This document shows positions 1 to 53,374 of a stretch of 53,374 nt of DNA, one piece after another. Position 1 is the stretch's first letter. Every line of letters begins with the position of its first letter. A program made the translations under genes and the position numbers. This stretch comes from a virus. Below the pieces are notes generated by a model, which made no database searches, had not been told where the DNA came from, and was given only the letters and a program-made list of their open reading frames with translations. The stretch covers positions 1-53,374 of IMG/VR virus record IMGVR_UViG_3300044807_000061; one strand, written 5' to 3'.

Positions 1-198
1 CCTCCGCTGGCTGCAGCAGTCCTACCTCGCCGAGTCGACCATCAGCCGCCGGTTCGGCGTCGTCGCCACCTTCTACCGCCGCGCCGTCCGAGACCGGCTC
101 ATCACCTGGGACCCGACAGCCGACATCGAACGCCCCGAGGTCGACTACGAGAAGCAGCACCGGACCTGGCTCAGCCCACTCGAGCTCGCCCGGTTCCT
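1..198 (+). repeat. Left copy of near-identical terminal repeat
   Basis: Bases 1-198 match 53177-53374 with four mismatches, at positions 13, 23, 50 and 91; the last 107 bases are identical. Three of the changes are silent in the recombinase frame and one changes Tyr to Asp. This is best read as the overlap of a circularised contig, with strain variation or end-of-contig error. Confidence 0.95.
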
Positions 199-718
199 CG
201 AGGTCGCACAGAGCCACGGCCCGCACGTCTACGCCATCTTCATGATCCTCGGCCACTGCGGGCTACGAGCAGCGGAGGTCTGCTCGCTGCGGATCGAGCA
301 CATGGTCAGGCTCCGCGGCGAGGACACGATCAGGTTCGTCGGCAAGGGGAACCTGGCCGCGAAGGCCGACCTGCCCATGGCCGTCAGCCGCGCCGTTGAC
401 CTCGCGATCGCCGGCCGCACCGAGGGCCCGATCATCCTCAACACCGAGGGCAACCCGTACACCCCGAACAGCCTGTGGCGGCTCACGAAGCGCCTCGCGG
501 TCGAGGCCGGGATCGACCCCGCGAAGGTCTCCGTCCACACGTTCCGACGCTCCTGCGCCAGGATCGCGATCCTCGTCGGTGAGCCGGTCCACAAGGTCCA
601 GGCGATGCTGCGTCACAAGAGCGCCGACACGACCCTGAAGTGCTACATCGGCGCTGACGGCCTGGGCCGCAGCAGCAGCCACAACGTCTCCGGCTTCCTC
701 GAAGGAATGGCCGGGTAG
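2..718 (+). CDS. Tyrosine recombinase, C-terminal part (split by window start)
   Basis: This is the catalytic part of a tyrosine site-specific recombinase; its N-terminal part lies at 52944-53374. The frame is open from base 2, so the start is missing only because the circle was cut here. The catalytic set is visible: Arg in GLRAAEV, HTFRR giving His-x-x-Arg, His in LRHKS, and the nucleophile Tyr in KCYIG near the end. Joined over the repeated end, the protein is about 316 residues, normal for XerC/D or phage integrases. The upstream part carries the core-binding SAM-like domain. It sits between fibre-like genes and head-tail connector genes, which is unusual because the lysogeny integrase of this phage appears to be the serine enzyme at 18241-19677. 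It could be an integrase, a dimer resolvase or a Cre-like cyclisation enzyme. Confidence 0.92.
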   Translation, partial: LRWLQQSYLAESTISRRFGVVATFYRRAVRDRLITWDPTADIERPEVDYEKQHRTWLSPLELARFLEVAQSHGPHVYAIFMILGHCGLRAAEVCSLRIEHMVRLRGEDTIRFVGKGNLAAKADLPMAVSRAVDLAIAGRTEGPIILNTEGNPYTPNSLWRLTKRLAVEAGIDPAKVSVHTFRRSCARIAILVGEPVHKVQAMLRHKSADTTLKCYIGADGLGRSSSHNVSGFLEGMAG

Positions 719-746
719 ACGCTGGGACCTCCCCGCGTCGTGTCGC

Positions 747-765
747 GTCCCGCTGCACACTGGAC
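747..765 (+). promoter_or_regulatory. Late operator-like dyad GTCC-N11-GGAC, site 1
   Basis: GTCCCGCTGCACACTGGAC lies three bases before the GTG start of the 769 gene. The same 19 bases recur exactly at 43659-43677. The outer GTCC/GGAC arms are symmetric and the inner 11 bases are asymmetric. No clear TANNNT -10 box precedes this copy. Confidence 0.7.
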
Positions 766-768
766 AGC

Positions 769-1119
769 GTGACGACACTCACCGACGACCAGATCGCCTA
801 CCTCCGCAGCGAGGTCGGTGACACCCCCGACGACGCGACGCTGCAGGACAAGTTCGACCGGCTCGGCAGCACCGTGAAGGTCGCGGCGGAGATCGTCAGC
901 GGGAAGCTCGCTGTCCTGGAGGGGCAGGCGTCGAGCACAACCCTGTCGATCCCCGGCGTGATCAGCGAGAGCGAGTCCTACGACGCGACGCTGCGGGCCC
1001 TGTCAGCGCGGCAGACGCGGCTGCTCGGGCTCGCCGCGCTGCAGGATCAGCAGGCGGCGGCCGTCGACGACGGTGACGGCGTCGCCAGGGTCACCCGCGC
1101 CGACCGGGCCCACCGGTAG
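769..1119 (+). CDS. Head-tail adaptor-like protein
   Basis: A 116-residue protein with a GTG start directly after operator site 1. The N-terminus (DDQIAYLRSEVGD) and the helical pattern around DKFDRLGS resemble small actinophage proteins coded next to connector genes. I therefore read it as a head-to-tail adaptor, but no catalytic motif is visible. It is the first gene after the tyrosine recombinase and is followed with no gap (TAG then ATG) by the minor capsid gene, which supports a connector role. The start may be leaderless, since no Shine-Dalgarno sequence is evident. Confidence 0.6.
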   Translation: MTTLTDDQIAYLRSEVGDTPDDATLQDKFDRLGSTVKVAAEIVSGKLAVLEGQASSTTLSIPGVISESESYDATLRALSARQTRLLGLAALQDQQAAAVDDGDGVARVTRADRAHR

Positions 1120-2115
1120 ATGCCGCAGCCAACCGGGATCCGGGCTCTCGCTGAGGACCTCATCAGCCTCTACACCGACGCGTGGGACCGCCTTGAGCTC
1201 GCCGAGACCCGGCTCCTCGCGGACTGGCCGACCCTGAGCCGCGCCCAACGACGCGACCAGCTCGCTGCGCTGCAAGGCCTCGTCGACAGCCTCACCGTCA
1301 CCGCCGACGAGCAAGCCCTCCGCTGGACCAGCGACGTGCTGCCCCGCGCGTATCTCCTCGGCGCGGTCGCCGTGACGGCCGGGGACCTCGCTGGGCTGAA
1401 CCTCGACGCGCTCGTCATCATCGCCCGGGACACCTACGCGGATCTGCTCGCCGCGACGGCCGGGGTGAGTGACAGCGCGAAGACCCTGATCCGCGGTCTG
1501 GCCCGGTCGCAGGTCGCCGACAAGGTCCTGACCGGCGAGACAGCCGTGCAGGCCGGCAAGGACCTGGCCGCGCAGCTGGAGGGGCAGGGGATCCGGGCCG
1601 TGACGTACGCGAACGGCACCCGGCATGGTCTCGCGGAGTACGCGGAGATGCTGCTGCGGACGAAGACCGCGACGGCCTACTCGACGGGGAACCTGACGGG
1701 CATCAGCGCGGCCGGGGTCGGGTGGGTGGAGGTGTTCGACGGGTTCGGGTGCGGCTGGATCGGCCACAACGACAGCGACAAGGCCAACGGCACTATCCGG
1801 ACCGTCGAGGAGTCGATGACGGCGACGCTGAGCCACCCGCGGTGTCAGCGGTCGTTCGGTGGCCGGCCGGACATCACCAGCGCCGGCGCGGCGAAGGACG
1901 CGGTGGCGAGCACGACAGCTGCGCAGCGCCTCGACCAGGCCGCGGTCGACCACTCCCGGGAGCTCGCCGCCGCGCAGCGCGCCGTCCGCCGGGCGCTCAC
2001 CGGCACGACCCGCAGCCGCGCCGGCCGTGTCGTGACCAGCGCAGAGGGCCAGGCGGTGACGGTGCGGCAGGCTCAGCGTCTCGCCGGACGGGCCCGGGCG
2101 CGCGCGACGCGCTGA
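1120..2115 (+). CDS. Minor capsid protein (phage minor head / MuF-like)
   Basis: A 331-residue protein. The segment with TKTATAYSTGN, then FDGFGCGWIGHND near residue 205, then LSHPRCQRSF near 240, is typical of the minor head or minor capsid 2 group that sits by the portal at the inner face of the head. The C-terminus is rich in Arg and Ala and probably contacts DNA or the connector. ATG follows the upstream stop without a gap, so the two are one unit. The portal gene is far away at 46270 in window numbering but only about 8 kb away on the circle. Confidence 0.75.
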   Translation: MPQPTGIRALAEDLISLYTDAWDRLELAETRLLADWPTLSRAQRRDQLAALQGLVDSLTVTADEQALRWTSDVLPRAYLLGAVAVTAGDLAGLNLDALVIIARDTYADLLAATAGVSDSAKTLIRGLARSQVADKVLTGETAVQAGKDLAAQLEGQGIRAVTYANGTRHGLAEYAEMLLRTKTATAYSTGNLTGISAAGVGWVEVFDGFGCGWIGHNDSDKANGTIRTVEESMTATLSHPRCQRSFGGRPDITSAGAAKDAVASTTAAQRLDQAAVDHSRELAAAQRAVRRALTGTTRSRAGRVVTSAEGQAVTVRQAQRLAGRARARATR

Positions 2116-2117
2116 CC

Positions 2118-2136
2118 GTCCCGCGTCCACCGGGAC
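2118..2136 (+). promoter_or_regulatory. Late operator-like dyad, site 2
   Basis: GTCC-CGCGTCCACCG-GGAC lies in the 52-base gap between the minor capsid gene and the 2168 gene. The spacing matches the other sites. No good -10 box is seen, so it may act as a binding site without a promoter. Confidence 0.5.
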
Positions 2137-2167
2137 ACGTGACACCCGATCAGGGCACCATGAGCGC

Positions 2168-2533
2168 ATGGGCCTCGCGGAGCAGCGCACGAAGTTCACC
2201 ATCAGCCTCCCCGGCGACGGCAGCACCTCGCAGGTCATGGTCGGCGGTGTCGACGTCACCGAGCAGGTCGGTGCGCTGCGCCTGGAGGCCGCTGAGGGCC
2301 GCACCCCGGTCCTCACACTGATCGGGAAGGCCGACGGCATCGTCGAGGCCGACGGGATCGTCCAGACCCCGTCCGGCGCCGCGAACGAGGCGGAGGTCAT
2401 CACCGAGTTCCTGTCCCGCATCGACCCCGTCCAGCTCGAGGCGAAGGTCCTCGCGCGGGACCTGCCGTACGGCGAGGCGATGACGATGCGCGGCGCGCTC
2501 GACCAGCTGATCGAGTGGGCGTCCGGTGGCTGA
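2168..2533 (+). CDS. Hypothetical virion-module protein
   Basis: A 121-residue acidic protein. The N-terminal half looks beta-rich, with alternating residues around VMVGGVDVTEQV and PVLTLIGKADG, and the C-terminal half looks helical. It lies between the minor capsid gene and connector genes, so it is probably a small head or tail joining component. The ATG at 2168 is used because the overlapping ATG at 2160 opens a different, implausible frame. The next gene overlaps by 8 bases. I recognise no family. Confidence 0.65.
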   Translation: MGLAEQRTKFTISLPGDGSTSQVMVGGVDVTEQVGALRLEAAEGRTPVLTLIGKADGIVEADGIVQTPSGAANEAEVITEFLSRIDPVQLEAKVLARDLPYGEAMTMRGALDQLIEWASGG

Positions 2534-2969
2534 CCCGGCCGACGTTCTCGACGAGCGCCTCACCCGGGCGCAGGGCCGGGTCGAGAAGGTGTTCCTCGAC
2601 GAGTGCGTCATCACCTTCGACGCGGAGGGCCTCGACGATGACGTGCTCGATGAGGAGTCCGGCGACCTCGTCGCTCCTGACGATGACAGCGCACCGCTGT
2701 ACACCGGCCGCTGCTCGGTGGCGCCGACGAACCGGGTCGTTGACGACGTGAGCCTCGACGCCGATCAGCACGCCGCGCAACGGCTCGACCCGCACTACGA
2801 GTTCCTCGGTCCCCTCGCCGAGGTCCCGAAGCTGCCGATCGGCGCGCTCGTCCGGATCACCGCGAGCCGCCGCGATCCGCAGCTCGTCGACAGGGTCTTC
2901 CGCGTCGCAGACCGGCCGGCTACCAGCACCTTCAGCGTGCTGCGGATCGCCAGCCTGGAAGCAACGTGA
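2526..2969 (+). CDS. Probable head closure / connector protein (DUF6093-like)
   Basis: A 147-residue protein with a GTG start inside the end of the previous gene. The order of elements fits small head-closure proteins: an N-terminal helix, an acidic loop, a beta core with LYTGRCSVAP, and a C-terminal FRVADRP...FSVLRIAS strand pair. The DUF6093 label rests on general resemblance only. It is followed by an HK97 gp10-like gene and a tail terminator, the usual order of connector genes. The stop overlaps the next GTG start. Confidence 0.6.
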   Translation: MADPADVLDERLTRAQGRVEKVFLDECVITFDAEGLDDDVLDEESGDLVAPDDDSAPLYTGRCSVAPTNRVVDDVSLDADQHAAQRLDPHYEFLGPLAEVPKLPIGALVRITASRRDPQLVDRVFRVADRPATSTFSVLRIASLEAT

Positions 2970-3358
2970 GCAGCGCCAGCAACGCCGAGGAGATCGCAGC
3001 CGCCCTCCTCCACATGGGCGCCCGGGCGAATCTGCGGGCGGTCACGATCACCACGCACTTCGGGCTGCTCATGCAGACTCGCGTCCGAGCCAACGCCAGC
3101 GGCCGGCCCGGTCCGCGCCGGCAGACCGGCGACTACGTCCGGACCATCACCGAGGAGACCACCGTCACCCCCGACGGCGGGGTCAGCAGCATCGTCGGGA
3201 CCAACGCCGTGCAGGGGTGGCGGCTCGAGGCGGGCTTCGCGGGCGAGGACTCGCTCGGCCGCCTGTATGACCAGCCGGCCTTCCCGCACTTCGAACCGGC
3301 GTACGAGCAGACCGTCCCGGAGTACCTCGAGGCGCTGGGAGCTCTGGTGACGCTGTGA
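2966..3358 (+). CDS. HK97 gp10-like head-tail / tail completion protein
   Basis: A 130-residue protein with a GTGA overlap at both ends. The pattern fits the HK97 gp10 family: an N-terminal amphipathic helix, then ANASGRPGPRRQTGDYVRT, a beta strand pair, then GWRLEAGF and PAFPHFEPAY. Members of that family join the tail to the head connector. Gene order (closure, gp10-like, terminator, tube) agrees. Confidence 0.75.
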   Translation: MSSASNAEEIAAALLHMGARANLRAVTITTHFGLLMQTRVRANASGRPGPRRQTGDYVRTITEETTVTPDGGVSSIVGTNAVQGWRLEAGFAGEDSLGRLYDQPAFPHFEPAYEQTVPEYLEALGALVTL

Positions 3359-3819
3359 GCCTGCCCGTCCTGCCCGTCTACAAGGCCGTTGCTGCGCTCA
3401 TCGGCGCGGCGACCGAGAAGCCTGTCGGCATGGCGAAGCTCCCGAAGGTCCTCGTCGACGGGAAGCCGACCGAGAAGGCCGACGTCCCGTGCACGGTGCT
3501 GTACGTCGAGAACCCCGTGACGAGCGGCCCGGGATGGGGCGATGCGGACGCCGACGCGGAGATGCGGTTCCGCGCCCGCGCGGTCGGTGGCACCGCCGAT
3601 CAGGTCGAGTGGCTCGTCGACAGGATCCGCGGTGCCTGGCTCGACAAGGACCCCGACGACGTCAAGCAGTTCCGCGTCGACCTGGCCATCGACGGGATGA
3701 GCGTGATGAACCGCGAGGTCAAGAGCGAGAGCCCCGTCGAGCCGGAGAGCGACCGGGTGTTCAGCCGCAGCATCGTCCTGTGCGCCTACGTCACGCCCGC
3801 GGACGCCCCCGCCCCCTGA
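3355..3819 (+). CDS. Probable tail terminator / minor tail completion protein
   Basis: A 154-residue protein starting at a GTG that overlaps the previous stop. Features: an N-terminal helix, CTVLYVENPVTSG, a strand-helix unit around RAVGGTADQVEWLVDRIRGAW, and a late beta region ending ...SRSIVLCAYV. This layout and the place just before the tail tube gene fit tail terminator proteins, which cap the tail and bind the head. The function is inferred mainly from order and fold pattern. Confidence 0.65.
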   Translation: MSLPVLPVYKAVAALIGAATEKPVGMAKLPKVLVDGKPTEKADVPCTVLYVENPVTSGPGWGDADADAEMRFRARAVGGTADQVEWLVDRIRGAWLDKDPDDVKQFRVDLAIDGMSVMNREVKSESPVEPESDRVFSRSIVLCAYVTPADAPAP

Positions 3820-3847
3820 CGTCCGAGCGGCTGTCCGGTCTGCGCCG

Positions 3848-3872
3848 TACCGTGTCCCGCGACACGAAGGAC
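3848..3872 (+). promoter_or_regulatory. Late promoter with operator-like dyad, site 3
   Basis: TACCGT (3848-3853) fits an actinobacterial TANNNT -10 box. It runs straight into GTCC-CGCGACACGAA-GGAC (3854-3872); with one more base each side the arms read TGTCC/GGACA. The predicted transcript start falls inside the dyad. No convincing -35 is seen. Confidence 0.6.
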
Positions 3873-3891
3873 ACCTGAGCAGGAGGACCTC

Positions 3892-4182
3892 ATGACGACC
3901 ACACCGACCGAGTCGACGACGCCGGTCAACTTCATGCGCCTGGGCGAGGGGCCGATCGCGCCCGTCACCGACGAGGCGTTCCGGCAGGTCTGGGAGCCCC
4001 GCGGCTACTCGGCTGTCAGCGACGCGGACGCGGAGGCTGCCGCGAACGCACCCGACCAGCCCAAGACCGAAGCCGCTGCTGCGGAGGCCCCCGCACCGCC
4101 GGCCGCATCCCCGGCAGCGCCTGGCCGGCCCGGCGGCGGCACCCCCGGCGGCACACCCGGAGGTCAGCCGCCGACCCCCTGA
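3892..4182 (+). CDS. Pro/Ala/Gly-rich small virion-module protein
   Basis: A 96-residue protein. It has a strong AGGAGG at 3881-3886, six bases before the ATG, and its own promoter (site 3). The first 45 residues look folded (NFMRLGEGPIAPVTDEAFRQVWEPRGY). The remainder is a low-complexity tail rich in Ala, Pro and Gly ending in repeated GGTPGG. It is the last gene before a strong hairpin and the tube gene. Strong initiation signals suggest a fairly abundant structural or assembly protein, perhaps a tail-tube partner. No family is recognised. Confidence 0.7.
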   Translation: MTTTPTESTTPVNFMRLGEGPIAPVTDEAFRQVWEPRGYSAVSDADAEAAANAPDQPKTEAAAAEAPAPPAASPAAPGRPGGGTPGGTPGGQPPTP

Positions 4183-4199
4183 CCACACAACACCGATGA

Positions 4200-4237
4200 G
4201 CGGCCCCGGCACGGGAGACCCCCACTGCCGGGGCCGC
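4200..4237 (+). terminator. Strong hairpin terminator
   Basis: GCGGCCCCGGCA (4200-4211) pairs perfectly with TGCCGGGGCCGC (4226-4237) around a 14-base loop, 17 bases after the stop of the previous gene. There is no T-run, as is common in high-GC genomes. Confidence 0.8.
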
Positions 4238-4296
4238 TCCACGTCCACGGCACGCCGAGCAGCCACACCTACCCCCCGGAACGTCGGCCCCCGTCG

Positions 4297-4328
4297 TACG
4301 CTGTCCCTCGTCCCGCAGCACACGGGAC
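4297..4328 (+). promoter_or_regulatory. Tail-tube promoter with operator-like dyad, site 4
   Basis: A TACGCT -10 box (4297-4302) is followed by GTCC, and then by the dyad GTCC-CGCAGCACACG-GGAC at 4310-4328. The leader to the tube gene is about 110 bases and carries no other gene. The 4183-4423 gap holds only the terminator, this site and the ribosome binding site. Confidence 0.6.
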
Positions 4329-4423
4329 GCTGACGAGACAGCAACCTCTCGGCGACGCGGGTCCGTGACCCAGCGTGGGAAGCCCTCCACACCATCGCGG
4401 CGGTGCCGCAGAGGAGACATCCC

Positions 4424-4900
4424 ATGGCCGACGAGAGGTACATCAACCGGGGCGTCAGCCTCGCCTACTTCCTCCCCACCATCTCTGGCGCTGCCGCGAC
4501 CCGCGCGGAGATCGCCGCCGGCGTCGTCCTGCACGACCGGATGGCCGACATCAGCGGCTTCATGATCGAGGGCGCCGAGGCTGAGGCCAGCGACTGGAGC
4601 AGCGACTTCGACAAGAAGGCCAAGGGCACCCGCGCGCTCGCCGACAGCTCGCTGACCTTCCACGCGAAGAAGACCGGCACCGACGCCGTCCGCGTCGCAC
4701 TTCCTGAGGCGGCCCTCGGGTACGTCGTCATCATGAACGCCGGGGACATCCCGACCACGGGGAAGATGAACCAGTTCCCCGTCCAGGTCCGGTCGGTCGG
4801 TGACGTCTACTCCTTCGGGTCGGACACGGCGAAGTTCCGCGTCCAGTTCTCCCCGACGGACGTGCCGACCATCGGCGCGACCATCCCGGCCTCGAGCTGA
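4424..4900 (+). CDS. Major tail tube protein
   Basis: A 158-residue protein with AGAGGAGA just upstream of the ATG; an in-frame ATG at 4403 lacks such a site. The tail-tube character comes from size, position before the chaperone pair and tape measure, and the run of beta strands (GFMIEGAEAEASDWSSDFDKK, LTFHAKKTGTDAVRVAL, KMNQFPVQVRSVGDVY). Tube subunits are made in high copy. A terminator before it and a dedicated promoter (site 4) agree with independent high expression. Confidence 0.85.
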   Translation: MADERYINRGVSLAYFLPTISGAAATRAEIAAGVVLHDRMADISGFMIEGAEAEASDWSSDFDKKAKGTRALADSSLTFHAKKTGTDAVRVALPEAALGYVVIMNAGDIPTTGKMNQFPVQVRSVGDVYSFGSDTAKFRVQFSPTDVPTIGATIPASS

Positions 4901-4904
4901 CCGG

Positions 4905-5471
4905 GTGACCGCCGAGACTGTGAGCGGCGGGCCTCCTCCCGCCGCGGTGGCATCCGACGCCCACTGGGCGGCGAAGATGGAGCGGCTCCGCAACCGCAAG
5001 CCTCCGGAGCGGACGCTGCTGGTCCGGCTCGACGACAGCGCGGTGGAGGCGGCGCGGAAGGCCCGCAGCGACCTCCACACCGCGCAGGTCCGGGCCAACG
5101 CCGCCGAAGAGGGCGACACCGGCCCGGCACTGGCCCTCGAGCAGGCCGAGCAGCGCCTCAGGGACGCGGAGACGGCATTGGCCGCCGCGACCGTCGAGCT
5201 GACGTTCCGCGGGATGCCCCGCGACGCCTACGAGCAGCTCATCGCCGAGTGCCCCCCGGGCGAGGATCAGGCCGCCGAGGGGCAGACGTACGACCCGGAG
5301 CTGTTCGCCCCGGCCCTCGTCAGCGCCTGCTCGGTCGATGCGATGCCGGTCGAGGATGCCCGGGAGCTCCTGACGTCCCTGTCGCAGCTGGAGGCGGGGG
5401 TGCTGTTCGAGACGTGCATCGGTCTGAACGAGACCGCCCGGATGGACTACGGGAGCCTGGGAAACGGATAG
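4905..5471 (+). CDS. Tail assembly chaperone, short form (gpG-like)
   Basis: A 188-residue protein with a GTG start five bases after the tube stop. Helical, charged sequence with long Ala/Glu/Arg stretches (AARKARSDLHTAQ...EQAEQRLRDAETALAAATVELTF) and FRGMPRDAYEQL are typical of actinophage tail assembly chaperones, which coat the tape measure before tube polymerisation. The frame ends at TAG 5469-5471, directly after a G GGA AAC slippery heptamer. A fraction of ribosomes should shift by -1 into the next frame to make the long form. Confidence 0.88.
   Translation: MTAETVSGGPPPAAVASDAHWAAKMERLRNRKPPERTLLVRLDDSAVEAARKARSDLHTAQVRANAAEEGDTGPALALEQAEQRLRDAETALAAATVELTFRGMPRDAYEQLIAECPPGEDQAAEGQTYDPELFAPALVSACSVDAMPVEDARELLTSLSQLEAGVLFETCIGLNETARMDYGSLGNG
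5459..5465 (+). promoter_or_regulatory. Programmed -1 frameshift slippery site
   Basis: The heptamer G GGA AAC is in the correct phase for X XXY YYZ slippage (GGA 5460-5462, AAC 5463-5465), two codons before the zero-frame TAG. It is the same class of site that lambda uses for gpG/gpGT. After the shift reading resumes at 5465 with CGG ATA GAG. Confidence 0.9.
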
Positions 5472-5833
5472 AGGGCGACCTGCAGCTCCTCGCGGAACTG
5501 AAGCTCTGCGACTCCTACCGGATCTCGCACAGTCACTTCCTCGGTGGGCCGCCCACCTGGACCGAGCTCGACCGGCAGAAGGCGTTCGCGCTGCGTGCGT
5601 ACCAGGCCGAGCACGTGTGTCCGGACTGCGGGACCGACCCGAGCCTGTGGACGGTCAGCGATGAGGGCGTCCCGACGATCCCTTATGTCGCGCACCTCGA
5701 GGAGTGCGGCGGCTGCGGGGCGATGGAGTCGCTCCGGGACCAGGTCAGCAAGGACCCTGACGTCGCCGCGCTCCACGGCGTGAAGATCCGCCTGAAGCCG
5801 CTCCAGCCGCTGGAGCTGGTGCCCGGTGTCTGA
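5465..5833 (+). CDS. Tail assembly chaperone, T domain of the -1 frameshift product (gpGT-like)
   Basis: About 122 residues are read only after the -1 shift at 5465, giving a fusion of about 309 residues (join 4905-5465, 5465-5833). No good independent start is present, and the open frame runs through the overlap as expected for a fusion. The domain contains two Cys pairs (CPDCG and ECGGCG) about 35 residues apart that could bind zinc. The T domain is expected to recruit tube subunits to the tape measure complex. Its end overlaps the tape measure start by 8 bases. Confidence 0.87.
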   Translation, partial: RIEGDLQLLAELKLCDSYRISHSHFLGGPPTWTELDRQKAFALRAYQAEHVCPDCGTDPSLWTVSDEGVPTIPYVAHLEECGGCGAMESLRDQVSKDPDVAALHGVKIRLKPLQPLELVPGV

Positions 5834-8800
5834 CCTCCGCCGCCTCTACGTCGAGCTGGCCACGAACGTCCGGCCGCTCGTCGCGGGGATGGCGCAGGGC
5901 TCCGTCGCGGTCAAGAAGCTCGGCAAGGACATCGGCGGCCTCGGCGCCGACATGGACCGGCTCTCAGCTAAGGCGACCGAGAGCAGCCGCCGCGTCGTCG
6001 AGGCGCAGAAGCGGATGGAGGCCGCGCAAGCTCGGCTGAACACCCTCCGCTCATCGGGCCGTGCCAGCGTGCAGCAGCAGGCCTCGGCGGAGGCGTCGCT
6101 CATCGCGGCGGAGCGGAACCTCGCTCGCGCCCACACCCAAGCCGCTGATGCGTCGAAGGCCGCGAGCGGCGGCATGAACGGCTTGACCGCCGCTGGCTCC
6201 ACGACGAAAGACATCCTGTCGAAGGTCGCCCTTGTGTCGGGTGTGACGCTCGCTGCTGGACTGCTGGCCAGCGCCAATGCGGCGCTGCAACTGGAGCAGC
6301 GTCTCTACAACGTGGCGTCGATCAGCCCTGAGGTTGCGAGCGACATGGGTCGCTATCGGGAACTGATCGTGTCCCTGTCGACCGAGCTGCCGCAGTCGGC
6401 GAACGACCTGTCCGAGGGCTTCTACAACATCGTCAGTTCGGGGTTCCAGGCCAACGATGCCATCGAGGTGCTGACTGCCTCCGCTCGCGCTGCCGCAGCA
6501 GGTCTGACGAGTACCGAGACGGCGGCGACGGCGATCAGCGCCGTGATAAACGCCTACGGCCTCAGCGCCTCCGATGCGGCGGACATCTCGGATGTGCTTT
6601 TCGAGACCGTCAACAAGGGTGTCATCAACTTCGATCAGCTCGCCCAGGGCGTCGGTGACTACGTCGGGACGGGCGCAGCAGCGAAGGTGAGTATCGGGGA
6701 GCTCGGCGCTGCGGTCGCCGCCATGACGCTGTCCGGTGTGACGGCTGCCGAGTCGGGGACGTCACTGAACCGGGTGCTGCAGTCGATCGTGCAGCCCAGC
6801 GACGCCCTGGCTGAGGCGCTGAAGAACGCCGGCTATGAGAGCGGCGCCGCGGCCCTTGAGGCTGATGGGCTGCACGGGGTTATGGAGAAGCTCCGCACTG
6901 CGACAGGCGGCAACGTCGAGCAGCTCCTCACGTTGTTCCCGGAGATGCGGGCGGCGCGTGGCGCGTTCGCCCTGATGGCCGCCGACGGGAAGAACTACAC
7001 GAACACGTTCGAGAGTGTGGCGACGGTCAACGGCCGGGTTGGTGCGACGCAGCATGCGCTCGCGGAGCAGCAGAAGAGCGGGTCCTACCAGATCACGGTC
7101 CTGAAGAATCAGGCGACTGCCCTCGGGATCGAGATGGGCCAGACGCTGCTGCCGGCCATCAAGTTCATCGTGGGGGGCTTTCACGATTTCTTCGCGATGG
7201 TGCGGGCTCTGCCTGGTCCGGTGATGGCGGTCGTCACCGTGCTGGCTGCCCTATCGGCAGCGGCGCTGCTGGGGGTTGGGGCGTTCATCCGCTACCGCGC
7301 GCCGGTCGCTCAGTTCCGTGCCAGCCTCGCTGCGATGCGCGCTGAGGGCAGTGCCCTCCCGGGGGTGCTAACTGGGGTGACTATCGCGGCGGCGGCCGTC
7401 GCGGCGGCGATGATCATCGGCACGATCATCTACGGCGAGTACGCGTCAGCGAAGGCCAAGGCGAAGCAGGCCACCGAGGACTTCACGGCGGCGCTCAAGT
7501 CTGAACAGCAGGGCCAGAAGGACGCGGTCATGACCTCCGCCATCGATCAGATGGTGAAGAACGGCAGCGCCGAGCGGCTGAAGAAGTACGGCCTGGACAT
7601 CTCGGACTACCTGAAGGGGATTCTGGGGTCGGAGCAGGACTATCAGCGTGAGCGGGACGCGATGTCCGCGGCGCAGAGGAACGCAGGGCCTGGGCACGTC
7701 AATGACTTCATTGAGCTGGCCGGGTCTCTCAACCAGATGCGGGGCTCGCTAGGGGATGCGCGTCTCGGCTTGAGCCTGCAGGCCGAGGCGCAGAAGGACG
7801 CCAGCGCAGCGACGAAGCAGGCACTCGGGCCGCTCGCCGACCTCGATGCAGCGCAGAAGAACGCGTCCGGCGCCGCGGTGGAGCTGTCCGCGTCGCAGAA
7901 GGGTCTCCGGGACACCCTCACCGGTCTCGTCGATGACGCTGCCGCGGCCAAGGATGCCCTGACGGGCCTGACGGACCCGGCGAAGGTCCTGTCGAAGGTG
8001 CAGCAGGACGCCAACGCGCCAGCCACGGAGGCGGCGGGGAAGAGCAAGGACGAGATCAAGGCGCAGAACCAGAAGGAGCTGTACGCGGCGCAGGACCGGG
8101 TCCGGTCGGTCCGGAACGGCACCAAGGCGCAGAAGCAGGCTGCGCAGGACAACCTGACCGAGGTGCGGCGGGCGAACAAGGCCCGGACCGATGCGCTCAA
8201 GGGCGGCAACGCGGACGCGCAGGTCACCCTCGACCAGTGGATCGTCGGGCTCCGGACGTCCGCGCGGCAGCAGGCGCAGTGGGAGGCGGACCTCACGACC
8301 GTCGCCCGCCGTGCCGGCCCCAATGTCGCCTCAGCACTTCGGCAGATGGGCGCTGATGCCATCCCGATCGTGCACGAGCTCGCGACCGGCACGAAGGCGC
8401 AGGTCGCTCAGGTCAAGAGCGCGCTGGACTCCCTCGCACCGGAGGCGCGGCATTCGCTGCAGGCCTTCACGGCCGAGCTCGCGAAGCAGGTCACGGACCA
8501 GGCCGCGTTCGTCGGGAACCTCGTGTCGCTCGCCGCACGTGGGCATCTGGCGGTCGCGCAGGAGCTTGAGAAGCTGCCGATGGAGCAGGCGGTGCCGCTC
8601 GCTGCGCAGGCCGCGAATTCGAGCGACAAGCAGCTGGCGCCGCTCGAGGCGACCTTGAAGCGGCGCGCGGCCATCGCTGGGGACGGGACGACGGAGGCGC
8701 TGGCGGCGGCGGTCGAGAGCGGCATGCAGGTCGTGACGCTCGCCGCCTCGAATGGTGCGCAGGCGGCGGTCGATGCGCTGGTGCAGCGGTTCGGGGATGT

Positions 8801-9467
8801 CGACCAGGCGGTGCTGTTCCTCGACAATCTCCGCACGGCCATCACCGACGTGACGGGCCGGCATGTGATCGACGTGGTCCTGAATCTGCTGACGACGCAG
8901 GGGCAGACGCGGGTGGGGCCGCTACCGCAGCCGGGACGGCAGGGCCACAGCCGCGACTCGGACTTCCTGCCCTCCGGAGGCGGTGCCGCGGCGCCGGCGG
9001 CGGCGCCGAAGGCCGGTTCAGCGTCGTCTCCCGCGACCCGAGACCAGCACTTCGCTGACGGTGGCTTGCGGGACGCGCAGATCCAGCCTGGTCGCGGCCG
9101 CGGCATGTTCCAGTGGGCTGAGGCCAGCACCGGCGGGGAGGCGTTCATCCCGCTCGGCGCGAGCAAGCGGCAACGCTCGACCCGGATCTTGCACACGGTC
9201 GCCAGACAGTTCGGGATGGCGATGGTCCCGGCCGCCGGGGTCCGGTCCTTCGCCGCGGGTGGCGTCACGATCCCGGCCCAGACGGGCGGCGTCGGTGTCG
9301 TGCGGCTCGCGACGGAGGACGTCGAGCGGGTCGCGATGGCCCTGTCGCGGCTCCTCCCGAGGGTGCAGAAGACCGAGTTCAGCGGACCCATCCACGGCTA
9401 CGACCTCGAAGCGGTCAGGCGCGACGCCGAGCGGCAGACCCGCCTGAACAGTCTCAAGGGGATCTGA
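5826..9467 (+). CDS. Tape measure protein
   Basis: A 1213-residue protein, the longest gene here, with a GTG start inside the T-domain end. The first 150 residues are helical with Ala/Glu/Arg repeats. A long helical core follows, hydrophobic segments near residues 460-490 and 515-535 may insert in membrane, and a Pro/Ala linker near 1040-1080 precedes a C-terminal domain (GGEAFIPLG motif, common in TP901-type tape measures). Length sets tail length; at about 0.15 nm per residue this predicts roughly 180 nm. It acts inside the tail tube and passes into the host on DNA delivery. Confidence 0.93.
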   Translation: MSDLRRLYVELATNVRPLVAGMAQGSVAVKKLGKDIGGLGADMDRLSAKATESSRRVVEAQKRMEAAQARLNTLRSSGRASVQQQASAEASLIAAERNLARAHTQAADASKAASGGMNGLTAAGSTTKDILSKVALVSGVTLAAGLLASANAALQLEQRLYNVASISPEVASDMGRYRELIVSLSTELPQSANDLSEGFYNIVSSGFQANDAIEVLTASARAAAAGLTSTETAATAISAVINAYGLSASDAADISDVLFETVNKGVINFDQLAQGVGDYVGTGAAAKVSIGELGAAVAAMTLSGVTAAESGTSLNRVLQSIVQPSDALAEALKNAGYESGAAALEADGLHGVMEKLRTATGGNVEQLLTLFPEMRAARGAFALMAADGKNYTNTFESVATVNGRVGATQHALAEQQKSGSYQITVLKNQATALGIEMGQTLLPAIKFIVGGFHDFFAMVRALPGPVMAVVTVLAALSAAALLGVGAFIRYRAPVAQFRASLAAMRAEGSALPGVLTGVTIAAAAVAAAMIIGTIIYGEYASAKAKAKQATEDFTAALKSEQQGQKDAVMTSAIDQMVKNGSAERLKKYGLDISDYLKGILGSEQDYQRERDAMSAAQRNAGPGHVNDFIELAGSLNQMRGSLGDARLGLSLQAEAQKDASAATKQALGPLADLDAAQKNASGAAVELSASQKGLRDTLTGLVDDAAAAKDALTGLTDPAKVLSKVQQDANAPATEAAGKSKDEIKAQNQKELYAAQDRVRSVRNGTKAQKQAAQDNLTEVRRANKARTDALKGGNADAQVTLDQWIVGLRTSARQQAQWEADLTTVARRAGPNVASALRQMGADAIPIVHELATGTKAQVAQVKSALDSLAPEARHSLQAFTAELAKQVTDQAAFVGNLVSLAARGHLAVAQELEKLPMEQAVPLAAQAANSSDKQLAPLEATLKRRAAIAGDGTTEALAAAVESGMQVVTLAASNGAQAAVDALVQRFGDVDQAVLFLDNLRTAITDVTGRHVIDVVLNLLTTQGQTRVGPLPQPGRQGHSRDSDFLPSGGGAAAPAAAPKAGSASSPATRDQHFADGGLRDAQIQPGRGRGMFQWAEASTGGEAFIPLGASKRQRSTRILHTVARQFGMAMVPAAGVRSFAAGGVTIPAQTGGVGVVRLATEDVERVAMALSRLLPRVQKTEFSGPIHGYDLEAVRRDAERQTRLNSLKGI

Positions 9468-9925
9468 TGGACATCACCCTCGACGCCTACATCGAAGACG
9501 GCAGCAACACCAGCATCGCTGACCTCCACCTCATCCCCGCGAACGGCTACAGCATCGCCCGGGACGGCATCGGCGCTGGCGTCCGGTCGTGGGTGAAGGA
9601 AACCGCGACTAGCCCGTTTGTGCACAGCCGCGCGGTCGTCGCGCAGCGCCTCGACGTCATGACGGCGCTGCTGACGGTCCGGATCCGCGCTGCGTCGACG
9701 GCGCAGCTGTTTACCCGCTACTCGGCGCTCATCAGAGCGGCTGAGCAGAGCGCCTGGACGCTGCGGCTGGTCATGGATGGCCAGACCACCCGGTGGCGCT
9801 GCGAGACCGCCGACAGCTCGGTCGGGGAGTCCGGCGTTCTCGACTCGGTCGCGCTGATGCAGCACTTCCAGCTCGTGCACCTGTCCATCCCCCGCCACCC
9901 CGTGCCTGTCACCGGACCGTTTTAG
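9467..9925 (+). CDS. Distal tail-like minor tail protein
   Basis: A 152-residue protein whose ATG overlaps the tape measure stop. It contains LDAYIEDGSN, DGIGAGVRSWVKETATSPFVHSRAVV, and a beta-rich C-terminal half (WTLRLVMDGQTTRWRCETADSS). Position right after the tape measure and the length fit a small distal tail component that starts the tail tip. The assignment is by position and pattern. Confidence 0.65.
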   Translation: MDITLDAYIEDGSNTSIADLHLIPANGYSIARDGIGAGVRSWVKETATSPFVHSRAVVAQRLDVMTALLTVRIRAASTAQLFTRYSALIRAAEQSAWTLRLVMDGQTTRWRCETADSSVGESGVLDSVALMQHFQLVHLSIPRHPVPVTGPF

Positions 9926-9933
9926 GAGCCAGC

Positions 9934-10341
9934 ATGGGACGCCTCTCCAACGCCACCGCGAACGCGGTCCTCGACGCCCTCTTCGGCGGCACCGCGCTGC
10001 CGCTGGCGACTCAGATCGCCGTGGCCTTGTCGACGACCGAGCCGGCCGATGACGGCAGCAACGTCACCGAACCCTCCGGTAGCGGCTACGGCCGCGCTGT
10101 CGTCGACAACGACCTCACCACCTGGGCCGCCGCTGACAGTCGCAGCAAGACCAACGCCATCACCGTCGCCTTCCCCGATCCGACCGGCGACTGGGGCGAC
10201 CTCGAATGGTTCGCGGTCTACGACGACGGCAGCGGCGACTTCCTCGGCTGGGGACTGCTCAGCTCCGTCGTCACCGTCGGCGCTGGCACCACCGTCGCCT
10301 TCGACCCCGGCTCGCTCGTGTTCGTCGCCCCCGGCACCTGA
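9934..10341 (+). CDS. Tail fibre-like protein
   Basis: A 135-residue protein with TAGGAG upstream of the ATG. The pattern of ALSTTEPADDGSNVTEPSGSGYGR, then AFPDPTGDWGDLEWFAVYD, then LSSVVTVGAGTTVAFDPGSL, matches a common family of small actinophage tail fibre or virion proteins with a compact beta fold. It starts a run of fibre genes ahead of the large hub protein. Confidence 0.75.
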   Translation: MGRLSNATANAVLDALFGGTALPLATQIAVALSTTEPADDGSNVTEPSGSGYGRAVVDNDLTTWAAADSRSKTNAITVAFPDPTGDWGDLEWFAVYDDGSGDFLGWGLLSSVVTVGAGTTVAFDPGSLVFVAPGT

Positions 10342-10369
10342 CCACGCATCCGCCCCCGAAAGGACAGTC

Positions 10370-10804
10370 ATGAGCGTCACCGCCAAGGTCTACGGCCTGG
10401 CCCTGAAGTCCCTGTGCAACAAGGAGATCGACTACGACACAGACACCGTCAAGGTGATGCTGTGCACGTCGTCGTACACGCCGAACCAGGACACCCACCA
10501 GTACAAGAGCGACGTCACGAACGAGGTCACCGGCACCGGCTACACCGCCGGTGGCGCCACCCTCGCGTCCAAGACCGTGACGTACACCAGCGGCACGAAC
10601 ACGCTGGTCCTCGACGCCGCCGACCCGGCGTGGGCGACGTCGACGATCACCGCCCGGTACGCCGTCGCGTACGTCGACACCGGCACAGCCGGGACGAGCC
10701 CGCTGCTGTGCTACTGGGACTTCGGCGCTGACGTCTCCTCGTCCGCCGGGACGTTCACCCTGACCATCGACGCTGCCGGGCTCGTGACGCTGACCGCGGC
10801 ATGA
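10370..10804 (+). CDS. Minor tail / virion structural protein
   Basis: A 144-residue protein with AAAGGAC upstream of the ATG. It begins KVYGLALKSLCNKEIDYDTDTVKVMLCTSSYTPNQDTHQ, a start seen in many phage virion proteins. Beta-rich repeats (ASKTVTYTSGTNTLVLDA) and a C-terminal TFTLTIDAAGLVTLTAA follow. It probably belongs to the tail tip fibre set. Its end overlaps the next ATG. Confidence 0.75.
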   Translation: MSVTAKVYGLALKSLCNKEIDYDTDTVKVMLCTSSYTPNQDTHQYKSDVTNEVTGTGYTAGGATLASKTVTYTSGTNTLVLDAADPAWATSTITARYAVAYVDTGTAGTSPLLCYWDFGADVSSSAGTFTLTIDAAGLVTLTAA

Positions 10805-11457
10805 GCAACGACCTGCGCGTTCGGCAGAACTTCCTGTCTGGGGTCGTTGATGACAACCCGCTCGGGTCGGGCGCGACGACGCTGACGAGCAGTGCGCTGG
10901 CGTCGCTGGTGGCGGTCGGGTCGACGCAGCACCTTGCGATCACCCTCGATCCGGGCGCGACCGCCGGTGCCCCGGAGATCGTGTATGTCACCGCACACAC
11001 CGCGTCGGCGACGACAGCGACGATCCTGCGTGGTCGGGAAGGCACGACAGCACGAGCCCACAACCAAAACGTGCCGTGGTCACACGGCCCAACCATCGTC
11101 GACTTCGCCCTCGCGGGCACCATGCTCCCTGCATGGATCGCGCCGACGTTCACTAACTCTTGGGTGAACGATGGCACTGCCGGGTATCCCACTGCGGGTT
11201 ACTATCTCGGTCCTGATGGCACGGTTCACGTTCGTGGAGTCGTCAAGAGTGGTGCGGCTTCTACGGCTATGTTCACGCTCCCTGCCGGGTACCGGCCCGA
11301 GTTCATCAGCCAGTTCCTCTGCGAGTATTACGACGGCACCAACGTAGGTCTCGTTGCGCAGGTCATTGTCAACTCCAACGGTCAGGTGTCCACCAACAGG
11401 GCCGTGACCTCTGGGAACCTGTCTCTCGACGGTATTTCCTTCCGTCAGTTCGGGTGA
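10801..11457 (+). CDS. Minor tail protein / possible receptor-binding tip
   Basis: A 218-residue protein, ATGA-coupled. The N-terminal part (NFLSGVVDDNPLGSGATTL ... ILRGREGTTARAH) is a familiar virion attachment domain of actinophages. The C-terminal half (from about residue 112) is a separate beta domain. From about 11140 onward codon use changes: many T-ending codons, less like the neighbours. This suggests that the tip domain was exchanged by recombination. A receptor-binding role is inferred from this mosaic pattern. Confidence 0.75.
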   Translation: MSNDLRVRQNFLSGVVDDNPLGSGATTLTSSALASLVAVGSTQHLAITLDPGATAGAPEIVYVTAHTASATTATILRGREGTTARAHNQNVPWSHGPTIVDFALAGTMLPAWIAPTFTNSWVNDGTAGYPTAGYYLGPDGTVHVRGVVKSGAASTAMFTLPAGYRPEFISQFLCEYYDGTNVGLVAQVIVNSNGQVSTNRAVTSGNLSLDGISFRQFG

Positions 11458-11464
11458 TCTGACC

Positions 11465-11998
11465 ATGGCGAGGGGGTACGGCACCACCGTCTACGGCAGC
11501 AGCACCTACGGCGCCGGGACCGTCACGCCCGACGCCACCGTCACCGGCATCGCGGCTACCGTCACGGCCACCGCGCCCGCTGGCACAGCGGCAGTCGTCG
11601 CCGCAGGGACCGTCATCGGCGTCGCGGCGACCGCCTCCGCGGCCGCACCAGCAGGCACGGTCGCCGGCGCGGCCAACACCACCGGTCCCGCCGCCAGCGC
11701 CACAGCCACAGCCCCCGCAGGCACCGCGACCGGAACGAGCACGGCAACCGTCACCGGCGTCGCCGCCACCGCGGCCGCTGCAGCCCCCGCCGGCACGGTC
11801 TACAGCGAGACCAGCATCGCGACCTGGACCGCCGAAGACACCCAGCAACTCAACATCGACGTGCAGCTGTTCGGGACCCTCAGCCTCGACGTCACACCCG
11901 TCGACCCGCCCGCCGGCAGCGAAACAGACGGCGCCGACATCATCCACTTCGACTTCGACGGCGACCTCGTCCTCGACGACAACGGACGGCCCACCTGA
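11465..11998 (+). CDS. Ala/Thr-rich repeat virion protein
   Basis: A 177-residue protein. It starts MARGYGTTVYGSSTYG and then has about four imperfect repeats of 20-25 residues built on TVTG(I/V)AATVTA and APAGT (residues 20-115). It ends with an acidic beta-like domain (LNIDVQLFGTLSLDV, DIIHFDFDGDLVL). The repeats could form an extended beta structure or a glycosylation-prone linker. It lies between fibre genes and the tail hub, and its stop overlaps the hub start. Confidence 0.7.
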   Translation: MARGYGTTVYGSSTYGAGTVTPDATVTGIAATVTATAPAGTAAVVAAGTVIGVAATASAAAPAGTVAGAANTTGPAASATATAPAGTATGTSTATVTGVAATAAAAAPAGTVYSETSIATWTAEDTQQLNIDVQLFGTLSLDVTPVDPPAGSETDGADIIHFDFDGDLVLDDNGRPT

Positions 11999-14004
11999 TG
12001 GCCTGGTCACCGATCCAACTCTCCGGCGGCAAGTGGGGCCGACTCCAGCTGCTGTTCGGCTCCACCGACGTCACCTACTTCCGGCAAGTCCCCACCACCA
12101 TCGAGACGTGGGAGAACACCGACCCGTTCGGCGACAGCGAGCTGATGCTCACGTTCCCCCAGATCACCGTGTACGACCACCTCGGCGTCGCGCCGCTCGC
12201 CTGGCTGTTCAACGGGCAGCAGGTCACCCTCCGCCTCATCCGCCCGAACGGCACCCGGAAGAACCTCTGGGAGGGCTACGCGTCCATGCCGCAGGACGCC
12301 CAAGGCAACGGGTCCATGCCCTTGCAGGTGCAGTGCACCGGCGTGCTCTACCAGGCCGACCAGGGACGTCAGAAGCCCCGGTTCGCCCAGGACGCCGAGG
12401 ACATCGGAAAAGTCATCTCCGACGCGTTCAACGGCTACATCAGCCGCGACTACGGCCCCTGCACACCGGTCACCACCGGCATCCTCACCCGGCAGCGCGG
12501 GTCGTGGACGCCCATCGCCACGGGTTTTGTGCAGGACCTCCTCGGGACCGCCACCACCGCCGACGGCAGCAACCAGTGGACCGTCAAGCAGCACGGCCGT
12601 CTCGGACCGATCATCGCCCTGAAGGACATCAGCACCGTCCACGCCACGGTGACAACCGGCGCGCAAGGCGTCACCCCCAACCTCAGTTCAGACACGCACG
12701 GCTTCTTCAACGTGATCTACGGCGAAGGGACCGCACCCGACGGGTCCCGCTGGCGCAACACCAAGTACCCCAACCTCCGCTCGGACGACGCCCCGATCTA
12801 CCCGCACTCCCCCGGGACCGTGTTCAACGCCGGTGACGGCCTCACCGGCTTCGACCCGTTCGCTGACGAGATGCGCCGCTCCGGCTACCACATGGCCTCC
12901 GGCGACACCTACGTCAGCGCCGACGTCGCGGAGGTCAGGGACGCCCAGGCCCGCGCCGGGATCCTCGTCGACGGGATCGTCGGCCCACAGACCTGGGCGT
13001 CCATCTTCGCTGTCGGCTCCGACGGCGGCGACCTCAGCGGCGCGTTCTTCATGCCACTCGCCTACGACAGCCGCGTCGAGCCGTACCTGTACAACGCCCA
13101 AGGCAAGAAGATCGGCAACAATCCGGCCTTCGAGCCGGGCCGGCCCCGTATCGAGACGAAGATCGACTACGGGGAGAACATCAGCAAGGCCGACGCGACA
13201 CGCTCCGCCCGCGCCACCCTCGCCCGCTTCCCCGCCCCCGGCCTCGCAGGCGAGATCACCCTCAAGAGCGACCCCGCCGAGATGAGCCGTTTCGAGCTCC
13301 GCGCGGGCATGAACATCAAGCTGAAGAAGTACCGCGGCGGCGACCGGATGCTGCACATCGCGCAGGTCCGGGTGAACTGGCAGGACCTGACCGTCACCCT
13401 CACCGTCGACGTCTACTTCCGCGACCTCATCAGCCTCGCTGCGATCAAGCAGCGGAACCGGGAGGCCGCCAGTGACCCCGCGAACCGGGGCAGCAGCCAA
13501 CGCCGCCGCTCCCGGATCGCGAACGACACCATTGTGGTGTTCGACAGCGAGTCCGGCGCCGGGATCATCCCGCGGCACGCCGTCTTCGGCGGCCTGTGGA
13601 CCGTGCTCCGGATCCCCGCCGGGCAGGTCGGGACCATCGCGAAGACCCGCTACACCAGCACCGGGCCCGCCGCCGCCTTTGCTGTCGGGGTGTTCAGCAA
13701 GCCCGTCACCTCCAACACCCTCGCCCGGCTCGTCGGGAACCCGCTGGGCGGCAGCAAGCCGTGGAGCCCAGAAGCAGATGCGCTGTACGACGCGGGGCTC
13801 CTGATGGCCTGGGGCAGCATCGACGAACCAGCCGGCTACTACCCGAGCACCAAGACCGACGGTGGCGCCGTCACCGGCCGGCTCATTGACGACGCCGGGT
13901 GGGAGTACGTGAGCGAGCATCCGCCGTGGCTCTGGGTCGCGGAGTTCTCCGGCAGCTCCTGCTTCCTCGAGGGCAGGTTCTTCGCGGCCCCGGACGGTGG
14001 CTGA
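11998..14004 (+). CDS. Tail hub / baseplate protein with embedded peptidoglycan-binding domain
   Basis: A 668-residue minor tail protein. The first 300 residues resemble phage tail hub proteins. Residues about 303-340 (VSADVAEVRDAQ...GIVGPQTWASIF) form a peptidoglycan-binding-domain-like unit, suggesting the tail tip holds the cell wall during entry. Residues about 512-541 (13531-13623) share 17 of 31 residues with the 35-residue protein coded at 17182-17289. The C-terminus (about 545-668) looks like an added beta domain. ATGA overlaps tie it to both neighbours. Confidence 0.82.
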   Translation: MAWSPIQLSGGKWGRLQLLFGSTDVTYFRQVPTTIETWENTDPFGDSELMLTFPQITVYDHLGVAPLAWLFNGQQVTLRLIRPNGTRKNLWEGYASMPQDAQGNGSMPLQVQCTGVLYQADQGRQKPRFAQDAEDIGKVISDAFNGYISRDYGPCTPVTTGILTRQRGSWTPIATGFVQDLLGTATTADGSNQWTVKQHGRLGPIIALKDISTVHATVTTGAQGVTPNLSSDTHGFFNVIYGEGTAPDGSRWRNTKYPNLRSDDAPIYPHSPGTVFNAGDGLTGFDPFADEMRRSGYHMASGDTYVSADVAEVRDAQARAGILVDGIVGPQTWASIFAVGSDGGDLSGAFFMPLAYDSRVEPYLYNAQGKKIGNNPAFEPGRPRIETKIDYGENISKADATRSARATLARFPAPGLAGEITLKSDPAEMSRFELRAGMNIKLKKYRGGDRMLHIAQVRVNWQDLTVTLTVDVYFRDLISLAAIKQRNREAASDPANRGSSQRRRSRIANDTIVVFDSESGAGIIPRHAVFGGLWTVLRIPAGQVGTIAKTRYTSTGPAAAFAVGVFSKPVTSNTLARLVGNPLGGSKPWSPEADALYDAGLLMAWGSIDEPAGYYPSTKTDGGAVTGRLIDDAGWEYVSEHPPWLWVAEFSGSSCFLEGRFFAAPDGG

Positions 14005-15044
14005 TGCCGACCCCTGGGCCGTGGATCACTCCGGCCCCCAAGGGCGTCGACGTCGACTACGCCGGTACCGGAGCCAGCTACACCCGCACCGGCCTGAGCG
14101 TGTTCGTGGCGCCGGTGTTCGGGACTGGCGACTATGCGACTGAGGCGGAAACGGACTACAGCAGCGGCAGTGGACTCGGGGACGTCGGGAACGACAACCA
14201 GACATTCGCGCGGCGGGCCCGCAACAGCACGAGCGGCGGCGCGGACATCCTGACGTGGAACATCGCGCAGACGAAGTGGGACATCGGGCTGGTCCGCGTC
14301 AAGAACGCCATGAGCTTCGGCTTCGGCGATCTCCCCGACCCGCCAGCCACTGCCATCGGGGTCGAGTACGAGCAGCCCGACGGTTCGGCCTCCGACAGTC
14401 CCGCCTCAGCCTCCTACCCGTGGCTCACCGACCTTCGCCTCCGGGTCACCGGTGACGTGAACCAGCGGGAGATCGCCGTCTCGGGCGGTGTCGAGTACGA
14501 GCAGTTCACCGCTGTCGCGGACAGCACCCTCGAGTTCCGGCTCGAAAGCACCAACCAGGCGCTGAGCATCGGGGCACGGTCCGCGTGGCTCACAGGCGCG
14601 CAACTCCTGGCCAAGCCGCTGCTGCTGTCCACCGCCTACCCCAGCAGCCTCGGCGCGACCTACCACCCCGCCGCAGGGGAGACCCCACCGGTGGACTCCA
14701 ACCCGATCAGCTACGACATCCCGATCCCCCTCGGCAGCATCGTCACGACCGGCTCGGCGTTCATGACGATCACCGGCCAGTTCACCGACCAGCAAGAACA
14801 CAGCCCCTCCGCCACCCCTGGCAGCTACGGCGGGCTGGACTACCTGAAGAACGGCAGCAAACTGCTGTTCGACACCTACGCGCACGCCCTCGGCACCTAC
14901 CAGCCGCCGCGCTACCGGTGGATCCTCAGCGGCCGCCCGCCGGTGCGGCAGCTGCAGCGCGGCGATGGCCTCACCGGACGGGGTCCGCGGCAGTGGGCAG
15001 TTCCCTCAGCTGATGTGCGGCAGGGACCGGGAGCGATCCGGTGA
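14004..15044 (+). CDS. Minor tail protein / fibre
   Basis: A 346-residue protein starting at an ATG that overlaps the hub stop. It begins PTPGPWITPAPKGVDVDYAG and is rich in beta-prone Ser/Thr/Gly sequence, with WNIAQTKWDIGLVRVKNAMSFGFGD and SISYDIPIPLGSIVTTGSAFMTITGQ type strands. It is the last tail gene before the lysis promoter. Probable tail tip or fibre component; no enzyme motif is visible. Confidence 0.7.
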   Translation: MPTPGPWITPAPKGVDVDYAGTGASYTRTGLSVFVAPVFGTGDYATEAETDYSSGSGLGDVGNDNQTFARRARNSTSGGADILTWNIAQTKWDIGLVRVKNAMSFGFGDLPDPPATAIGVEYEQPDGSASDSPASASYPWLTDLRLRVTGDVNQREIAVSGGVEYEQFTAVADSTLEFRLESTNQALSIGARSAWLTGAQLLAKPLLLSTAYPSSLGATYHPAAGETPPVDSNPISYDIPIPLGSIVTTGSAFMTITGQFTDQQEHSPSATPGSYGGLDYLKNGSKLLFDTYAHALGTYQPPRYRWILSGRPPVRQLQRGDGLTGRGPRQWAVPSADVRQGPGAIR

Positions 15045-15078
15045 GCACAACGTCCCCGCCCCTGTCCACCCGCGCGCC

Positions 15079-15103
15079 TACCCTGTCCAGTGTGCAGCAG
15101 GAC
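15079..15103 (+). promoter_or_regulatory. Lysis promoter with operator-like dyad, site 5 (reverse orientation)
   Basis: A TACCCT -10 box (15079-15084) is followed by GTCC-AGTGTGCAGCA-GGAC (15085-15103). Read on the minus strand the inner bases match sites 1 and 6 at 10 of 11 positions, so this dyad is inverted relative to them. It lies 17 bases before the endolysin start. Confidence 0.65.
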
Positions 15104-15120
15104 ACAGGACGGAGCAGCCG

Positions 15121-15849
15121 ATGACCGCGACCCTCGCCGCATGCCGATCCTGGCTCGAGCATCAGGTCGGCACCGTCGAGACCGGCGGCCCCGACGGCCA
15201 CAGCGGCAACCACGTCCGCTACTGGGACGACATCGGACGGCACGACCTCCAGGGCTCCTACTGGTGCGGCGCCCTCATGGACGCCATGGCCAAGGCCACC
15301 GGCCTCAAGCTCCCCGGCTCGATGATCGACACGACCGCCGGGGCGCTCGCGTTCCAGCGCGCCGGCCTGTGGGTGCCAGTCAGCAAGGGCGGGCAGCCCG
15401 GCGACTTCACCTTCTTCGCGTGGAACGGCCGGAAGGACTTCGACTCGATTGACCACGTCGAGTGGGAGGTGAAGCCGGTGCCCGGCGGCAAGCAGGAGGA
15501 CATCGGCGGCAACACCAGCGGCGTCGGCGACAGCGGGCAGGCGCAGAGGAACGGCGGGATGGTCGCCAAGCGCGTCCGCGACCGGCGGTTCATCGTCGGG
15601 TACGGCCGGCCGCAGTACGCCCCTGCCAAGCCGGTGATCGTGATGAGCAGCAACCCGTACAACTTCCACGAGCACATCGTCTACGCGACACAGTGGGCCC
15701 TCGACGTCCGCCTCACCGGCAGATGGGACAAGCCCACGGTCGCTGCGCTCATCGCGCTGAAGAAGCGCAACGGCTTCTCCGCCGACCGCGGCGTCGGCCC
15801 CAAGACCATCGCGCTGCTCTCCCAGATCCGCCACCCCCGGCAGATCTGA
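15121..15849 (+). CDS. Endolysin: CHAP amidase/peptidase plus peptidoglycan-binding domain
   Basis: A 242-residue cell wall hydrolase. The N-terminal CHAP-like domain shows the nucleophile Cys49 in GSYWCGAL and His112 in SIDHVEWEV. The C-terminal domain (about 185-238, RLTGRWDKPTVAALIALKKRNGFSADRGVGPKT) is a peptidoglycan-binding repeat. The start is supported by GGAG eight bases upstream and a nearby promoter. No signal peptide is seen, so export needs the holin-like proteins that follow. It heads the lysis cassette. Confidence 0.88.
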   Translation: MTATLAACRSWLEHQVGTVETGGPDGHSGNHVRYWDDIGRHDLQGSYWCGALMDAMAKATGLKLPGSMIDTTAGALAFQRAGLWVPVSKGGQPGDFTFFAWNGRKDFDSIDHVEWEVKPVPGGKQEDIGGNTSGVGDSGQAQRNGGMVAKRVRDRRFIVGYGRPQYAPAKPVIVMSSNPYNFHEHIVYATQWALDVRLTGRWDKPTVAALIALKKRNGFSADRGVGPKTIALLSQIRHPRQI

Positions 15850-15878
15850 CATGCCCCCACCTCGCCGCGGCTCATGAC

Positions 15879-16166
15879 GTGCGACTCCCAACCGGCTGGT
15901 TCGCCGCCGGCACAGGCGGCAGTGACCTGCCCCTTTCGGGCTTCGCGCAGTACGGATTCTCCGGACTCATCCTCTCCGTCGCCCTCTGGTTCTTCTGGGC
16001 CGTCTACAAGCGCGAACGCGACCGCGCCGACTCCAACGCCACCGAGATCAAACGCCTCAACGACCTCATCCAAGACAAGTACGTCCCCAGCCTCGAACGA
16101 GCCACCGTCGCGCTCAAAGAATCGACCGACGCGCTTGCCGTCGCACGGGATAAGAGGCGGCCGTGA
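15879..16166 (+). CDS. Small membrane protein of lysis cassette (one TM plus coiled coil)
   Basis: A 95-residue protein from GTG 15879; the nearby ATGs at 15851 and 15874 are out of frame. A short N-terminus precedes one membrane span (residues about 27-45, GLILSVALWFFWAVY). Then comes a charged coiled coil (KRERDRADSNATEIKRLNDLI ... LERATVALKESTDAL). This is the form of small accessory lysis or holin-like membrane proteins that follow endolysin genes in actinophages. Confidence 0.72.
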   Translation: MRLPTGWFAAGTGGSDLPLSGFAQYGFSGLILSVALWFFWAVYKRERDRADSNATEIKRLNDLIQDKYVPSLERATVALKESTDALAVARDKRRP

Positions 16167-16327
16167 TGACGCTGCGGCGCCGCGGCGACCACGACCTCAG
16201 CCCATCCCGGCGGCTCGAGGAACTCGCCGAGCAGCTGTTCGCCACTGCCGACGAAGTGTCACGGCTGGCCAAGCAACTGCAAGCCAAGGAGAGGGACGAG
16301 GATGAGCAGCCCCGACCACGCCCCTGA
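16166..16327 (+). CDS. Small coiled-coil protein of lysis cassette
   Basis: A 53-residue protein coded by an ATG overlapping the previous stop, and overlapping the next gene by 26 bases. Most of it is one predicted helix (RRLEELAEQLFATADEVSRLAKQLQAKE). Tight coupling and GC-ended codons support it as a real gene. It may partner the coiled coil of the upstream membrane protein. Function unknown. Confidence 0.6.
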   Translation: MTLRRRGDHDLSPSRRLEELAEQLFATADEVSRLAKQLQAKERDEDEQPRPRP

Positions 16328-16781
16328 GACCGACGCGGAAGCGTCCGCCCGAGCTGTCGAGAGCTTCGACCTTCGTGACGCGATGATCGCTGGTCTCGCG
16401 TCAGGGGTGAACGACCTCACCCAGGTCGCCCGTGACCTCTACAAGGCGTCGGTCCTCACGCGGGTGCAGAAGATCGTGGTCGCGTTCGTCCTCACCGGCA
16501 CGATGGTCACGAGCGGCCTGAGCCTGATTCTGGTCGTCCGCCTCAACGGCATCGCGTCCACCAACCGGGCGAACAACGCCGCGACGCGCGAGAACACCTC
16601 CGTCATCAAGGACTGCACCGACCCGGACGGGACGTGCTTCGCGGAGGCGCAGGCCCGGACGGCGGCGCTCGTCGCGCAGCTGAACAGCGCGACCCTCATC
16701 GCTGTCGAGTGCGCCGACGCGCACAACGGTGATGAGGCCATCTCCGCCTGTGTGACCCGTCGACTGAAGGAGCACCCGTGA
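16302..16781 (+). CDS. Single-span membrane protein of lysis cassette
   Basis: A 159-residue protein with a purine-rich site (GAGAGGGACGAGG) before the ATG. An acidic N-terminal helix is followed by a membrane span (residues about 57-80, KIVVAFVLTGTMVTSGLSLILVV), then an outside-type domain with four Cys (DCTDPDGTCF, VECADAH, SACVTRR). A single span with a Cys-containing outer domain would suit a holin partner or lysis regulator. No family is recognised. Confidence 0.65.
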   Translation: MSSPDHAPETDAEASARAVESFDLRDAMIAGLASGVNDLTQVARDLYKASVLTRVQKIVVAFVLTGTMVTSGLSLILVVRLNGIASTNRANNAATRENTSVIKDCTDPDGTCFAEAQARTAALVAQLNSATLIAVECADAHNGDEAISACVTRRLKEHP

Positions 16782-17185
16782 TCCACGTCATCCACACCAT
16801 CGGCCAGGTCACCACGGCCGGCGACAACGCTCAGGTCTTCACGAACCAGGGGCAGCTGCTCCTCAACATCGGCATCGGTGTCCTGCTCCCGATGCTCGTC
16901 GCGCTCGTCACGCACCGCCTCGCGACCGGCGCCGTGAAGACGCTGCTGTTGCTGGCCCTGTCGCTCCTCGGTGGGCTGCTGGCCAACGTGACCGTCGCGA
17001 GCTTCCGCTGGCAGGACTTCCTCACGAGCTTCCTGTTGCAGTTCGGCACCGCCGCGGTCGCGCACTTCAGCGCCCTCAAGCCCCTGGGCATCACCGGCGC
17101 CCAGGGTGTCATCGCGACGTCGGTCCCGGCCGGCGTCGGAGCCCCCGAGCTCCTCACTCCCTTCGAGGGCGACGCCGCCGGATGA
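16778..17185 (+). CDS. Probable holin (about three membrane spans)
   Basis: A 135-residue protein from a GTG overlapping the previous stop. Hydrophobic segments lie at about 27-46 (LLLNIGIGVLLPMLVALVTH), 54-74 (VKTLLLLALSLLGGLLANVTV) and 82-98. Size, span number and position in the cassette fit a phage holin that permeabilises the membrane and releases the endolysin. The C-terminus is acidic. Confidence 0.75.
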   Translation: MIHVIHTIGQVTTAGDNAQVFTNQGQLLLNIGIGVLLPMLVALVTHRLATGAVKTLLLLALSLLGGLLANVTVASFRWQDFLTSFLLQFGTAAVAHFSALKPLGITGAQGVIATSVPAGVGAPELLTPFEGDAAG

Positions 17186-17289
17186 TCGTCTGGGACCCGT
17201 CGGGGGGCGCCGGGCAGATTCCCCGCAAGGCCGTCGACGGGATCGTGTGGCAGGTAATCCGGCTCCCCGCCGGGTGGCGGCGGCACTGA
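17182..17289 (+). CDS. 35-residue protein resembling a segment of the tail hub
   Basis: A very small ORF joined by 4-base and 3-base start/stop overlaps to the holin and the next gene. Its sequence (MIVWDPSGGAGQIPRKAV then DGIVWQVIRLPAGW) aligns without gaps to tail hub residues about 512-541, with 17 of 31 identities including GAG.IPR.AV, the single W and the final PAG. The DNA is also similar. It is probably an independent small fold or motif shared by two genes. Role unknown; it may bind the same partner as the hub segment. Confidence 0.75.
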   Translation: MIVWDPSGGAGQIPRKAVDGIVWQVIRLPAGWRRH

Positions 17290-17405
17290 TGGACCGGCTG
17301 TTGCTCAAGGTCGCCATCGGGCTCCTCGCCTACGCGGTCGGGGCCCTCGGCCTCGCGCACCGCTGGGCCAAGACCGGCGACCAGCGCCTCTGGACCGAGG
17401 TCTAA
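17289..17405 (+). CDS. Tiny membrane protein
   Basis: A 38-residue protein (MDRLLLKVAIGLLAYAVGALG... ending LWTEV) with one membrane span in its first half. Its ATG overlaps the stop of the 35-residue gene, and its TAA overlaps the stop of the convergent gene at 17402. It is the end of the rightward lysis unit and could be a pinholin-like or antiholin-like peptide. Only the span is directly visible. Confidence 0.65.
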   Translation: MDRLLLKVAIGLLAYAVGALGLAHRWAKTGDQRLWTEV

Positions 17406-17641
17406 CGCGGCTCCTCGAGGTCCCGCTGAGCAGCCCGCCACACGTCGACAGCCTCCCGCTCCCAGATCGACCCGGCCGACAGCACCGCGACCGGCGCCGG
17501 GAAGTCCTCCCGCCGCGACAGCTGATGCACCCGCTGCCTACTCACGCCGAGCATCTCGGCGATCTCCGCTGTCCCCACCAGGTGATGCACGACGGGACGG
17601 TCCCAGCGACCCCCCTTGACGGTCGCCAAGGGGCGGGGCAA
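17402..17641 (-). CDS. Helix-turn-helix protein, AlpA/excisionase-like
   Basis: A 79-residue leftward gene. Residues about 21-50 (LVGTAEIAEMLGVSRQRVHQLSRREDFPAP) form a MerR/AlpA-type winged helix-turn-helix, followed by the wing-like VAVLSAGSIWEREAVDVW. Such small proteins are phage excisionases or regulators. It lies between the lysis cassette and the lysogeny region and is convergent with the lysis genes by 4 bases. A separate excision candidate exists (Gp3-like, 26841), so regulation is as likely as excision. Confidence 0.75.
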   Translation of the reverse strand: MPRPLATVKGGRWDRPVVHHLVGTAEIAEMLGVSRQRVHQLSRREDFPAPVAVLSAGSIWEREAVDVWRAAQRDLEEPR

Positions 17642-17784
17642 CCTGCACCAGCCCGACCAAGCCAGGCGACCTCCGTAGCGCGGCGTCGGCCTTTCTTGCC
17701 AGGGTCACACGCCGGCCGGGGGGGCGGTGCAAGTCGCGGAGGGTCCCCCTGCCCTGTGGGGACCCGGGAGACGGGAGCCACGGA
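17642..17784. promoter_or_regulatory. Divergent intergenic region
   Basis: These 143 bases separate the leftward HTH gene and the rightward DUF6907-like gene and must hold both starts. I see GGAGACGGGAGCCACGGAG ahead of the GTG at 17785, but no clear -10/-35 pair. Confidence 0.3.
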
Positions 17785-18141
17785 GTGGTGATCAGCGCAA
17801 CAGCAGCACACGACACGGATTTGTCGTGCCCCCCGTGGTGCCAGGTCAGCGGCATCGACCAGCACGAACAGCGGGCAGGGTCGCTGAGCGAGCACAGGCA
17901 GCCCGTCGGCGAGTTCTGGCAGCGGGAGCTCCGCACACCAGGCGGCCGGATCGTCCGGCCGGCCCGGGGTCGGGTGAGCGTCGGCCTGCTCCTCCTCGAA
18001 CGGTCTGACGGTGCGCTCGGCGAGGAGATCGTGACGGTCGACGTGACCGGTGACGGGCTTGAGCTGACGAACGGGGAGGCGCGGCACCTTGCGGCGCTGC
18101 TGGTGGCCGCGACGGACCGTCTGGATGGCCTACGGCCGTAG
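17785..18141 (+). CDS. DUF6907-like protein
   Basis: A 118-residue protein starting at tandem GTG codons. An N-terminal CPPWCQ motif followed by spaced His residues (DQHEQ, EHRQ), and the C-terminal pattern ELTNGEARHLAALLVAATDRL, resemble the DUF6907 group of actinobacterial proteins. The Cys/His set could bind a metal. It stands alone on the plus strand beside the integrase operon, a place where phages often carry cargo or host-derived genes. Function unknown. Confidence 0.65.
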   Translation: MVISATAAHDTDLSCPPWCQVSGIDQHEQRAGSLSEHRQPVGEFWQRELRTPGGRIVRPARGRVSVGLLLLERSDGALGEEIVTVDVTGDGLELTNGEARHLAALLVAATDRLDGLRP

Positions 18142-18240
18142 TTCAGGGTCGGCGTGGTGGAGTGTCCGGCATGAAGCATGGACTGGGCGCGTGGGGTTGG
18201 GACCTGCGAGCATGCGTCCACCCGCGCTAACAGCACGCGG
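18142..18240. other. Convergent gap, candidate attP region for the serine integrase
   Basis: These 99 bases lie between the 3' ends of the DUF6907-like gene and the serine integrase. They contain GTCC-GGCATGAAGCAT-GGAC, an imperfect dyad with two CATG words. Serine-integrase attP sites usually lie next to the integrase gene, so this is a reasonable candidate; nothing in the sequence proves it. Confidence 0.35.
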
Positions 18241-19677
18241 TCAGAGCCACTCAAGCTGCACGCGATCGCGCATCTCTTGGCCGCGCTCCCCCGCGCAGAG
18301 GTAGACGGCTCGGAGGTAGGTCTTCAGGACTCGGTTCTGCTCCTCCGACTCCCAGTGTGGCCAGCCTGCCTCGATCCGCTTGGCGATGGTCACCGTGATC
18401 GTCACGGGCGCCATCGTCGACTCCTCGGCGTACGCGAGGTCGGCCAGGAGCCGCGACCGCTGCTCCTCGAGCTCGGCCGCCGCGTCCGCGTACGCGTGCT
18501 CCGTGAGCCGCTCGTTCGCCAGCGCCATCGTCAGGGTGCGCAGCGACCGCTCCACCTTCGCGAGCTGCTTGCGGATCTCCTGCTCCTGCGTCCGGATCGA
18601 GGCCTGCGCGATGCGCCGCTGTTCACGGGCATCCTTGTCATCACGGAGCCGCTTCGCGGTGGCGATGATGTCCTCGATGACCGCACGGTGGACGTCCAGC
18701 TCGTTGGGTGCGCCGATGCCAGCGCAGCTGCCGAGGTCCTGTCCCTGGCAGACCAGCGCGACCCGACGCTGCCCATCCCGCGTCCGACCGGGTTTCCGCT
18801 GAAGGATCAGCCCGCAGCCGGGCCGGCCGCAGCGGATCAGCCCCGCGAGCGGGTGGGCTGCCTGCACCGTCCGGGAAGGTGGCGACGGCCGCCCGAGCCG
18901 CTTCTGCACCCGCTCGAACAGGCGCACGTCAACAAGAGGCTCATGCTCACCGTCGTACACCTCGTCGCGGAGCCGGACCTTCCCGATGTACGCAGGGTTC
19001 CGGAGGACCTCCCGCACCGTCGTCGGCCGCGTCGTGACCCCGAGCAGCGGCGCGACGTCCCGGGCGATCTGCGCACATGACCAGCCGCTGTCGTACAGCT
19101 CGAAGATCCGGCGCACGACCGGCGCGGTCGCCGGATCGAGCTCGACTGCTCGCGGCGGGACACGGACGTACCCGAGCGGGACCTTCCCGTGGAAGTAGCC
19201 CATCCGCGCGATGTGCGTGGCCGTGTCAGCCCACTGCCTCCCCATCTGGTCGCTGTACAGCTGCGCCATGGAAAGGAACTGGGTGAGCATGAACTGCCCC
19301 TCGGGGCTGTCGTCGATCTGCTCGACGGTGCTCACGATGCTGATCCCGAGGTCTCGGAGCTCCTTGATGAACCGGAGGCTCTCGGCCGTGTTCCGGCCCA
19401 GCCGGCTCAGGTTGTAGACCGCGACGACGTCGACGTCCCCGGCCCGCGCGAGCGCACGGAGCTGCTCGATGCCGCTGCGGCTGAACGTTCTGCCGCTGAC
19501 GTCGATGTCCTGCACGACGTGCGTCTCCCGGAGCCCCTGCCGGCGCGCGTGGTCCCGCATCGCCTTCAGCTGCAGGTCGGGGCTGTGCAGGTCCTCGCGG
19601 CCCATGACGGCGCTGACCCGCACGTACAGGGCGGTGCGCTTCCCGGGGTTGGGGACGGCGGCGAGGCGGCGGCTCAT
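18241..19677 (-). CDS. Large serine integrase
   Basis: A 478-residue serine recombinase. The N-terminal resolvase domain has catalytic Ser22 in YVRVS, then SPDLQ, DIDVSG and YNLSRLGRN motifs. The recombinase domain carries GYFHGKVPLGY and NPAYIGKVR. A zinc ribbon follows (CGRPGC ... VCQGQDLGSC), and then a long coiled coil (about residues 355-430) that controls synapsis. ATG 19677 is chosen because it overlaps the previous stop as ATGA and sits just before the resolvase fold. It should integrate the phage between attP and attB. It is the last gene of the leftward lysogeny operon. Confidence 0.96.
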   Translation of the reverse strand: MSRRLAAVPNPGKRTALYVRVSAVMGREDLHSPDLQLKAMRDHARRQGLRETHVVQDIDVSGRTFSRSGIEQLRALARAGDVDVVAVYNLSRLGRNTAESLRFIKELRDLGISIVSTVEQIDDSPEGQFMLTQFLSMAQLYSDQMGRQWADTATHIARMGYFHGKVPLGYVRVPPRAVELDPATAPVVRRIFELYDSGWSCAQIARDVAPLLGVTTRPTTVREVLRNPAYIGKVRLRDEVYDGEHEPLVDVRLFERVQKRLGRPSPPSRTVQAAHPLAGLIRCGRPGCGLILQRKPGRTRDGQRRVALVCQGQDLGSCAGIGAPNELDVHRAVIEDIIATAKRLRDDKDAREQRRIAQASIRTQEQEIRKQLAKVERSLRTLTMALANERLTEHAYADAAAELEEQRSRLLADLAYAEESTMAPVTITVTIAKRIEAGWPHWESEEQNRVLKTYLRAVYLCAGERGQEMRDRVQLEWL

Positions 19678-19979
19678 CCGAGTCGCTTGACGCTCCGTGC
19701 GCGCTGCCGGATCTCTTGGAGGCGACGGAGCCTCTTGACGAGCATCGGGTCGTGCACGAGCGCGGCGGGCTGGTCGATGATCACGCGGAGGAGTTGGTAG
19801 TAGCGGGTGGCGGAGAGGTCGAAGGTGTCCTTGATGGCTTGCTCCTTCGCCCCCGCGTACTTCCACCAGCGGCGCTCGAACGCGAGGATCTGCCGGTCCC
19901 TGTCCGTGAGCTGGTCCGGTGCCTCATCTGAGGTCGGATTTCGGCAGGTCGCCTCGGCTCCGCCGGGCATGTCGGTCAC
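19674..19979 (-). CDS. DUF3263 protein coupled to integrase
   Basis: A 101-residue protein. The core LTDRDRQILAFERRWWKYAGAKEQ followed by IKDTFDLSATRYYQLLRVIID and ALVHDPMLVKRLRR is the DUF3263 domain found in actinobacterial chromosomes, probably a helix-turn-helix fold. It starts at GTG 19979 (ATG 19970 also possible) and overlaps the integrase start by ATGA, so the two proteins should be made together. This suggests a role in integrase control or attP choice, but no function is established from sequence. Confidence 0.85.
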   Translation of the reverse strand: MTDMPGGAEATCRNPTSDEAPDQLTDRDRQILAFERRWWKYAGAKEQAIKDTFDLSATRYYQLLRVIIDQPAALVHDPMLVKRLRRLQEIRQRARSVKRLG

Positions 19980-20245
19980 GACGGCGACCGGACGGCGGAG
20001 GGCTGACTGATCCCCCGCTCGCGGCGGAGCGCAGCGACGAACACCTCATCGAAGGCGGGCGCGAGGGGATGCTGCAGCGCCTCATCCACACCGGCCCAGT
20101 AGACGTCCTGGCTCGGGTGGCTGGCGTCGACGGCACGCTCGTTCGCGGTCCACCAGTTCCGGCGCGCGGCGGCGAGGACCCCGACGACGGACCGGGGCAG
20201 CCCGGCGGCGAGGGCCCTGTCGATGTCGCCGGCGCCGCGGGTCAT
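19976..20245 (-). CDS. Hypothetical protein of lysogeny operon
   Basis: An 89-residue protein with ATGA-type overlaps at both ends. It looks all-helical: IDRALAAGLPRSVVGVLAAARRNWWTANERAVDAS, then VYWAGVDEALQHPLAPAFDEVFVAALRRE. No DNA-binding motif or enzyme motif is recognised. Its fixed place between an XRE regulator and the DUF3263 gene suggests a part in lysogeny control. Confidence 0.65.
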   Translation of the reverse strand: MTRGAGDIDRALAAGLPRSVVGVLAAARRNWWTANERAVDASHPSQDVYWAGVDEALQHPLAPAFDEVFVAALRRERGISQPSAVRSPS

Positions 20246-20574
20246 CGCCGGCGCCGTTCGAGGAGCAGGTCGACCAGGGCGAGGACGTGCTCCCGCTCCT
20301 TGCGGGTGAGCCGCTGGGCCCGACGCGGCAGGACGAACGGCTCGTCGGTGTCGCTGTCGCCCACCCCGGCGGCCCGGGCGACCCGCCCGAGCGGGAGGCT
20401 GAGGCCGCGGGCGAGGCCGTCGAGGGTGTCGTCTTCGACGCTGGTCCGCTGGCCCTGCTCGATGGAGTGGATGGTGCTGCTCGACAGGAGCCCACCGGAC
20501 CTGTCGGCGACCTCCCGCAGCGACAGGCCCAGTCGGGCCCGCTCCGTCTTCACCAGCTGCTGCAGCGTCATCAT
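20242..20574 (-). CDS. XRE-family (Cro/CI-type) regulator
   Basis: A 110-residue protein. Residues about 5-62 form an XRE helix-turn-helix (LVKTERARLGLSLREVADRSGG ... STIHSIEQG ... LDGLARGLSLPLGRVARAAGV). The C-terminal basic tail ends LALVDLLLERRRR. It starts at ATG 20574, with a second Met adjacent. It is the second HTH gene of the operon after the ImmR-like gene, so it may be a secondary repressor acting on lytic or integrase promoters. Confidence 0.85.
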   Translation of the reverse strand: MMTLQQLVKTERARLGLSLREVADRSGGLLSSSTIHSIEQGQRTSVEDDTLDGLARGLSLPLGRVARAAGVGDSDTDEPFVLPRRAQRLTRKEREHVLALVDLLLERRRR

Positions 20575-20822
20575 CGTCGCCCTTCCTGCTGCAGACAGAG
20601 CCGTTCGTACTGCACACCCGGTCCCGAGTAGGGGCTCAGGCCAGCGTCCTGGGTCTTCTGCCGGCAGGAACGGTCACCGGAGGTGTTGTGCATGGCCCAG
20701 ACGACGCTGATCACGATGAAGGCCACCAGCGCGAGCGTGCCCCACGTGAACCATCGGCGGATGCGCCGGTCCCGTCCAGCCCAGGCCGCCCGCTGATCGG
20801 GGGTCGGCTCGCTCGTCGTCAT
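20571..20822 (-). CDS. Small single-span membrane protein of immunity operon
   Basis: An 83-residue protein. A charged N-terminus (about 30 residues with RRIRRW) precedes one membrane span (FTWGTLALVAFIVISVVWAM), then a short outer domain with two Cys (SCRQKTQDAG ... LCLQQ). It overlaps both neighbours. Prophage-expressed membrane proteins in such positions often block superinfection; that is an inference here. Confidence 0.7.
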   Translation of the reverse strand: MTTSEPTPDQRAAWAGRDRRIRRWFTWGTLALVAFIVISVVWAMHNTSGDRSCRQKTQDAGLSPYSGPGVQYERLCLQQEGRR

Positions 20823-21259
20823 CAGGCCGCCCCCCACTCCTGAGCGGCACGGACCCGATCCTGCACCAGCGTCCGCTCGGCCCAGGTGAGACTGTCGGCG
20901 CGGGCTCGCAGGATCGGCACGTCGACCCACAGCTCCTCGGCCTGCTCCTCCTCATGACGGCTCCACAGCCGCGCCCTGACGTACGCGTCGAGCGGGATCA
21001 GCCAGCGGCTCGCGACGATCTCCGCCTCGAGCTCCTGCCGGCGCAACGACCGGCGGTCAGCGCAACCGGTGTGCTCAAGGTGATGGTGGGCGAGCTCGTG
21101 CGCCAGGGTGCAGCGCCGCTGGACCTGCAGCAGCCCGCGGCGGAGCAGGATCGTCTGGAGGTCGGCGAACAGCACCCCGTCGACGGTGGGCACGTCATGC
21201 CACCCCTGGGTGACGGTCTCCATGGCCCGGAGCGCATGCCACGGGTGGTAGACGGTCAC
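20822..21259 (-). CDS. ImmA/IrrE-like metalloprotease
   Basis: A 145-residue protein starting at a GTG that overlaps the ImmR-like stop. The zinc motif HELAH lies at residues 54-58, with further His residues (HHHLEH) and a downstream Glu-rich helix (ELEAEIVASRWLIP) typical of the DUF955/ImmA group. In ICEBs1-type systems ImmA cleaves the paired repressor to release lytic or excision genes. The adjacent repressor-like gene supports this role. Confidence 0.85.
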   Translation of the reverse strand: MTVYHPWHALRAMETVTQGWHDVPTVDGVLFADLQTILLRRGLLQVQRRCTLAHELAHHHLEHTGCADRRSLRRQELEAEIVASRWLIPLDAYVRARLWSRHEEEQAEELWVDVPILRARADSLTWAERTLVQDRVRAAQEWGAA

Positions 21260-21666
21260 GGCTGGGCCTTCGGGTTCTGGCCGCGGAACAGCTCGGCGAG
21301 CTGCCTCAGCTGGCTCTGCTGCTCGTCGGTCAGGCCGTCGAGCGGGAGGACTGGCCCACCATGCCGTCCGCGTGCGACAAGTTCACCGTCGCCCTCGGGG
21401 GCGCTGATGTGGTGGCGGTTCGCGGCGAGGCTGGCGATGGCTGCCTGCAGGATCTCGTCCGGGCTGACCCGGACCGCGATCGCCAGTTCCTCGCGGGTCT
21501 GCTCCCGCGGCAGGCTCTTCAGCCAGTAGCCGGGCTGCAGGTGCTGGCTCATCGTGGCGCGGGCCGGCGCGCCCCTCAAGGTGCCGTCAGGCGGCCGACA
21601 CACGTCCCGGAGCTTCCAGCCGTTCTCTTCCATCCGGCTGTGCAGCAGGACTGTGAGCGGGGTCAT
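21256..21666 (-). CDS. Immunity repressor candidate (ImmR-like)
   Basis: A 136-residue protein at the head of the leftward operon. The N-terminal 75 residues have an HTH-like layout (LTVLLHSRMEENGWKLRDV ... MSQHLQPGYWLKSLPREQTREELAIAVRVSPDEILQAA). The C-terminal helical part ends GLTDEQQSQLRQLAELFRG. Pairing with an ImmA-like protease suggests it is the main repressor cleaved on induction. The HTH is not canonical in every position, so certainty is moderate. Confidence 0.72.
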   Translation of the reverse strand: MTPLTVLLHSRMEENGWKLRDVCRPPDGTLRGAPARATMSQHLQPGYWLKSLPREQTREELAIAVRVSPDEILQAAIASLAANRHHISAPEGDGELVARGRHGGPVLPLDGLTDEQQSQLRQLAELFRGQNPKAQP

Positions 21667-21946
21667 GACGCGAGGGTCGGGACTGTCGCCGCTGATAGCA
21701 ACTGCCCTCCTCCGCCGTGTCGTGTCCGTCGACCGGGACCGCTCCCGAACATAGTGCCGTGTCTAAATAACTTGGAAAACACGCAGGTCAGAGCGTTCAT
21801 GCAGGTCACAGGCCGGAACCACACGACTGTCATTTCTTGACTTCCATCGGGACTGGTCCCACATTCTGATTCCGAGTTAGTTGACATGGAGGACGGGACC
21901 AGACACGATGCTCACACCCGAGAAGAGACGTAGGAGGCGGCGCGTG
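21667..21946. promoter_or_regulatory. Divergent immunity control region
   Basis: The largest gene-free stretch (280 bases), between the leftward lysogeny operon and the rightward early operon. It is unusually AT-rich for this genome around 21761-21780. Possible rightward -35 boxes are TTGACT (21837-21842) and TTGACA (21881-21886), with weak -10 boxes. A possible leftward -10 is TATGTT (minus strand, 21753-21748). Repressor half-site candidates GGGAC(C/T) occur at 21679, 21735 and 21895, plus a palindrome GGGACTGGTCCC at 21849-21860. Confidence 0.6.
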
Positions 21947-22246
21947 ATGCAGCGGAAGTTCCGAGCCAACGCCAGTCGGATCGACCGCGTCATGGACGAG
22001 CTGTCGGTCAGCGCCGAAGCCATCGGCCGAGCCGCCGGCCACGCTGACGGCAGCTACATCCGCCGCATGCGCCGCGGTGACAAGCGGGCACAGAAGGCCA
22101 CCCTGAAGACGGCCGAAGCGGTCTGCCGAATGCTCGGCAGCCTGCCCCTGGACTACCTCTTCACGGAGGTCGACCCCCGCACCGGGCACGACCTCGTCAT
22201 GACCGCGGATTCCAAGACAACTGGATCGGAGGCGCTGGCGTCATGA
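21947..22246 (+). CDS. Cro-like HTH regulator, first early gene
   Basis: A 99-residue protein. I choose ATG 21947 because AGGAGG lies at 21932-21937; an in-frame ATG at 21908 would add 13 basic residues. HTH-like layout: RANASRIDRVMDELSVSAEAIGRAAGHADGSYIRRMRRGDKRAQKATLKTAEAVCRMLG. It is divergent from the repressor, the classic place of Cro, so it probably switches off the lysogeny promoter in lytic growth. Confidence 0.75.
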   Translation: MQRKFRANASRIDRVMDELSVSAEAIGRAAGHADGSYIRRMRRGDKRAQKATLKTAEAVCRMLGSLPLDYLFTEVDPRTGHDLVMTADSKTTGSEALAS

Positions 22247-22422
22247 CCGCAATGCCGGCCGACCCGAACAACCCGCTCCTACGCCGCCTCGGCGATCCGC
22301 CTGGTCCGGATGAAGGCATCGGCGACGCCGAACGGGCCCGCCGGATGACCGCGGTCCTCGACCAGATCGACGAAGCCCGAGCCCGCAGAGAGCACCCGAG
22401 CAGGACCAGCAAGACCGCCTAG
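22243..22422 (+). CDS. Small hypothetical protein
   Basis: A 59-residue protein, ATGA-coupled to the Cro-like gene. It is Pro/Arg-rich with one helix (AERARRMTAVLDQIDEARARREH). It ends just before an inverted repeat at 22432-22469. Function unknown. Confidence 0.6.
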   Translation: MTAMPADPNNPLLRRLGDPPGPDEGIGDAERARRMTAVLDQIDEARARREHPSRTSKTA

Positions 22423-22431
22423 CAGCACAGA

Positions 22432-22469
22432 CGGCTAGGGCCACGCACCGCCGGCCCACGGACTAGCCG
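22432..22469 (+). repeat. Inverted repeat in early operon
   Basis: CGGCTAG (22432-22438) pairs with CTAGCCG (22463-22469), with an inner GGCC...GGCC stem. It fills the 70-base gap before the 22493 gene. It could be an early terminator or attenuator just after the Cro-like unit. Confidence 0.6.
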
Positions 22470-22492
22470 CCGTCACCCGAGAGGAACCACCC

Positions 22493-23032
22493 GTGCAGAC
22501 CATCACCCCGCCGGTCGCGCCCGTCGCCGACCTCCTCGACCTCCGCGCCCGACGCGCCGCGGCCAGGATGAGGCACCCATCGACGCTGGCGCGCCCGGCT
22601 GTCCTGACTCCGCAGATGCGCGCGTCGCTGATCGTCACCGTCGCCCGCACCTGGGACGCCCTCACCGACCTGTTCACCGGGCCGAAGGGAGCCGAGCAGG
22701 CCGAGCAGTGCGTCCTCGGACTCGCGGAAGCCCTCGTCCACCCCGAAGCCCGCGCCAGCCTCGGCGCCTTCGGGATGCCCGAGCTGCGTCGCCTCGTCGA
22801 CCACCTCGACGCCGTCGAGCGCGGCGACATCAGCCACAAGGATCTCGAGGACTGCGGCTCCTACGACGAGGCCCTCGCCGACGCGCAGGCCAACGTCGAC
22901 TTCGCGGTGTGGCCGCTCCTGACCGGCCGGCCGACCCGGGAGGCGTGCCGCGGCTGCCGCAACCGGCTGCCCGTGCACCAGTGGCGCACGCAGGTCGACT
23001 GCGACGACCACCGCGAAGGGCGAGTCCAGTGA
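22493..23032 (+). CDS. Hypothetical protein with C-terminal Cys/His motif
   Basis: A 179-residue protein from GTG 22493 with GAGAGGA upstream. Mostly helical. The C-terminus has ACRGCRNRLPVHQW ... VDCDDHR, a likely zinc-binding set. It starts the main early operon of overlapping genes. Role unknown. Confidence 0.65.
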   Translation: MQTITPPVAPVADLLDLRARRAAARMRHPSTLARPAVLTPQMRASLIVTVARTWDALTDLFTGPKGAEQAEQCVLGLAEALVHPEARASLGAFGMPELRRLVDHLDAVERGDISHKDLEDCGSYDEALADAQANVDFAVWPLLTGRPTREACRGCRNRLPVHQWRTQVDCDDHREGRVQ

Positions 23033-23361
23033 ACCTCGTTCCCGACGCTGAGGTCGCGTCCGTCCTCGTCTGCCTGGCGCCGCTCGACAGCCGCCTCGAC
23101 CGGTACCGGCAGCGGCTCCTCACCCGCCGCGAGTTCGACGTCGAGGAGTGCCTCGACAACGGCTGGTCCTCCGGTGAGCGCCGACTGATCCAGCTCGCCG
23201 GCGTCCTGTGGAAGGGCGGCGGGCAGGTCGACCTCGGCTACATCGTCACGATGCTCGACGGTCCGTTCTTCCAGGCCGCCATGGACGCCATCGCGGTCCG
23301 CCGCCAGGAGGACATCCGCACCGACGGTGCCTCCGCCTTCGACCTCGCGGCGGCGTCATGA
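23029..23361 (+). CDS. Hypothetical helical protein
   Basis: A 110-residue protein with a GTGA overlap at its start and an ATGA overlap with the SbcC-like gene at its end. It contains APLDSRLDRYRQRLLTRREFDVEECLDNGWSSGERRLI and LGYIVTMLDGPFFQAAMDAIAVRR. The tight link with the ATPase gene suggests a shared role in DNA processing. Confidence 0.65.
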   Translation: MNLVPDAEVASVLVCLAPLDSRLDRYRQRLLTRREFDVEECLDNGWSSGERRLIQLAGVLWKGGGQVDLGYIVTMLDGPFFQAAMDAIAVRRQEDIRTDGASAFDLAAAS

Positions 23362-24602
23362 AGATCATCAGCCTGACCGCGGAGAACGTGAAGCGGCTGA
23401 AGGCCGTCCACATCGAGCCCGACCCCAGCGGCAACCTGGTCATCGTCAGCGGCGCCAACGCTCAGGGCAAGACCAGCGTGCTCGACAGCATCTGGCTCGC
23501 CCTCGGTGGCGCCCCGGCTGGGAAGGCGACCCCGCAGCCGATCCGTGACGGCGAGACGTACGCCAGCGTCACCCTCGACCTCGGCGACCTCGTCGTGACC
23601 CGCTCGTGGAGCGGCGACAAGCCAACGACGCTGAAGGTCGCGAGCAAGGACGGCGCGAAGTACAGCAGCCCCCAGACGATGCTCGACTCCCTCGTCGGGC
23701 GGCTGTCGTTCGACCCGCTGGAGTTCGCGCAGCAGGACCAGAAGAGCCAGCGCGCGACGCTCCTGTCGCTGGTGGACCTGCCCTTCGACCCGGACGAGCT
23801 CGACGCGAAGCGCCGCGGGATCTTCGACCGGCGTACCGACGTTGGTCGCCGTGCGAAGTCGCTGACCGGCCAGTTGGACGGGATGCCGCCGTACGACGAC
23901 ACCCTGCCGGCGGAGGAAGAGAGCCTTTCGGCGCTGCTCGACGAGGCACGGGTGGCGCGGGATCAGGTCGCCCTGTTCGACCGCATCGTCGCTGAGCAGG
24001 AGTCCGCCCAGCAAGCGTTCCTCGCCGCGCAGGACGCGATGGAGCGAGCGAAGCAGCGGATGAACGCTGCCGAGGACGCCTACAGCGAGTTCGACGCTTC
24101 GGCGCTGGTCGATCCGACGGCGATCGAAGCCCGGATCCAGGGCCTTGAGCAGACGAACCGAGAGATCCGCGCGCAGCAGCAGCGGCGGCTTGTCAAGGCC
24201 GAGCACGACGAGGCAGTCGCGCTGGCCAAGGGCCTCACAGAGCAGATCCAGGATCTGGACGCGCAGCGCACCGCTGCCCTCGCTGAGGCCACGATGCCGC
24301 TGCCCGGTCTGTCGTTCGACGACGACGGCGTCACCTACCAGGACGTCCCGCTCAAGCAGGCCTCAGCCGCCGAGCAGCTCCGCGTCAGCATCGCGATGGC
24401 CATGGCGCTGAACCCGAAGGTCCGGGTCATCCGCATCACCGACGGGTCGCTGCTCGACAGCCACAACCTCGCCCTCATCGAGGCGATGGCCGTCGAGCAC
24501 GACTTCCAGGTGTGGGTCGAGCGGGTCGACGAGAGCGGCCAGGTCGGCATCGTCATCGAGGACGGGCAGGTCGTCGAGCAGACGACTGCGGTGTCGGCAT
24601 GA
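23358..24602 (+). CDS. SbcC/RecF-like ATPase of recombination
   Basis: A 414-residue ABC-type SMC-like ATPase. The N-terminal start (ITAENVKRLK-type) leads to Walker A SGANAQGKTS at residues 31-40. A middle coiled-coil region (about 200-310) follows. The C-terminal half carries the signature-like LKQASAAEQLRVSIAMAMAL and a Walker B-like strand (VRVIRITDGSLLD). Phage relatives act with exonucleases in recombination and end processing. The PD-(D/E)XK nuclease at 25777 is the likely partner. Confidence 0.85.
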   Translation: MKIISLTAENVKRLKAVHIEPDPSGNLVIVSGANAQGKTSVLDSIWLALGGAPAGKATPQPIRDGETYASVTLDLGDLVVTRSWSGDKPTTLKVASKDGAKYSSPQTMLDSLVGRLSFDPLEFAQQDQKSQRATLLSLVDLPFDPDELDAKRRGIFDRRTDVGRRAKSLTGQLDGMPPYDDTLPAEEESLSALLDEARVARDQVALFDRIVAEQESAQQAFLAAQDAMERAKQRMNAAEDAYSEFDASALVDPTAIEARIQGLEQTNREIRAQQQRRLVKAEHDEAVALAKGLTEQIQDLDAQRTAALAEATMPLPGLSFDDDGVTYQDVPLKQASAAEQLRVSIAMAMALNPKVRVIRITDGSLLDSHNLALIEAMAVEHDFQVWVERVDESGQVGIVIEDGQVVEQTTAVSA

Positions 24603-24766
24603 AGACGGGGACGTGCGCGCGGGAGTACCAGCGGTGCGATCTGCCTGCCGGCGGGTTCCGCGGCACGTTCCCGGCTCTGTGCAGCAAGCACGCCCGGGCC
24701 CGTGTCGTCGGGATCGACCTGCTGCGGCGTGCACGGCGTAAGTCGCTGCTCGGCGGTGGCCGATGA
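24599..24766 (+). CDS. Small Cys-containing protein
   Basis: A 55-residue basic protein coupled by ATGA at both ends. Three Cys (GTCAREYQRC, ALCSKHARAR) form a possible zinc knuckle of the type seen in small phage DNA-binding proteins. Function unknown. Confidence 0.6.
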   Translation: MKTGTCAREYQRCDLPAGGFRGTFPALCSKHARARVVGIDLLRRARRKSLLGGGR

Positions 24767-24936
24767 TCGTCATCCCGCTGCCCGACCCGCCCGTCGTGAT
24801 CACCACTGAGCTCGCCCCGGAGCCGTTCGAGGGCACCGACGTCAACCCGCGCTGCCTCTGCGGCCACGACGAGCACCCCGACGGCACGTGCCCCAGGCGC
24901 TGCTGCGGCTGCCGCGAGAACCGGACCGCCTCATGA
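24763..24936 (+). CDS. Small Cys-rich protein
   Basis: A 57-residue protein with ATGA overlaps at both ends. The C-terminal half holds CLCGHDEHPDGTCPRRCCGC, a dense Cys/His cluster likely to bind zinc. Too short to assign; coding is supported by coupling and GC-ended codons. Confidence 0.6.
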   Translation: MIVIPLPDPPVVITTELAPEPFEGTDVNPRCLCGHDEHPDGTCPRRCCGCRENRTAS

Positions 24937-25100
24937 GACGCGCCCTGGTCGGCGTCGGCGCCTCGCTCGTCTGCATCGCCTTCACGGGCGCGCTGCTTCT
25001 GGCCTCGCACCACGGCGAGCAGCGCCGCTGCGCCTGGCTCGTCGCCCACCACTCACCCGCAACAGCCACCTACGACTGCACCACGACAGGAGCACCATGA
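24933..25100 (+). CDS. Tiny membrane protein
   Basis: A 55-residue protein with one N-terminal membrane span (LVGVGASLVCIAFTGALLLASHH) and two Cys in the outer part. It overlaps both neighbours. Function unknown. Confidence 0.6.
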   Translation: MRRALVGVGASLVCIAFTGALLLASHHGEQRRCAWLVAHHSPATATYDCTTTGAP

Positions 25101-25780
25101 CCATCGCACTGAAGCCGACCCTGCCGGACGGCACGATCCGCTCACAGGACGCCGACCGCGACTTCCAGGACTGGGTCATGGGTCGGCCACTCACCCGACG
25201 GCTGTTGCTCGTCGAGGTCGAGGCCGGCGGGATCAAGGGCGACACGCAGGAGAAGGGCCGGATCACCGGCACCCGCTACAACGTCATCCACGCGGCCGAG
25301 ATCCGTGACCTCCACGAGATCGACCTCAGCCGCCACCGGATCGCTCAGATCCGCGGCGAGGGCGGCTTCTACGCCAAGCAGCCCGCCCTGTTCGACGTGA
25401 CCGACGCGGAGAAGCGCGACGCGATCCTCGACCTCATCAAGGACCACGCGTCCGGGCTCGACCTCCCGATGTCCGATGTCGACAGGCAGTGGGTCGACTA
25501 CTTCGGTGGCGTCGAGAACGCGGCGTCCGAGACGGTCCAGGCGAGTCGCTCGCTCACGCAGCTGCAGGAGTTCGCCTACGTCTTCGGGGCGCTGGAGGAC
25601 AAGAAGGCCGGCAGCGCCGACGAGGAGCCCGTCGACCTCGAGCCTGACAACGAGGACGGCGAGGACGGCGACGAGAGCCAGGACGACGCCAACACGGTCC
25701 CGCAGCAGACGCCCGCCGCGGCCGCCGAGAGCGACTCCGCTGTCGGAGGCGTCCCCTTCACAGAAGTCACAGAGCAGTGA
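25097..25780 (+). CDS. Hypothetical protein with acidic tail, next to nuclease
   Basis: A 227-residue protein. The N-terminal 150 residues look like an alpha/beta domain (TRRLLLVEVEAGGIKGDTQEKGRITGTRYNVIHAAEIRDL ... IAQIRGEGGFYAKQPALFDVTD). The last 60 residues are strongly acidic (DEEPVDLEPDNEDGEDGDE). An acidic tail recalls single-strand DNA-binding proteins, but the core is not recognised. It overlaps the nuclease gene and is probably part of the same recombination set. Confidence 0.65.
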   Translation: MTIALKPTLPDGTIRSQDADRDFQDWVMGRPLTRRLLLVEVEAGGIKGDTQEKGRITGTRYNVIHAAEIRDLHEIDLSRHRIAQIRGEGGFYAKQPALFDVTDAEKRDAILDLIKDHASGLDLPMSDVDRQWVDYFGGVENAASETVQASRSLTQLQEFAYVFGALEDKKAGSADEEPVDLEPDNEDGEDGDESQDDANTVPQQTPAAAAESDSAVGGVPFTEVTEQ

Positions 25781-26844
25781 CCACCGTCGAAGACACACCC
25801 CGCGCCGCGCCACCGCCGCTCAGCACCCTGCCCAAGCTCCTGTCGACCCGCGGCGCCTACGACCCCCAGAACGACGACAACGACGGCCGCTGGTACACCG
25901 ACCCCGACACCGACCAGCTCCTCGCCTCCGTCACCACAGTCCTCGGAGCCACAAGCAGCAAGCCGTGGCTCGCGAACTGGGCCGCGAAGCTCGCCGCCGA
26001 GTTCGCCGTCGAGCAGCACGCGCTCGTCACCGACACGATCGCCGCCGCCGGCCCCGCCGCCGCGATCGACCTCATCAAAGGCGCATCGAAGCGCAAGCGG
26101 GAAGAGGCCAGAGACCGCGGCACCTGGGTCCACGACGTCGTCGAGTGCCTCGCCCTCGACACGACCATGCCGGACTTCCCCGACGACGTCGCGCCCTACG
26201 CCGACGCGTTCATCGACTGGTTCTGCGAGTGGGAACCGACCTTCGTCGCGTCCGAGTGCACCGTCGCCGACCCCGCCCGCGGCTGGGCCGGGACCCTCGA
26301 CCTGCTCCTGCACTTCCCCCGCTGGCCGCACCTCGGCCGGTGGCTCATCGACGCCAAGAGCGGCGCGAACCTCGACCACACCATGCCCATCCAGCTGGGC
26401 ACCTATCAGCGGGCGCGGGAACTGTGGCTCCCGTTCGGGCGGAAGGTCCCGATGCCGCAGACCGACAGGTGCGGCGTCCTCCACATCCGCCCTGAGGGCG
26501 TCAAGCTCATCGACGTCACCGAGTACGCGACCGACGTCGCGTACGAGCAGTTCCTCAAGATGCGGTCGGTCCTCGACTTCCGCGAGAGCCTTCCCAAGCA
26601 CATCGGCCGGGTCCTGTACCCGCCGCTGCCCGATGGCAGCCAGCCCCCGCCGATGCTCGAAGACCTCCCCGGCGCCCAGTGCGTCGCGATCCTCAAGGCC
26701 GCCGGGATCATCCGCCTCGACGACCTCGCCGCCTGCACCCGCGCCCGTCTCCTCGCCCTCAAGGGCATCGGCGACAAGAAGGCCGACGCGCTCGAGGAGT
26801 TCCTCGCGCAGCACGGCCGCAGCCTCAGGTCGGTGGCGGCATGA
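25777..26844 (+). CDS. PD-(D/E)XK nuclease (RecB/Cas4-like) with HhH domain
   Basis: A 355-residue protein with a GTG start overlapping the previous stop. Nuclease signatures: His119 in GTWVHDVVE, Asp175 in GTLDLLLHF, Asp192-x-Lys194 in LIDAKSG, and a Gln/Tyr motif (PIQLGTYQRA). Residues about 300-345 form helix-hairpin-helix repeats (AGIIRLDDLAACTRARLLALKGIGDKKADAL), a non-specific DNA-binding unit. It is likely the exonuclease that makes recombination ends with the SbcC-like ATPase. Confidence 0.88.
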   Translation: MTTVEDTPRAAPPPLSTLPKLLSTRGAYDPQNDDNDGRWYTDPDTDQLLASVTTVLGATSSKPWLANWAAKLAAEFAVEQHALVTDTIAAAGPAAAIDLIKGASKRKREEARDRGTWVHDVVECLALDTTMPDFPDDVAPYADAFIDWFCEWEPTFVASECTVADPARGWAGTLDLLLHFPRWPHLGRWLIDAKSGANLDHTMPIQLGTYQRARELWLPFGRKVPMPQTDRCGVLHIRPEGVKLIDVTEYATDVAYEQFLKMRSVLDFRESLPKHIGRVLYPPLPDGSQPPPMLEDLPGAQCVAILKAAGIIRLDDLAACTRARLLALKGIGDKKADALEEFLAQHGRSLRSVAA

Positions 26845-27851
26845 CACTCCTCGATCGGCAGCGGCAGGGCGTCCGGCTCGGTGCCATCCGCATCGGGATC
26901 AAGGTCGTCAAGGACGGCAAGACCCGCCCGCAGAAGCTCAACACCTTCCGCCTCACGTCACCGGACCGGGTGAAGGTCGAGGCCGCCGCGCAGGTCTACG
27001 GCGGCGAAGTCCAGGCGTGGAAGCCGAACGACAACGCCGGGCAGCAGTGGGAAGTCGTCACGACCGTCGACCGGATGGACGTCCGGATCCCGCCCGGTGA
27101 CCCGGTCGCGCAGGACTACGAGCTGTGGACCACGACCCGGCAGCGGCTCTGCGACGGCGTGACCGAACGCATGAAGGGCCGCGCGTGCCAGTGCCCCCGC
27201 GACCTGATGGAGCGGAAGGAAGCCGCGAAGAGCGGCGACGCCTGCAAGCCGATCACGCGCCTGAACCTGATCCTCGCGGACCTCCCCGGCCTCGGGGTGT
27301 GGCAGCTGTCGTCGACCGGCGACGCCGCCGCGGACGAGCTCGCCAGCACCGCCGAGTTCCTGCAGCGCGCCGGGGCGGGTGGCGTGATGCTCCCGGCCGT
27401 CCTGCGGCTCGAGCAGCGCGAGTCCCGCGGCTCCGGTGAGCTCCGCCGCTTCGCCGTCCCTGTCCTGGACGTGGCAGCGTCGATGCTGCAGCTGGAGACC
27501 GGCCAGTTCACGCCCGCCGGCCTGATCGGCAACGGCGGACCGAACCCTGGGCAGCGGGCTCTGCCGGCCGGGTCGGCACCGGATCCCACTGTTCCGAAGC
27601 AGATCGACGCTCAGGCGGCTCCTGTGGAGGAGCGGACGGTCGCTCCGCTGCCGCTCCCCGATGACCTGACGCCGCAGAAGCTCGCCAACCTGGCCAGGAC
27701 CGCGACGCACAAGGATCAGGTCCGTGACTTGAAGCTCCACGCCCGCACCGTCGGGTGGCTGGAGGAGTTCGTCGACGACGCGCAGGGCGTGAGCGAGCCC
27801 CTCGACAACGCGCTGTTCACCGAGTTCGAGCGGCTCGGCGGTACGGCCTGA
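26841..27851 (+). CDS. Recombination directionality factor, phiC31 Gp3-like
   Basis: A 336-residue protein. It matches the Gp3-like pattern in order: IRIGIKVVKDGKTRPQKLNTF, RLTSPDRVKVEAAAQVYGG, then a Cys set (LCDGVTERMKGRACQCP, DACKPITRLN), ADLPGLGVWQL, PAVLRLEQRES and RRFAVPVLDV. In phiC31, Gp3 binds the serine integrase and turns it toward excision. The presence of a large serine integrase 7 kb away supports the same role here. The C-terminal 100 residues are a variable extension. It sits in the lytic early operon, as expected for excision control. Confidence 0.85.
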   Translation: MTLLDRQRQGVRLGAIRIGIKVVKDGKTRPQKLNTFRLTSPDRVKVEAAAQVYGGEVQAWKPNDNAGQQWEVVTTVDRMDVRIPPGDPVAQDYELWTTTRQRLCDGVTERMKGRACQCPRDLMERKEAAKSGDACKPITRLNLILADLPGLGVWQLSSTGDAAADELASTAEFLQRAGAGGVMLPAVLRLEQRESRGSGELRRFAVPVLDVAASMLQLETGQFTPAGLIGNGGPNPGQRALPAGSAPDPTVPKQIDAQAAPVEERTVAPLPLPDDLTPQKLANLARTATHKDQVRDLKLHARTVGWLEEFVDDAQGVSEPLDNALFTEFERLGGTA

Positions 27852-28120
27852 TGCAGACGGTCGACCACTCCCCCCTGCGCAAGAACGCCCTCGCCACGTA
27901 CCGCGCCGGACGGCTGCAGCTCATCGAGGTCGTGAGCGGCTGGGACCTGATCCCGGTCAAGGTGACGGCCCGGGTCGAGAGCAGCCGCGACGGCGGCGGG
28001 ACGTACGCGGTCGACCTGATCGACGGCGTGTGGCGCTGCACGTGCCGGGTCGGGCAGCGCGGTGAGCCGTGCGCGCACGTCCACTCGGTGCAGCTGTGCA
28101 CGACTGGAGTGCCGGCGTGA
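27851..28120 (+). CDS. SWIM-type zinc finger protein
   Basis: An 89-residue protein whose ATG overlaps the previous stop. After a beta region, WRCTCRVGQRGEPCAHVHSV gives the CxC...CxH pattern of SWIM zinc fingers, which bind DNA or proteins. It lies between the directionality factor and the RuvC-like gene. Function inferred only as nucleic acid binding. Confidence 0.75.
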   Translation: MQTVDHSPLRKNALATYRAGRLQLIEVVSGWDLIPVKVTARVESSRDGGGTYAVDLIDGVWRCTCRVGQRGEPCAHVHSVQLCTTGVPA

Positions 28121-28722
28121 CCGCTCTCACGCTTCCGGGTGTCATCGACCCTCGCCCGGAGGACCGGGCCGCTGAGGTGGGAAGTGGGGAACTTCCCGCC
28201 CCAGCGGCCCGGGTCATCGGAGTCGACCTGTCCTTGACAGGTACCGGGATGGCCGACGGCGAGAACACCTGGCTCGTCACCAGCAAGGGCACCGACAAGG
28301 ACAGCCTCGCGCAACGCTGGATGCGACTGGGCCGGCTCGCCCGCGACATCTGCGGCCGCATCCCCACCGACGTGACGCTCGTCCTCATCGAGGGCCCGTC
28401 GTTCGGCAGCCGCGACGGGCACGCGCACGACCGCAGCGGCCTGTGGTGGCTCGTCGTGAGCGCCCTCCACAAGGCTGGCATCCCTGTGGCTGAGGTCGCG
28501 CCGTCGTCCCTGAAGCTCTACGCCACCGGCAAGGGCAACGCGAAGAAGGAACTCGTCGTCGACGCGACAGCCCGCCGCTATCCCGACGTCGTCACGGGGG
28601 CCGACTCGAATCGCTGTGACGCGCACTGGCTTGCCGCCATGGGACTAGCGCACCTGACAGGCCGGCACGTCGTCCCGACAGCGCACCAGCAGGCCATGGT
28701 CAAGGTCCGGTGGCCAGCATGA
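28117..28722 (+). CDS. RuvC-like Holliday junction resolvase
   Basis: A 201-residue protein from a GTG overlapping the previous stop. RuvC-type RNase H fold signs: VIGVDLSLTGTGMA with Asp37, LVLIEGPSFG with Glu92, and late acidic residues in GADSNRCDAHW (Asp163, Asp168). It would resolve branched DNA before packaging. It is coupled to the next gene by ATGA. Confidence 0.85.
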   Translation: MTALTLPGVIDPRPEDRAAEVGSGELPAPAARVIGVDLSLTGTGMADGENTWLVTSKGTDKDSLAQRWMRLGRLARDICGRIPTDVTLVLIEGPSFGSRDGHAHDRSGLWWLVVSALHKAGIPVAEVAPSSLKLYATGKGNAKKELVVDATARRYPDVVTGADSNRCDAHWLAAMGLAHLTGRHVVPTAHQQAMVKVRWPA

Positions 28723-29232
28723 GGGCGCACTACCGCTCCCAGGTCGCGACGGTCGTTGCCGCCGCCGCGCTGTTCGTCTCCTTCTGCGCACTCATGGCCA
28801 CCGGCCAGAACAAGGACCGCATCGCGCAGCTCGAGCAGCGGCGCTCCCCCCACAAGCTCGACGTCACCCGTCCAGACCCCGCGAGTGACGTCGACCCCCG
28901 CGAGCCGGTCCCGGCGCAGCCTGGCAGGTCACAGGCACCCCGAGGGCGGCTCTGCGCCCAACGGAACCGGGACCGGCTCGCGGCTCTCCATCACGGCTTA
29001 CTGCTGGACCGGGAACCGCACCGCAAGTGGCCTCTGGCCGCAGGTCGGGATGGCCGCCGGCAACCGCTGGCCGGTCGGGACGGTCCTGCACGTGGAGGAC
29101 GTCGGGACCGTCGTCATCCGGGACCACATCGGATCAGGCAGCGACCTCGACATCTACCTCGGCCGCGACGGCTGCGAACAACGCGCCCGCCAGTTCGGAC
29201 GGCGCCAACTACGCGTGGAGGTCACCGGATGA
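28719..29232 (+). pseudogene. Membrane-anchored 3D-domain protein interrupted by a frame break
   Basis: The start (ATG 28719, ATGA overlap with RuvC) reads a signal/membrane segment (VATVVAAAALFVSFCALMATG) and a short coiled linker. The end (TGA 29230-29232, overlapping the next ATG) is in a frame one base further on. That frame reads a 3D (Asp-box) beta barrel: LSITAYCWTGNRTASG, VGMAAGNRWPVGT and RDHIGSGSDLDIYLG. The distance is 514 bases, not divisible by three, and neither frame has its own missing half. A single-base error, or a +1 shift, near 28846-28960 would rejoin them into about 170 residues. A GTG at 28885 could start the 3D part alone. Confidence 0.7.
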
Positions 29233-30041
29233 GCGTCCAGCACGGCACCGTCGCCGGCTACAAGGGCTGCAACGGCGGAGGGCGCAACGCCTGCCAAGAC
29301 TGCCGAGACGCCAACAGCATCCGGGCCGCCGAACGCCGCCGCCTCAAGGCCTACGGCCGCAACAGCCCGACGGACCGGGTCGACCCGACCCTCACCATCC
29401 AGGCGCTTCATCTGCTCGCCGCGATGGGGCACAACACCGTCGCGGTGCAGCAGCTCACGGGCGTCAACAACACCATCGTCGCGAGGCTGCTGCGCGACGA
29501 GGCCTCCTGGATCTACCGCGAGACGAAGGACCGGGTCTTGTGCGGCCTGTCGTACGCGCTGATCCACCCGGAGTGGAAGCGCGACACCTGGTACGTCCCC
29601 AGCAGACGGTCGTTGCAGCAGATCCACAGTCTGCAGGCGCTCGGCTGGCCGCTGAACACGCTGATGGGGATGCTCGGGTACCAGCAGGCCAAGCAGCCGG
29701 TGCCGTGGCGCCGGGACCGCATGACACGTCGCAACGCTGAGCGTGTCCAGCAGCTGTACGACGAGCTGTCCGGGACGAAGGGTCCGAGTCGCATCGCAGC
29801 TGCGAATGCCGCGCGCCTCGGCTGGCACACACCCCTGGCCTACGACGACGACGGGCGGCTAATCGCGGAGGCGATCCCGAACGATCTGAGCCGCGCGGTG
29901 GAGCGCCGGGAGGACCGGCAGGCACGGGCCGCGCAGGTCGAGGAGCTGACCGGCAAGGGATACAGCACGGCTGAGATCGCTGAGCGGCTCGGCGTCACCG
30001 ACCGGACCGTCACCCGCGCCCGAGCAAGGAGATCCGCATGA
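29229..30041 (+). CDS. HTH DNA-binding protein (paralogue of 37661 gene)
   Basis: A 270-residue protein. The N-terminal Cys set (GYKGCNGGGRNACQDCRDANS) and RRLKAYGR precede helical DNA-binding repeats (QQLTGVNNTIVARLL, LQQIHSLQALGWPLNTLMGMLGY). A C-terminal HTH closes it (TGKGYSTAEIAERLGVTDRTVTRARAR). It shares this order with the 37661-38767 product, so the two are old duplicates. The family is common in actinophages and is annotated only as HTH protein. It is a candidate regulator of middle or late genes. Confidence 0.78.
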   Translation: MSVQHGTVAGYKGCNGGGRNACQDCRDANSIRAAERRRLKAYGRNSPTDRVDPTLTIQALHLLAAMGHNTVAVQQLTGVNNTIVARLLRDEASWIYRETKDRVLCGLSYALIHPEWKRDTWYVPSRRSLQQIHSLQALGWPLNTLMGMLGYQQAKQPVPWRRDRMTRRNAERVQQLYDELSGTKGPSRIAAANAARLGWHTPLAYDDDGRLIAEAIPNDLSRAVERREDRQARAAQVEELTGKGYSTAEIAERLGVTDRTVTRARARRSA

Positions 30042-30391
30042 CTCAGGACCACGAGCAGTTGGCGCTCGACGAGATCGCCGTGCGGCCTCTCATCGCCGGG
30101 GAGGGCGCGACCATCAGCGAGCGGTTCGACTCCTTCCACCGGCAGAACCCGTGGGTGTATCAGGCGCTGGAGGAGCTGACGCGCGACGAGTTCGCCCGCG
30201 GGAACCGCCGGATCGGCATCGCGATGCTCTTCGAGGTCCTCCGCTGGCACTACGGCCGCCGCACCGAGGGTGACCAGTTCCGGCTCAACAACAACCTGCG
30301 GTCCAGGTACGCGCGTCTGCTGATGCACAACCACCCGGAGTGGGGCGAGGTCTTCACGACGCGCCACCTGCCCTCGGAGCGGGCCGCATGA
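30038..30391 (+). CDS. Conserved phage protein of unknown function
   Basis: A 117-residue helical protein with RFDSFHRQNPWVYQALEEL, RIGIAMLFEVLRW, FRLNNNLRSRYARLLMHNHPEW and VFTTRHL. This pattern recurs in phages and prophages and is not tied to a known function. Coupled by ATGA at both ends. Confidence 0.75.
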   Translation: MTQDHEQLALDEIAVRPLIAGEGATISERFDSFHRQNPWVYQALEELTRDEFARGNRRIGIAMLFEVLRWHYGRRTEGDQFRLNNNLRSRYARLLMHNHPEWGEVFTTRHLPSERAA

Positions 30392-30888
30392 CCGGCACCG
30401 ACATCGAGATCGCTTGGGCTGCGGGGATCTTCGAGGGCGAAGGCAGCATCGTCCACTACACCTACGAGGGCCGAAAGCAACGCCGGCTCACGGTCAAGAT
30501 GACCGACGAGGACGTGGTGCTGAGGCTCGTTACGGCTACCGGATGCGGAGCGGTCACCGGACCTGAGCAGCGCCGTGAGGGCTGGAAGCCGATCTGGACG
30601 TGGAACGTCTGCCGTTGGGCTGAGATCGAGTACCTCCTTCAGGCATGGCGGCCGCTGCTGGGAGAACGGCGCCGCGCGAAGGCTGACCAGCTGCTCGCCG
30701 ACCCTGCGCAGACAGTCGGTCGACCGCTACTGGACACCTGCACTGCCGGTCACGAGCGGACCGACGAGACCGTCTACATCAACTCCAAGACCGGCATCTG
30801 GCACTGCCGCGTTTGCCAGCGTGATCGAGCGGCCGCCAAGCGACGCGCGCAGGGTAAGCCGACCCGTCGGCAGCGGAGCGCCGCCTGA
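30388..30888 (+). CDS. LAGLIDADG-type homing endonuclease with C-terminal zinc motif
   Basis: A 166-residue protein. Residues 10-20 (WAAGIFEGEGS) form a LAGLIDADG-like helix with the acidic catalytic residue. Only one such motif is visible, so it should act as a dimer. The C-terminal CTAGHERTDETVYI ... WHCRVCQRDRAAAKRR has the CxxGH...CxxC shape seen in phage HNH/zinc fingers, giving DNA recognition. It is a free-standing gene in the early operon, not inside an intron or intein, and overlaps both neighbours. Confidence 0.82.
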   Translation: MTGTDIEIAWAAGIFEGEGSIVHYTYEGRKQRRLTVKMTDEDVVLRLVTATGCGAVTGPEQRREGWKPIWTWNVCRWAEIEYLLQAWRPLLGERRRAKADQLLADPAQTVGRPLLDTCTAGHERTDETVYINSKTGIWHCRVCQRDRAAAKRRAQGKPTRRQRSAA

Positions 30889-31832
30889 TGGGCGATCAGA
30901 GCGCGATCGAGTGGACTGACGCGACGTGGAACCCGACGGTCGGGTGCACGAAGGTCAGCCCCGGCTGTGATCACTGCTACGCGGAGACGTTCGTCAACCG
31001 CTTCGCCGGGACCAAGGGGTTCCCGCTGCCGTTCGACCAGCTGCTGCTCCGCGACGAGTCGTTCCTGACCCTGCCGCTGCGCTGGCGGAAGCCGCGGAAG
31101 ATCTTCGTCAACAGCCTCAGCGACCTGTTCCACCAGGACGTCCCCGACGAGTTCATCGCCCAGGTCTTCGCCGTCATGGCCCTCACCCGCCGCCACACAT
31201 TCCAGCTCCTCACCAAGCGGCACGCTCGGTTGCGGTCTCTGCTCAACGATGACGACTTCCACGCGCAGGTCGCCGAAGCAGCCAGCGACGTCATGGGGTC
31301 GGGTGTTCGCGGGATCGAGGTCAACGGCGTCGGCGACGGGTGGCACGTCACCGGACAGGACCTCGAAGGCGCCAACATCTGGTCGCCGTCGTGGCCGCTG
31401 CCGAACGTGTGGCTCGGCGTCAGCGTCGAAAACCAGCAGTGGGCCGACATCCGCATCCCCGCTCTGCTCGCCACCCCCGCTGCAGTCCGGTGGATCAGCG
31501 CGGAACCGCTCCTCGGCCCGATCGACATCACCGGCTGGGCACCCGAGAACGACGACGCGCGCTGGCTCGACTGGGTTGTGGTCGGTGGCGAGAGCGGCCC
31601 GAAGGCCCGCGCGATGCGCCCCGAGTGGCCAGACAGCCTGCTCGACCAGTGCGGCGTCCTCAGCGTCCCCTTTCTTTTCAAGCAGTGGGGGAACTGGGCA
31701 CCCACGGGCAAGGTCAGCGACCGGACGGTCATGGCGAACGTCGGGAAGAAGCGCGCCGGCCGGACACTCCGCGGACAGACGTGGGACGGGTACCCGCCTG
31801 ACGGCACACCCGCCCGGATGGCCGCGTCATGA
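30888..31832 (+). CDS. Gp37/Gp68 family protein (DUF5131, radical-SAM-like)
   Basis: A 314-residue protein. It opens IEWTDATWNPTVGCTKVSPGCDHCYAE, with Cys20, Cys27 and Cys30 as a possible iron-sulfur site. KIFVNSLSDLFHQDVPDEFI, FQLLTKRHARL, NVWLGVSVENQ, WISAEPLLGP and VVGGESGPKARAMRPEW follow, all hallmarks of the phage Gp37/Gp68 group. The fold resembles radical SAM enzymes; the reaction is unknown. In a phage early operon a DNA or nucleotide modification role is possible. Confidence 0.88.
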   Translation: MGDQSAIEWTDATWNPTVGCTKVSPGCDHCYAETFVNRFAGTKGFPLPFDQLLLRDESFLTLPLRWRKPRKIFVNSLSDLFHQDVPDEFIAQVFAVMALTRRHTFQLLTKRHARLRSLLNDDDFHAQVAEAASDVMGSGVRGIEVNGVGDGWHVTGQDLEGANIWSPSWPLPNVWLGVSVENQQWADIRIPALLATPAAVRWISAEPLLGPIDITGWAPENDDARWLDWVVVGGESGPKARAMRPEWPDSLLDQCGVLSVPFLFKQWGNWAPTGKVSDRTVMANVGKKRAGRTLRGQTWDGYPPDGTPARMAAS

Positions 31833-32098
31833 GCGGCCAGTTGTACGCGGTGCAGCATCGGGTGTGCGGGCACGTGAGCGCGACGACGACCGAACGGACT
31901 CGGGCGGAGAACACCCTCGCGCTGCTCGTCGGCGCGGGCTATCACCAGTGGCGCGTCCGGATCCTCGCCGCTGAGGAGGCCGTCGCCCAGGTCCTGACCG
32001 ACACCGTGTGCGGCACGTGCAAAGTCGACCCGCAGCGCGGGCTGCTCCCCGCCGCGCAGGCCGCCGCCGCGTCCCTGCTCGGCGGTGGTCTCGCATGA
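31829..32098 (+). CDS. Small Cys-containing protein
   Basis: An 89-residue protein, ATGA-coupled. HRVCGHVSATTT near the N-terminus and TVCGTCKVDP near the C-terminus give four possible zinc ligands around a helical middle. Function unknown. Confidence 0.65.
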   Translation: MSGQLYAVQHRVCGHVSATTTERTRAENTLALLVGAGYHQWRVRILAAEEAVAQVLTDTVCGTCKVDPQRGLLPAAQAAAASLLGGGLA

Positions 32099-32511
32099 GG
32101 GCCATCACAGTCAAGCAGCCGTGGTCTACGGCCATCGCCGTCGCCGCCGTCCGGCCAGACCTCGCGAAGCTCGTGGAGAACCGTGACCGGCCGCATCCGT
32201 GGCGCGCCGGCATCGGTGAGCGCATCGCCATCCACGCCGGGCAGACCTGGGATCACGACGCCGACGGTGATCCTCGTCTGCTGCGGCTGTGGTCGGCGCT
32301 CAGCGGATGGCTCGCGCAAAACCCGCTTGCGCAGCGGCGCGGTGAGGTTCTTGCCACCGCGGTCCTGGCGGACGTTCACACGTGCGACGGGTCGTGTTCT
32401 CCGTGGGCTGTGCCGGACGCCTGGCACCTCGTGCTCGTCGACGTCCAGCTGGTCACTCCGCCCGCACCGGCCCGCGGTGCCCTCGGCTGGTGGCAGTGGG
32501 AGGCGGCATGA
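32095..32511 (+). CDS. ASCH-domain-like protein
   Basis: A 138-residue protein. The start AITVKQPWSTAIA and KLVENRDRPHPWRAGIGERIAIHAG, then GEVLATAVLADVHTC, give the beta-barrel order of ASCH domains, which bind RNA or modified bases. In phages these sit with nucleic acid metabolism genes, as here. Substrate unknown. Confidence 0.8.
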   Translation: MRAITVKQPWSTAIAVAAVRPDLAKLVENRDRPHPWRAGIGERIAIHAGQTWDHDADGDPRLLRLWSALSGWLAQNPLAQRRGEVLATAVLADVHTCDGSCSPWAVPDAWHLVLVDVQLVTPPAPARGALGWWQWEAA

Positions 32512-32909
32512 CGCCCGCGCAGCGTGTCCAGGCGGCCTTGACGGAGATCGCCCGGCGCAGAGTCGTGACCCGCGCCACGGCGACGTACGCCCCGACCGAC
32601 CACAGACCCACAGGTCCGCAAGGCGCATGCTGCGCCGAAGGCGCCGGCGTCTTCGACACCCGGGGCGGTTGGCTCGCGACCGTCTGGGCCGACGACCAAG
32701 AGCGTCAGCGCCGACACGAGGCGATGAGTGACCACATCGCCGACAACGACCCCGCGCACGTCCTCGCGGTCCTCGACATCCACCAGCAGATCCTCGCGGC
32801 CGTCAACGAGTGGCTCCTCCCTCGACTGGACCGGCCCGCGTTCTTCACCGACCTGATCCGGGCCGTCCTCGACCTGTACGCCCCCGAACTGGAGACCACC
32901 GATGCCTAA
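32508..32909 (+). CDS. DUF6221-like protein
   Basis: A 133-residue protein. The pattern RRHEAMSDHIADNDPAHVLAVLDIHQQIL resembles the DUF6221 group of actinobacterial and phage proteins. Coupled by ATGA at its start; the last 8 bases overlap the next gene. Function unknown. Confidence 0.65.
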   Translation: MTPAQRVQAALTEIARRRVVTRATATYAPTDHRPTGPQGACCAEGAGVFDTRGGWLATVWADDQERQRRHEAMSDHIADNDPAHVLAVLDIHQQILAAVNEWLLPRLDRPAFFTDLIRAVLDLYAPELETTDA

Positions 32910-33288
32910 CACCGCGACCACCGCCGAGCCCGTCCTGCACGTCACGGCGACGCCCTACGAGTCGGCCATCTGCCCCCTCCCCAGCTGCGACGGCGAGCTG
33001 TACCTGATGTTCGAGGGCGGCTCACCGATCAGCGCCGGCGACACCTCGGACACCCTGGGCTTGGCGGCGTCGGCCCCGAACTTCCTGACGTGGAAGGTCG
33101 AGTGCCAGCACGGTCACGTCCTGCTGGTCCCGACCGATGTGACGGACGCGGAGGTCCGGGTCTTCGGCCGGTGTGACTGCAGCGACTTCGAGGACGAGGG
33201 CGTGCACTTCGGTCTGTGTGGCGTCTTCGACTTGGATCGGCTGCGGAAGGTCAGCGGCGTCGGCAAGGTCGACGGGGACCCGATCTGA
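32902..33288 (+). CDS. Hypothetical Cys/His-containing protein
   Basis: A 128-residue acidic protein with SAICPLPSCDGELYL, VECQHGHVLLVP and GRCDCSDFEDEGVHFGLCGVF. The spaced CxxxxC, CxH and CxC sets suggest a zinc-ribbon-like fold. Overlaps both neighbours. Function unknown. Confidence 0.65.
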   Translation: MPNTATTAEPVLHVTATPYESAICPLPSCDGELYLMFEGGSPISAGDTSDTLGLAASAPNFLTWKVECQHGHVLLVPTDVTDAEVRVFGRCDCSDFEDEGVHFGLCGVFDLDRLRKVSGVGKVDGDPI

Positions 33289-33515
33289 TGGCCGCCCACG
33301 AGCCCCAGAGTGCGGCCTCTGTTGCGCGTCCTGAGCGTGCGCCGTTAACGCAACCGGACACCGCAGCGGCCCGGACGAAGGTCGTTGGGGTCCGGCTCAC
33401 GGAGGCCGAGTACGACGCCCTCTCCCTTGTTGCGGCTGTGCAGGGCGTGTCCATACCGGAGGTGCTGCGGCTCTCGTGGTTCCTCGTCGAACGCCTGGAG
33501 ACCAGCCATGCCTGA
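33288..33515 (+). CDS. Ribbon-helix-helix-like protein
   Basis: A 75-residue protein. After a flexible N-terminus, TKVVGVRLTEAEYDALSLVAAVQGVSIPEVLRLSWFLVERLE has the strand-helix-helix order of small RHH repressors, with polar residues on the strand. Its ATG overlaps the previous stop. A transcription factor is likely; target unknown. Confidence 0.7.
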   Translation: MAAHEPQSAASVARPERAPLTQPDTAAARTKVVGVRLTEAEYDALSLVAAVQGVSIPEVLRLSWFLVERLETSHA

Positions 33516-33852
33516 CCTGATTGAGTCGCGGCAGCGCCGCGAGCTGGACCGGCTCATGCTCACCATCCAGGCGCTTGACCACTTCGCGCACCTCGACTTC
33601 TCGTCCTACACCGGCAGGTGGTACGTCAGCGCCAACGTCGAGGTCGGCAACGGCGCGTTCCTCACCGGGATCACCGAGCACCGGGGCGACCCCTACGAGG
33701 CGGTGCGCGCCTTCTTTGAGCGCCTGACCAGCGTGCCGCAGGACGAGTACCTGGTGACGAAGTACTGCGGTCACAGGCGCGAGTGGCGCTGGAACGGCGC
33801 GGCCTTCCAGGAGTGCACACGGCGGGAGGTGGTCGAGCGTGGCTACGTCTGA
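33508..33852 (+). CDS. Hypothetical protein
   Basis: A 114-residue protein overlapping the RHH-like gene by 8 bases. Features: LDRLMLTIQALDHFAHLDFSSY, GRWYVSANVEVGNGAFL, and a C-terminal CGHRREWRW ... ECTRREVVERGYV. It looks like an alpha/beta fold. Family not recognised. Confidence 0.6.
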   Translation: MPDLIESRQRRELDRLMLTIQALDHFAHLDFSSYTGRWYVSANVEVGNGAFLTGITEHRGDPYEAVRAFFERLTSVPQDEYLVTKYCGHRREWRWNGAAFQECTRREVVERGYV

Positions 33853-34036
33853 GCCCACACCTGCGTCGTCTGTTGCGCCAACGCCAGGTGCTTGCGCCGA
33901 CCCGTCGTGCCCGGTGCTGCACACAGACCCCGCCAACCCGATTCACCCACCGGACTACGAGCCGGGAGGCCCCTTGTTCGACAACGAGCACCCCGCATGG
34001 TGCAAGTGCCAGCGCGTCTGTGGCGGCGACCAGTGA
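33839..34036 (+). CDS. Small Cys-containing protein
   Basis: A 65-residue protein from GTG 33839, overlapping the upstream gene by 14 bases and the methylase by 4. CADPSCPVLH and WCKCQRVCGG suggest zinc binding. Function unknown. Confidence 0.55.
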   Translation: MATSEPTPASSVAPTPGACADPSCPVLHTDPANPIHPPDYEPGGPLFDNEHPAWCKCQRVCGGDQ

Positions 34037-35337
34037 GCGGGGACGCTGCGGCTTCTGATGCGTCGACTGGCCTGGTCATCGACTGCTTTGCTGGCCCGGG
34101 TGGCTGGGACGAGGGTGTTCTTCCGCTCGGCATCCGTCCAGTCGGGATCGAGTGGGACGAGGCCGCGTGCCTGACGGCTCGAGCCGCAGGCCACGCCCGC
34201 ATCCGCGCGGACGTGTCGGTGCTGCCGACCGAGCCGATGGTCGGCAAGGTGACGGGCCTGATCCAGTCTCCGCCGTGCCAGGCGTGGAGCATGGCCGGCA
34301 AGCGCAAGGGCGAGTTGGACCGGCTGAACTGCCACACCCTCGCCGACCGCATGGCCGCGGGGGACGACTCCACCGACTGGACCTCCTGGGAGGACGAGCG
34401 CAGCCCCCTGGTCTGCCAGCCCGTCCGATGGGTCCGCGACCTCCGCCCCGAGTGGGTCGTGCTTGAGGAGGTCCCGGCGGTGGCTCCCCTCTGGGAGCAC
34501 TTCGCCCTGATCTTCCGCCGCTGGGGCTACAGCGTCTGGACGGGTGACCTCAACGCGGCCGACTACGGCGTCCCGCAGACCCGGACGCGCCGCATCCTCA
34601 TCGCCTCTCGGGTGCGCTCGGTGACGATGCCAGCGCCCACGCACGCTCAGAACCCGGCCACTGACCTTTTCGGTGGAGAGCTGCTCCCGTGGGTCACGAT
34701 GGCTGAGGCGCTCGGCTGGGGCATGACGCGGCGGCCCTCTGTGACCGTCATGGCCGGGTCAGGGCGACAGGGAGGCGCTGATCCCCTCGACGGTGGCAGC
34801 GGCTCGCGTCAGACGCTCAGGAACGCCCGCGAGAGTGGGGACTGGGCATTCGTCTCGGCTGGCGTGACCGGGCAGGGTCGACCGAAGGACCCCGAGTCCC
34901 AGCCTGCCGACACGCTCACCGGCAAGGGCACGGCGTACTGGGTGCAGCGCGAGCGCAGCGGTGACCGCGCCGAGGAGGGATTCCTGGCGTCAGAGGAACC
35001 AGCGCAGTGCCTGACGAGCAAGGCGCGCTCGTGGACGGTCTGGCCCTACGAGCGCCCCGCGACGACGGTGGTCGGCTCGTACTGCCCCGACGTGATCAGC
35101 CCTCCGGGCTACCGGACGACCGTCAGCAGGCAGAACGCCGAAGGCGGCGTCCGGGTCACTGTCGCCGAAGGCGGCGTCTTGCAGTCGTTCCGGCCCGACT
35201 ACCCGTGGCAGGGCTCGCGGACCAAGCAGTACCAGCAGATCGGCAACGCGATACCCCCGCGACTCGCCTTGCATGTGGCCGCTGAGGCCATGGGTGTCCA
35301 GGTGCCTGACGCAATCGAAGCGGGAGCGGCGGCATGA
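34033..35337 (+). CDS. DNA C5-cytosine methyltransferase
   Basis: A 434-residue protein from a GTG overlapping the previous stop. Motifs: FAGPGG (I) at residues 19-24, SPPCQ (IV, catalytic Cys82), LEEVP (VI, where ENV is usual) near 145, QTRTRR (VIII), and QIGNAIPP (X) near the end. The target recognition region (about 250-370) is long. No cognate endonuclease is nearby, so it is probably an orphan methylase that protects the phage from host restriction. Third-position GC is somewhat lower than its neighbours, a sign of separate origin. Confidence 0.93.
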   Translation: MSGDAAASDASTGLVIDCFAGPGGWDEGVLPLGIRPVGIEWDEAACLTARAAGHARIRADVSVLPTEPMVGKVTGLIQSPPCQAWSMAGKRKGELDRLNCHTLADRMAAGDDSTDWTSWEDERSPLVCQPVRWVRDLRPEWVVLEEVPAVAPLWEHFALIFRRWGYSVWTGDLNAADYGVPQTRTRRILIASRVRSVTMPAPTHAQNPATDLFGGELLPWVTMAEALGWGMTRRPSVTVMAGSGRQGGADPLDGGSGSRQTLRNARESGDWAFVSAGVTGQGRPKDPESQPADTLTGKGTAYWVQRERSGDRAEEGFLASEEPAQCLTSKARSWTVWPYERPATTVVGSYCPDVISPPGYRTTVSRQNAEGGVRVTVAEGGVLQSFRPDYPWQGSRTKQYQQIGNAIPPRLALHVAAEAMGVQVPDAIEAGAAA

Positions 35338-35387
35338 CGACCAAGCACGCAAACGACAGCTCGGGTGCCGCTGGTGAGACACCGTGA
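35334..35387 (+). CDS. 17-codon bridging ORF
   Basis: ATG 35334 overlaps the methylase stop as ATGA, and its TGA overlaps the GTG of the next gene. The 17-residue product has no recognisable features. It may exist mainly to carry ribosomes across the gap and couple translation. Confidence 0.45.
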   Translation: MTTKHANDSSGAAGETP

Positions 35388-35626
35388 CGGCACCGCTCCG
35401 GGTCGTCGGGACCCCCGCCTACCGCGCCGACCTCATCCGGCAAGTCCAGGACCTCAACCGCATCAGCGCCGAACACCAGGCCCGCGCCGACGTCATCGGC
35501 GCCGAACGCAAAAGAGCCCTCGCCGAGCTCCGCGCCGACGGGATGACCTATAGCGAGATTGCCCGGGCGACCGGGATGCGGCGTGAAGACGTCCTCCGCA
35601 AGCTCGGCGTCAGGCGCAGCGGATGA
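35384..35626 (+). CDS. Small HTH protein
   Basis: An 80-residue protein from a GTG. A helical N-terminal half (QVQDLNRISAEHQARADVIGAERKRALAELRADG) leads into an HTH (MTYSEIARATGMRREDVLRKLG). It is coupled to the nuclease-helicase pair that follows. Likely a DNA-binding regulator or adaptor. Confidence 0.72.
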   Translation: MTAPLRVVGTPAYRADLIRQVQDLNRISAEHQARADVIGAERKRALAELRADGMTYSEIARATGMRREDVLRKLGVRRSG

Positions 35627-35973
35627 ACGAACTGCTGCAGCACCTCCGCGAGTACCGCTGGCCCCCCTGCATCGACGAGTACATCCTGCAAGGCGCCGTC
35701 CAGCACCTCCTCCGCGACCTTGAGCTCGAGCACAGCCGCGAAGCCGTCCTGTCACCCAGCGACCGGCCCGACTTCCTCCTCGCCAACGGCACCGTCATCG
35801 AGTGCAAGGTGGCCGGGACCGTCAGCGGCGTCCGGCGGCAGCTCGGCAGGTACATGAGCCACGAGCAGGTCACCGACGTCATCCTGATCACCCGCCGCGC
35901 AGTCCACCTCGCCGTACCGCGCGTCGTCCTCCCCAAGCCGTGCCAGGTCGTGTTCACCGGGGCGGTTTTGTGA
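35623..35973 (+). CDS. VRR-NUC-like PD-(D/E)XK nuclease
   Basis: A 116-residue protein. It begins EYRWPPCIDEYILQGAVQHLL. The active site is RPDFLLANGTVIECKVAG (Asp, then Glu-x-Lys), followed by GVRRQLGRYM. This is the compact nuclease that phages often place before an SNF2 helicase. It may cut branched or host DNA with the helicase. ATGA/GTGA overlaps on both sides. Confidence 0.82.
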   Translation: MNELLQHLREYRWPPCIDEYILQGAVQHLLRDLELEHSREAVLSPSDRPDFLLANGTVIECKVAGTVSGVRRQLGRYMSHEQVTDVILITRRAVHLAVPRVVLPKPCQVVFTGAVL

Positions 35974-37664
35974 GGACGTACGGCAGCCTCGTCTACGGCC
36001 ACAGCAACGACAGCCCCACCTTCGCGCTCCGCACCGAACCGCACGTCATGATCCGCCTCAAGCGGCTGTTCCCCCGCGCCCAAGGCAGCCGCACCGGGCA
36101 CCTGTTCATCCGGGCGACCCCCGAAGTCGCCCGCGACCTCGAATGGATCCTCGACCGCTGGCCCCTCGACGTCACGCCCGTCGCACGCGACCAGATCAGC
36201 AGCCTCGCCGGCCGGCACCGGCAGACCGAAGACGCCGTCCTCCACATTCTCGAAGGACACCGCCGCAGCCTCCACCTCCAACGAGAACCAGCCCGGCCCG
36301 GCCGCGACTACCAGATCCAAGCCGCCGACATGCTCCTCGCCACCCGCCGGCTCCTCCTCGCCGACGAAGTCGGTCTCGGCAAGACCCAGAGCGCCATCCT
36401 CACCTTCCTCGACCCCGACACGCTCCCCGCCGTCTTCGTCACCCTCACCCACCTCCCCGTCCAGATGCAGCGGGAGATCGCCACCGTCACCCCGTGGCTC
36501 ACCACCCACGTCGCGAAACGCGGCACCCCCTACGACGTCGACACCGACATCCTCATCATCAGCTACTCGAAGCTCGCCGGATGGGTCGAGCACCTCAGCA
36601 AGGCCGACCTCGGGCTCGTCGTCTTCGACGAGATCCAAGAGCTCCGCCGCAACGGCACCAACCGCTACATCGCCGCCGCCCGCATCGCCGACCAAGCCCG
36701 CTATCGACTCGGGCTGTCCGCGACGCCCGTCTACAACTACGGCGACGAGGCCCACAACGTCTTCAGCATCCTCGCGCCCGACCTCCTCGGCGACCGCAGC
36801 GAGTTCCTCCGCGAATGGGGCGGACGCTCCACCTACGGCGGCAACACCCTCGTGTCCGACCCCACCGCCCTCGGCGCCTACCTCCGCGACCAGGGCCTCA
36901 TGCTGCGCCGGACCCGCGCCGACGTCGGCCGGCAACTCCCCGACGTCGTCCGCGTCACCCAGCCCGTCGACGCGGACCTGAGCAAACTCGACGAGGTCCA
37001 GGTCGAAGTCGAAGACCTCGCCCGCCGCCTCATCGACGGGCCCTCGGACGAACGCTTCCAGGCCGCCGGGGAGATGGAGTGGAAGCTCCGGAAGGCCACC
37101 GGGGAGGCGAAGGCGCCGTACGTCGCCGCGTTCGTCCGGATGCTCCTCGACAGCGAACCGAAGATCGTCCTGTACGGCTGGCACCGCGACGTCTACGACC
37201 GCTGGCTCACGCTCCTGGCCGAGTTCCAGCCGCGGCTCTACACCGGCACCGAGAACCCCAGGCAGAAGCAGCTCGCCGCCGACGCGTTCATCGACGGTGA
37301 CAGCCGCCTCCTCATCGTGAGCCTCCGCTCGGGTGCCGGGCTCGACGGGCTGCAGAAGGCCGCCCGCGTCTGCGTCTTCGGTGAGCTCGACTGGTCCCCC
37401 GGCATCCATCACCAGTGCGAAGGCCGGTTGCACCGCGACGGGCAGCCCGATCCGGTCGTCGCCTACTACCTCACCGCGGATGTCGGGTCGGACCCGACGG
37501 TGATGGAGGTCCTCGGCGTGAAGCGGGGGCAGGCCGAACCGATGCTCGACCCGAACATCAAGACGGTCGCGGTGCCCGATCAGAGCGCCGCCAGGATGCG
37601 GCGGCTCGCGGAGAGCTACCTCGACCGGCAACGCCGCCATCCCAGTCAGGCGGCGCTCGCATGA
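35970..37664 (+). CDS. SNF2-family helicase
   Basis: A 564-residue protein from GTG 35970. Motif I DEVGLGKT is at residues 132-139, motif II DEIQ near 220-223, motif III LGLSATP near 246-252, and motif VI region EGRLHRDGQ near 490. The N-terminal 110 residues are a separate domain. It uses ATP to move along duplex DNA and remodel protein-DNA complexes. With the 35623 nuclease it forms a replication or recombination pair common in actinophages. Confidence 0.93.
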   Translation: MRTYGSLVYGHSNDSPTFALRTEPHVMIRLKRLFPRAQGSRTGHLFIRATPEVARDLEWILDRWPLDVTPVARDQISSLAGRHRQTEDAVLHILEGHRRSLHLQREPARPGRDYQIQAADMLLATRRLLLADEVGLGKTQSAILTFLDPDTLPAVFVTLTHLPVQMQREIATVTPWLTTHVAKRGTPYDVDTDILIISYSKLAGWVEHLSKADLGLVVFDEIQELRRNGTNRYIAAARIADQARYRLGLSATPVYNYGDEAHNVFSILAPDLLGDRSEFLREWGGRSTYGGNTLVSDPTALGAYLRDQGLMLRRTRADVGRQLPDVVRVTQPVDADLSKLDEVQVEVEDLARRLIDGPSDERFQAAGEMEWKLRKATGEAKAPYVAAFVRMLLDSEPKIVLYGWHRDVYDRWLTLLAEFQPRLYTGTENPRQKQLAADAFIDGDSRLLIVSLRSGAGLDGLQKAARVCVFGELDWSPGIHHQCEGRLHRDGQPDPVVAYYLTADVGSDPTVMEVLGVKRGQAEPMLDPNIKTVAVPDQSAARMRRLAESYLDRQRRHPSQAALA

Positions 37665-38767
37665 CCAAGCTGACGTGTCCATCGTGTGGCTTCACGACCG
37701 CCCCCACGACTCTCGCCCGCGCTGAGTACGGCCTCAGCCAGCACAGCTGCGAACGGTACCGAACGAAGATCGCCGCCAAAGCCCGCGGTGAGGACCGCGC
37801 CCGCATCGACCGGACCCCGAAGCCGTGCCTGCACAAGGAAGCCCAGCACCAGCACGGCACCCACGCCTGCTACGTCCTCGACCGCTGCCGCTGCATCCCC
37901 TGCAAGACCGCGAACACGGCGTACGAACGCAGCCGGAACCGGCTGACCGCCTACGGCCGATGGCAGCCGCATGTGGACGCAGGACCGGTCCGCGCTCACG
38001 TCCAGGACCTCCAGAACGCTGGCCTCGGGCTCAAGCGCATCGCTGTGCTGTCCGGCGTGTCCAACGGTGCCCTGTCGAAGCTCATGTACGGCAAGCGGCA
38101 GCCCGACGGGACCCAGGTACCCAGCGTGCAGGTCCGCACCGACACCGCCGTCAAGCTGTTCCGCGTCACCGCCCACCCTGACCTGCTCGGGCAGACCGTG
38201 TGCATCCCCAGCAGCGGCACCATCCGGCGCCTCCAGGCCCTCGTCGCCGCCGGCTGGTCTCAGAGCAAGCTAGCCCGCGAGCTCGGGATGAATCCGAGCA
38301 ACTTCACCGGCGTAATGGTCCGGCCTGAATGCCAGACCCGTACTGCCCGAGCCGTCAGCGACCTCTACGAGCGGCTAGCGCCAGTGCCGCCGCCCGAGGA
38401 CAGCCACCGCGACCGGATCGCAGCCTCCCGCGCCCGCAACCGTGCCTCAGCCGCCGGCTGGCCGCCGCCGCTCTGGTGGGATCCCGAGGACCTCGACGAC
38501 CCCACCTTCAGCGAGCACCTCCGCTACCTCAACGTGGAATCGAGAAGGAGCCATCACGACGTCGACCCGGTCGCCGTCGAGGAGGCGATTCGGGGGAACA
38601 CGACCGTCACGCTGACGATCGCCGAGCGCCGTGAGGTCATCCGCCACCTCCATGCGCTCGGCCTCAATGACCAAGACATCCAACGCCGCACCGGCATCAC
38701 CGACCGAACCTGCGTCCGGATTCGCCGCGAGCTCGACCTCCCTGCCAACCGAGCAGGAGCCGCATGA
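37661..38767 (+). CDS. HTH DNA-binding protein (paralogue of 29229 gene)
   Basis: A 368-residue protein. An extra N-terminal CPSCGF zinc element is followed by KPCLHKEAQHQHGTHACYVLDRCRCIPCKTAN. Then come NRLTAYGR and helical repeats (KRIAVLSGVSNGALSKLMYGK, IRRLQALVAAGWSQSKLARELGM). A C-terminal HTH (ALGLNDQDIQRRTGITDRTCVRIRREL) closes it. The order mirrors the 270-residue product at 29229, so it is a longer duplicate. Candidate regulator; target unknown. Confidence 0.78.
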   Translation: MTKLTCPSCGFTTAPTTLARAEYGLSQHSCERYRTKIAAKARGEDRARIDRTPKPCLHKEAQHQHGTHACYVLDRCRCIPCKTANTAYERSRNRLTAYGRWQPHVDAGPVRAHVQDLQNAGLGLKRIAVLSGVSNGALSKLMYGKRQPDGTQVPSVQVRTDTAVKLFRVTAHPDLLGQTVCIPSSGTIRRLQALVAAGWSQSKLARELGMNPSNFTGVMVRPECQTRTARAVSDLYERLAPVPPPEDSHRDRIAASRARNRASAAGWPPPLWWDPEDLDDPTFSEHLRYLNVESRRSHHDVDPVAVEEAIRGNTTVTLTIAERREVIRHLHALGLNDQDIQRRTGITDRTCVRIRRELDLPANRAGAA

Positions 38768-38814
38768 CACCCCCCAGCGCCACCATCCCCCCTGACCCGA
38801 AGGAGGCCGTCTAG
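38764..38814 (+). CDS. 16-codon bridging ORF with internal ribosome site
   Basis: ATG 38764 overlaps the previous stop and TAG 38812-38814 overlaps the GTG of the next gene. AAGGAGG inside its last codons is the ribosome binding site of the next gene. The peptide (16 residues, Pro-rich) has no recognisable features. Confidence 0.45.
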   Translation: MTPPSATIPPDPKEAV

Positions 38815-39644
38815 TGGCCCGCGACCACGCCCGGATCGGAACGTCCATCTGGCGAGAGGACAGCATCCGCAACCTCACCCGGCTCCAGCAGCAGGCCTAC
38901 CTCCTCGTCCTCTCCCAAGACGACCTCAGCCGCTGCGGCGTCCTCGCCTACCGGCCCCGCCGCTGGGCCCAGACCAGCAGCGACGGCACCGAGAAGGCCC
39001 TCCGCCGCGACTTCGCCGGCCTAGTCCAGTCCCGGCACGTCGTCATCGACGAAGAGACCGAGGAGCTGTTCGCCCGCACCTACGTCCGGCACGACCGGAT
39101 CCTCGCCCAGCCGCTCGTCGTCGCGGCCCTCGTCAACGACTTCCCGATGATCGCCAGCCCCACCATCCGGCTCGCGTTCCTCCGCGAGATGCGCCGCCTC
39201 TGGAGCCTGCTCGACCTCCCCGAAGGGGAACGCGGCGGGTGGCTCCTCGCCTTCGGGCAGTACCCGCAAGCCGCCCAGAGGGACACCAAGCCGGTCTGGC
39301 CGCACACGCAGTCGCCGCCCGCCCTGGCGAAGCTGGAGAAGGCCGTCAAGGGTGGTCTGCTCGGCCCGATGGTCGCGTCCATCTGCGCCGACGAGGTCGA
39401 ACCCTTCTGGGAAGGCTCACCCGAAGGCATTCCCCAAGGCTTTCCCGAAGCCTCTGCCAGACCCTCTCCCAGACCCACCGGGGATACGCATGCGCGCGCA
39501 GGTGCCCCTACCCCAACCCCGTCCCCTACCCCAGCCCCGAGCCCCATCCCCCTCACGGCGGCTGACGCCGCCAGTTCGTCCCTCACCGACGATGAGAGCG
39601 AAGCTGCAGTAGACGTACCGCGCGCAGCCCGACGACTCGCATGA
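38814..39644 (+). CDS. Replication organiser / initiator-like protein
   Basis: A 276-residue protein from GTG 38814 with AGGAGG upstream. The N-terminal 150 residues (RIGTSIWREDSIRNLTRLQQQAYLLVL ... ELFARTYVRHDRILAQPLVVAALV) follow the winged-helix pattern of phage replication organisers. The C-terminal part is Pro/Thr-rich and disordered. It may bind the origin and recruit host helicase or primase. No polymerase gene is present, in line with host-dependent replication. Confidence 0.75.
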   Translation: MARDHARIGTSIWREDSIRNLTRLQQQAYLLVLSQDDLSRCGVLAYRPRRWAQTSSDGTEKALRRDFAGLVQSRHVVIDEETEELFARTYVRHDRILAQPLVVAALVNDFPMIASPTIRLAFLREMRRLWSLLDLPEGERGGWLLAFGQYPQAAQRDTKPVWPHTQSPPALAKLEKAVKGGLLGPMVASICADEVEPFWEGSPEGIPQGFPEASARPSPRPTGDTHARAGAPTPTPSPTPAPSPIPLTAADAASSSLTDDESEAAVDVPRAARRLA

Positions 39645-40081
39645 CCGCCCTCGACCGGCACATCGACATGCCGAAAACCCGACCCCCGCTCCGCCACCGC
39701 CTCGTCGCCCTCGACGGCACCCACATCCGCTGCATCGACTGCCAGCAGACCCTCGACGTCGCCAACCTCCGCCCCCCCAAGCAGCCCGCCGGGACCGTCG
39801 CGCCACGCGACCCGCTCCCCGAGCAGACCTGCCCCAAGCACCCCGGCGAGTTCACCGGCGCCTGCCGCAGCTGCGCCGCCGACCGCCTCGAACGCAAACC
39901 CGACGACCCCCCGCCCGTCAGCCAGGTCCGCAACGGGGCCGACCCGAGCACCGTCCCCGAGTGGCAAGCCGCCAAGGCCGAGCTCGCCGCACGAGAAGCC
40001 CAACGCCGCCGCCAGCAACGCCAGCCCATGTCACCCCCCAGCCCCACGCTGGACACCGAACCGCAGGAGGCCACCCCGTGA
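39641..40081 (+). CDS. Zinc-ribbon protein of replication region
   Basis: A 146-residue protein. HIRCIDCQQTL and QTCPKHPGEFTGACRSCAADRLERKP form two Cys/His units; the second is typical of small phage zinc fingers next to replication genes. The C-terminus is a basic, Gln/Arg-rich helix. ATGA at its start, GTGA at its end. DNA binding is inferred. Confidence 0.68.
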   Translation: MTALDRHIDMPKTRPPLRHRLVALDGTHIRCIDCQQTLDVANLRPPKQPAGTVAPRDPLPEQTCPKHPGEFTGACRSCAADRLERKPDDPPPVSQVRNGADPSTVPEWQAAKAELAAREAQRRRQQRQPMSPPSPTLDTEPQEATP

Positions 40082-40338
40082 CGACGATCAGCGAGCAACC
40101 AGGCGCGCCCCGTCTCCCCCTGTGGCCCGACTCGTCCCGCGCCCCCAGCAGCACCCTCACCGCCATCGCCAGCAGCCTCGACCGCGAAGCCCAACACCAC
40201 GAACGGCAAGCCAAGGAGCACGAGTCCCAGGCCCGAGACCACCGCGAGGCAGCGCAAGCCTGCATCCGCAGCGCCGAGCAGCACCGCACCGCCGCCGCCA
40301 GCCTCCCAACCACCATCGACCTCACCAGCCCCCGCTGA
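40078..40338 (+). CDS. Small coiled-coil protein
   Basis: An 86-residue protein from GTG 40078. The middle is a charged helix with repeated His and Glu (SLDREAQHHERQAKEHESQARDHREAAQACIRSAEQHRTAA). Likely oligomeric. Function unknown. Confidence 0.6.
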   Translation: MTTISEQPGAPRLPLWPDSSRAPSSTLTAIASSLDREAQHHERQAKEHESQARDHREAAQACIRSAEQHRTAAASLPTTIDLTSPR

Positions 40339-40826
40339 TGGCCAAGACCACCCCGCTCACCATCGGGAAGCGCACCTACACCGACGAGCAGAAGACCGAA
40401 GCCCTCGCGCTCTACCGCGAGCACGGCCCCGCCGAAGCAGCACGCCGCACAGGCATCCCCACCAAGACCATCGCGAGCTGGGCACGCCGGACCGGCGAGC
40501 AGATGGATGCGGAGACTCCCGCCCGGCTGCTCCTGGCTGCAACGGTTGCATCCCTTGCAGCAGCGGAGAAGCGCGCGAAGATCGCCGACGCCATGTGGGA
40601 CAAGCTCGCGGAGAGCCTCGACCGGCTCGGCAAGGACAGCACCGCGAACGCGCAGGAAGCGCGGGTCATCACGGTCCTGGCCGAGAAGGCGCAGCTGCTG
40701 ACTGGTGGCGCGACGACCAGGGTCGAGGTCGGGGACGTGGCGACGCCGGATGGCCGGTTGGCGACGGTCCACAACCTGCGGGATGCGGTGCAGCGCAGGG
40801 GTGAGCGGGCGGAGGACACGGGATGA
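40338..40826 (+). CDS. HTH protein, possible small terminase subunit
   Basis: A 162-residue protein whose ATG overlaps the previous stop. The N-terminal HTH (TYTDEQKTEALALYREHGPAEAARRTGIPTKTIASWARRTG) and the helical core (RLLLAATVASLAAAEKRAKIADAMWDKLAESLDRL) fit small terminase subunits or phage HTH proteins. The large terminase lies 3 kb downstream with only small genes between. The assignment is an inference; a regulator is the alternative. Confidence 0.6.
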   Translation: MAKTTPLTIGKRTYTDEQKTEALALYREHGPAEAARRTGIPTKTIASWARRTGEQMDAETPARLLLAATVASLAAAEKRAKIADAMWDKLAESLDRLGKDSTANAQEARVITVLAEKAQLLTGGATTRVEVGDVATPDGRLATVHNLRDAVQRRGERAEDTG

Positions 40827-41107
40827 GCGGGTTCCTGCTCGGGTTCGTGACGGGCGCCGTGCTGCTCGGGACGGTGCTGGTCGTGTTCGGTGTGCTGCGC
40901 CGGCACCCGGCCCGGCCCACGGCGCTGGCTGTGGTTGGTGAGGGTCCGGAGCTGGTCCGCGCGCACCCCCGCTCCTGCCACTGCCGCGGCACCGGCGTCG
41001 TCGACCCGACAGCGAGCCCAACGAGGCCGTGCCCAGTCGTGTGGCGGCCCCGCGTGCTCATCGTCCCGGACCGGGTCGGCCGTGTCCCTCGAGCAGGCAC
41101 CCGATGA
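40823..41107 (+). CDS. Small membrane protein
   Basis: A 94-residue protein with an N-terminal span (FLLGFVTGAVLLGTVLVVFGVL). A basic domain with CHCRGTGVVDP ... CPVVWRPR follows. The Cys set may bind zinc. Function unknown. Confidence 0.6.
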   Translation: MSGFLLGFVTGAVLLGTVLVVFGVLRRHPARPTALAVVGEGPELVRAHPRSCHCRGTGVVDPTASPTRPCPVVWRPRVLIVPDRVGRVPRAGTR

Positions 41108-41328
41108 CGGTCGTCGACTGCACCACGATCATCGAGCGCCTCGCGAGCCTCGACCTCAGCGGCGGCGCGACGACCCGGGAGCGCCGCAACGCCCGTCGCG
41201 TCTTCCACCGCCTCGCTGAGCAGCTCCCGGCCGGGACGGTCGAGCGTGCGTGGGACCTGGACCTGCTGACGGTCGAGCAGCACGACGCGGCGGTCCGCTG
41301 GCGCCGCAGCCAAGGCCTCGAACCATGA
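41104..41328 (+). CDS. Small hypothetical helical protein
   Basis: A 74-residue protein, ATGA-coupled. ERLASLDLSGGATTRERRNARRVFHRLAEQL and LLTVEQHDAAVRWRRSQGL suggest three helices. Function unknown. Confidence 0.6.
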   Translation: MTVVDCTTIIERLASLDLSGGATTRERRNARRVFHRLAEQLPAGTVERAWDLDLLTVEQHDAAVRWRRSQGLEP

Positions 41329-41363
41329 CGGTGTCGGTAGCCGTGCGGACGATCAGCGCATGA
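41325..41363 (+). CDS. 12-codon bridging ORF
   Basis: ATG 41325 overlaps the previous stop (ATGA) and TGA 41361-41363 overlaps the next ATG (ATGA). The 12-residue peptide is too short for any call. It resembles the bridging ORFs at 35334 and 38764. Confidence 0.4.
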   Translation: MTVSVAVRTISA

Positions 41364-41782
41364 GCCAGATGCAGCAGACCTGCCCCTACCCGCAGGTCCT
41401 CGACGACCTCGTCTCGCGGCTGACCTACCGGCCCGGCTGGCAGGTCCGGCTCGAGGACCTCGACCGCGGCCAGGGCAGCACAGGCCTGACCCTGATCATC
41501 ACGACCGTCGGCTACGACAGCTACCACCCGGACCGTGGCCAGACCTACCGGGTGCAGCACTTCATGCCGGTCCCGCCCGCCGCCTACGACGAGCGGTCAT
41601 GGCGACGCTGGCTGCTGGACCAGTTCCTGCTGGTCGAGCGGCACGAGGCGTGCGAGTTCTTCACCATCGACGGCGAGAAGCCCTACGCGCCGCACCACGG
41701 ACCAGGGAACGACCCGTACATCGTGTTCGACCACGGCACTGCGGATGACGTGGCGACGTCGTACCTGGGCGTCCGGACGTGA
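41360..41782 (+). CDS. Conserved phage protein of unknown function
   Basis: A 140-residue protein. LVSRLTYRPGWQVRLEDLDRGQGSTGLTLIITTVGYDSYHP, HFMPVPPAAYDERSWRRWLLDQFLLVERHEACEFF and KPYAPHHGPGNDPY form a compact alpha/beta pattern that recurs in actinophages. No catalytic assignment is made. Confidence 0.7.
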   Translation: MSQMQQTCPYPQVLDDLVSRLTYRPGWQVRLEDLDRGQGSTGLTLIITTVGYDSYHPDRGQTYRVQHFMPVPPAAYDERSWRRWLLDQFLLVERHEACEFFTIDGEKPYAPHHGPGNDPYIVFDHGTADDVATSYLGVRT

Positions 41783-41919
41783 CACCCAGGCAGGCGTACG
41801 CGCTCGCTCACCCGATCGGCCGCGCCGACGGCTCAGCCCTCACGATGCGGCCGTACCTGGCCAGCCGCCGGCACCCGACCGGCGTCATCCTCAAGAGCAT
41901 CCTGGCGGTGGACCGTTGA
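41779..41919 (+). CDS. Small hypothetical protein
   Basis: A 46-residue basic protein from a GTG overlapping the previous stop (VTPRQAYALAHPIGRADGSA... ending ILAVDR). GC-ended codons and coupling support coding. Function unknown. Confidence 0.55.
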   Translation: MTPRQAYALAHPIGRADGSALTMRPYLASRRHPTGVILKSILAVDR

Positions 41920-41943
41920 CAACGTCTGAACGCCGGCCAGCCC

Positions 41944-42210
41944 GTGTGGCACGTGTCGGTGAGCGCCTGGTCAGGCGCCCAAGGGGAACGCAGGTCGCGG
42001 GCGCCGCAGCTCGTCGAGCGGGAAGCTGTGAAGCTCCTCCGCGGTGTGGGTGGCGACGTCGAGTGGTGGCTCCACAACGACAAGGCCGCCGGCTTGCCGG
42101 TCGGGCATCTGCGGGTCCCGCTCACGCCTGGGGAGGTCGCGGTGCTGCCCGCGGGGTGTGCGCTGCACGACGCGGGCGAGTCCGGTCCCGAGCGGCCACG
42201 CACGCGGTGA
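41944..42210 (+). CDS. Hypothetical protein
   Basis: An 88-residue protein. The start is GTG 41944; the frame is closed at 41917, so no earlier start is likely. It contains RAPQLVEREAVKLLRGVGGDVEWWLHNDKAAGLPVGHLRVPLTPGEVAVLPAGCAL. Probable small alpha/beta fold. Function unknown. Confidence 0.55.
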   Translation: MWHVSVSAWSGAQGERRSRAPQLVEREAVKLLRGVGGDVEWWLHNDKAAGLPVGHLRVPLTPGEVAVLPAGCALHDAGESGPERPRTR

Positions 42211-42214
42211 GCCG

Positions 42215-42400
42215 ATGAGCCGCCGCGGCCCCGCCGATGACGCGTTCGAGGTGACCTGCGCCATCCTCGTCCCCCTCCTCACCGTCGCCTTCTGGACCTT
42301 CTGCGCCCTCGCCTGCGCAACCCCCGGCGACGACCCGTACGGCGACCTCGCCGTCTTCACGTTCGTCGCCGCCATCACGCTGCTGGTGATCGTCCAGTGA
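42215..42400 (+). CDS. Small membrane protein, two spans
   Basis: A 61-residue protein with two hydrophobic segments (TCAILVPLLTVAFWTFCALAC and LAVFTFVAAITLLVIVQ). Its stop overlaps the next GTG. Function unknown. Confidence 0.6.
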   Translation: MSRRGPADDAFEVTCAILVPLLTVAFWTFCALACATPGDDPYGDLAVFTFVAAITLLVIVQ

Positions 42401-42672
42401 GCCTCGTCGACGACCGGATCGTCCTGCCCCTCACCAAGACCCGGCAGGCCGCGCACCTCCTCTGCCAGACCGTGTGTGCCGGCCGGGCGCATCACCGGTC
42501 GTGCCTGATCCCGGACCTCGCCCGCCGTGAGCTGCTCCTGACCGGCCCGGACCTGACGGATGTGGTCCTGCCGGACTGCCGCGACGAGAAGTGCGTCGCC
42601 TGCACCGGCTGCGCACACGCCTGCCATCGGCACCACAACCGGCCGACCGCCGTCGTACCGTCAACGTCATGA
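42397..42672 (+). CDS. Cys/His-rich small protein
   Basis: A 91-residue protein from GTG 42397. AAHLLCQTVCAGRAHHRSCLIP and LPDCRDEKCVACTGCAHACHRHH are dense in Cys and His, so one or two zinc sites are likely. The downstream gene overlaps it by 4 bases. Function unknown. Confidence 0.62.
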   Translation: MSLVDDRIVLPLTKTRQAAHLLCQTVCAGRAHHRSCLIPDLARRELLLTGPDLTDVVLPDCRDEKCVACTGCAHACHRHHNRPTAVVPSTS

Positions 42673-43016
42673 GCAACACCGGGACCGTGGAGGCCGGTGC
42701 GTGCCGTACCTGCACCCACTGGAAGCCGCCGCCGTTCGACGACTGGTCATTGTCGATACGCCTCACTCGCCTTCCAGATGAGGCGGCCGGCGACGAGTAC
42801 CACTGGGACAGCGCCCACAACGAGCGGGTACGTCGCGCCGAGCAGCAGTACGGGCAGTGCCAAGCCATCGGCCTTCTGGATAGCGACGAGGCCTATGAGG
42901 AGCGCGCGCTCCCACCAGCATTCACGCAGGACGCGAGCAACTACAGGGCCGCGCTCTACACCCGCGCCGAGTTCGGATGCACCATGCACGAGGCGCGTGA
43001 GGACCGTCCCACGTGA
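42669..43016 (+). CDS. Hypothetical protein with N-terminal CxxC
   Basis: A 115-residue acidic protein. ACRTCTHW at the N-terminus and EQQYGQCQAIG and EFGCTMHE further on give four Cys, a likely single zinc or iron site. The pattern is seen in several actinophage small proteins. Function unknown. Confidence 0.62.
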   Translation: MSNTGTVEAGACRTCTHWKPPPFDDWSLSIRLTRLPDEAAGDEYHWDSAHNERVRRAEQQYGQCQAIGLLDSDEAYEERALPPAFTQDASNYRAALYTRAEFGCTMHEAREDRPT

Positions 43017-43192
43017 GCTGCGTCTGGTTCCTGCCGCTCGGCGCTGAGCCCATCGCGCGCCGCGGTGAGGAGCTGGTCTATGCGACCGAGGACGGCGTCG
43101 GACAGGCACAGCCGCTGGGCGGCGTCGACGTTGCCCTGCCATGGCGGGCACAGGACCTCGAGGTCATCCCGCCACGTGAGGGCAAGTCGTGA
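43013..43192 (+). CDS. Small hypothetical protein
   Basis: A 59-residue protein from a GTG overlapping the previous stop. Beta-like sequence (CVWFLPLGAEPIARRGEELVYATEDGVGQ ... DLEVIPPRE). Function unknown. Confidence 0.55.
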   Translation: MSCVWFLPLGAEPIARRGEELVYATEDGVGQAQPLGGVDVALPWRAQDLEVIPPREGKS

Positions 43193-43195
43193 GTC

Positions 43196-43378
43196 GTGGC
43201 TGACCGCGGTGCGTGCGTCGGCCGCGCCTACCTCGAGCGCGGCCAGCCGGTGACGGTCGAGCGGGGCTGGCGCGGCAAGGGCCCCCGCAACGTCCTCATC
43301 CGACGCGCCGACGGCAGCCGCGTCGTCCGGCCCTTCCGAGGCCTCCGTCGCACACCGGTGGCACCCTCCAGCACGTGA
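43196..43378 (+). CDS. Small basic beta protein
   Basis: A 60-residue protein. GQPVTVERGWRGKGPRNVLIRRADGSRVVRPFRGLRR is a short basic beta unit that recurs in actinophage small proteins. Its TGA overlaps the next GTG. Function unknown; nucleic acid binding is possible. Confidence 0.62.
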   Translation: MADRGACVGRAYLERGQPVTVERGWRGKGPRNVLIRRADGSRVVRPFRGLRRTPVAPSST

Positions 43379-43576
43379 CGGCCATGGCGGTCCTGCTCGT
43401 GCTCTGCACGATGCTCGCCGTCGTGCTCCTGGTGCACGCGGCACCCACAGCAAGGAGCGGCCGTCGCCTCTCCCTCGGGAGCAGCGCCCCTGCCCGCGAC
43501 GAGCGGCTGTGGTGGCCAGAACCGGACGCTCCCGTACCTCGACGCGACGCCCGCGCGCACAACCCCGAACACTTGA
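43375..43576 (+). CDS. Membrane protein ending the early operon, stop probably lost by one base
   Basis: A GTG at 43375 starts a frame with an N-terminal membrane span (AVLLVLCTMLAVVLLVHA) and a basic, Arg-rich tail reaching RAHNPEH at 43572. In frame there is no stop there; the frame runs on through the terminator and late promoter to 44046. Removing one T at 43573-43574 would give CAC TGA directly before the hairpin. I therefore read the true end at about 43576 and suspect a single-base error. Function unknown. Confidence 0.55.
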
Positions 43577-43580
43577 CGAG

Positions 43581-43607
43581 ACGCCCTCGGCCTCACCAGC
43601 CGGGGGC
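43581..43607 (+). terminator. Early operon terminator hairpin
   Basis: CGCCCTCGGC pairs with GCCGGGGGCG around CTCACCA (one T-G wobble). It lies just after the presumed end of the early operon and before the late promoter. A T-rich stretch (TTTCGTTGTTT) follows about 20 bases later. Confidence 0.7.
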
Positions 43608-43652
43608 GCCGTCACGTCCGGAAGCGCCCGTTTCGTTGTTTCACGTGGATCG

Positions 43653-43677
43653 TGCCGTGTCCCGCTGCACACTGGAC
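43653..43677 (+). promoter_or_regulatory. Terminase promoter with operator-like dyad, site 6
   Basis: TGCCGT (43653-43658) is a weak -10 candidate, followed by the dyad at 43659-43677, identical in all 19 bases to site 1. The ATG of the next gene starts two bases after the dyad. Confidence 0.65.
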
Positions 43678-43679
43678 GC

Positions 43680-43862
43680 ATGCGGACGCGCGACGACGTC
43701 GAGAAGGAGATGCTCGACGCCCTCGCCGACGCCTACCGATGCGACGAAGCCGACGACGAGGTCGGCGCCGAGTTCGCCCGCGAGACCCTGTGCCGGCTCG
43801 GCGACGAGTGGCCCACCATCCCGCAGACCATCCCGCAGCAGCGACCAGCCGCAGAGGCATGA
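43680..43862 (+). CDS. Small acidic protein before terminase
   Basis: A 60-residue protein, first gene of the virion unit. Helical and acidic (DDVEKEMLDALADAYRCDEADDEVGAEFARETLCRLGDEW) with a Pro/Gln tail. Its TGA overlaps the terminase ATG. It could be a terminase partner, but size and lack of HTH make a small-subunit call weak. Confidence 0.6.
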   Translation: MRTRDDVEKEMLDALADAYRCDEADDEVGAEFARETLCRLGDEWPTIPQTIPQQRPAAEA

Positions 43863-45397
43863 CCGCCGATCCCCTCGACGCGCCACCCGCCGCGCTCCCC
43901 TTCGGCCCCGGGCATCCGCTGTGGCTCACCGACGACGAGATCACACTGCTCACCGACGACGAATACGGCGTCTACTGCGACATCCTCCGCGCCGAAGCAG
44001 AAGGCCTCGGCGCCCCCATCGAAGGCTCCCCTGGGCAGCTCGCTGATGAGCTCGGCGGCGCCGACCTCCACCCCCGGCACCTCCGCCTCGTCGACGACGC
44101 GTACATGCGGATGGAACGCGGCGAGGTCAAACGCACCCTGATCGTGATGCCGCCGCAGCACGGCAAGACCACCCGAACACGCTGGGGCAGCCTGCACCGG
44201 TGCAAGAACAAGCCTGAGCACCGGATCGTCGTCGCCTCAGCCGAGCTCGACCTCGCCCGCGAACACACCCGCTGGGTCCGGAACAAGCTCGAAGAGAACA
44301 CCATCCGGCTCGGCCTCAACACCGCCCGCGACCGCCGCAGCGCCCGCGCCTGGGACCTCGAAGGGCACCGCGGCGGCATGTACGCCGTCGGGATCGGCGG
44401 TGCCCTCACCGGCCGCCCCGCCGACCTCCTCGTCCTCGACGACCCCGTCAAGGAGTCCAAGGCCGTCGAGACCGTCGAGCAGCGCAACGCCATGTGGACC
44501 TGGTTCACCGAGGTCGCCCTCACCCGCCTCGCCCCCGGCGGGCAGGTCGTCGTCATCATGACCCGCTGGCACGAGGACGACATCGCCGGCCGCATCCTCA
44601 AAGGGCAGGAGGGGTCCGACTGGCTCGTTCTGCACCTCCCCGCGATCTGCGACGACCCCCCGAATGATCTCCTCGACCGGGAGAAGGGCGAGGTGCTGTG
44701 GCCGGGCCGGTACGACCTGGGCGAGATCGAAGGGAAGCGGAAGAGCCTCGGTAGCCGCAGCTTCGCCGCGCTCTATCAGGGCCGGCCGGTGCCGCCCGGC
44801 GGGACGCTGCTGCAGCGGCACTGGTTCCATCAGGAGCAGGACTGGCCCCGGGCCGGGAAGGCACTCCGGTACATCGACTTCGCCGCGACCAGCGCGGATG
44901 AGGGCGGCGATCCGGACTGGACCGTCGCGGCGCTCGTCGCGCTCCATGAGGGGCGCTGGTGGATCCTCGACATCGAGCGGTGGCGGGAGAGTCCACACGG
45001 GCAGAAGCAGCGGCTCATCGCGCTGCGGAACCAGGACGGCCGCAACATCCCGATCCGGGCCGAGCAGGAACCGGGGTCGAGCGGGAAGCTGTTCGTGTAC
45101 GACCTCGCGACGACGGTCTACGCCGGCTATGACTTCCGGGCCAAGACGAGCACTGGCAGCAAGCTGCTCCGGGCGGGTCCGATGCTCGCGGCGGCGGAGG
45201 CGGGGAACGTGACGCTCCTCGATGACGGGACGGGCGACTGGGTGAGCGACTTCCTCGCTGAGGCGGAGTCGTTCCCGTTCGGCAGCCACGACGACCAGAT
45301 CGACGCTGTCGCCGGTGCGATGGCGTGGCTGACGGGCCCGGTGGATGAGCAGCTGGTGCAGCGGGGACGTTGGTCGCAGACGCGGTCGCGTCGCTGA
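43859..45397 (+). CDS. Terminase large subunit
   Basis: A 512-residue packaging motor. Walker A is MPPQHGKT (residues 97-104) and Walker B is LLVLDD (190-195). The coupling motif region follows (VVIMTRWHEDDIAGR). The C-terminal RNase H nuclease has DFAATSADEG...DW and SHDDQIDAVAGAMAWL acidic residues. ATG 43859 is used because of the ATGA overlap, although the frame is open further upstream. It cuts concatemers and pumps DNA into the prohead through the portal. Confidence 0.95.
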   Translation: MTADPLDAPPAALPFGPGHPLWLTDDEITLLTDDEYGVYCDILRAEAEGLGAPIEGSPGQLADELGGADLHPRHLRLVDDAYMRMERGEVKRTLIVMPPQHGKTTRTRWGSLHRCKNKPEHRIVVASAELDLAREHTRWVRNKLEENTIRLGLNTARDRRSARAWDLEGHRGGMYAVGIGGALTGRPADLLVLDDPVKESKAVETVEQRNAMWTWFTEVALTRLAPGGQVVVIMTRWHEDDIAGRILKGQEGSDWLVLHLPAICDDPPNDLLDREKGEVLWPGRYDLGEIEGKRKSLGSRSFAALYQGRPVPPGGTLLQRHWFHQEQDWPRAGKALRYIDFAATSADEGGDPDWTVAALVALHEGRWWILDIERWRESPHGQKQRLIALRNQDGRNIPIRAEQEPGSSGKLFVYDLATTVYAGYDFRAKTSTGSKLLRAGPMLAAAEAGNVTLLDDGTGDWVSDFLAEAESFPFGSHDDQIDAVAGAMAWLTGPVDEQLVQRGRWSQTRSRR

Positions 45398-45446
45398 CCG
45401 ACCGCATGCTGTGCGGCGTCACGATGATCGGATTCGAGGAGGAACG

Positions 45447-45563
45447 GTGCCCACTGCGAAGCAGAAGGCGAAGCTGCCGCCAGGGTTGCTGAAGGCGATC
45501 AGCAAGGGCAAGACGGGGGCGGTGAAGAAGTCGGCCGCGAAGAAGGGGAAGCGCGGCAGGTAG
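45447..45563 (+). CDS. Small Lys-rich protein
   Basis: A 38-residue protein with a strong GAGGAGGA ahead of GTG 45447. Ten Lys plus Arg-rich end (AKQKAKLPPGLLKAISKGKTG... KKGKRGR). It may bind DNA or the acidic prohead interior. Found between terminase and portal, where tiny basic genes occur in other actinophages. Confidence 0.65.
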   Translation: MPTAKQKAKLPPGLLKAISKGKTGAVKKSAAKKGKRGR

Positions 45564-45606
45564 GGCGGTCGGGCGCGGCGGCGAGGGGTTGGTGCTGCTG
45601 CGCCCG

Positions 45607-45631
45607 TACCGTGTCCCGCGTGACACAGGAC
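45607..45631 (+). promoter_or_regulatory. Late promoter with operator-like dyad, site 7
   Basis: A TACCGT -10 box (45607-45612) followed by GTCC-CGCGTGACACA-GGAC (45613-45631); TACCGTGTCCCGCG is shared with site 3. The predicted transcript start is at or next to GTG 45620, so the following gene may be leaderless. Confidence 0.62.
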
Positions 45632-45916
45632 GCGCCCATCAGCTACCCGCCCCTCGTCATGGTCGAGTGGGTGGACGCGACCAACGTCGCGGAGTGGGTC
45701 CCCCTGGACGAGGTCAGCGACTGGGCGAGCTGCGGCGGATGGGTCTGCCGCAACGTCGGCTATCTCGTGCACGAGGACGACGAGTGTGTCGTCCTCGCCG
45801 CGCGCATCGCCCTCGCGGCGGAGCCCGTTCAGGTCGGACTGTTCGAGCGCATCCCGAAGGCCATCATCTCTGGCCGCTGGACGCTGACCGCGCCAGGTCA
45901 CGCAGCGGTGGCCTGA
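45620..45916 (+). CDS. Conserved small phage protein of unknown function
   Basis: A 98-residue protein. The start is uncertain: GTG 45620 suits a leaderless transcript from site 7, while ATG 45659 is also possible. VMVEWVDATNVAEWVPLDEV, CRNVGYLVHEDDECVVLAARI and ERIPKAIISGRW form a small beta-rich pattern known from phage genes near the terminase. Function unknown. Confidence 0.65.
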   Translation: MTQDAPISYPPLVMVEWVDATNVAEWVPLDEVSDWASCGGWVCRNVGYLVHEDDECVVLAARIALAAEPVQVGLFERIPKAIISGRWTLTAPGHAAVA

Positions 45917-45919
45917 GCC

Positions 45920-46267
45920 GTGTACGTCGACGCGCTCTACCACTGGAGCCCCCGAGAGCGGCGCAAGCGGATCACCCGCCACGGCCTCCTGCCACGGCGG
46001 GCCCTCACCTGCAGCAGCGGCAGCGACGACGAACCCGAATGGCGCCAGCCGGCTGTCTGCCTGTCGAGCGCACCGTCGACCGCCTGGGGACTGTCCGGCG
46101 GGATCTTCGGACAGCCCGGTCAGGTCTGGGACCTCTGGCAGATCCGTCTCCACCCTGACGACGCGGTCCACACCGTCCCGACCTGGGGTGCGCTGATCCA
46201 GGAGTTCCGCGTCGCCAACCGCATCCCTAAGTCCCGCTGCTGGTGGGTCGCCGAGAGGACCGTCTGA
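45920..46267 (+). CDS. ADP-ribosyltransferase-like fold protein
   Basis: A 115-residue protein from GTG 45920. ALYHWSPRERRKRITRHGLLP, AVCLSSAPSTAWGL, VWDLWQIRL and EFRVANRIPKSRCWWVAERT follow the order seen in small ADP-ribosyltransferase-like phage proteins (tyrosine/His start, SxxxAW middle, terminal Glu/Arg strand). If active it would use NAD to modify a host or virion target. The fold call is an inference from pattern; catalytic residues are not proven. It lies between terminase and portal. Confidence 0.6.
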   Translation: MYVDALYHWSPRERRKRITRHGLLPRRALTCSSGSDDEPEWRQPAVCLSSAPSTAWGLSGGIFGQPGQVWDLWQIRLHPDDAVHTVPTWGALIQEFRVANRIPKSRCWWVAERTV

Positions 46268-46269
46268 CC

Positions 46270-48006
46270 GTGCGCACCTTCATCCAGGACCAGTGGGCAC
46301 CGCTGTCGCATAAGACCGCCGCGTTCGGTGACGGCACCCAACGACCAGGCGGCCCCAGCTGGGTCCCGCCCGAGGAGACCCGGCGCCTGTCCGCCTACGA
46401 CGTCCTCGCGGCCTACTGCAACAACGTCAGCCGCTACTACCTCCCCCTCGACTTCACCGACCCGCAGATCGCGAAGTACCGCGAGTACGGCGACGCCCAC
46501 CGGCTCGTCCTCGCCGCCCGCAGCGCGCTCCTCGGTGACGAGCAGGCCATCCACGTTCCCGGCACCGAAGAGGACGACGTCCCCGAAGGTCAGGCGCAGC
46601 CTCCGGAGGTCCTGCGGGCGCAGGCCGCGAAGGCCTACCTCGACAGCTGGGCCATCGCGGAGCGGCTGTGGCTGGAGCTGCTCGATGCGGAGTACGACAC
46701 GCTGCGGCTCGGCGACGGCGTCTGGACCCTCTACTGGGACGCGGAGAAGAAGCGCCCGCGGATCGTCACGTACGACCCGGGGTTCTACTTCCCGGTCCTG
46801 GAGAGCGGCAACGGCGACTTCCCCGACAAGCTGCATGTGGCGTGGGAGGAGAAGCTCCCGGGCGCCGGGAAGATCGAGATCCACCGGCTGACGTGGGAGC
46901 TCGCACGGATCCGGCCGGCGCTGGACCCGGCAAGGGACGTCGGCACGCTCGCTTACCTGTACAGCAATGATGGGACGCCGGTTCTGATGGACGGCGACAC
47001 GTACAGTCCCGCCACCGGGATCCAGCGGCAGTACCCGTGGAACGTCGACGAGAAGGGCGAGCCGGTCCGGTCCGGTGTCACGTGCTTCTTCACGCACGCC
47101 GTGTTCGACGCCAGCAAGACCAAGGGCACGCTGATCGACTTCACCGAGCCGATCCGGTACGAGCGGGGCGCGCACAAGCGGGATCTGCGCCTGGACTTCC
47201 TGCCAGCCGTGCACGTCCCGAACACCCCGGCCCGGCGGGAGCACTTCGGCCAGTCGCTGCTGCTGCACCCCGCCCAGGGCCTCGATGACCTGAACGGCAC
47301 CCACTCCGACCTCGCCGAGAGCGGCGCGCTCGTCGGGAACGCGACCCTCGTCACGAAGGGCGCCCCCGGCGACCTCGAGCTCGGGCAGCCCGGGTCGCAC
47401 CTGAACCTCCCCGACGGCGGTGATGCCCGCTACCTCGACGTCAGCAAGAACCTCGACGCGCTCCTGAAGCTCGAAGACCGGCAGCGCGCCATCGTCAGCG
47501 AGAACAGCCGGATCAGCCCCGCGACGCTCGGCCGGACCGACGGTGCGAACAGCGTCAGCGGCCTCGCCCTCGCCCTGTCGTTCTCCCCCACTTCCGAGCT
47601 CGTCCGGGAGCTGCGGATGGTCCGGAACGCGAAGTACCCGCTGCTGCTGCGGATGGTGCTGCGGATGGCGCAGGCCGCGAAGCAGCTCGACCCTGGTGCG
47701 ACGCCGCCGGCGGAGATCGTGTGGGGCTCGTTCCTGCCGGCCGACAAGCAGCAGGCCGTCACGCTCGTGTCGGCGGCCATCAAGGGCCGCGCGATGAGCA
47801 CCCACACCGGCGTGCTCTATCTGCAGGCACAGGGCTTCCCGATCGACGATGCGGTCGCGGAGGTGACGCGGATCCAGAAGGAGAACATGGAGGCCGCGAA
47901 GCTGCTGTGGGACGCGACCGGCGACGAGACGGCAGTCGCGACGTACCTGGGGATCGACCTCAGCGGCGCACCGACCCGCACCAACCCGCCCGCTCCGCCG
48001 GCGTAG
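46270..48006 (+). CDS. Portal protein
   Basis: A 578-residue protein from GTG 46270 with GAGAGGA upstream. The N-terminal helical part (SAYDVLAAYCNNVSRYYLPLD), a wing with beta strands (GDGVWTLYWDAEKKRPRIVTYDPGFYFPV) and the C-terminal clip/helix region (ENSRISPATLGRTDGANSVSGLALAL...RMVLRMAQAAKQL) fit phage portals of the SPP1_gp6/DUF1073-like type. It forms the ring where DNA enters. Order terminase, portal, scaffold, decoration, capsid confirms it. Confidence 0.9.
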   Translation: MRTFIQDQWAPLSHKTAAFGDGTQRPGGPSWVPPEETRRLSAYDVLAAYCNNVSRYYLPLDFTDPQIAKYREYGDAHRLVLAARSALLGDEQAIHVPGTEEDDVPEGQAQPPEVLRAQAAKAYLDSWAIAERLWLELLDAEYDTLRLGDGVWTLYWDAEKKRPRIVTYDPGFYFPVLESGNGDFPDKLHVAWEEKLPGAGKIEIHRLTWELARIRPALDPARDVGTLAYLYSNDGTPVLMDGDTYSPATGIQRQYPWNVDEKGEPVRSGVTCFFTHAVFDASKTKGTLIDFTEPIRYERGAHKRDLRLDFLPAVHVPNTPARREHFGQSLLLHPAQGLDDLNGTHSDLAESGALVGNATLVTKGAPGDLELGQPGSHLNLPDGGDARYLDVSKNLDALLKLEDRQRAIVSENSRISPATLGRTDGANSVSGLALALSFSPTSELVRELRMVRNAKYPLLLRMVLRMAQAAKQLDPGATPPAEIVWGSFLPADKQQAVTLVSAAIKGRAMSTHTGVLYLQAQGFPIDDAVAEVTRIQKENMEAAKLLWDATGDETAVATYLGIDLSGAPTRTNPPAPPA

Positions 48007-48024
48007 CGCGTCCGGGCGTGTTCC

Positions 48025-48036
48025 TACGCTGCGGCC
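48025..48036 (+). promoter_or_regulatory. Leaderless-type promoter for scaffold gene
   Basis: A TACGCT -10 box (48025-48030) ends six bases before ATG 48037, the spacing expected if transcription starts at the A of ATG. No dyad is present and no Shine-Dalgarno sequence is seen. Confidence 0.5.
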
Positions 48037-48822
48037 ATGCTGAAGCGCCCCGTCCTCGCCCAGGCCCTACCCGCGCCGCTGCTCGTCAACGGCCTCACCA
48101 TCGGCGAACTCCTCGCGTCGAAGCGTGAGCAGTTCGGCGGCGCCCGGATGGGACCCGACGACGACAAGACGTTCACGCAGGACGACGTGAACCGGCTGAC
48201 CGCGGAGGCCCGTGACCGCGGGAAGCGAGAGGCCGCCACCGGCGCATCCGAGGAGGCGAAGCGGGAGGCGCACCGCGACTTCCTCAAGGCCGCCGGTCTG
48301 CCCGAGGACACCAAGCCTGAGGACGTCGGGAAGGCGCTGAAGGCCGCCCGCGACAAGGAGCTCGAGCAGCTCGGCGAGGTCGAGCGTGCGAAGCGGGAGG
48401 CCGACGATGCGAAGGCTGAGCTGCAGCGGGAACGGGACTCGGCGGCGCAGCGCGAGACGGAGCGGGCGGCGGAGCAGTTCGAGGAGCGCCTCACGAACCT
48501 GATCGAGAAGGCCGGTGCCGGCGCCCAGCATGAGCAGGACGCCGACAAGAAGGCGAAGGAGGTCGCGCGGGTCCGGAAGCTGCTGTCGGTGGATGTGAAG
48601 GTCGGCGCTGACAGCGACGCGATCCGCAAGGCCATCGACGAGGTGAAGGTGGAGTACCCGGAGCTGTTCCCGACCGGCGACGGCGAGGGCGGTGGGCTGC
48701 CGGATGGGCGGCCAGGCAGCGGTCCGGGCACGCAGCGGCAGGCGCCGAAGAGCAAGGTCGCGGAGGGCAAGGCCAAGGCCATCGCGATCGGCTGGACGAA
48801 ACCCGACGCGCAGGCCTCCTAG
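48037..48822 (+). CDS. Capsid scaffolding protein
   Basis: A 261-residue protein rich in Glu, Ala, Lys and Arg, with a long coiled coil (about residues 100-180: LEQLGEVERAKREADDAKAELQRERDSAAQRETERAAEQFEERL). It has a basic C-terminus (KSKVAEGKAKAIAIGW). These are features of scaffolds that guide capsid assembly. ATG 48037 fits the TACGCT box; an inner start at 48148 (MGPDDDKTFTQ) looks like the usual scaffold N-terminus, so two forms are possible. Confidence 0.85.
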   Translation: MLKRPVLAQALPAPLLVNGLTIGELLASKREQFGGARMGPDDDKTFTQDDVNRLTAEARDRGKREAATGASEEAKREAHRDFLKAAGLPEDTKPEDVGKALKAARDKELEQLGEVERAKREADDAKAELQRERDSAAQRETERAAEQFEERLTNLIEKAGAGAQHEQDADKKAKEVARVRKLLSVDVKVGADSDAIRKAIDEVKVEYPELFPTGDGEGGGLPDGRPGSGPGTQRQAPKSKVAEGKAKAIAIGWTKPDAQAS

Positions 48823-48824
48823 CC

Positions 48825-48844
48825 GCGCTCGACACGCCGAGCGT
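48825..48844 (+). terminator. Short hairpin after scaffold gene
   Basis: CGCTCG (48826-48831) pairs with CGAGCG (48838-48843) around six bases, three bases after the stop. It may be a terminator or processing site that separates scaffold from capsid expression. Confidence 0.5.
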
Positions 48845-48849
48845 CCTCT

Positions 48850-48885
48850 GTCCTGCTGCACGCTGCACACAGGTGTGCGTAACCT
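48850..48885 (+). promoter_or_regulatory. Capsid-unit leader: degenerate dyad, inverted repeat and -10 candidate
   Basis: GTCC-TGCTGCACGCT-GCAC (48850-48868) is one base off the late operator consensus. It overlaps a perfect repeat GCACAC-AG-GTGTGC (48865-48878). TAACCT (48880-48885) could be a -10 box. This 166-base gap probably drives decoration and major capsid genes. Confidence 0.45.
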
Positions 48886-48988
48886 GTGGAACCAACAGCG
48901 ACTGCGGCTGAGACAGCAGGCGACGGCAGGAACCTTCTGACCGTGGGACCACCGAGCAGCACCGGACCCCCACGACAGGACGGATCCC

Positions 48989-49687
48989 ATGGACCTCTCC
49001 CCGCAGAGCACGACCGTCACGACCCTCGAGAACCGTGACTGGCTCGGCTCGGCCCACGGCACCGAGTCGACGGACACCATCACCCTCGACCTCGCCCTGT
49101 TCACCGAGGCGGTCCACTACCCCAACGGGGAGATCCTCTCCGGGACGGTGCTCGCGAAGAAGACCAGCTCCGGTCTGTACGGCCCGTACTCCGGGACGAC
49201 GGAGGAGGTCCAGACCATCACCGAGGGCGGCTCCGGCCTCACCTCCTACGTCCTGCACTTCGACGGTCAGGACACCGCCGCCATCGCCGCTGCCGCGACG
49301 GCCGCGCAGGTCCGGACGGCCCTCGAGGCGCTGAGCAACATCGCGCCGGGCGACGTCACGGTCACCGGCTCAGCGAGCGGCCCCTACACGGTGACGTTCG
49401 GCGGCCAGTACCTCAACACCAACGTGCCCGCCATGACGGCGACCCCGACCGGCGGGTCCGGGACGGTCACCATCGCGACCTTCACCGCCGGTGGCGCCGA
49501 GGGCAGCAGCGACGGGCTGCAGGTCGCCAAGGGGCACCTGTTCAGCGTCATCCAGGTCCGGAACCCCGCCGGAAAGGCCGGTGCGGCGCTGCTGCGCCAC
49601 GGCAAGGTCCGGGTCGCGAAGCTGCCGCCGAACAGCGGCTACGACCCGGCGGTCAACGCCGACGTCCCCAACATCATCTACATCTGA
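48989..49687 (+). CDS. Head decoration protein with inserted beta domain
   Basis: A 232-residue protein. The ends (TTLENRDWLGSAHGTES... and LLRHGKVRVAKLPPNSGYDP) fit lambda gpD-like decoration proteins. Residues about 73-165 are a separate domain (YVLHFDGQDTAAIAAAATAAQVRTALEAL, GDVTVTGSASGPYTVTFGG) known as a repeat unit in phage virion proteins with an Ig-like look. It probably projects from the capsid surface. AGGACGG precedes the ATG. Confidence 0.83.
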   Translation: MDLSPQSTTVTTLENRDWLGSAHGTESTDTITLDLALFTEAVHYPNGEILSGTVLAKKTSSGLYGPYSGTTEEVQTITEGGSGLTSYVLHFDGQDTAAIAAAATAAQVRTALEALSNIAPGDVTVTGSASGPYTVTFGGQYLNTNVPAMTATPTGGSGTVTIATFTAGGAEGSSDGLQVAKGHLFSVIQVRNPAGKAGAALLRHGKVRVAKLPPNSGYDPAVNADVPNIIYI

Positions 49688-49699
49688 GAGGCCTGACTC

Positions 49700-50725
49700 A
49701 TGCTGGTTACCGACCTCACAGACCTGGCGATCCTCACGGGGGCTGTCCGGGAGATCGACCCGCCGGTCGACTACACGCTCAACGGGCTGCTGCCCGACGA
49801 CACCATCAACGACGTCGAGTACAGCACCCGGAAGAGCACCGTCAGCCGCGGCGAGGCCGAGTTCCGCGCGTACGACGCGGAGACGCCGATCGGGCGCCGC
49901 CGCGCGACCGTCACGACCGGCCGGCAGCTGCTCCCGCCGCTGGGGACCAAGTTCCTCATCGGCGAGTCCGAGCGGCTCGCGCTGCAGCGCGCCCAGGGCA
50001 TGAACACGCAGGCCCTCGAGAACAGCATCTACGACGACGCGAAGTCCGGTGTCATCGGGATCCGCCGCCGCATGGAGCGGGCCCGCGCGCAGGTCCTCTA
50101 CACGGGGAAGTTCACCCTCGTCGACGAGAACGAGCTCACCCTCGAGGCCGACTTCCTGGTCGACCCCGACAACCTCGACGTCGAGCCGGCCACGCCGCTG
50201 TCCGACCCGGACCTCGACCTGTACGGCTTCTTCGAGACGCTGATCGAGCAGTACCGCGACAGCAACATCGGTGGGCAGGCCCCAGGCCGCTTCACGACGT
50301 CGCGCCGCGCGGTCAACGCGATGCGCGCGAACAAGCAGGTCATCCGGAGCATCTTCGGGCCCCTCGCGACCGAGGGGAACGTGACGGTCTCGCAGCTGTC
50401 GCAGGCGTTCGTCGACAACGACTTCCCGCCGATCAGCCAGTACAACACGCGGGTCGACGGGGAGTACCTCATCCCGACCGACCGGATGATCATCACCCCG
50501 ACGGACCCGCGGGACCTGGGCCGGACGGTGTGGGGCATCACCGCGGAGTCGCTCGAGCTCGTCGGGTCCAACGCGGTCGACATGACGCTCGCCGACGCTC
50601 CCGGGATCGTGGCGGTCACCCTGAAGGAGGGTGACCCGGTGCGGATCTGGACGAAGAGCGCCGCGGTCGGCATGCCGGCGCTCGACGACCCGACCCTGCT
50701 CATGACGGCGAAGCTGTTCGGCTGA
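49700..50725 (+). CDS. Major capsid protein
   Basis: A 341-residue protein of the lambda gpE type: VEYSTRKSTVSRGEAEFRAYDAETPIGRR, LPPLGTKFLIGESERL, AQVLYTGKFTL, IPTDRMIITP and GTVWGIT(A/E) type motifs, HK97 fold expected. GAGAGG lies before the ATG. The upstream scaffold and decoration genes confirm the role. Its stop overlaps the next ATG. Confidence 0.93.
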   Translation: MLVTDLTDLAILTGAVREIDPPVDYTLNGLLPDDTINDVEYSTRKSTVSRGEAEFRAYDAETPIGRRRATVTTGRQLLPPLGTKFLIGESERLALQRAQGMNTQALENSIYDDAKSGVIGIRRRMERARAQVLYTGKFTLVDENELTLEADFLVDPDNLDVEPATPLSDPDLDLYGFFETLIEQYRDSNIGGQAPGRFTTSRRAVNAMRANKQVIRSIFGPLATEGNVTVSQLSQAFVDNDFPPISQYNTRVDGEYLIPTDRMIITPTDPRDLGRTVWGITAESLELVGSNAVDMTLADAPGIVAVTLKEGDPVRIWTKSAAVGMPALDDPTLLMTAKLFG

Positions 50726-51129
50726 TGCGGACGGCAGCGCGGTCGTTCGTCCTGAGCGACCCGGAGACGTTCGAGTCCCGCTTTGTGAAGCGGGGCGCGG
50801 AGGTCACGGACGCGCAGGCCGAGCGGGTGAGTCCGCATCTGCTGGTGCCGCTGGAGACCGTCCAGGCGCCGGCTACCCCTGCTGCTGCTCCGCCGGTCGA
50901 GCAGGAGAAGCTCGACGAGGCGGAGCGGCAGAAGCAGCTCGCGGAGGCTGACGCGGCGGAGGCGCAGCGACTCGCGAAGGTTCTCGAGGGCAAGGTCGAC
51001 GCGGTCAACGACCACATCACCGAGCACCCGGAGGACCGGGACGCGCTGCTCGCGTTGGAGGCGCAGGCGGAGAAGCCCCGCAGCGGGATCACGGAGGGGC
51101 CGCACGCGGCTCCGCCGGTCGAGCAGTAG
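50725..51129 (+). CDS. Hypothetical head-region protein with coiled coil
   Basis: A 134-residue protein, ATGA-coupled to the capsid gene. The N-terminal 45 residues look folded (SFVLSDPETFESRFVKRGAEVTDAQAERVSPHLL). The middle is a charged helix (EQEKLDEAERQKQLAEADAAEAQRLAKVLEGKVD), and AAPPVEQ occurs twice. Possibly a head completion or capsid-linked factor. Function unknown. Confidence 0.65.
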   Translation: MRTAARSFVLSDPETFESRFVKRGAEVTDAQAERVSPHLLVPLETVQAPATPAAAPPVEQEKLDEAERQKQLAEADAAEAQRLAKVLEGKVDAVNDHITEHPEDRDALLALEAQAEKPRSGITEGPHAAPPVEQ

Positions 51130-51146
51130 GACCAAGGGCGCGGCGG

Positions 51147-51169
51147 CCCGACCAGGGAGCCTGGTCGGG
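51147..51169 (+). terminator. Perfect 10-bp hairpin after capsid unit
   Basis: CCCGACCAGG pairs fully with CCTGGTCGGG around GAG, 17 bases after the stop of the 50725 gene. Likely a terminator lacking a T-run. Confidence 0.75.
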
Positions 51170-51193
51170 TCGCTGTCATGAGAGGGGCTGGGC

Positions 51194-52072
51194 ATGAGCA
51201 CGACGTTCCGACTGGCTGAGCTGGCCAACGTGCCCGCCGGTCGTTACCGGCTCGACACCGCCGCCGGGTCGACGACGCCGGCGGCGGATCTGTCGCTGAC
51301 GGAGCCGCTGCTGCGGGTGAAGCGGGGCCATCAGCCGGGGCCGGTCCGGTCTTCGACGGGCCGGACGGTGTTGTACGGGAAGCGGCTGGGGGTCCTTGGC
51401 CAGGTGCTCGCGACGGTGACGTTGTCGGCGGACGCGACCATGGCGGAGCCGACGCCGGTGGGTCAGGCGGCGCTGGACGCGGCGGTGAGCACGGCGGTGG
51501 CGGGGTTGGTGAACGGGGCGCCGGGGGCGCTGAACACGCTGGAGGAGCTCGCTGACGCCCTCGGGGATGACGCGAACTATGCGGCGACCGTCGCGGCGGC
51601 GTTGGCGGCGCGGCTCACGACGGTGAGCCACGGCAGCACGGCAGGGACGGCCCGGCCGGCGTCGGCGCTGCCGGTGCTGTGGATCGGGACGGTCGCGCCG
51701 ACGAGCGCGACGGCACGGGACCTGTGGCTGGATGAGACGACGCCGGCGCTGCAGCGCACGGACGGGTCCACCTGGACTGCGCTGGGAGCGGGCACCTCTG
51801 TTGCGTCAACCGTGGTCGCCAAGACAGCCGCCTACGCCGCCGTCAACGGAGATGTCGTCCTGGCCGATGCCAGCGGCGGCGACTTCCCGGTGACGCTGCC
51901 AGTGCCCACGTCTGGCGGGAAGGTGACGGTGAAGAACGTCGGCGCATCCGGCACGGTCACCGTCGCGCCACACGCGGCCGAGAGCGTTGAGGGCACCAGC
52001 AGCTACGCCATCGCCACACAGCACCTGTCCCGCGATTTCCTGTCCGACGGCACCGACTGGTGGGTGGTCTGA
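51194..52072 (+). CDS. Fibre protein (head or tail fibre)
   Basis: A 292-residue protein with AGAGGGG before the ATG. The segment VAGLVNGAPGALNTLEELADALGDDANYAATV is a hallmark of phage fibre stalks. The C-terminal half (residues 205-292, DVVLADASGGDFPVTLPVPTSGGKVTVKNVGASGTVTVAPH...YAIATQHLSRDFLSDGTDWWVV) is a beta domain typical of fibre tips. It lies in the head module, far from the tail fibres, so a head fibre is possible. Confidence 0.78.
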   Translation: MSTTFRLAELANVPAGRYRLDTAAGSTTPAADLSLTEPLLRVKRGHQPGPVRSSTGRTVLYGKRLGVLGQVLATVTLSADATMAEPTPVGQAALDAAVSTAVAGLVNGAPGALNTLEELADALGDDANYAATVAAALAARLTTVSHGSTAGTARPASALPVLWIGTVAPTSATARDLWLDETTPALQRTDGSTWTALGAGTSVASTVVAKTAAYAAVNGDVVLADASGGDFPVTLPVPTSGGKVTVKNVGASGTVTVAPHAAESVEGTSSYAIATQHLSRDFLSDGTDWWVV

Positions 52073-52073
52073 G

Positions 52074-52781
52074 ATGTCCTACAGCCCGAACGGCGCGACC
52101 GACATCCGCCTCCCCGACCACTCGTTCGACTACCCCGGCGGCCCTGGATGGCTGATGAGCTGGGAGGTCGAGTGGTCCGGCGGGCGACTGAACATGCCGC
52201 ACAGCCTGCTCGGCCTCCGCACGCTAGAGATGGAGATCAAGCTGCGCGCGGGCGTGATCGACTCCGTGAGCGCCCACGAGGGCGCAGCCGCGACCGTCAT
52301 CGACATCGGACACGCAGCCAACGGCGTCTGGAACGACCAGGCCGGGGACTCCGGGAACGCCAACGGTTCGGTCGTGACGGCAGGTCACTACTCGCTGGTG
52401 GTCTACCTGCCCGGCGAGACCGAGCGGGCTCTGCTTTCCCCTGTACTGCCGGACGGGATGCTGTTCGCGCCGCCAGACTCAGCTGGCGGTTCCCAGCTCG
52501 CATGGATCACCGACAACGGGTCGCGTCGAGCTCTCGCCGCCGGCAGTGAAGAAGGCTCCGCGGTGACGCTCACCGATGCGGCGGCGCTCGCGGGCAGCGG
52601 CAACGGGATCTACTGGCAAGTCGGGGCCGTCGACGGCGACAACACCCAGGGCTTTGTCGTCACTAGCGGCGACAACGGGGCGCACGGCTTGGAATTTCGG
52701 GGCGACGGGGTGCTCAAGATCGACGGCGTGGATGTCCTCGCGGCGATCAGGGCGCGGCTCGACGCCCTTGAGACGCCCTGA
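52074..52781 (+). CDS. Fibre-like virion protein
   Basis: A 235-residue protein from ATG 52074, one base after the previous stop. Beta-rich (NMPHSLLGLRTLEMEIKLRAGVIDSV, YSLVVYLPGETERALLSPVLPDGM), ending LEFRGDGVLKIDGVDVLAAIRARLDALETP, a helical end often seen in trimeric fibres. With the 51194 gene it may form a capsid-attached or neck fibre. It is the last gene before the recombinase. Confidence 0.7.
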   Translation: MSYSPNGATDIRLPDHSFDYPGGPGWLMSWEVEWSGGRLNMPHSLLGLRTLEMEIKLRAGVIDSVSAHEGAAATVIDIGHAANGVWNDQAGDSGNANGSVVTAGHYSLVVYLPGETERALLSPVLPDGMLFAPPDSAGGSQLAWITDNGSRRALAAGSEEGSAVTLTDAAALAGSGNGIYWQVGAVDGDNTQGFVVTSGDNGAHGLEFRGDGVLKIDGVDVLAAIRARLDALETP

Positions 52782-52862
52782 CGCGCAAGCAAAGCGCAGG
52801 CTGCTGGATCCGACCCGAGCACATCAGCCGAACGGGTAGATGCGCACGGCAAGTAAGCGGGA

Positions 52863-52868
52863 TACGGT
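52863..52868 (+). promoter_or_regulatory. Possible -10 box upstream of tyrosine recombinase
   Basis: TACGGT resembles the TAC(C/G)(G/C)T boxes of the late promoters but has no GTCC-N11-GGAC dyad. It precedes two hairpins and then the recombinase start, so transcripts from here would pass through both hairpins. Confidence 0.35.
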
Positions 52869-52874
52869 CCCCAG

Positions 52875-52894
52875 CGTCTCCCAAAACGGAGACG
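52875..52894 (+). terminator. Hairpin upstream of recombinase
   Basis: CGTCTCC pairs perfectly with GGAGACG around CAAAAC. It lies about 95 bases after the fibre gene and may end late transcription before the recombinase. Confidence 0.6.
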
Positions 52895-52896
52895 GC

Positions 52897-52924
52897 CCCG
52901 CCAGGTGGTTGCACACCTGACGGG
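52897..52924 (+). other. 28-bp dif/lox-like candidate recombination site
   Basis: Left arm CCCGCCAGGTG, six-base spacer GTTGCA, right arm CACCTGACGGG. The arms match at 10 of 11 positions when inverted. The 11-6-11 layout is that of XerCD dif sites and near that of loxP. It lies 19 bases before the tyrosine recombinase start. The same bases could instead act as a terminator stem, so the recombination role is a hypothesis. Confidence 0.45.
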
Positions 52925-52943
52925 ACCTAAGGACACCACCCAC

Positions 52944-53374
52944 ATGGAGGTGGCGGCCATGCCGTCATACGCTACTGCCCTGCTCCCCGCCGGTCTCGTC
53001 GCCGGGGACATCCCCAACCTGCGACCCGAAGACCAAGCCATCGCCGGCTTCTTCAGCCGCATCCGAAACGAGAAGACCGCCCGGCTCTACAAGCACGACC
53101 TCAAGGTCTACCTCAGCTGGTGCGCCGAGCAGAACGTCGACATCCTCAACGTCCACCCCGTGCAGGTCGAGCTGTACCTCCGCTGGCTCCAGCAGTCCGA
53201 CCTCGCCGAGTCGACCATCAGCCGCAGGTTCGGCGTCGTCGCCACCTTCTACCGCCGCGCCGTCCGGGACCGGCTCATCACCTGGGACCCGACAGCCGAC
53301 ATCGAACGCCCCGAGGTCGACTACGAGAAGCAGCACCGGACCTGGCTCAGCCCACTCGAGCTCGCCCGGTTCCT
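52944..53374 (+). CDS. Tyrosine recombinase, N-terminal part (split by window end)
   Basis: The first about 143 residues of the recombinase whose catalytic part is at 2-718. ATG 52944 or ATG 52959 starts it; neither has a clear ribosome site. EDQAIAGFFSRIRNEKTARLYKHDLKVYLSWCAEQNVD and HPVQVELYLRWLQQS then LAESTISRRFGVVATFYRRAV form the helical SAM-like core-binding domain of Xer and phage integrases. The frame continues off the end and rejoins at base 2 with no shift once the 198-base overlap is removed. Confidence 0.92.
   Translation, partial: MEVAAMPSYATALLPAGLVAGDIPNLRPEDQAIAGFFSRIRNEKTARLYKHDLKVYLSWCAEQNVDILNVHPVQVELYLRWLQQSDLAESTISRRFGVVATFYRRAVRDRLITWDPTADIERPEVDYEKQHRTWLSPLELARF
53177..53374 (+). 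repeat. Right copy of near-identical terminal repeat
   Basis: This matches bases 1-198 with four mismatches, all within its first 91 bases. Subtracting it gives a circular unit of 53,176 bases. Confidence 0.95.

Follow-up and report, generated by a model that had tools for sequence, protein, structure and literature searches.

In temperate phages, the usual view is that an activator or antiterminator switches on the late genes, which the repressor silences only indirectly, and dispersed operators usually include the early promoters. In phiC31, repeats spread over the genome are bound by a large repressor; the palindrome TACTCACGTGAGTA, with 15 exact copies, we take to be the conserved inverted repeat family of that phage. 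The stoperators of cluster A phages (L5, TipsytheTRex) are 13-bp asymmetric sites, bound by a monomer, whose orientation follows transcription (PMC9283540). In the Bacillus phage SPbeta, the 15-bp element SPBRE is bound by MrpR, a repressor of recombinase fold (PMC10516654), and the SAS of cluster K mycobacteriophages is a 13-bp asymmetric sequence with a proposed role in translation initiation (PMC3203893).

In the present study, we analyzed the whole of the IMG/VR record IMGVR_UViG_3300044807_000061 (53,374 nt, hereafter the window), which is a phage of a high-GC bacterium. Computation revealed a symmetric 26-bp element that is restricted to late gene gaps, is tied to TANNNT boxes and recurs in a second phage. 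Its copies, with the neighboring genes identified from family matches, are the following.

740 to 765: GTGTcgcGTCCcgctGCACactGGAC, 11 of 12 fixed bases, before gene 769-1119 of the minor head unit (769/1120), no TANNNT box.
2118 to 2143: GTCCcgcGTCCaccgGGACacgTGAC, 11 of 12 fixed bases, before gene 2168-2533 (unit at 2168), no TANNNT box.
3847 to 3872: GTACcgtGTCCcgcgACACgaaGGAC, 11 of 12 fixed bases, before gene 3892-4182.
4303 to 4328: GTCCctcGTCCcgcaGCACacgGGAC, 12 of 12 fixed bases, in the gap ahead of the 4424 gene, start of the tail unit.
15085 to 15110: GTCCagtGTGCagcaGGACacaGGAC, 12 of 12 fixed bases, before the endolysin gene 15121-15849 (endolysin by PHROGs).
43652 to 43677: GTGCcgtGTCCcgctGCACactGGAC, 12 of 12 fixed bases, before the terminase unit (genes 43680 and 43859).
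45606 to 45631: GTACcgtGTCCcgcgTGACacaGGAC, 11 of 12 fixed bases, upstream of the unit that leads to the portal gene (46270).
48843 to 48868: GTCCtctGTCCtgctGCACgctGCAC, 12 of 12 fixed bases, before the genes for head decoration and major head proteins (48989, 49700).

As in phiC31, where one palindrome is spread over the genome gaps, including the head, tail and pre-endolysin gaps, a single motif recurs in many gene gaps of the window, well beyond chance, and in both phages that carry it the element mostly lies on or near TANNNT boxes, that is, predicted promoters. The phiC31 palindrome, however, has another sequence, is shorter and nearly invariant, and occupies early and late regions, whereas the window element is late-only; the latter is absent from phiC31, where our model of it scores at most 8.7. 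The cluster A stoperators are similar in standing at many promoters and short gaps genome-wide, but the window element is 26 bp long, symmetric and tied to -10-like boxes, and its core at 15085 is reversed relative to its gene. SPBRE is likewise a repeated intergenic element at promoters, bound in SPbeta by the master repressor. The SAS/ESAS repeats of cluster K also stand at the start of a subset of genes, some with inverted repeats; SAS itself, GGGATAGGAGCCC just before start codons, differs from the window element in sequence and place, the latter being symmetric and lying over promoter boxes. The best reading of the elements is thus as a variant within the dispersed-operator kind represented by phiC31 repeats, L5 stoperators and SPBRE, a variant because the defining sequences of the families tested are not found in it and because, with no element in the early gaps, the early lytic promoters typical of the kind are left alone.

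The element is a compound palindrome of the form GTNC-N3-GTNC-N4-GNAC-N3-GNAC, with quarter-sites 7, 8 and 7 bp apart; read as half-sites, it presents two heptads close to GTCCCGT-GTCCCG opposite their mirror image, and its 7/8/7 spacing amounts to two 19-bp dyads that overlap with an offset of 7 bp. With a symmetrised weight matrix, nearly every dyad had a second-rank match displaced by exactly 7 bp, and the 26-bp palindrome results from putting these two registers together. Nine window positions carry at least 11 of the 12 fixed bases, compared with 0.33 per shuffled genome; eight of the nine are the late-gap sites, and the ninth (42964) is inside a gene. All 12 are present at four window sites and at none in 40 shuffled genomes. 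Among 1300 four-part architectures made of the same letters, the 3/4/3 spacing ranked first, with 9 matches against a mean of 0.34 and a next best of 5.

The sequence-only reading had described a shorter form, a 19-bp dyad GTCC-N11-GGAC, at seven sites, whose coordinates, arms, spacing and inner bases we found to be exact; the 19 bases at 747 are indeed those at 43659, and 15085 in reverse differs from them by one base. The dyad is real and not a product of chance, occurring nine times in 53,374 bases against 3.0 expected, a number reached by 0 of 100 shuffles. With gaps assigned from the gene calls of a codon model, on which these assignments depend, seven copies fall in gaps (0.34 expected, p 8e-8) and two inside genes (11969 and 38843), the latter with an inner sequence that does not match the other seven. 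A screen of dyads of every arm length from 4 to 6 and every spacer from 0 to 24, ranked by excess in gene gaps and given no motif beforehand, placed it at the top; as a positive control, the same screen recovered the phiC31 palindrome. The description was nevertheless too short, covering three quarters of the 26-bp palindrome, and the seven copies, though all genuine, left out an eighth (48843-48868), one base off the 19-bp rule.

All eight elements lie in or at gaps of the virion and lysis region, and the early region has none. The proposal that the early operon is free of sites agrees with a comparison of gaps of at least 45 bp, scored for the seven original sites, in which 7 of 14 late gaps and 0 of 15 early gaps held one (Fisher p 0.002); the 26-bp element is absent from the same 15 early gaps and from the early switch. 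That every site falls in a gap between virion or lysis genes is true in general, except that the dyad at 45613 crosses a possible GTG start (gene called 45620) and counts as a gap site only if that gene begins further in. The switch itself is located as follows.

21667 to 21946: switch gap, flanked by the leftward ImmA-like module and by early genes that run rightward.

This region, flanked by an ImmA-linked HTH-like gene and a rightward gene, contains two promoter-like pairs of boxes, TTGACT-N17-CACATT and TTGACA-N17-CACGAT, with a GGGAC repeat in each spacer, namely CATCGGGACTGGTCCC and a near copy in reverse. Because the switch has its own GGGAC repeats and no 26-bp element, the early and late genes are apparently under different proteins; the early switch would be run separately, probably by the ImmA-linked HTH protein.

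TANNNT is the usual actinobacterial form of the -10 element, and in the window it is rare, with 22 occurrences in 53 kb on both strands together. Five of the nine plus-strand boxes in gaps adjoin 26-bp elements.

3848 to 3853, plus strand: TACCGT, -10-like box inside the first heptad of the 3847 element.
4297 to 4302, plus strand: TACGCT, -10-like box abutting the 4303 element.
15079 to 15084, plus strand: TACCCT, -10-like box abutting the 15085 element.
45607 to 45612, plus strand: TACCGT, -10-like box inside the first heptad of the 45606 element.
48880 to 48885, plus strand: TAACCT, -10-like box 11 bp after the 48843 element.

When seven sites were placed randomly in gaps, at least four had a box no more than 20 bp upstream in only 2.5e-5 of trials. 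The earlier claim of a box running directly into the dyad at four sites applies to 3854, 15085 and 45613; at 4310, the box sits 7 bp further up from the dyad, directly against the 26-bp element. Three of the eight window elements have no TANNNT box. Over both phages, box positions counted from the first base of the element are mostly -6, -4, +1 or +3, with a few at +28 to +37.

The second phage is IMG/VR 3300031450_000204 (G050; 53.6 kb, 70% GC), which came to light when viral contigs were scanned with a 14-base version of the element; this gave 82 stretches, mostly with single matches. A model built from the window alone finds three strong sites in G050. Gaps occupy 8.25% of the G050 genome and hold 8 of the 10 best matches of this model. 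One of these eight had led to the contig; without it, 7 of 9 is still far from chance. Under a combined model, which includes three of G050's own sites, the nine best matches are all in gaps. The gene neighbors are of the same kind as in the window: among the nine are sites after the terminase gene and before the portal, major head (two), tail and endolysin genes, and one precedes a replication gene. Nine of the 12 plus-strand TANNNT boxes in gaps of G050 are near elements (P 5e-7), and such boxes stand in or beside 8 of 9 elements there, as against 5 of 8 in the window. Few proteins are common to the two phages, which are mostly unrelated; these include the replication initiator (2e-24), an XRE protein encoded at 20242-20574 in the window (1.5e-16), the tyrosine recombinases (8e-9), the tape measure (6e-6) and, weakly, a small HTH protein (8e-5). 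The regulon is known so far from only these two phages.

A shared late regulon under one DNA-binding protein, as the sequence-only reading had proposed, is well supported by the common late element and its recurrence in G050; the revision concerns its length of 26 bp, its eight copies and a placement that resembles that of a repressor site. We lean toward the view that the eight palindromes are dispersed operators of one phage-coded protein over the late units, likeliest a repressor and probably of the XRE type. The TANNNT boxes would then be host-type -10 elements, and a protein on the element would cover the -10 and start region and block RNA polymerase. We infer repression rather than activation, as well as the XRE identity of the binder: a repressor suits a placement over the -10/start region, which is that of most elements, better than an activator does, and offsets between element and box that range over more than 40 bp are most simply read as steric repression. 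Two dimers or a tetramer may occupy the four quarter-sites (forward, forward, reverse, reverse; 7/8/7 bp), and two dimers would sit on the two overlapping 19-bp dyads offset by 7 bp. If this is true, the virion and lysis genes would be silenced or timed directly, through an operator that coordinates most late promoters. The conserved late operator provides a concrete candidate regulator together with its DNA site, and the 26-bp model can serve to detect this regulon in high-GC phage contigs that lack annotation. A bolder version, which we put forward tentatively and with some doubt, is that a second repressor, apart from that of the early switch, uses a four-headed 26-bp operator to lock the virion and lysis promoters, the module being common to phages with largely unrelated structural genes.

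The phage has a temperate-type gene set, comprising a serine integrase, an XRE repressor match and an ImmA-like protease, and the candidate binder belongs to the following pair of genes.

20242 to 20574, minus strand: XRE-type HTH protein of 110 aa, matching the transcriptional repressor family phrog_12831 and HTH_31/HTH_3; best candidate for binding the element.
18241 to 19677, minus strand: serine integrase (phrog_95), on the same strand and downstream of the XRE gene.

Beside the integrase, 19674-19979 encodes a DUF3263 protein. The XRE HTH domain of 20242-20574 is confirmed by HTH_31 and HTH_3 matches over the cut-off, and its predicted model folds into helices in the XRE manner, the C-terminal helix being long; the nearest structures are those of RghR, SinR, Stl and DdrO, and 434 Cro is also similar. 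Among the four HTH candidates named by the sequence-only reading, it has by far the best counterpart in G050; the two proteins are 36% identical, constitute the only clearly shared regulator, and both match phrog_12831. The gene is close to an integrase gene in both phages, and because it is encoded in one leftward run with the serine integrase of the window, the protein is probably made in the lysogen. This assignment to the element is one of guilt by association, from two genomes. It is weakened by the lack of a 26-bp element at the XRE gene in either the window or G050, given that repressors often control themselves, and by half-site distances of 8, 15 or 22 bp, where about 10 would be usual with one XRE dimer. 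Such XRE proteins are frequently encoded next to integrases, and no element was found in Streptomyces and Arthrobacter plasmids with XRE homologues, among them a Streptomyces plasmid-prophage with a more distant XRE protein of the same type.

The late-only distribution would also suit a late activator, or a Q-like promoter-loading factor, from the early operon (e.g., 35384-35626, 29229-30041 or 37661-38767), and this we judge unlikely, though the strongest of the alternatives. The boxes show no clear -35 partner on inspection, 35384 has a weak counterpart in G050 (8e-5), and 29229 weakly matches a late-activator family through its HTH (2.5e-4); yet most elements lie over the -10/start region, their offset from the box varies by up to 43 bp, unlike known activator sites, and neither 29229 nor 37661 has a counterpart in G050. 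The latter two (29229-30041 and 37661-38767) are paralogues of phrog_1590, a family of unknown function, each with several HTH-like stretches.

A host transcription factor whose sites the phages use would account for an element common to two phages with mostly unrelated proteins, but the exact 19-mer is absent from 84,980 bacterial and archaeal genomes, and we consider this reading improbable. Still less probable, in our opinion, is a role for the tyrosine recombinase encoded across the record junction (~52.94 kb to 718), either as an MrpR-like repressor or as a recombinase acting at the elements. Its gene ends just ahead of site 740, the phage already has a serine integrase, G050 too has a tyrosine recombinase (8e-9), and in SPbeta a recombinase fold serves as master repressor (PMC10516654); such recombinases are nevertheless common in phages, its catalytic residues appear by eye to be intact, unlike those of MrpR, and the element centres differ between copies, which is incompatible with recombination and led us to reject the elements as recombination sites. 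Finally, GC-rich palindromes are frequent, and the GCCC-N11-GGGC matches of related prophages (G007 and G008) are terminator-like hairpins, but the shuffles, the architecture scan, the gap and late bias, the second phage, an Rfam search without match and arms too short for an RNA hairpin or terminator make it most implausible that the elements arose by chance in GC-rich DNA or are promoter or terminator features of the ordinary kind.

Relatives found through the terminase, major head, portal, tail and recombinase proteins were distant only, with no element in the DNA scanned; the exception to this distance was one 7.4-kb contig that has the recombinase gene in common with the window. The exact 19-mer did not occur in the viral collections searched. 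Other contigs with a single exact match mostly showed no second strong site in the stretches scanned, or single matches only. One contig (G046) was set aside as a chance occurrence of a single site; another (G079) has two sites above chance, but one overlaps coding sequence, neither has an adjoining TANNNT box, and the contig yielded no shared regulator. VWB has no element. We also rejected TGTGCCACA of prophages G001, G003 and G004, a dispersed dyad of their own that is unrelated to the window element; often followed by CCATTCGAATGG-like bases, it stands upstream of several genes and is probably the operator set of these prophages. A further prophage, G002, has five GTTCC-N6-GGAAC inverted repeats clustered in one gap (L114 19122-19253).

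The ends of the window (1-198 and 53177-53374) repeat each other over about 198 bp with a few mismatches, and the genome is therefore probably circular. The gene that spans this junction is a complete one for a 311-aa tyrosine recombinase, situated within the virion gene cluster. Together with its upstream region (52863-53374 and 1-628), it is 88-91% identical in DNA to positions 6486-7430 of the 7.4-kb viral contig (L130), which also breaks inside the recombinase gene and whose major head gene shares only about 30% identity with its window counterpart; the segment looks like a module that was exchanged recently.
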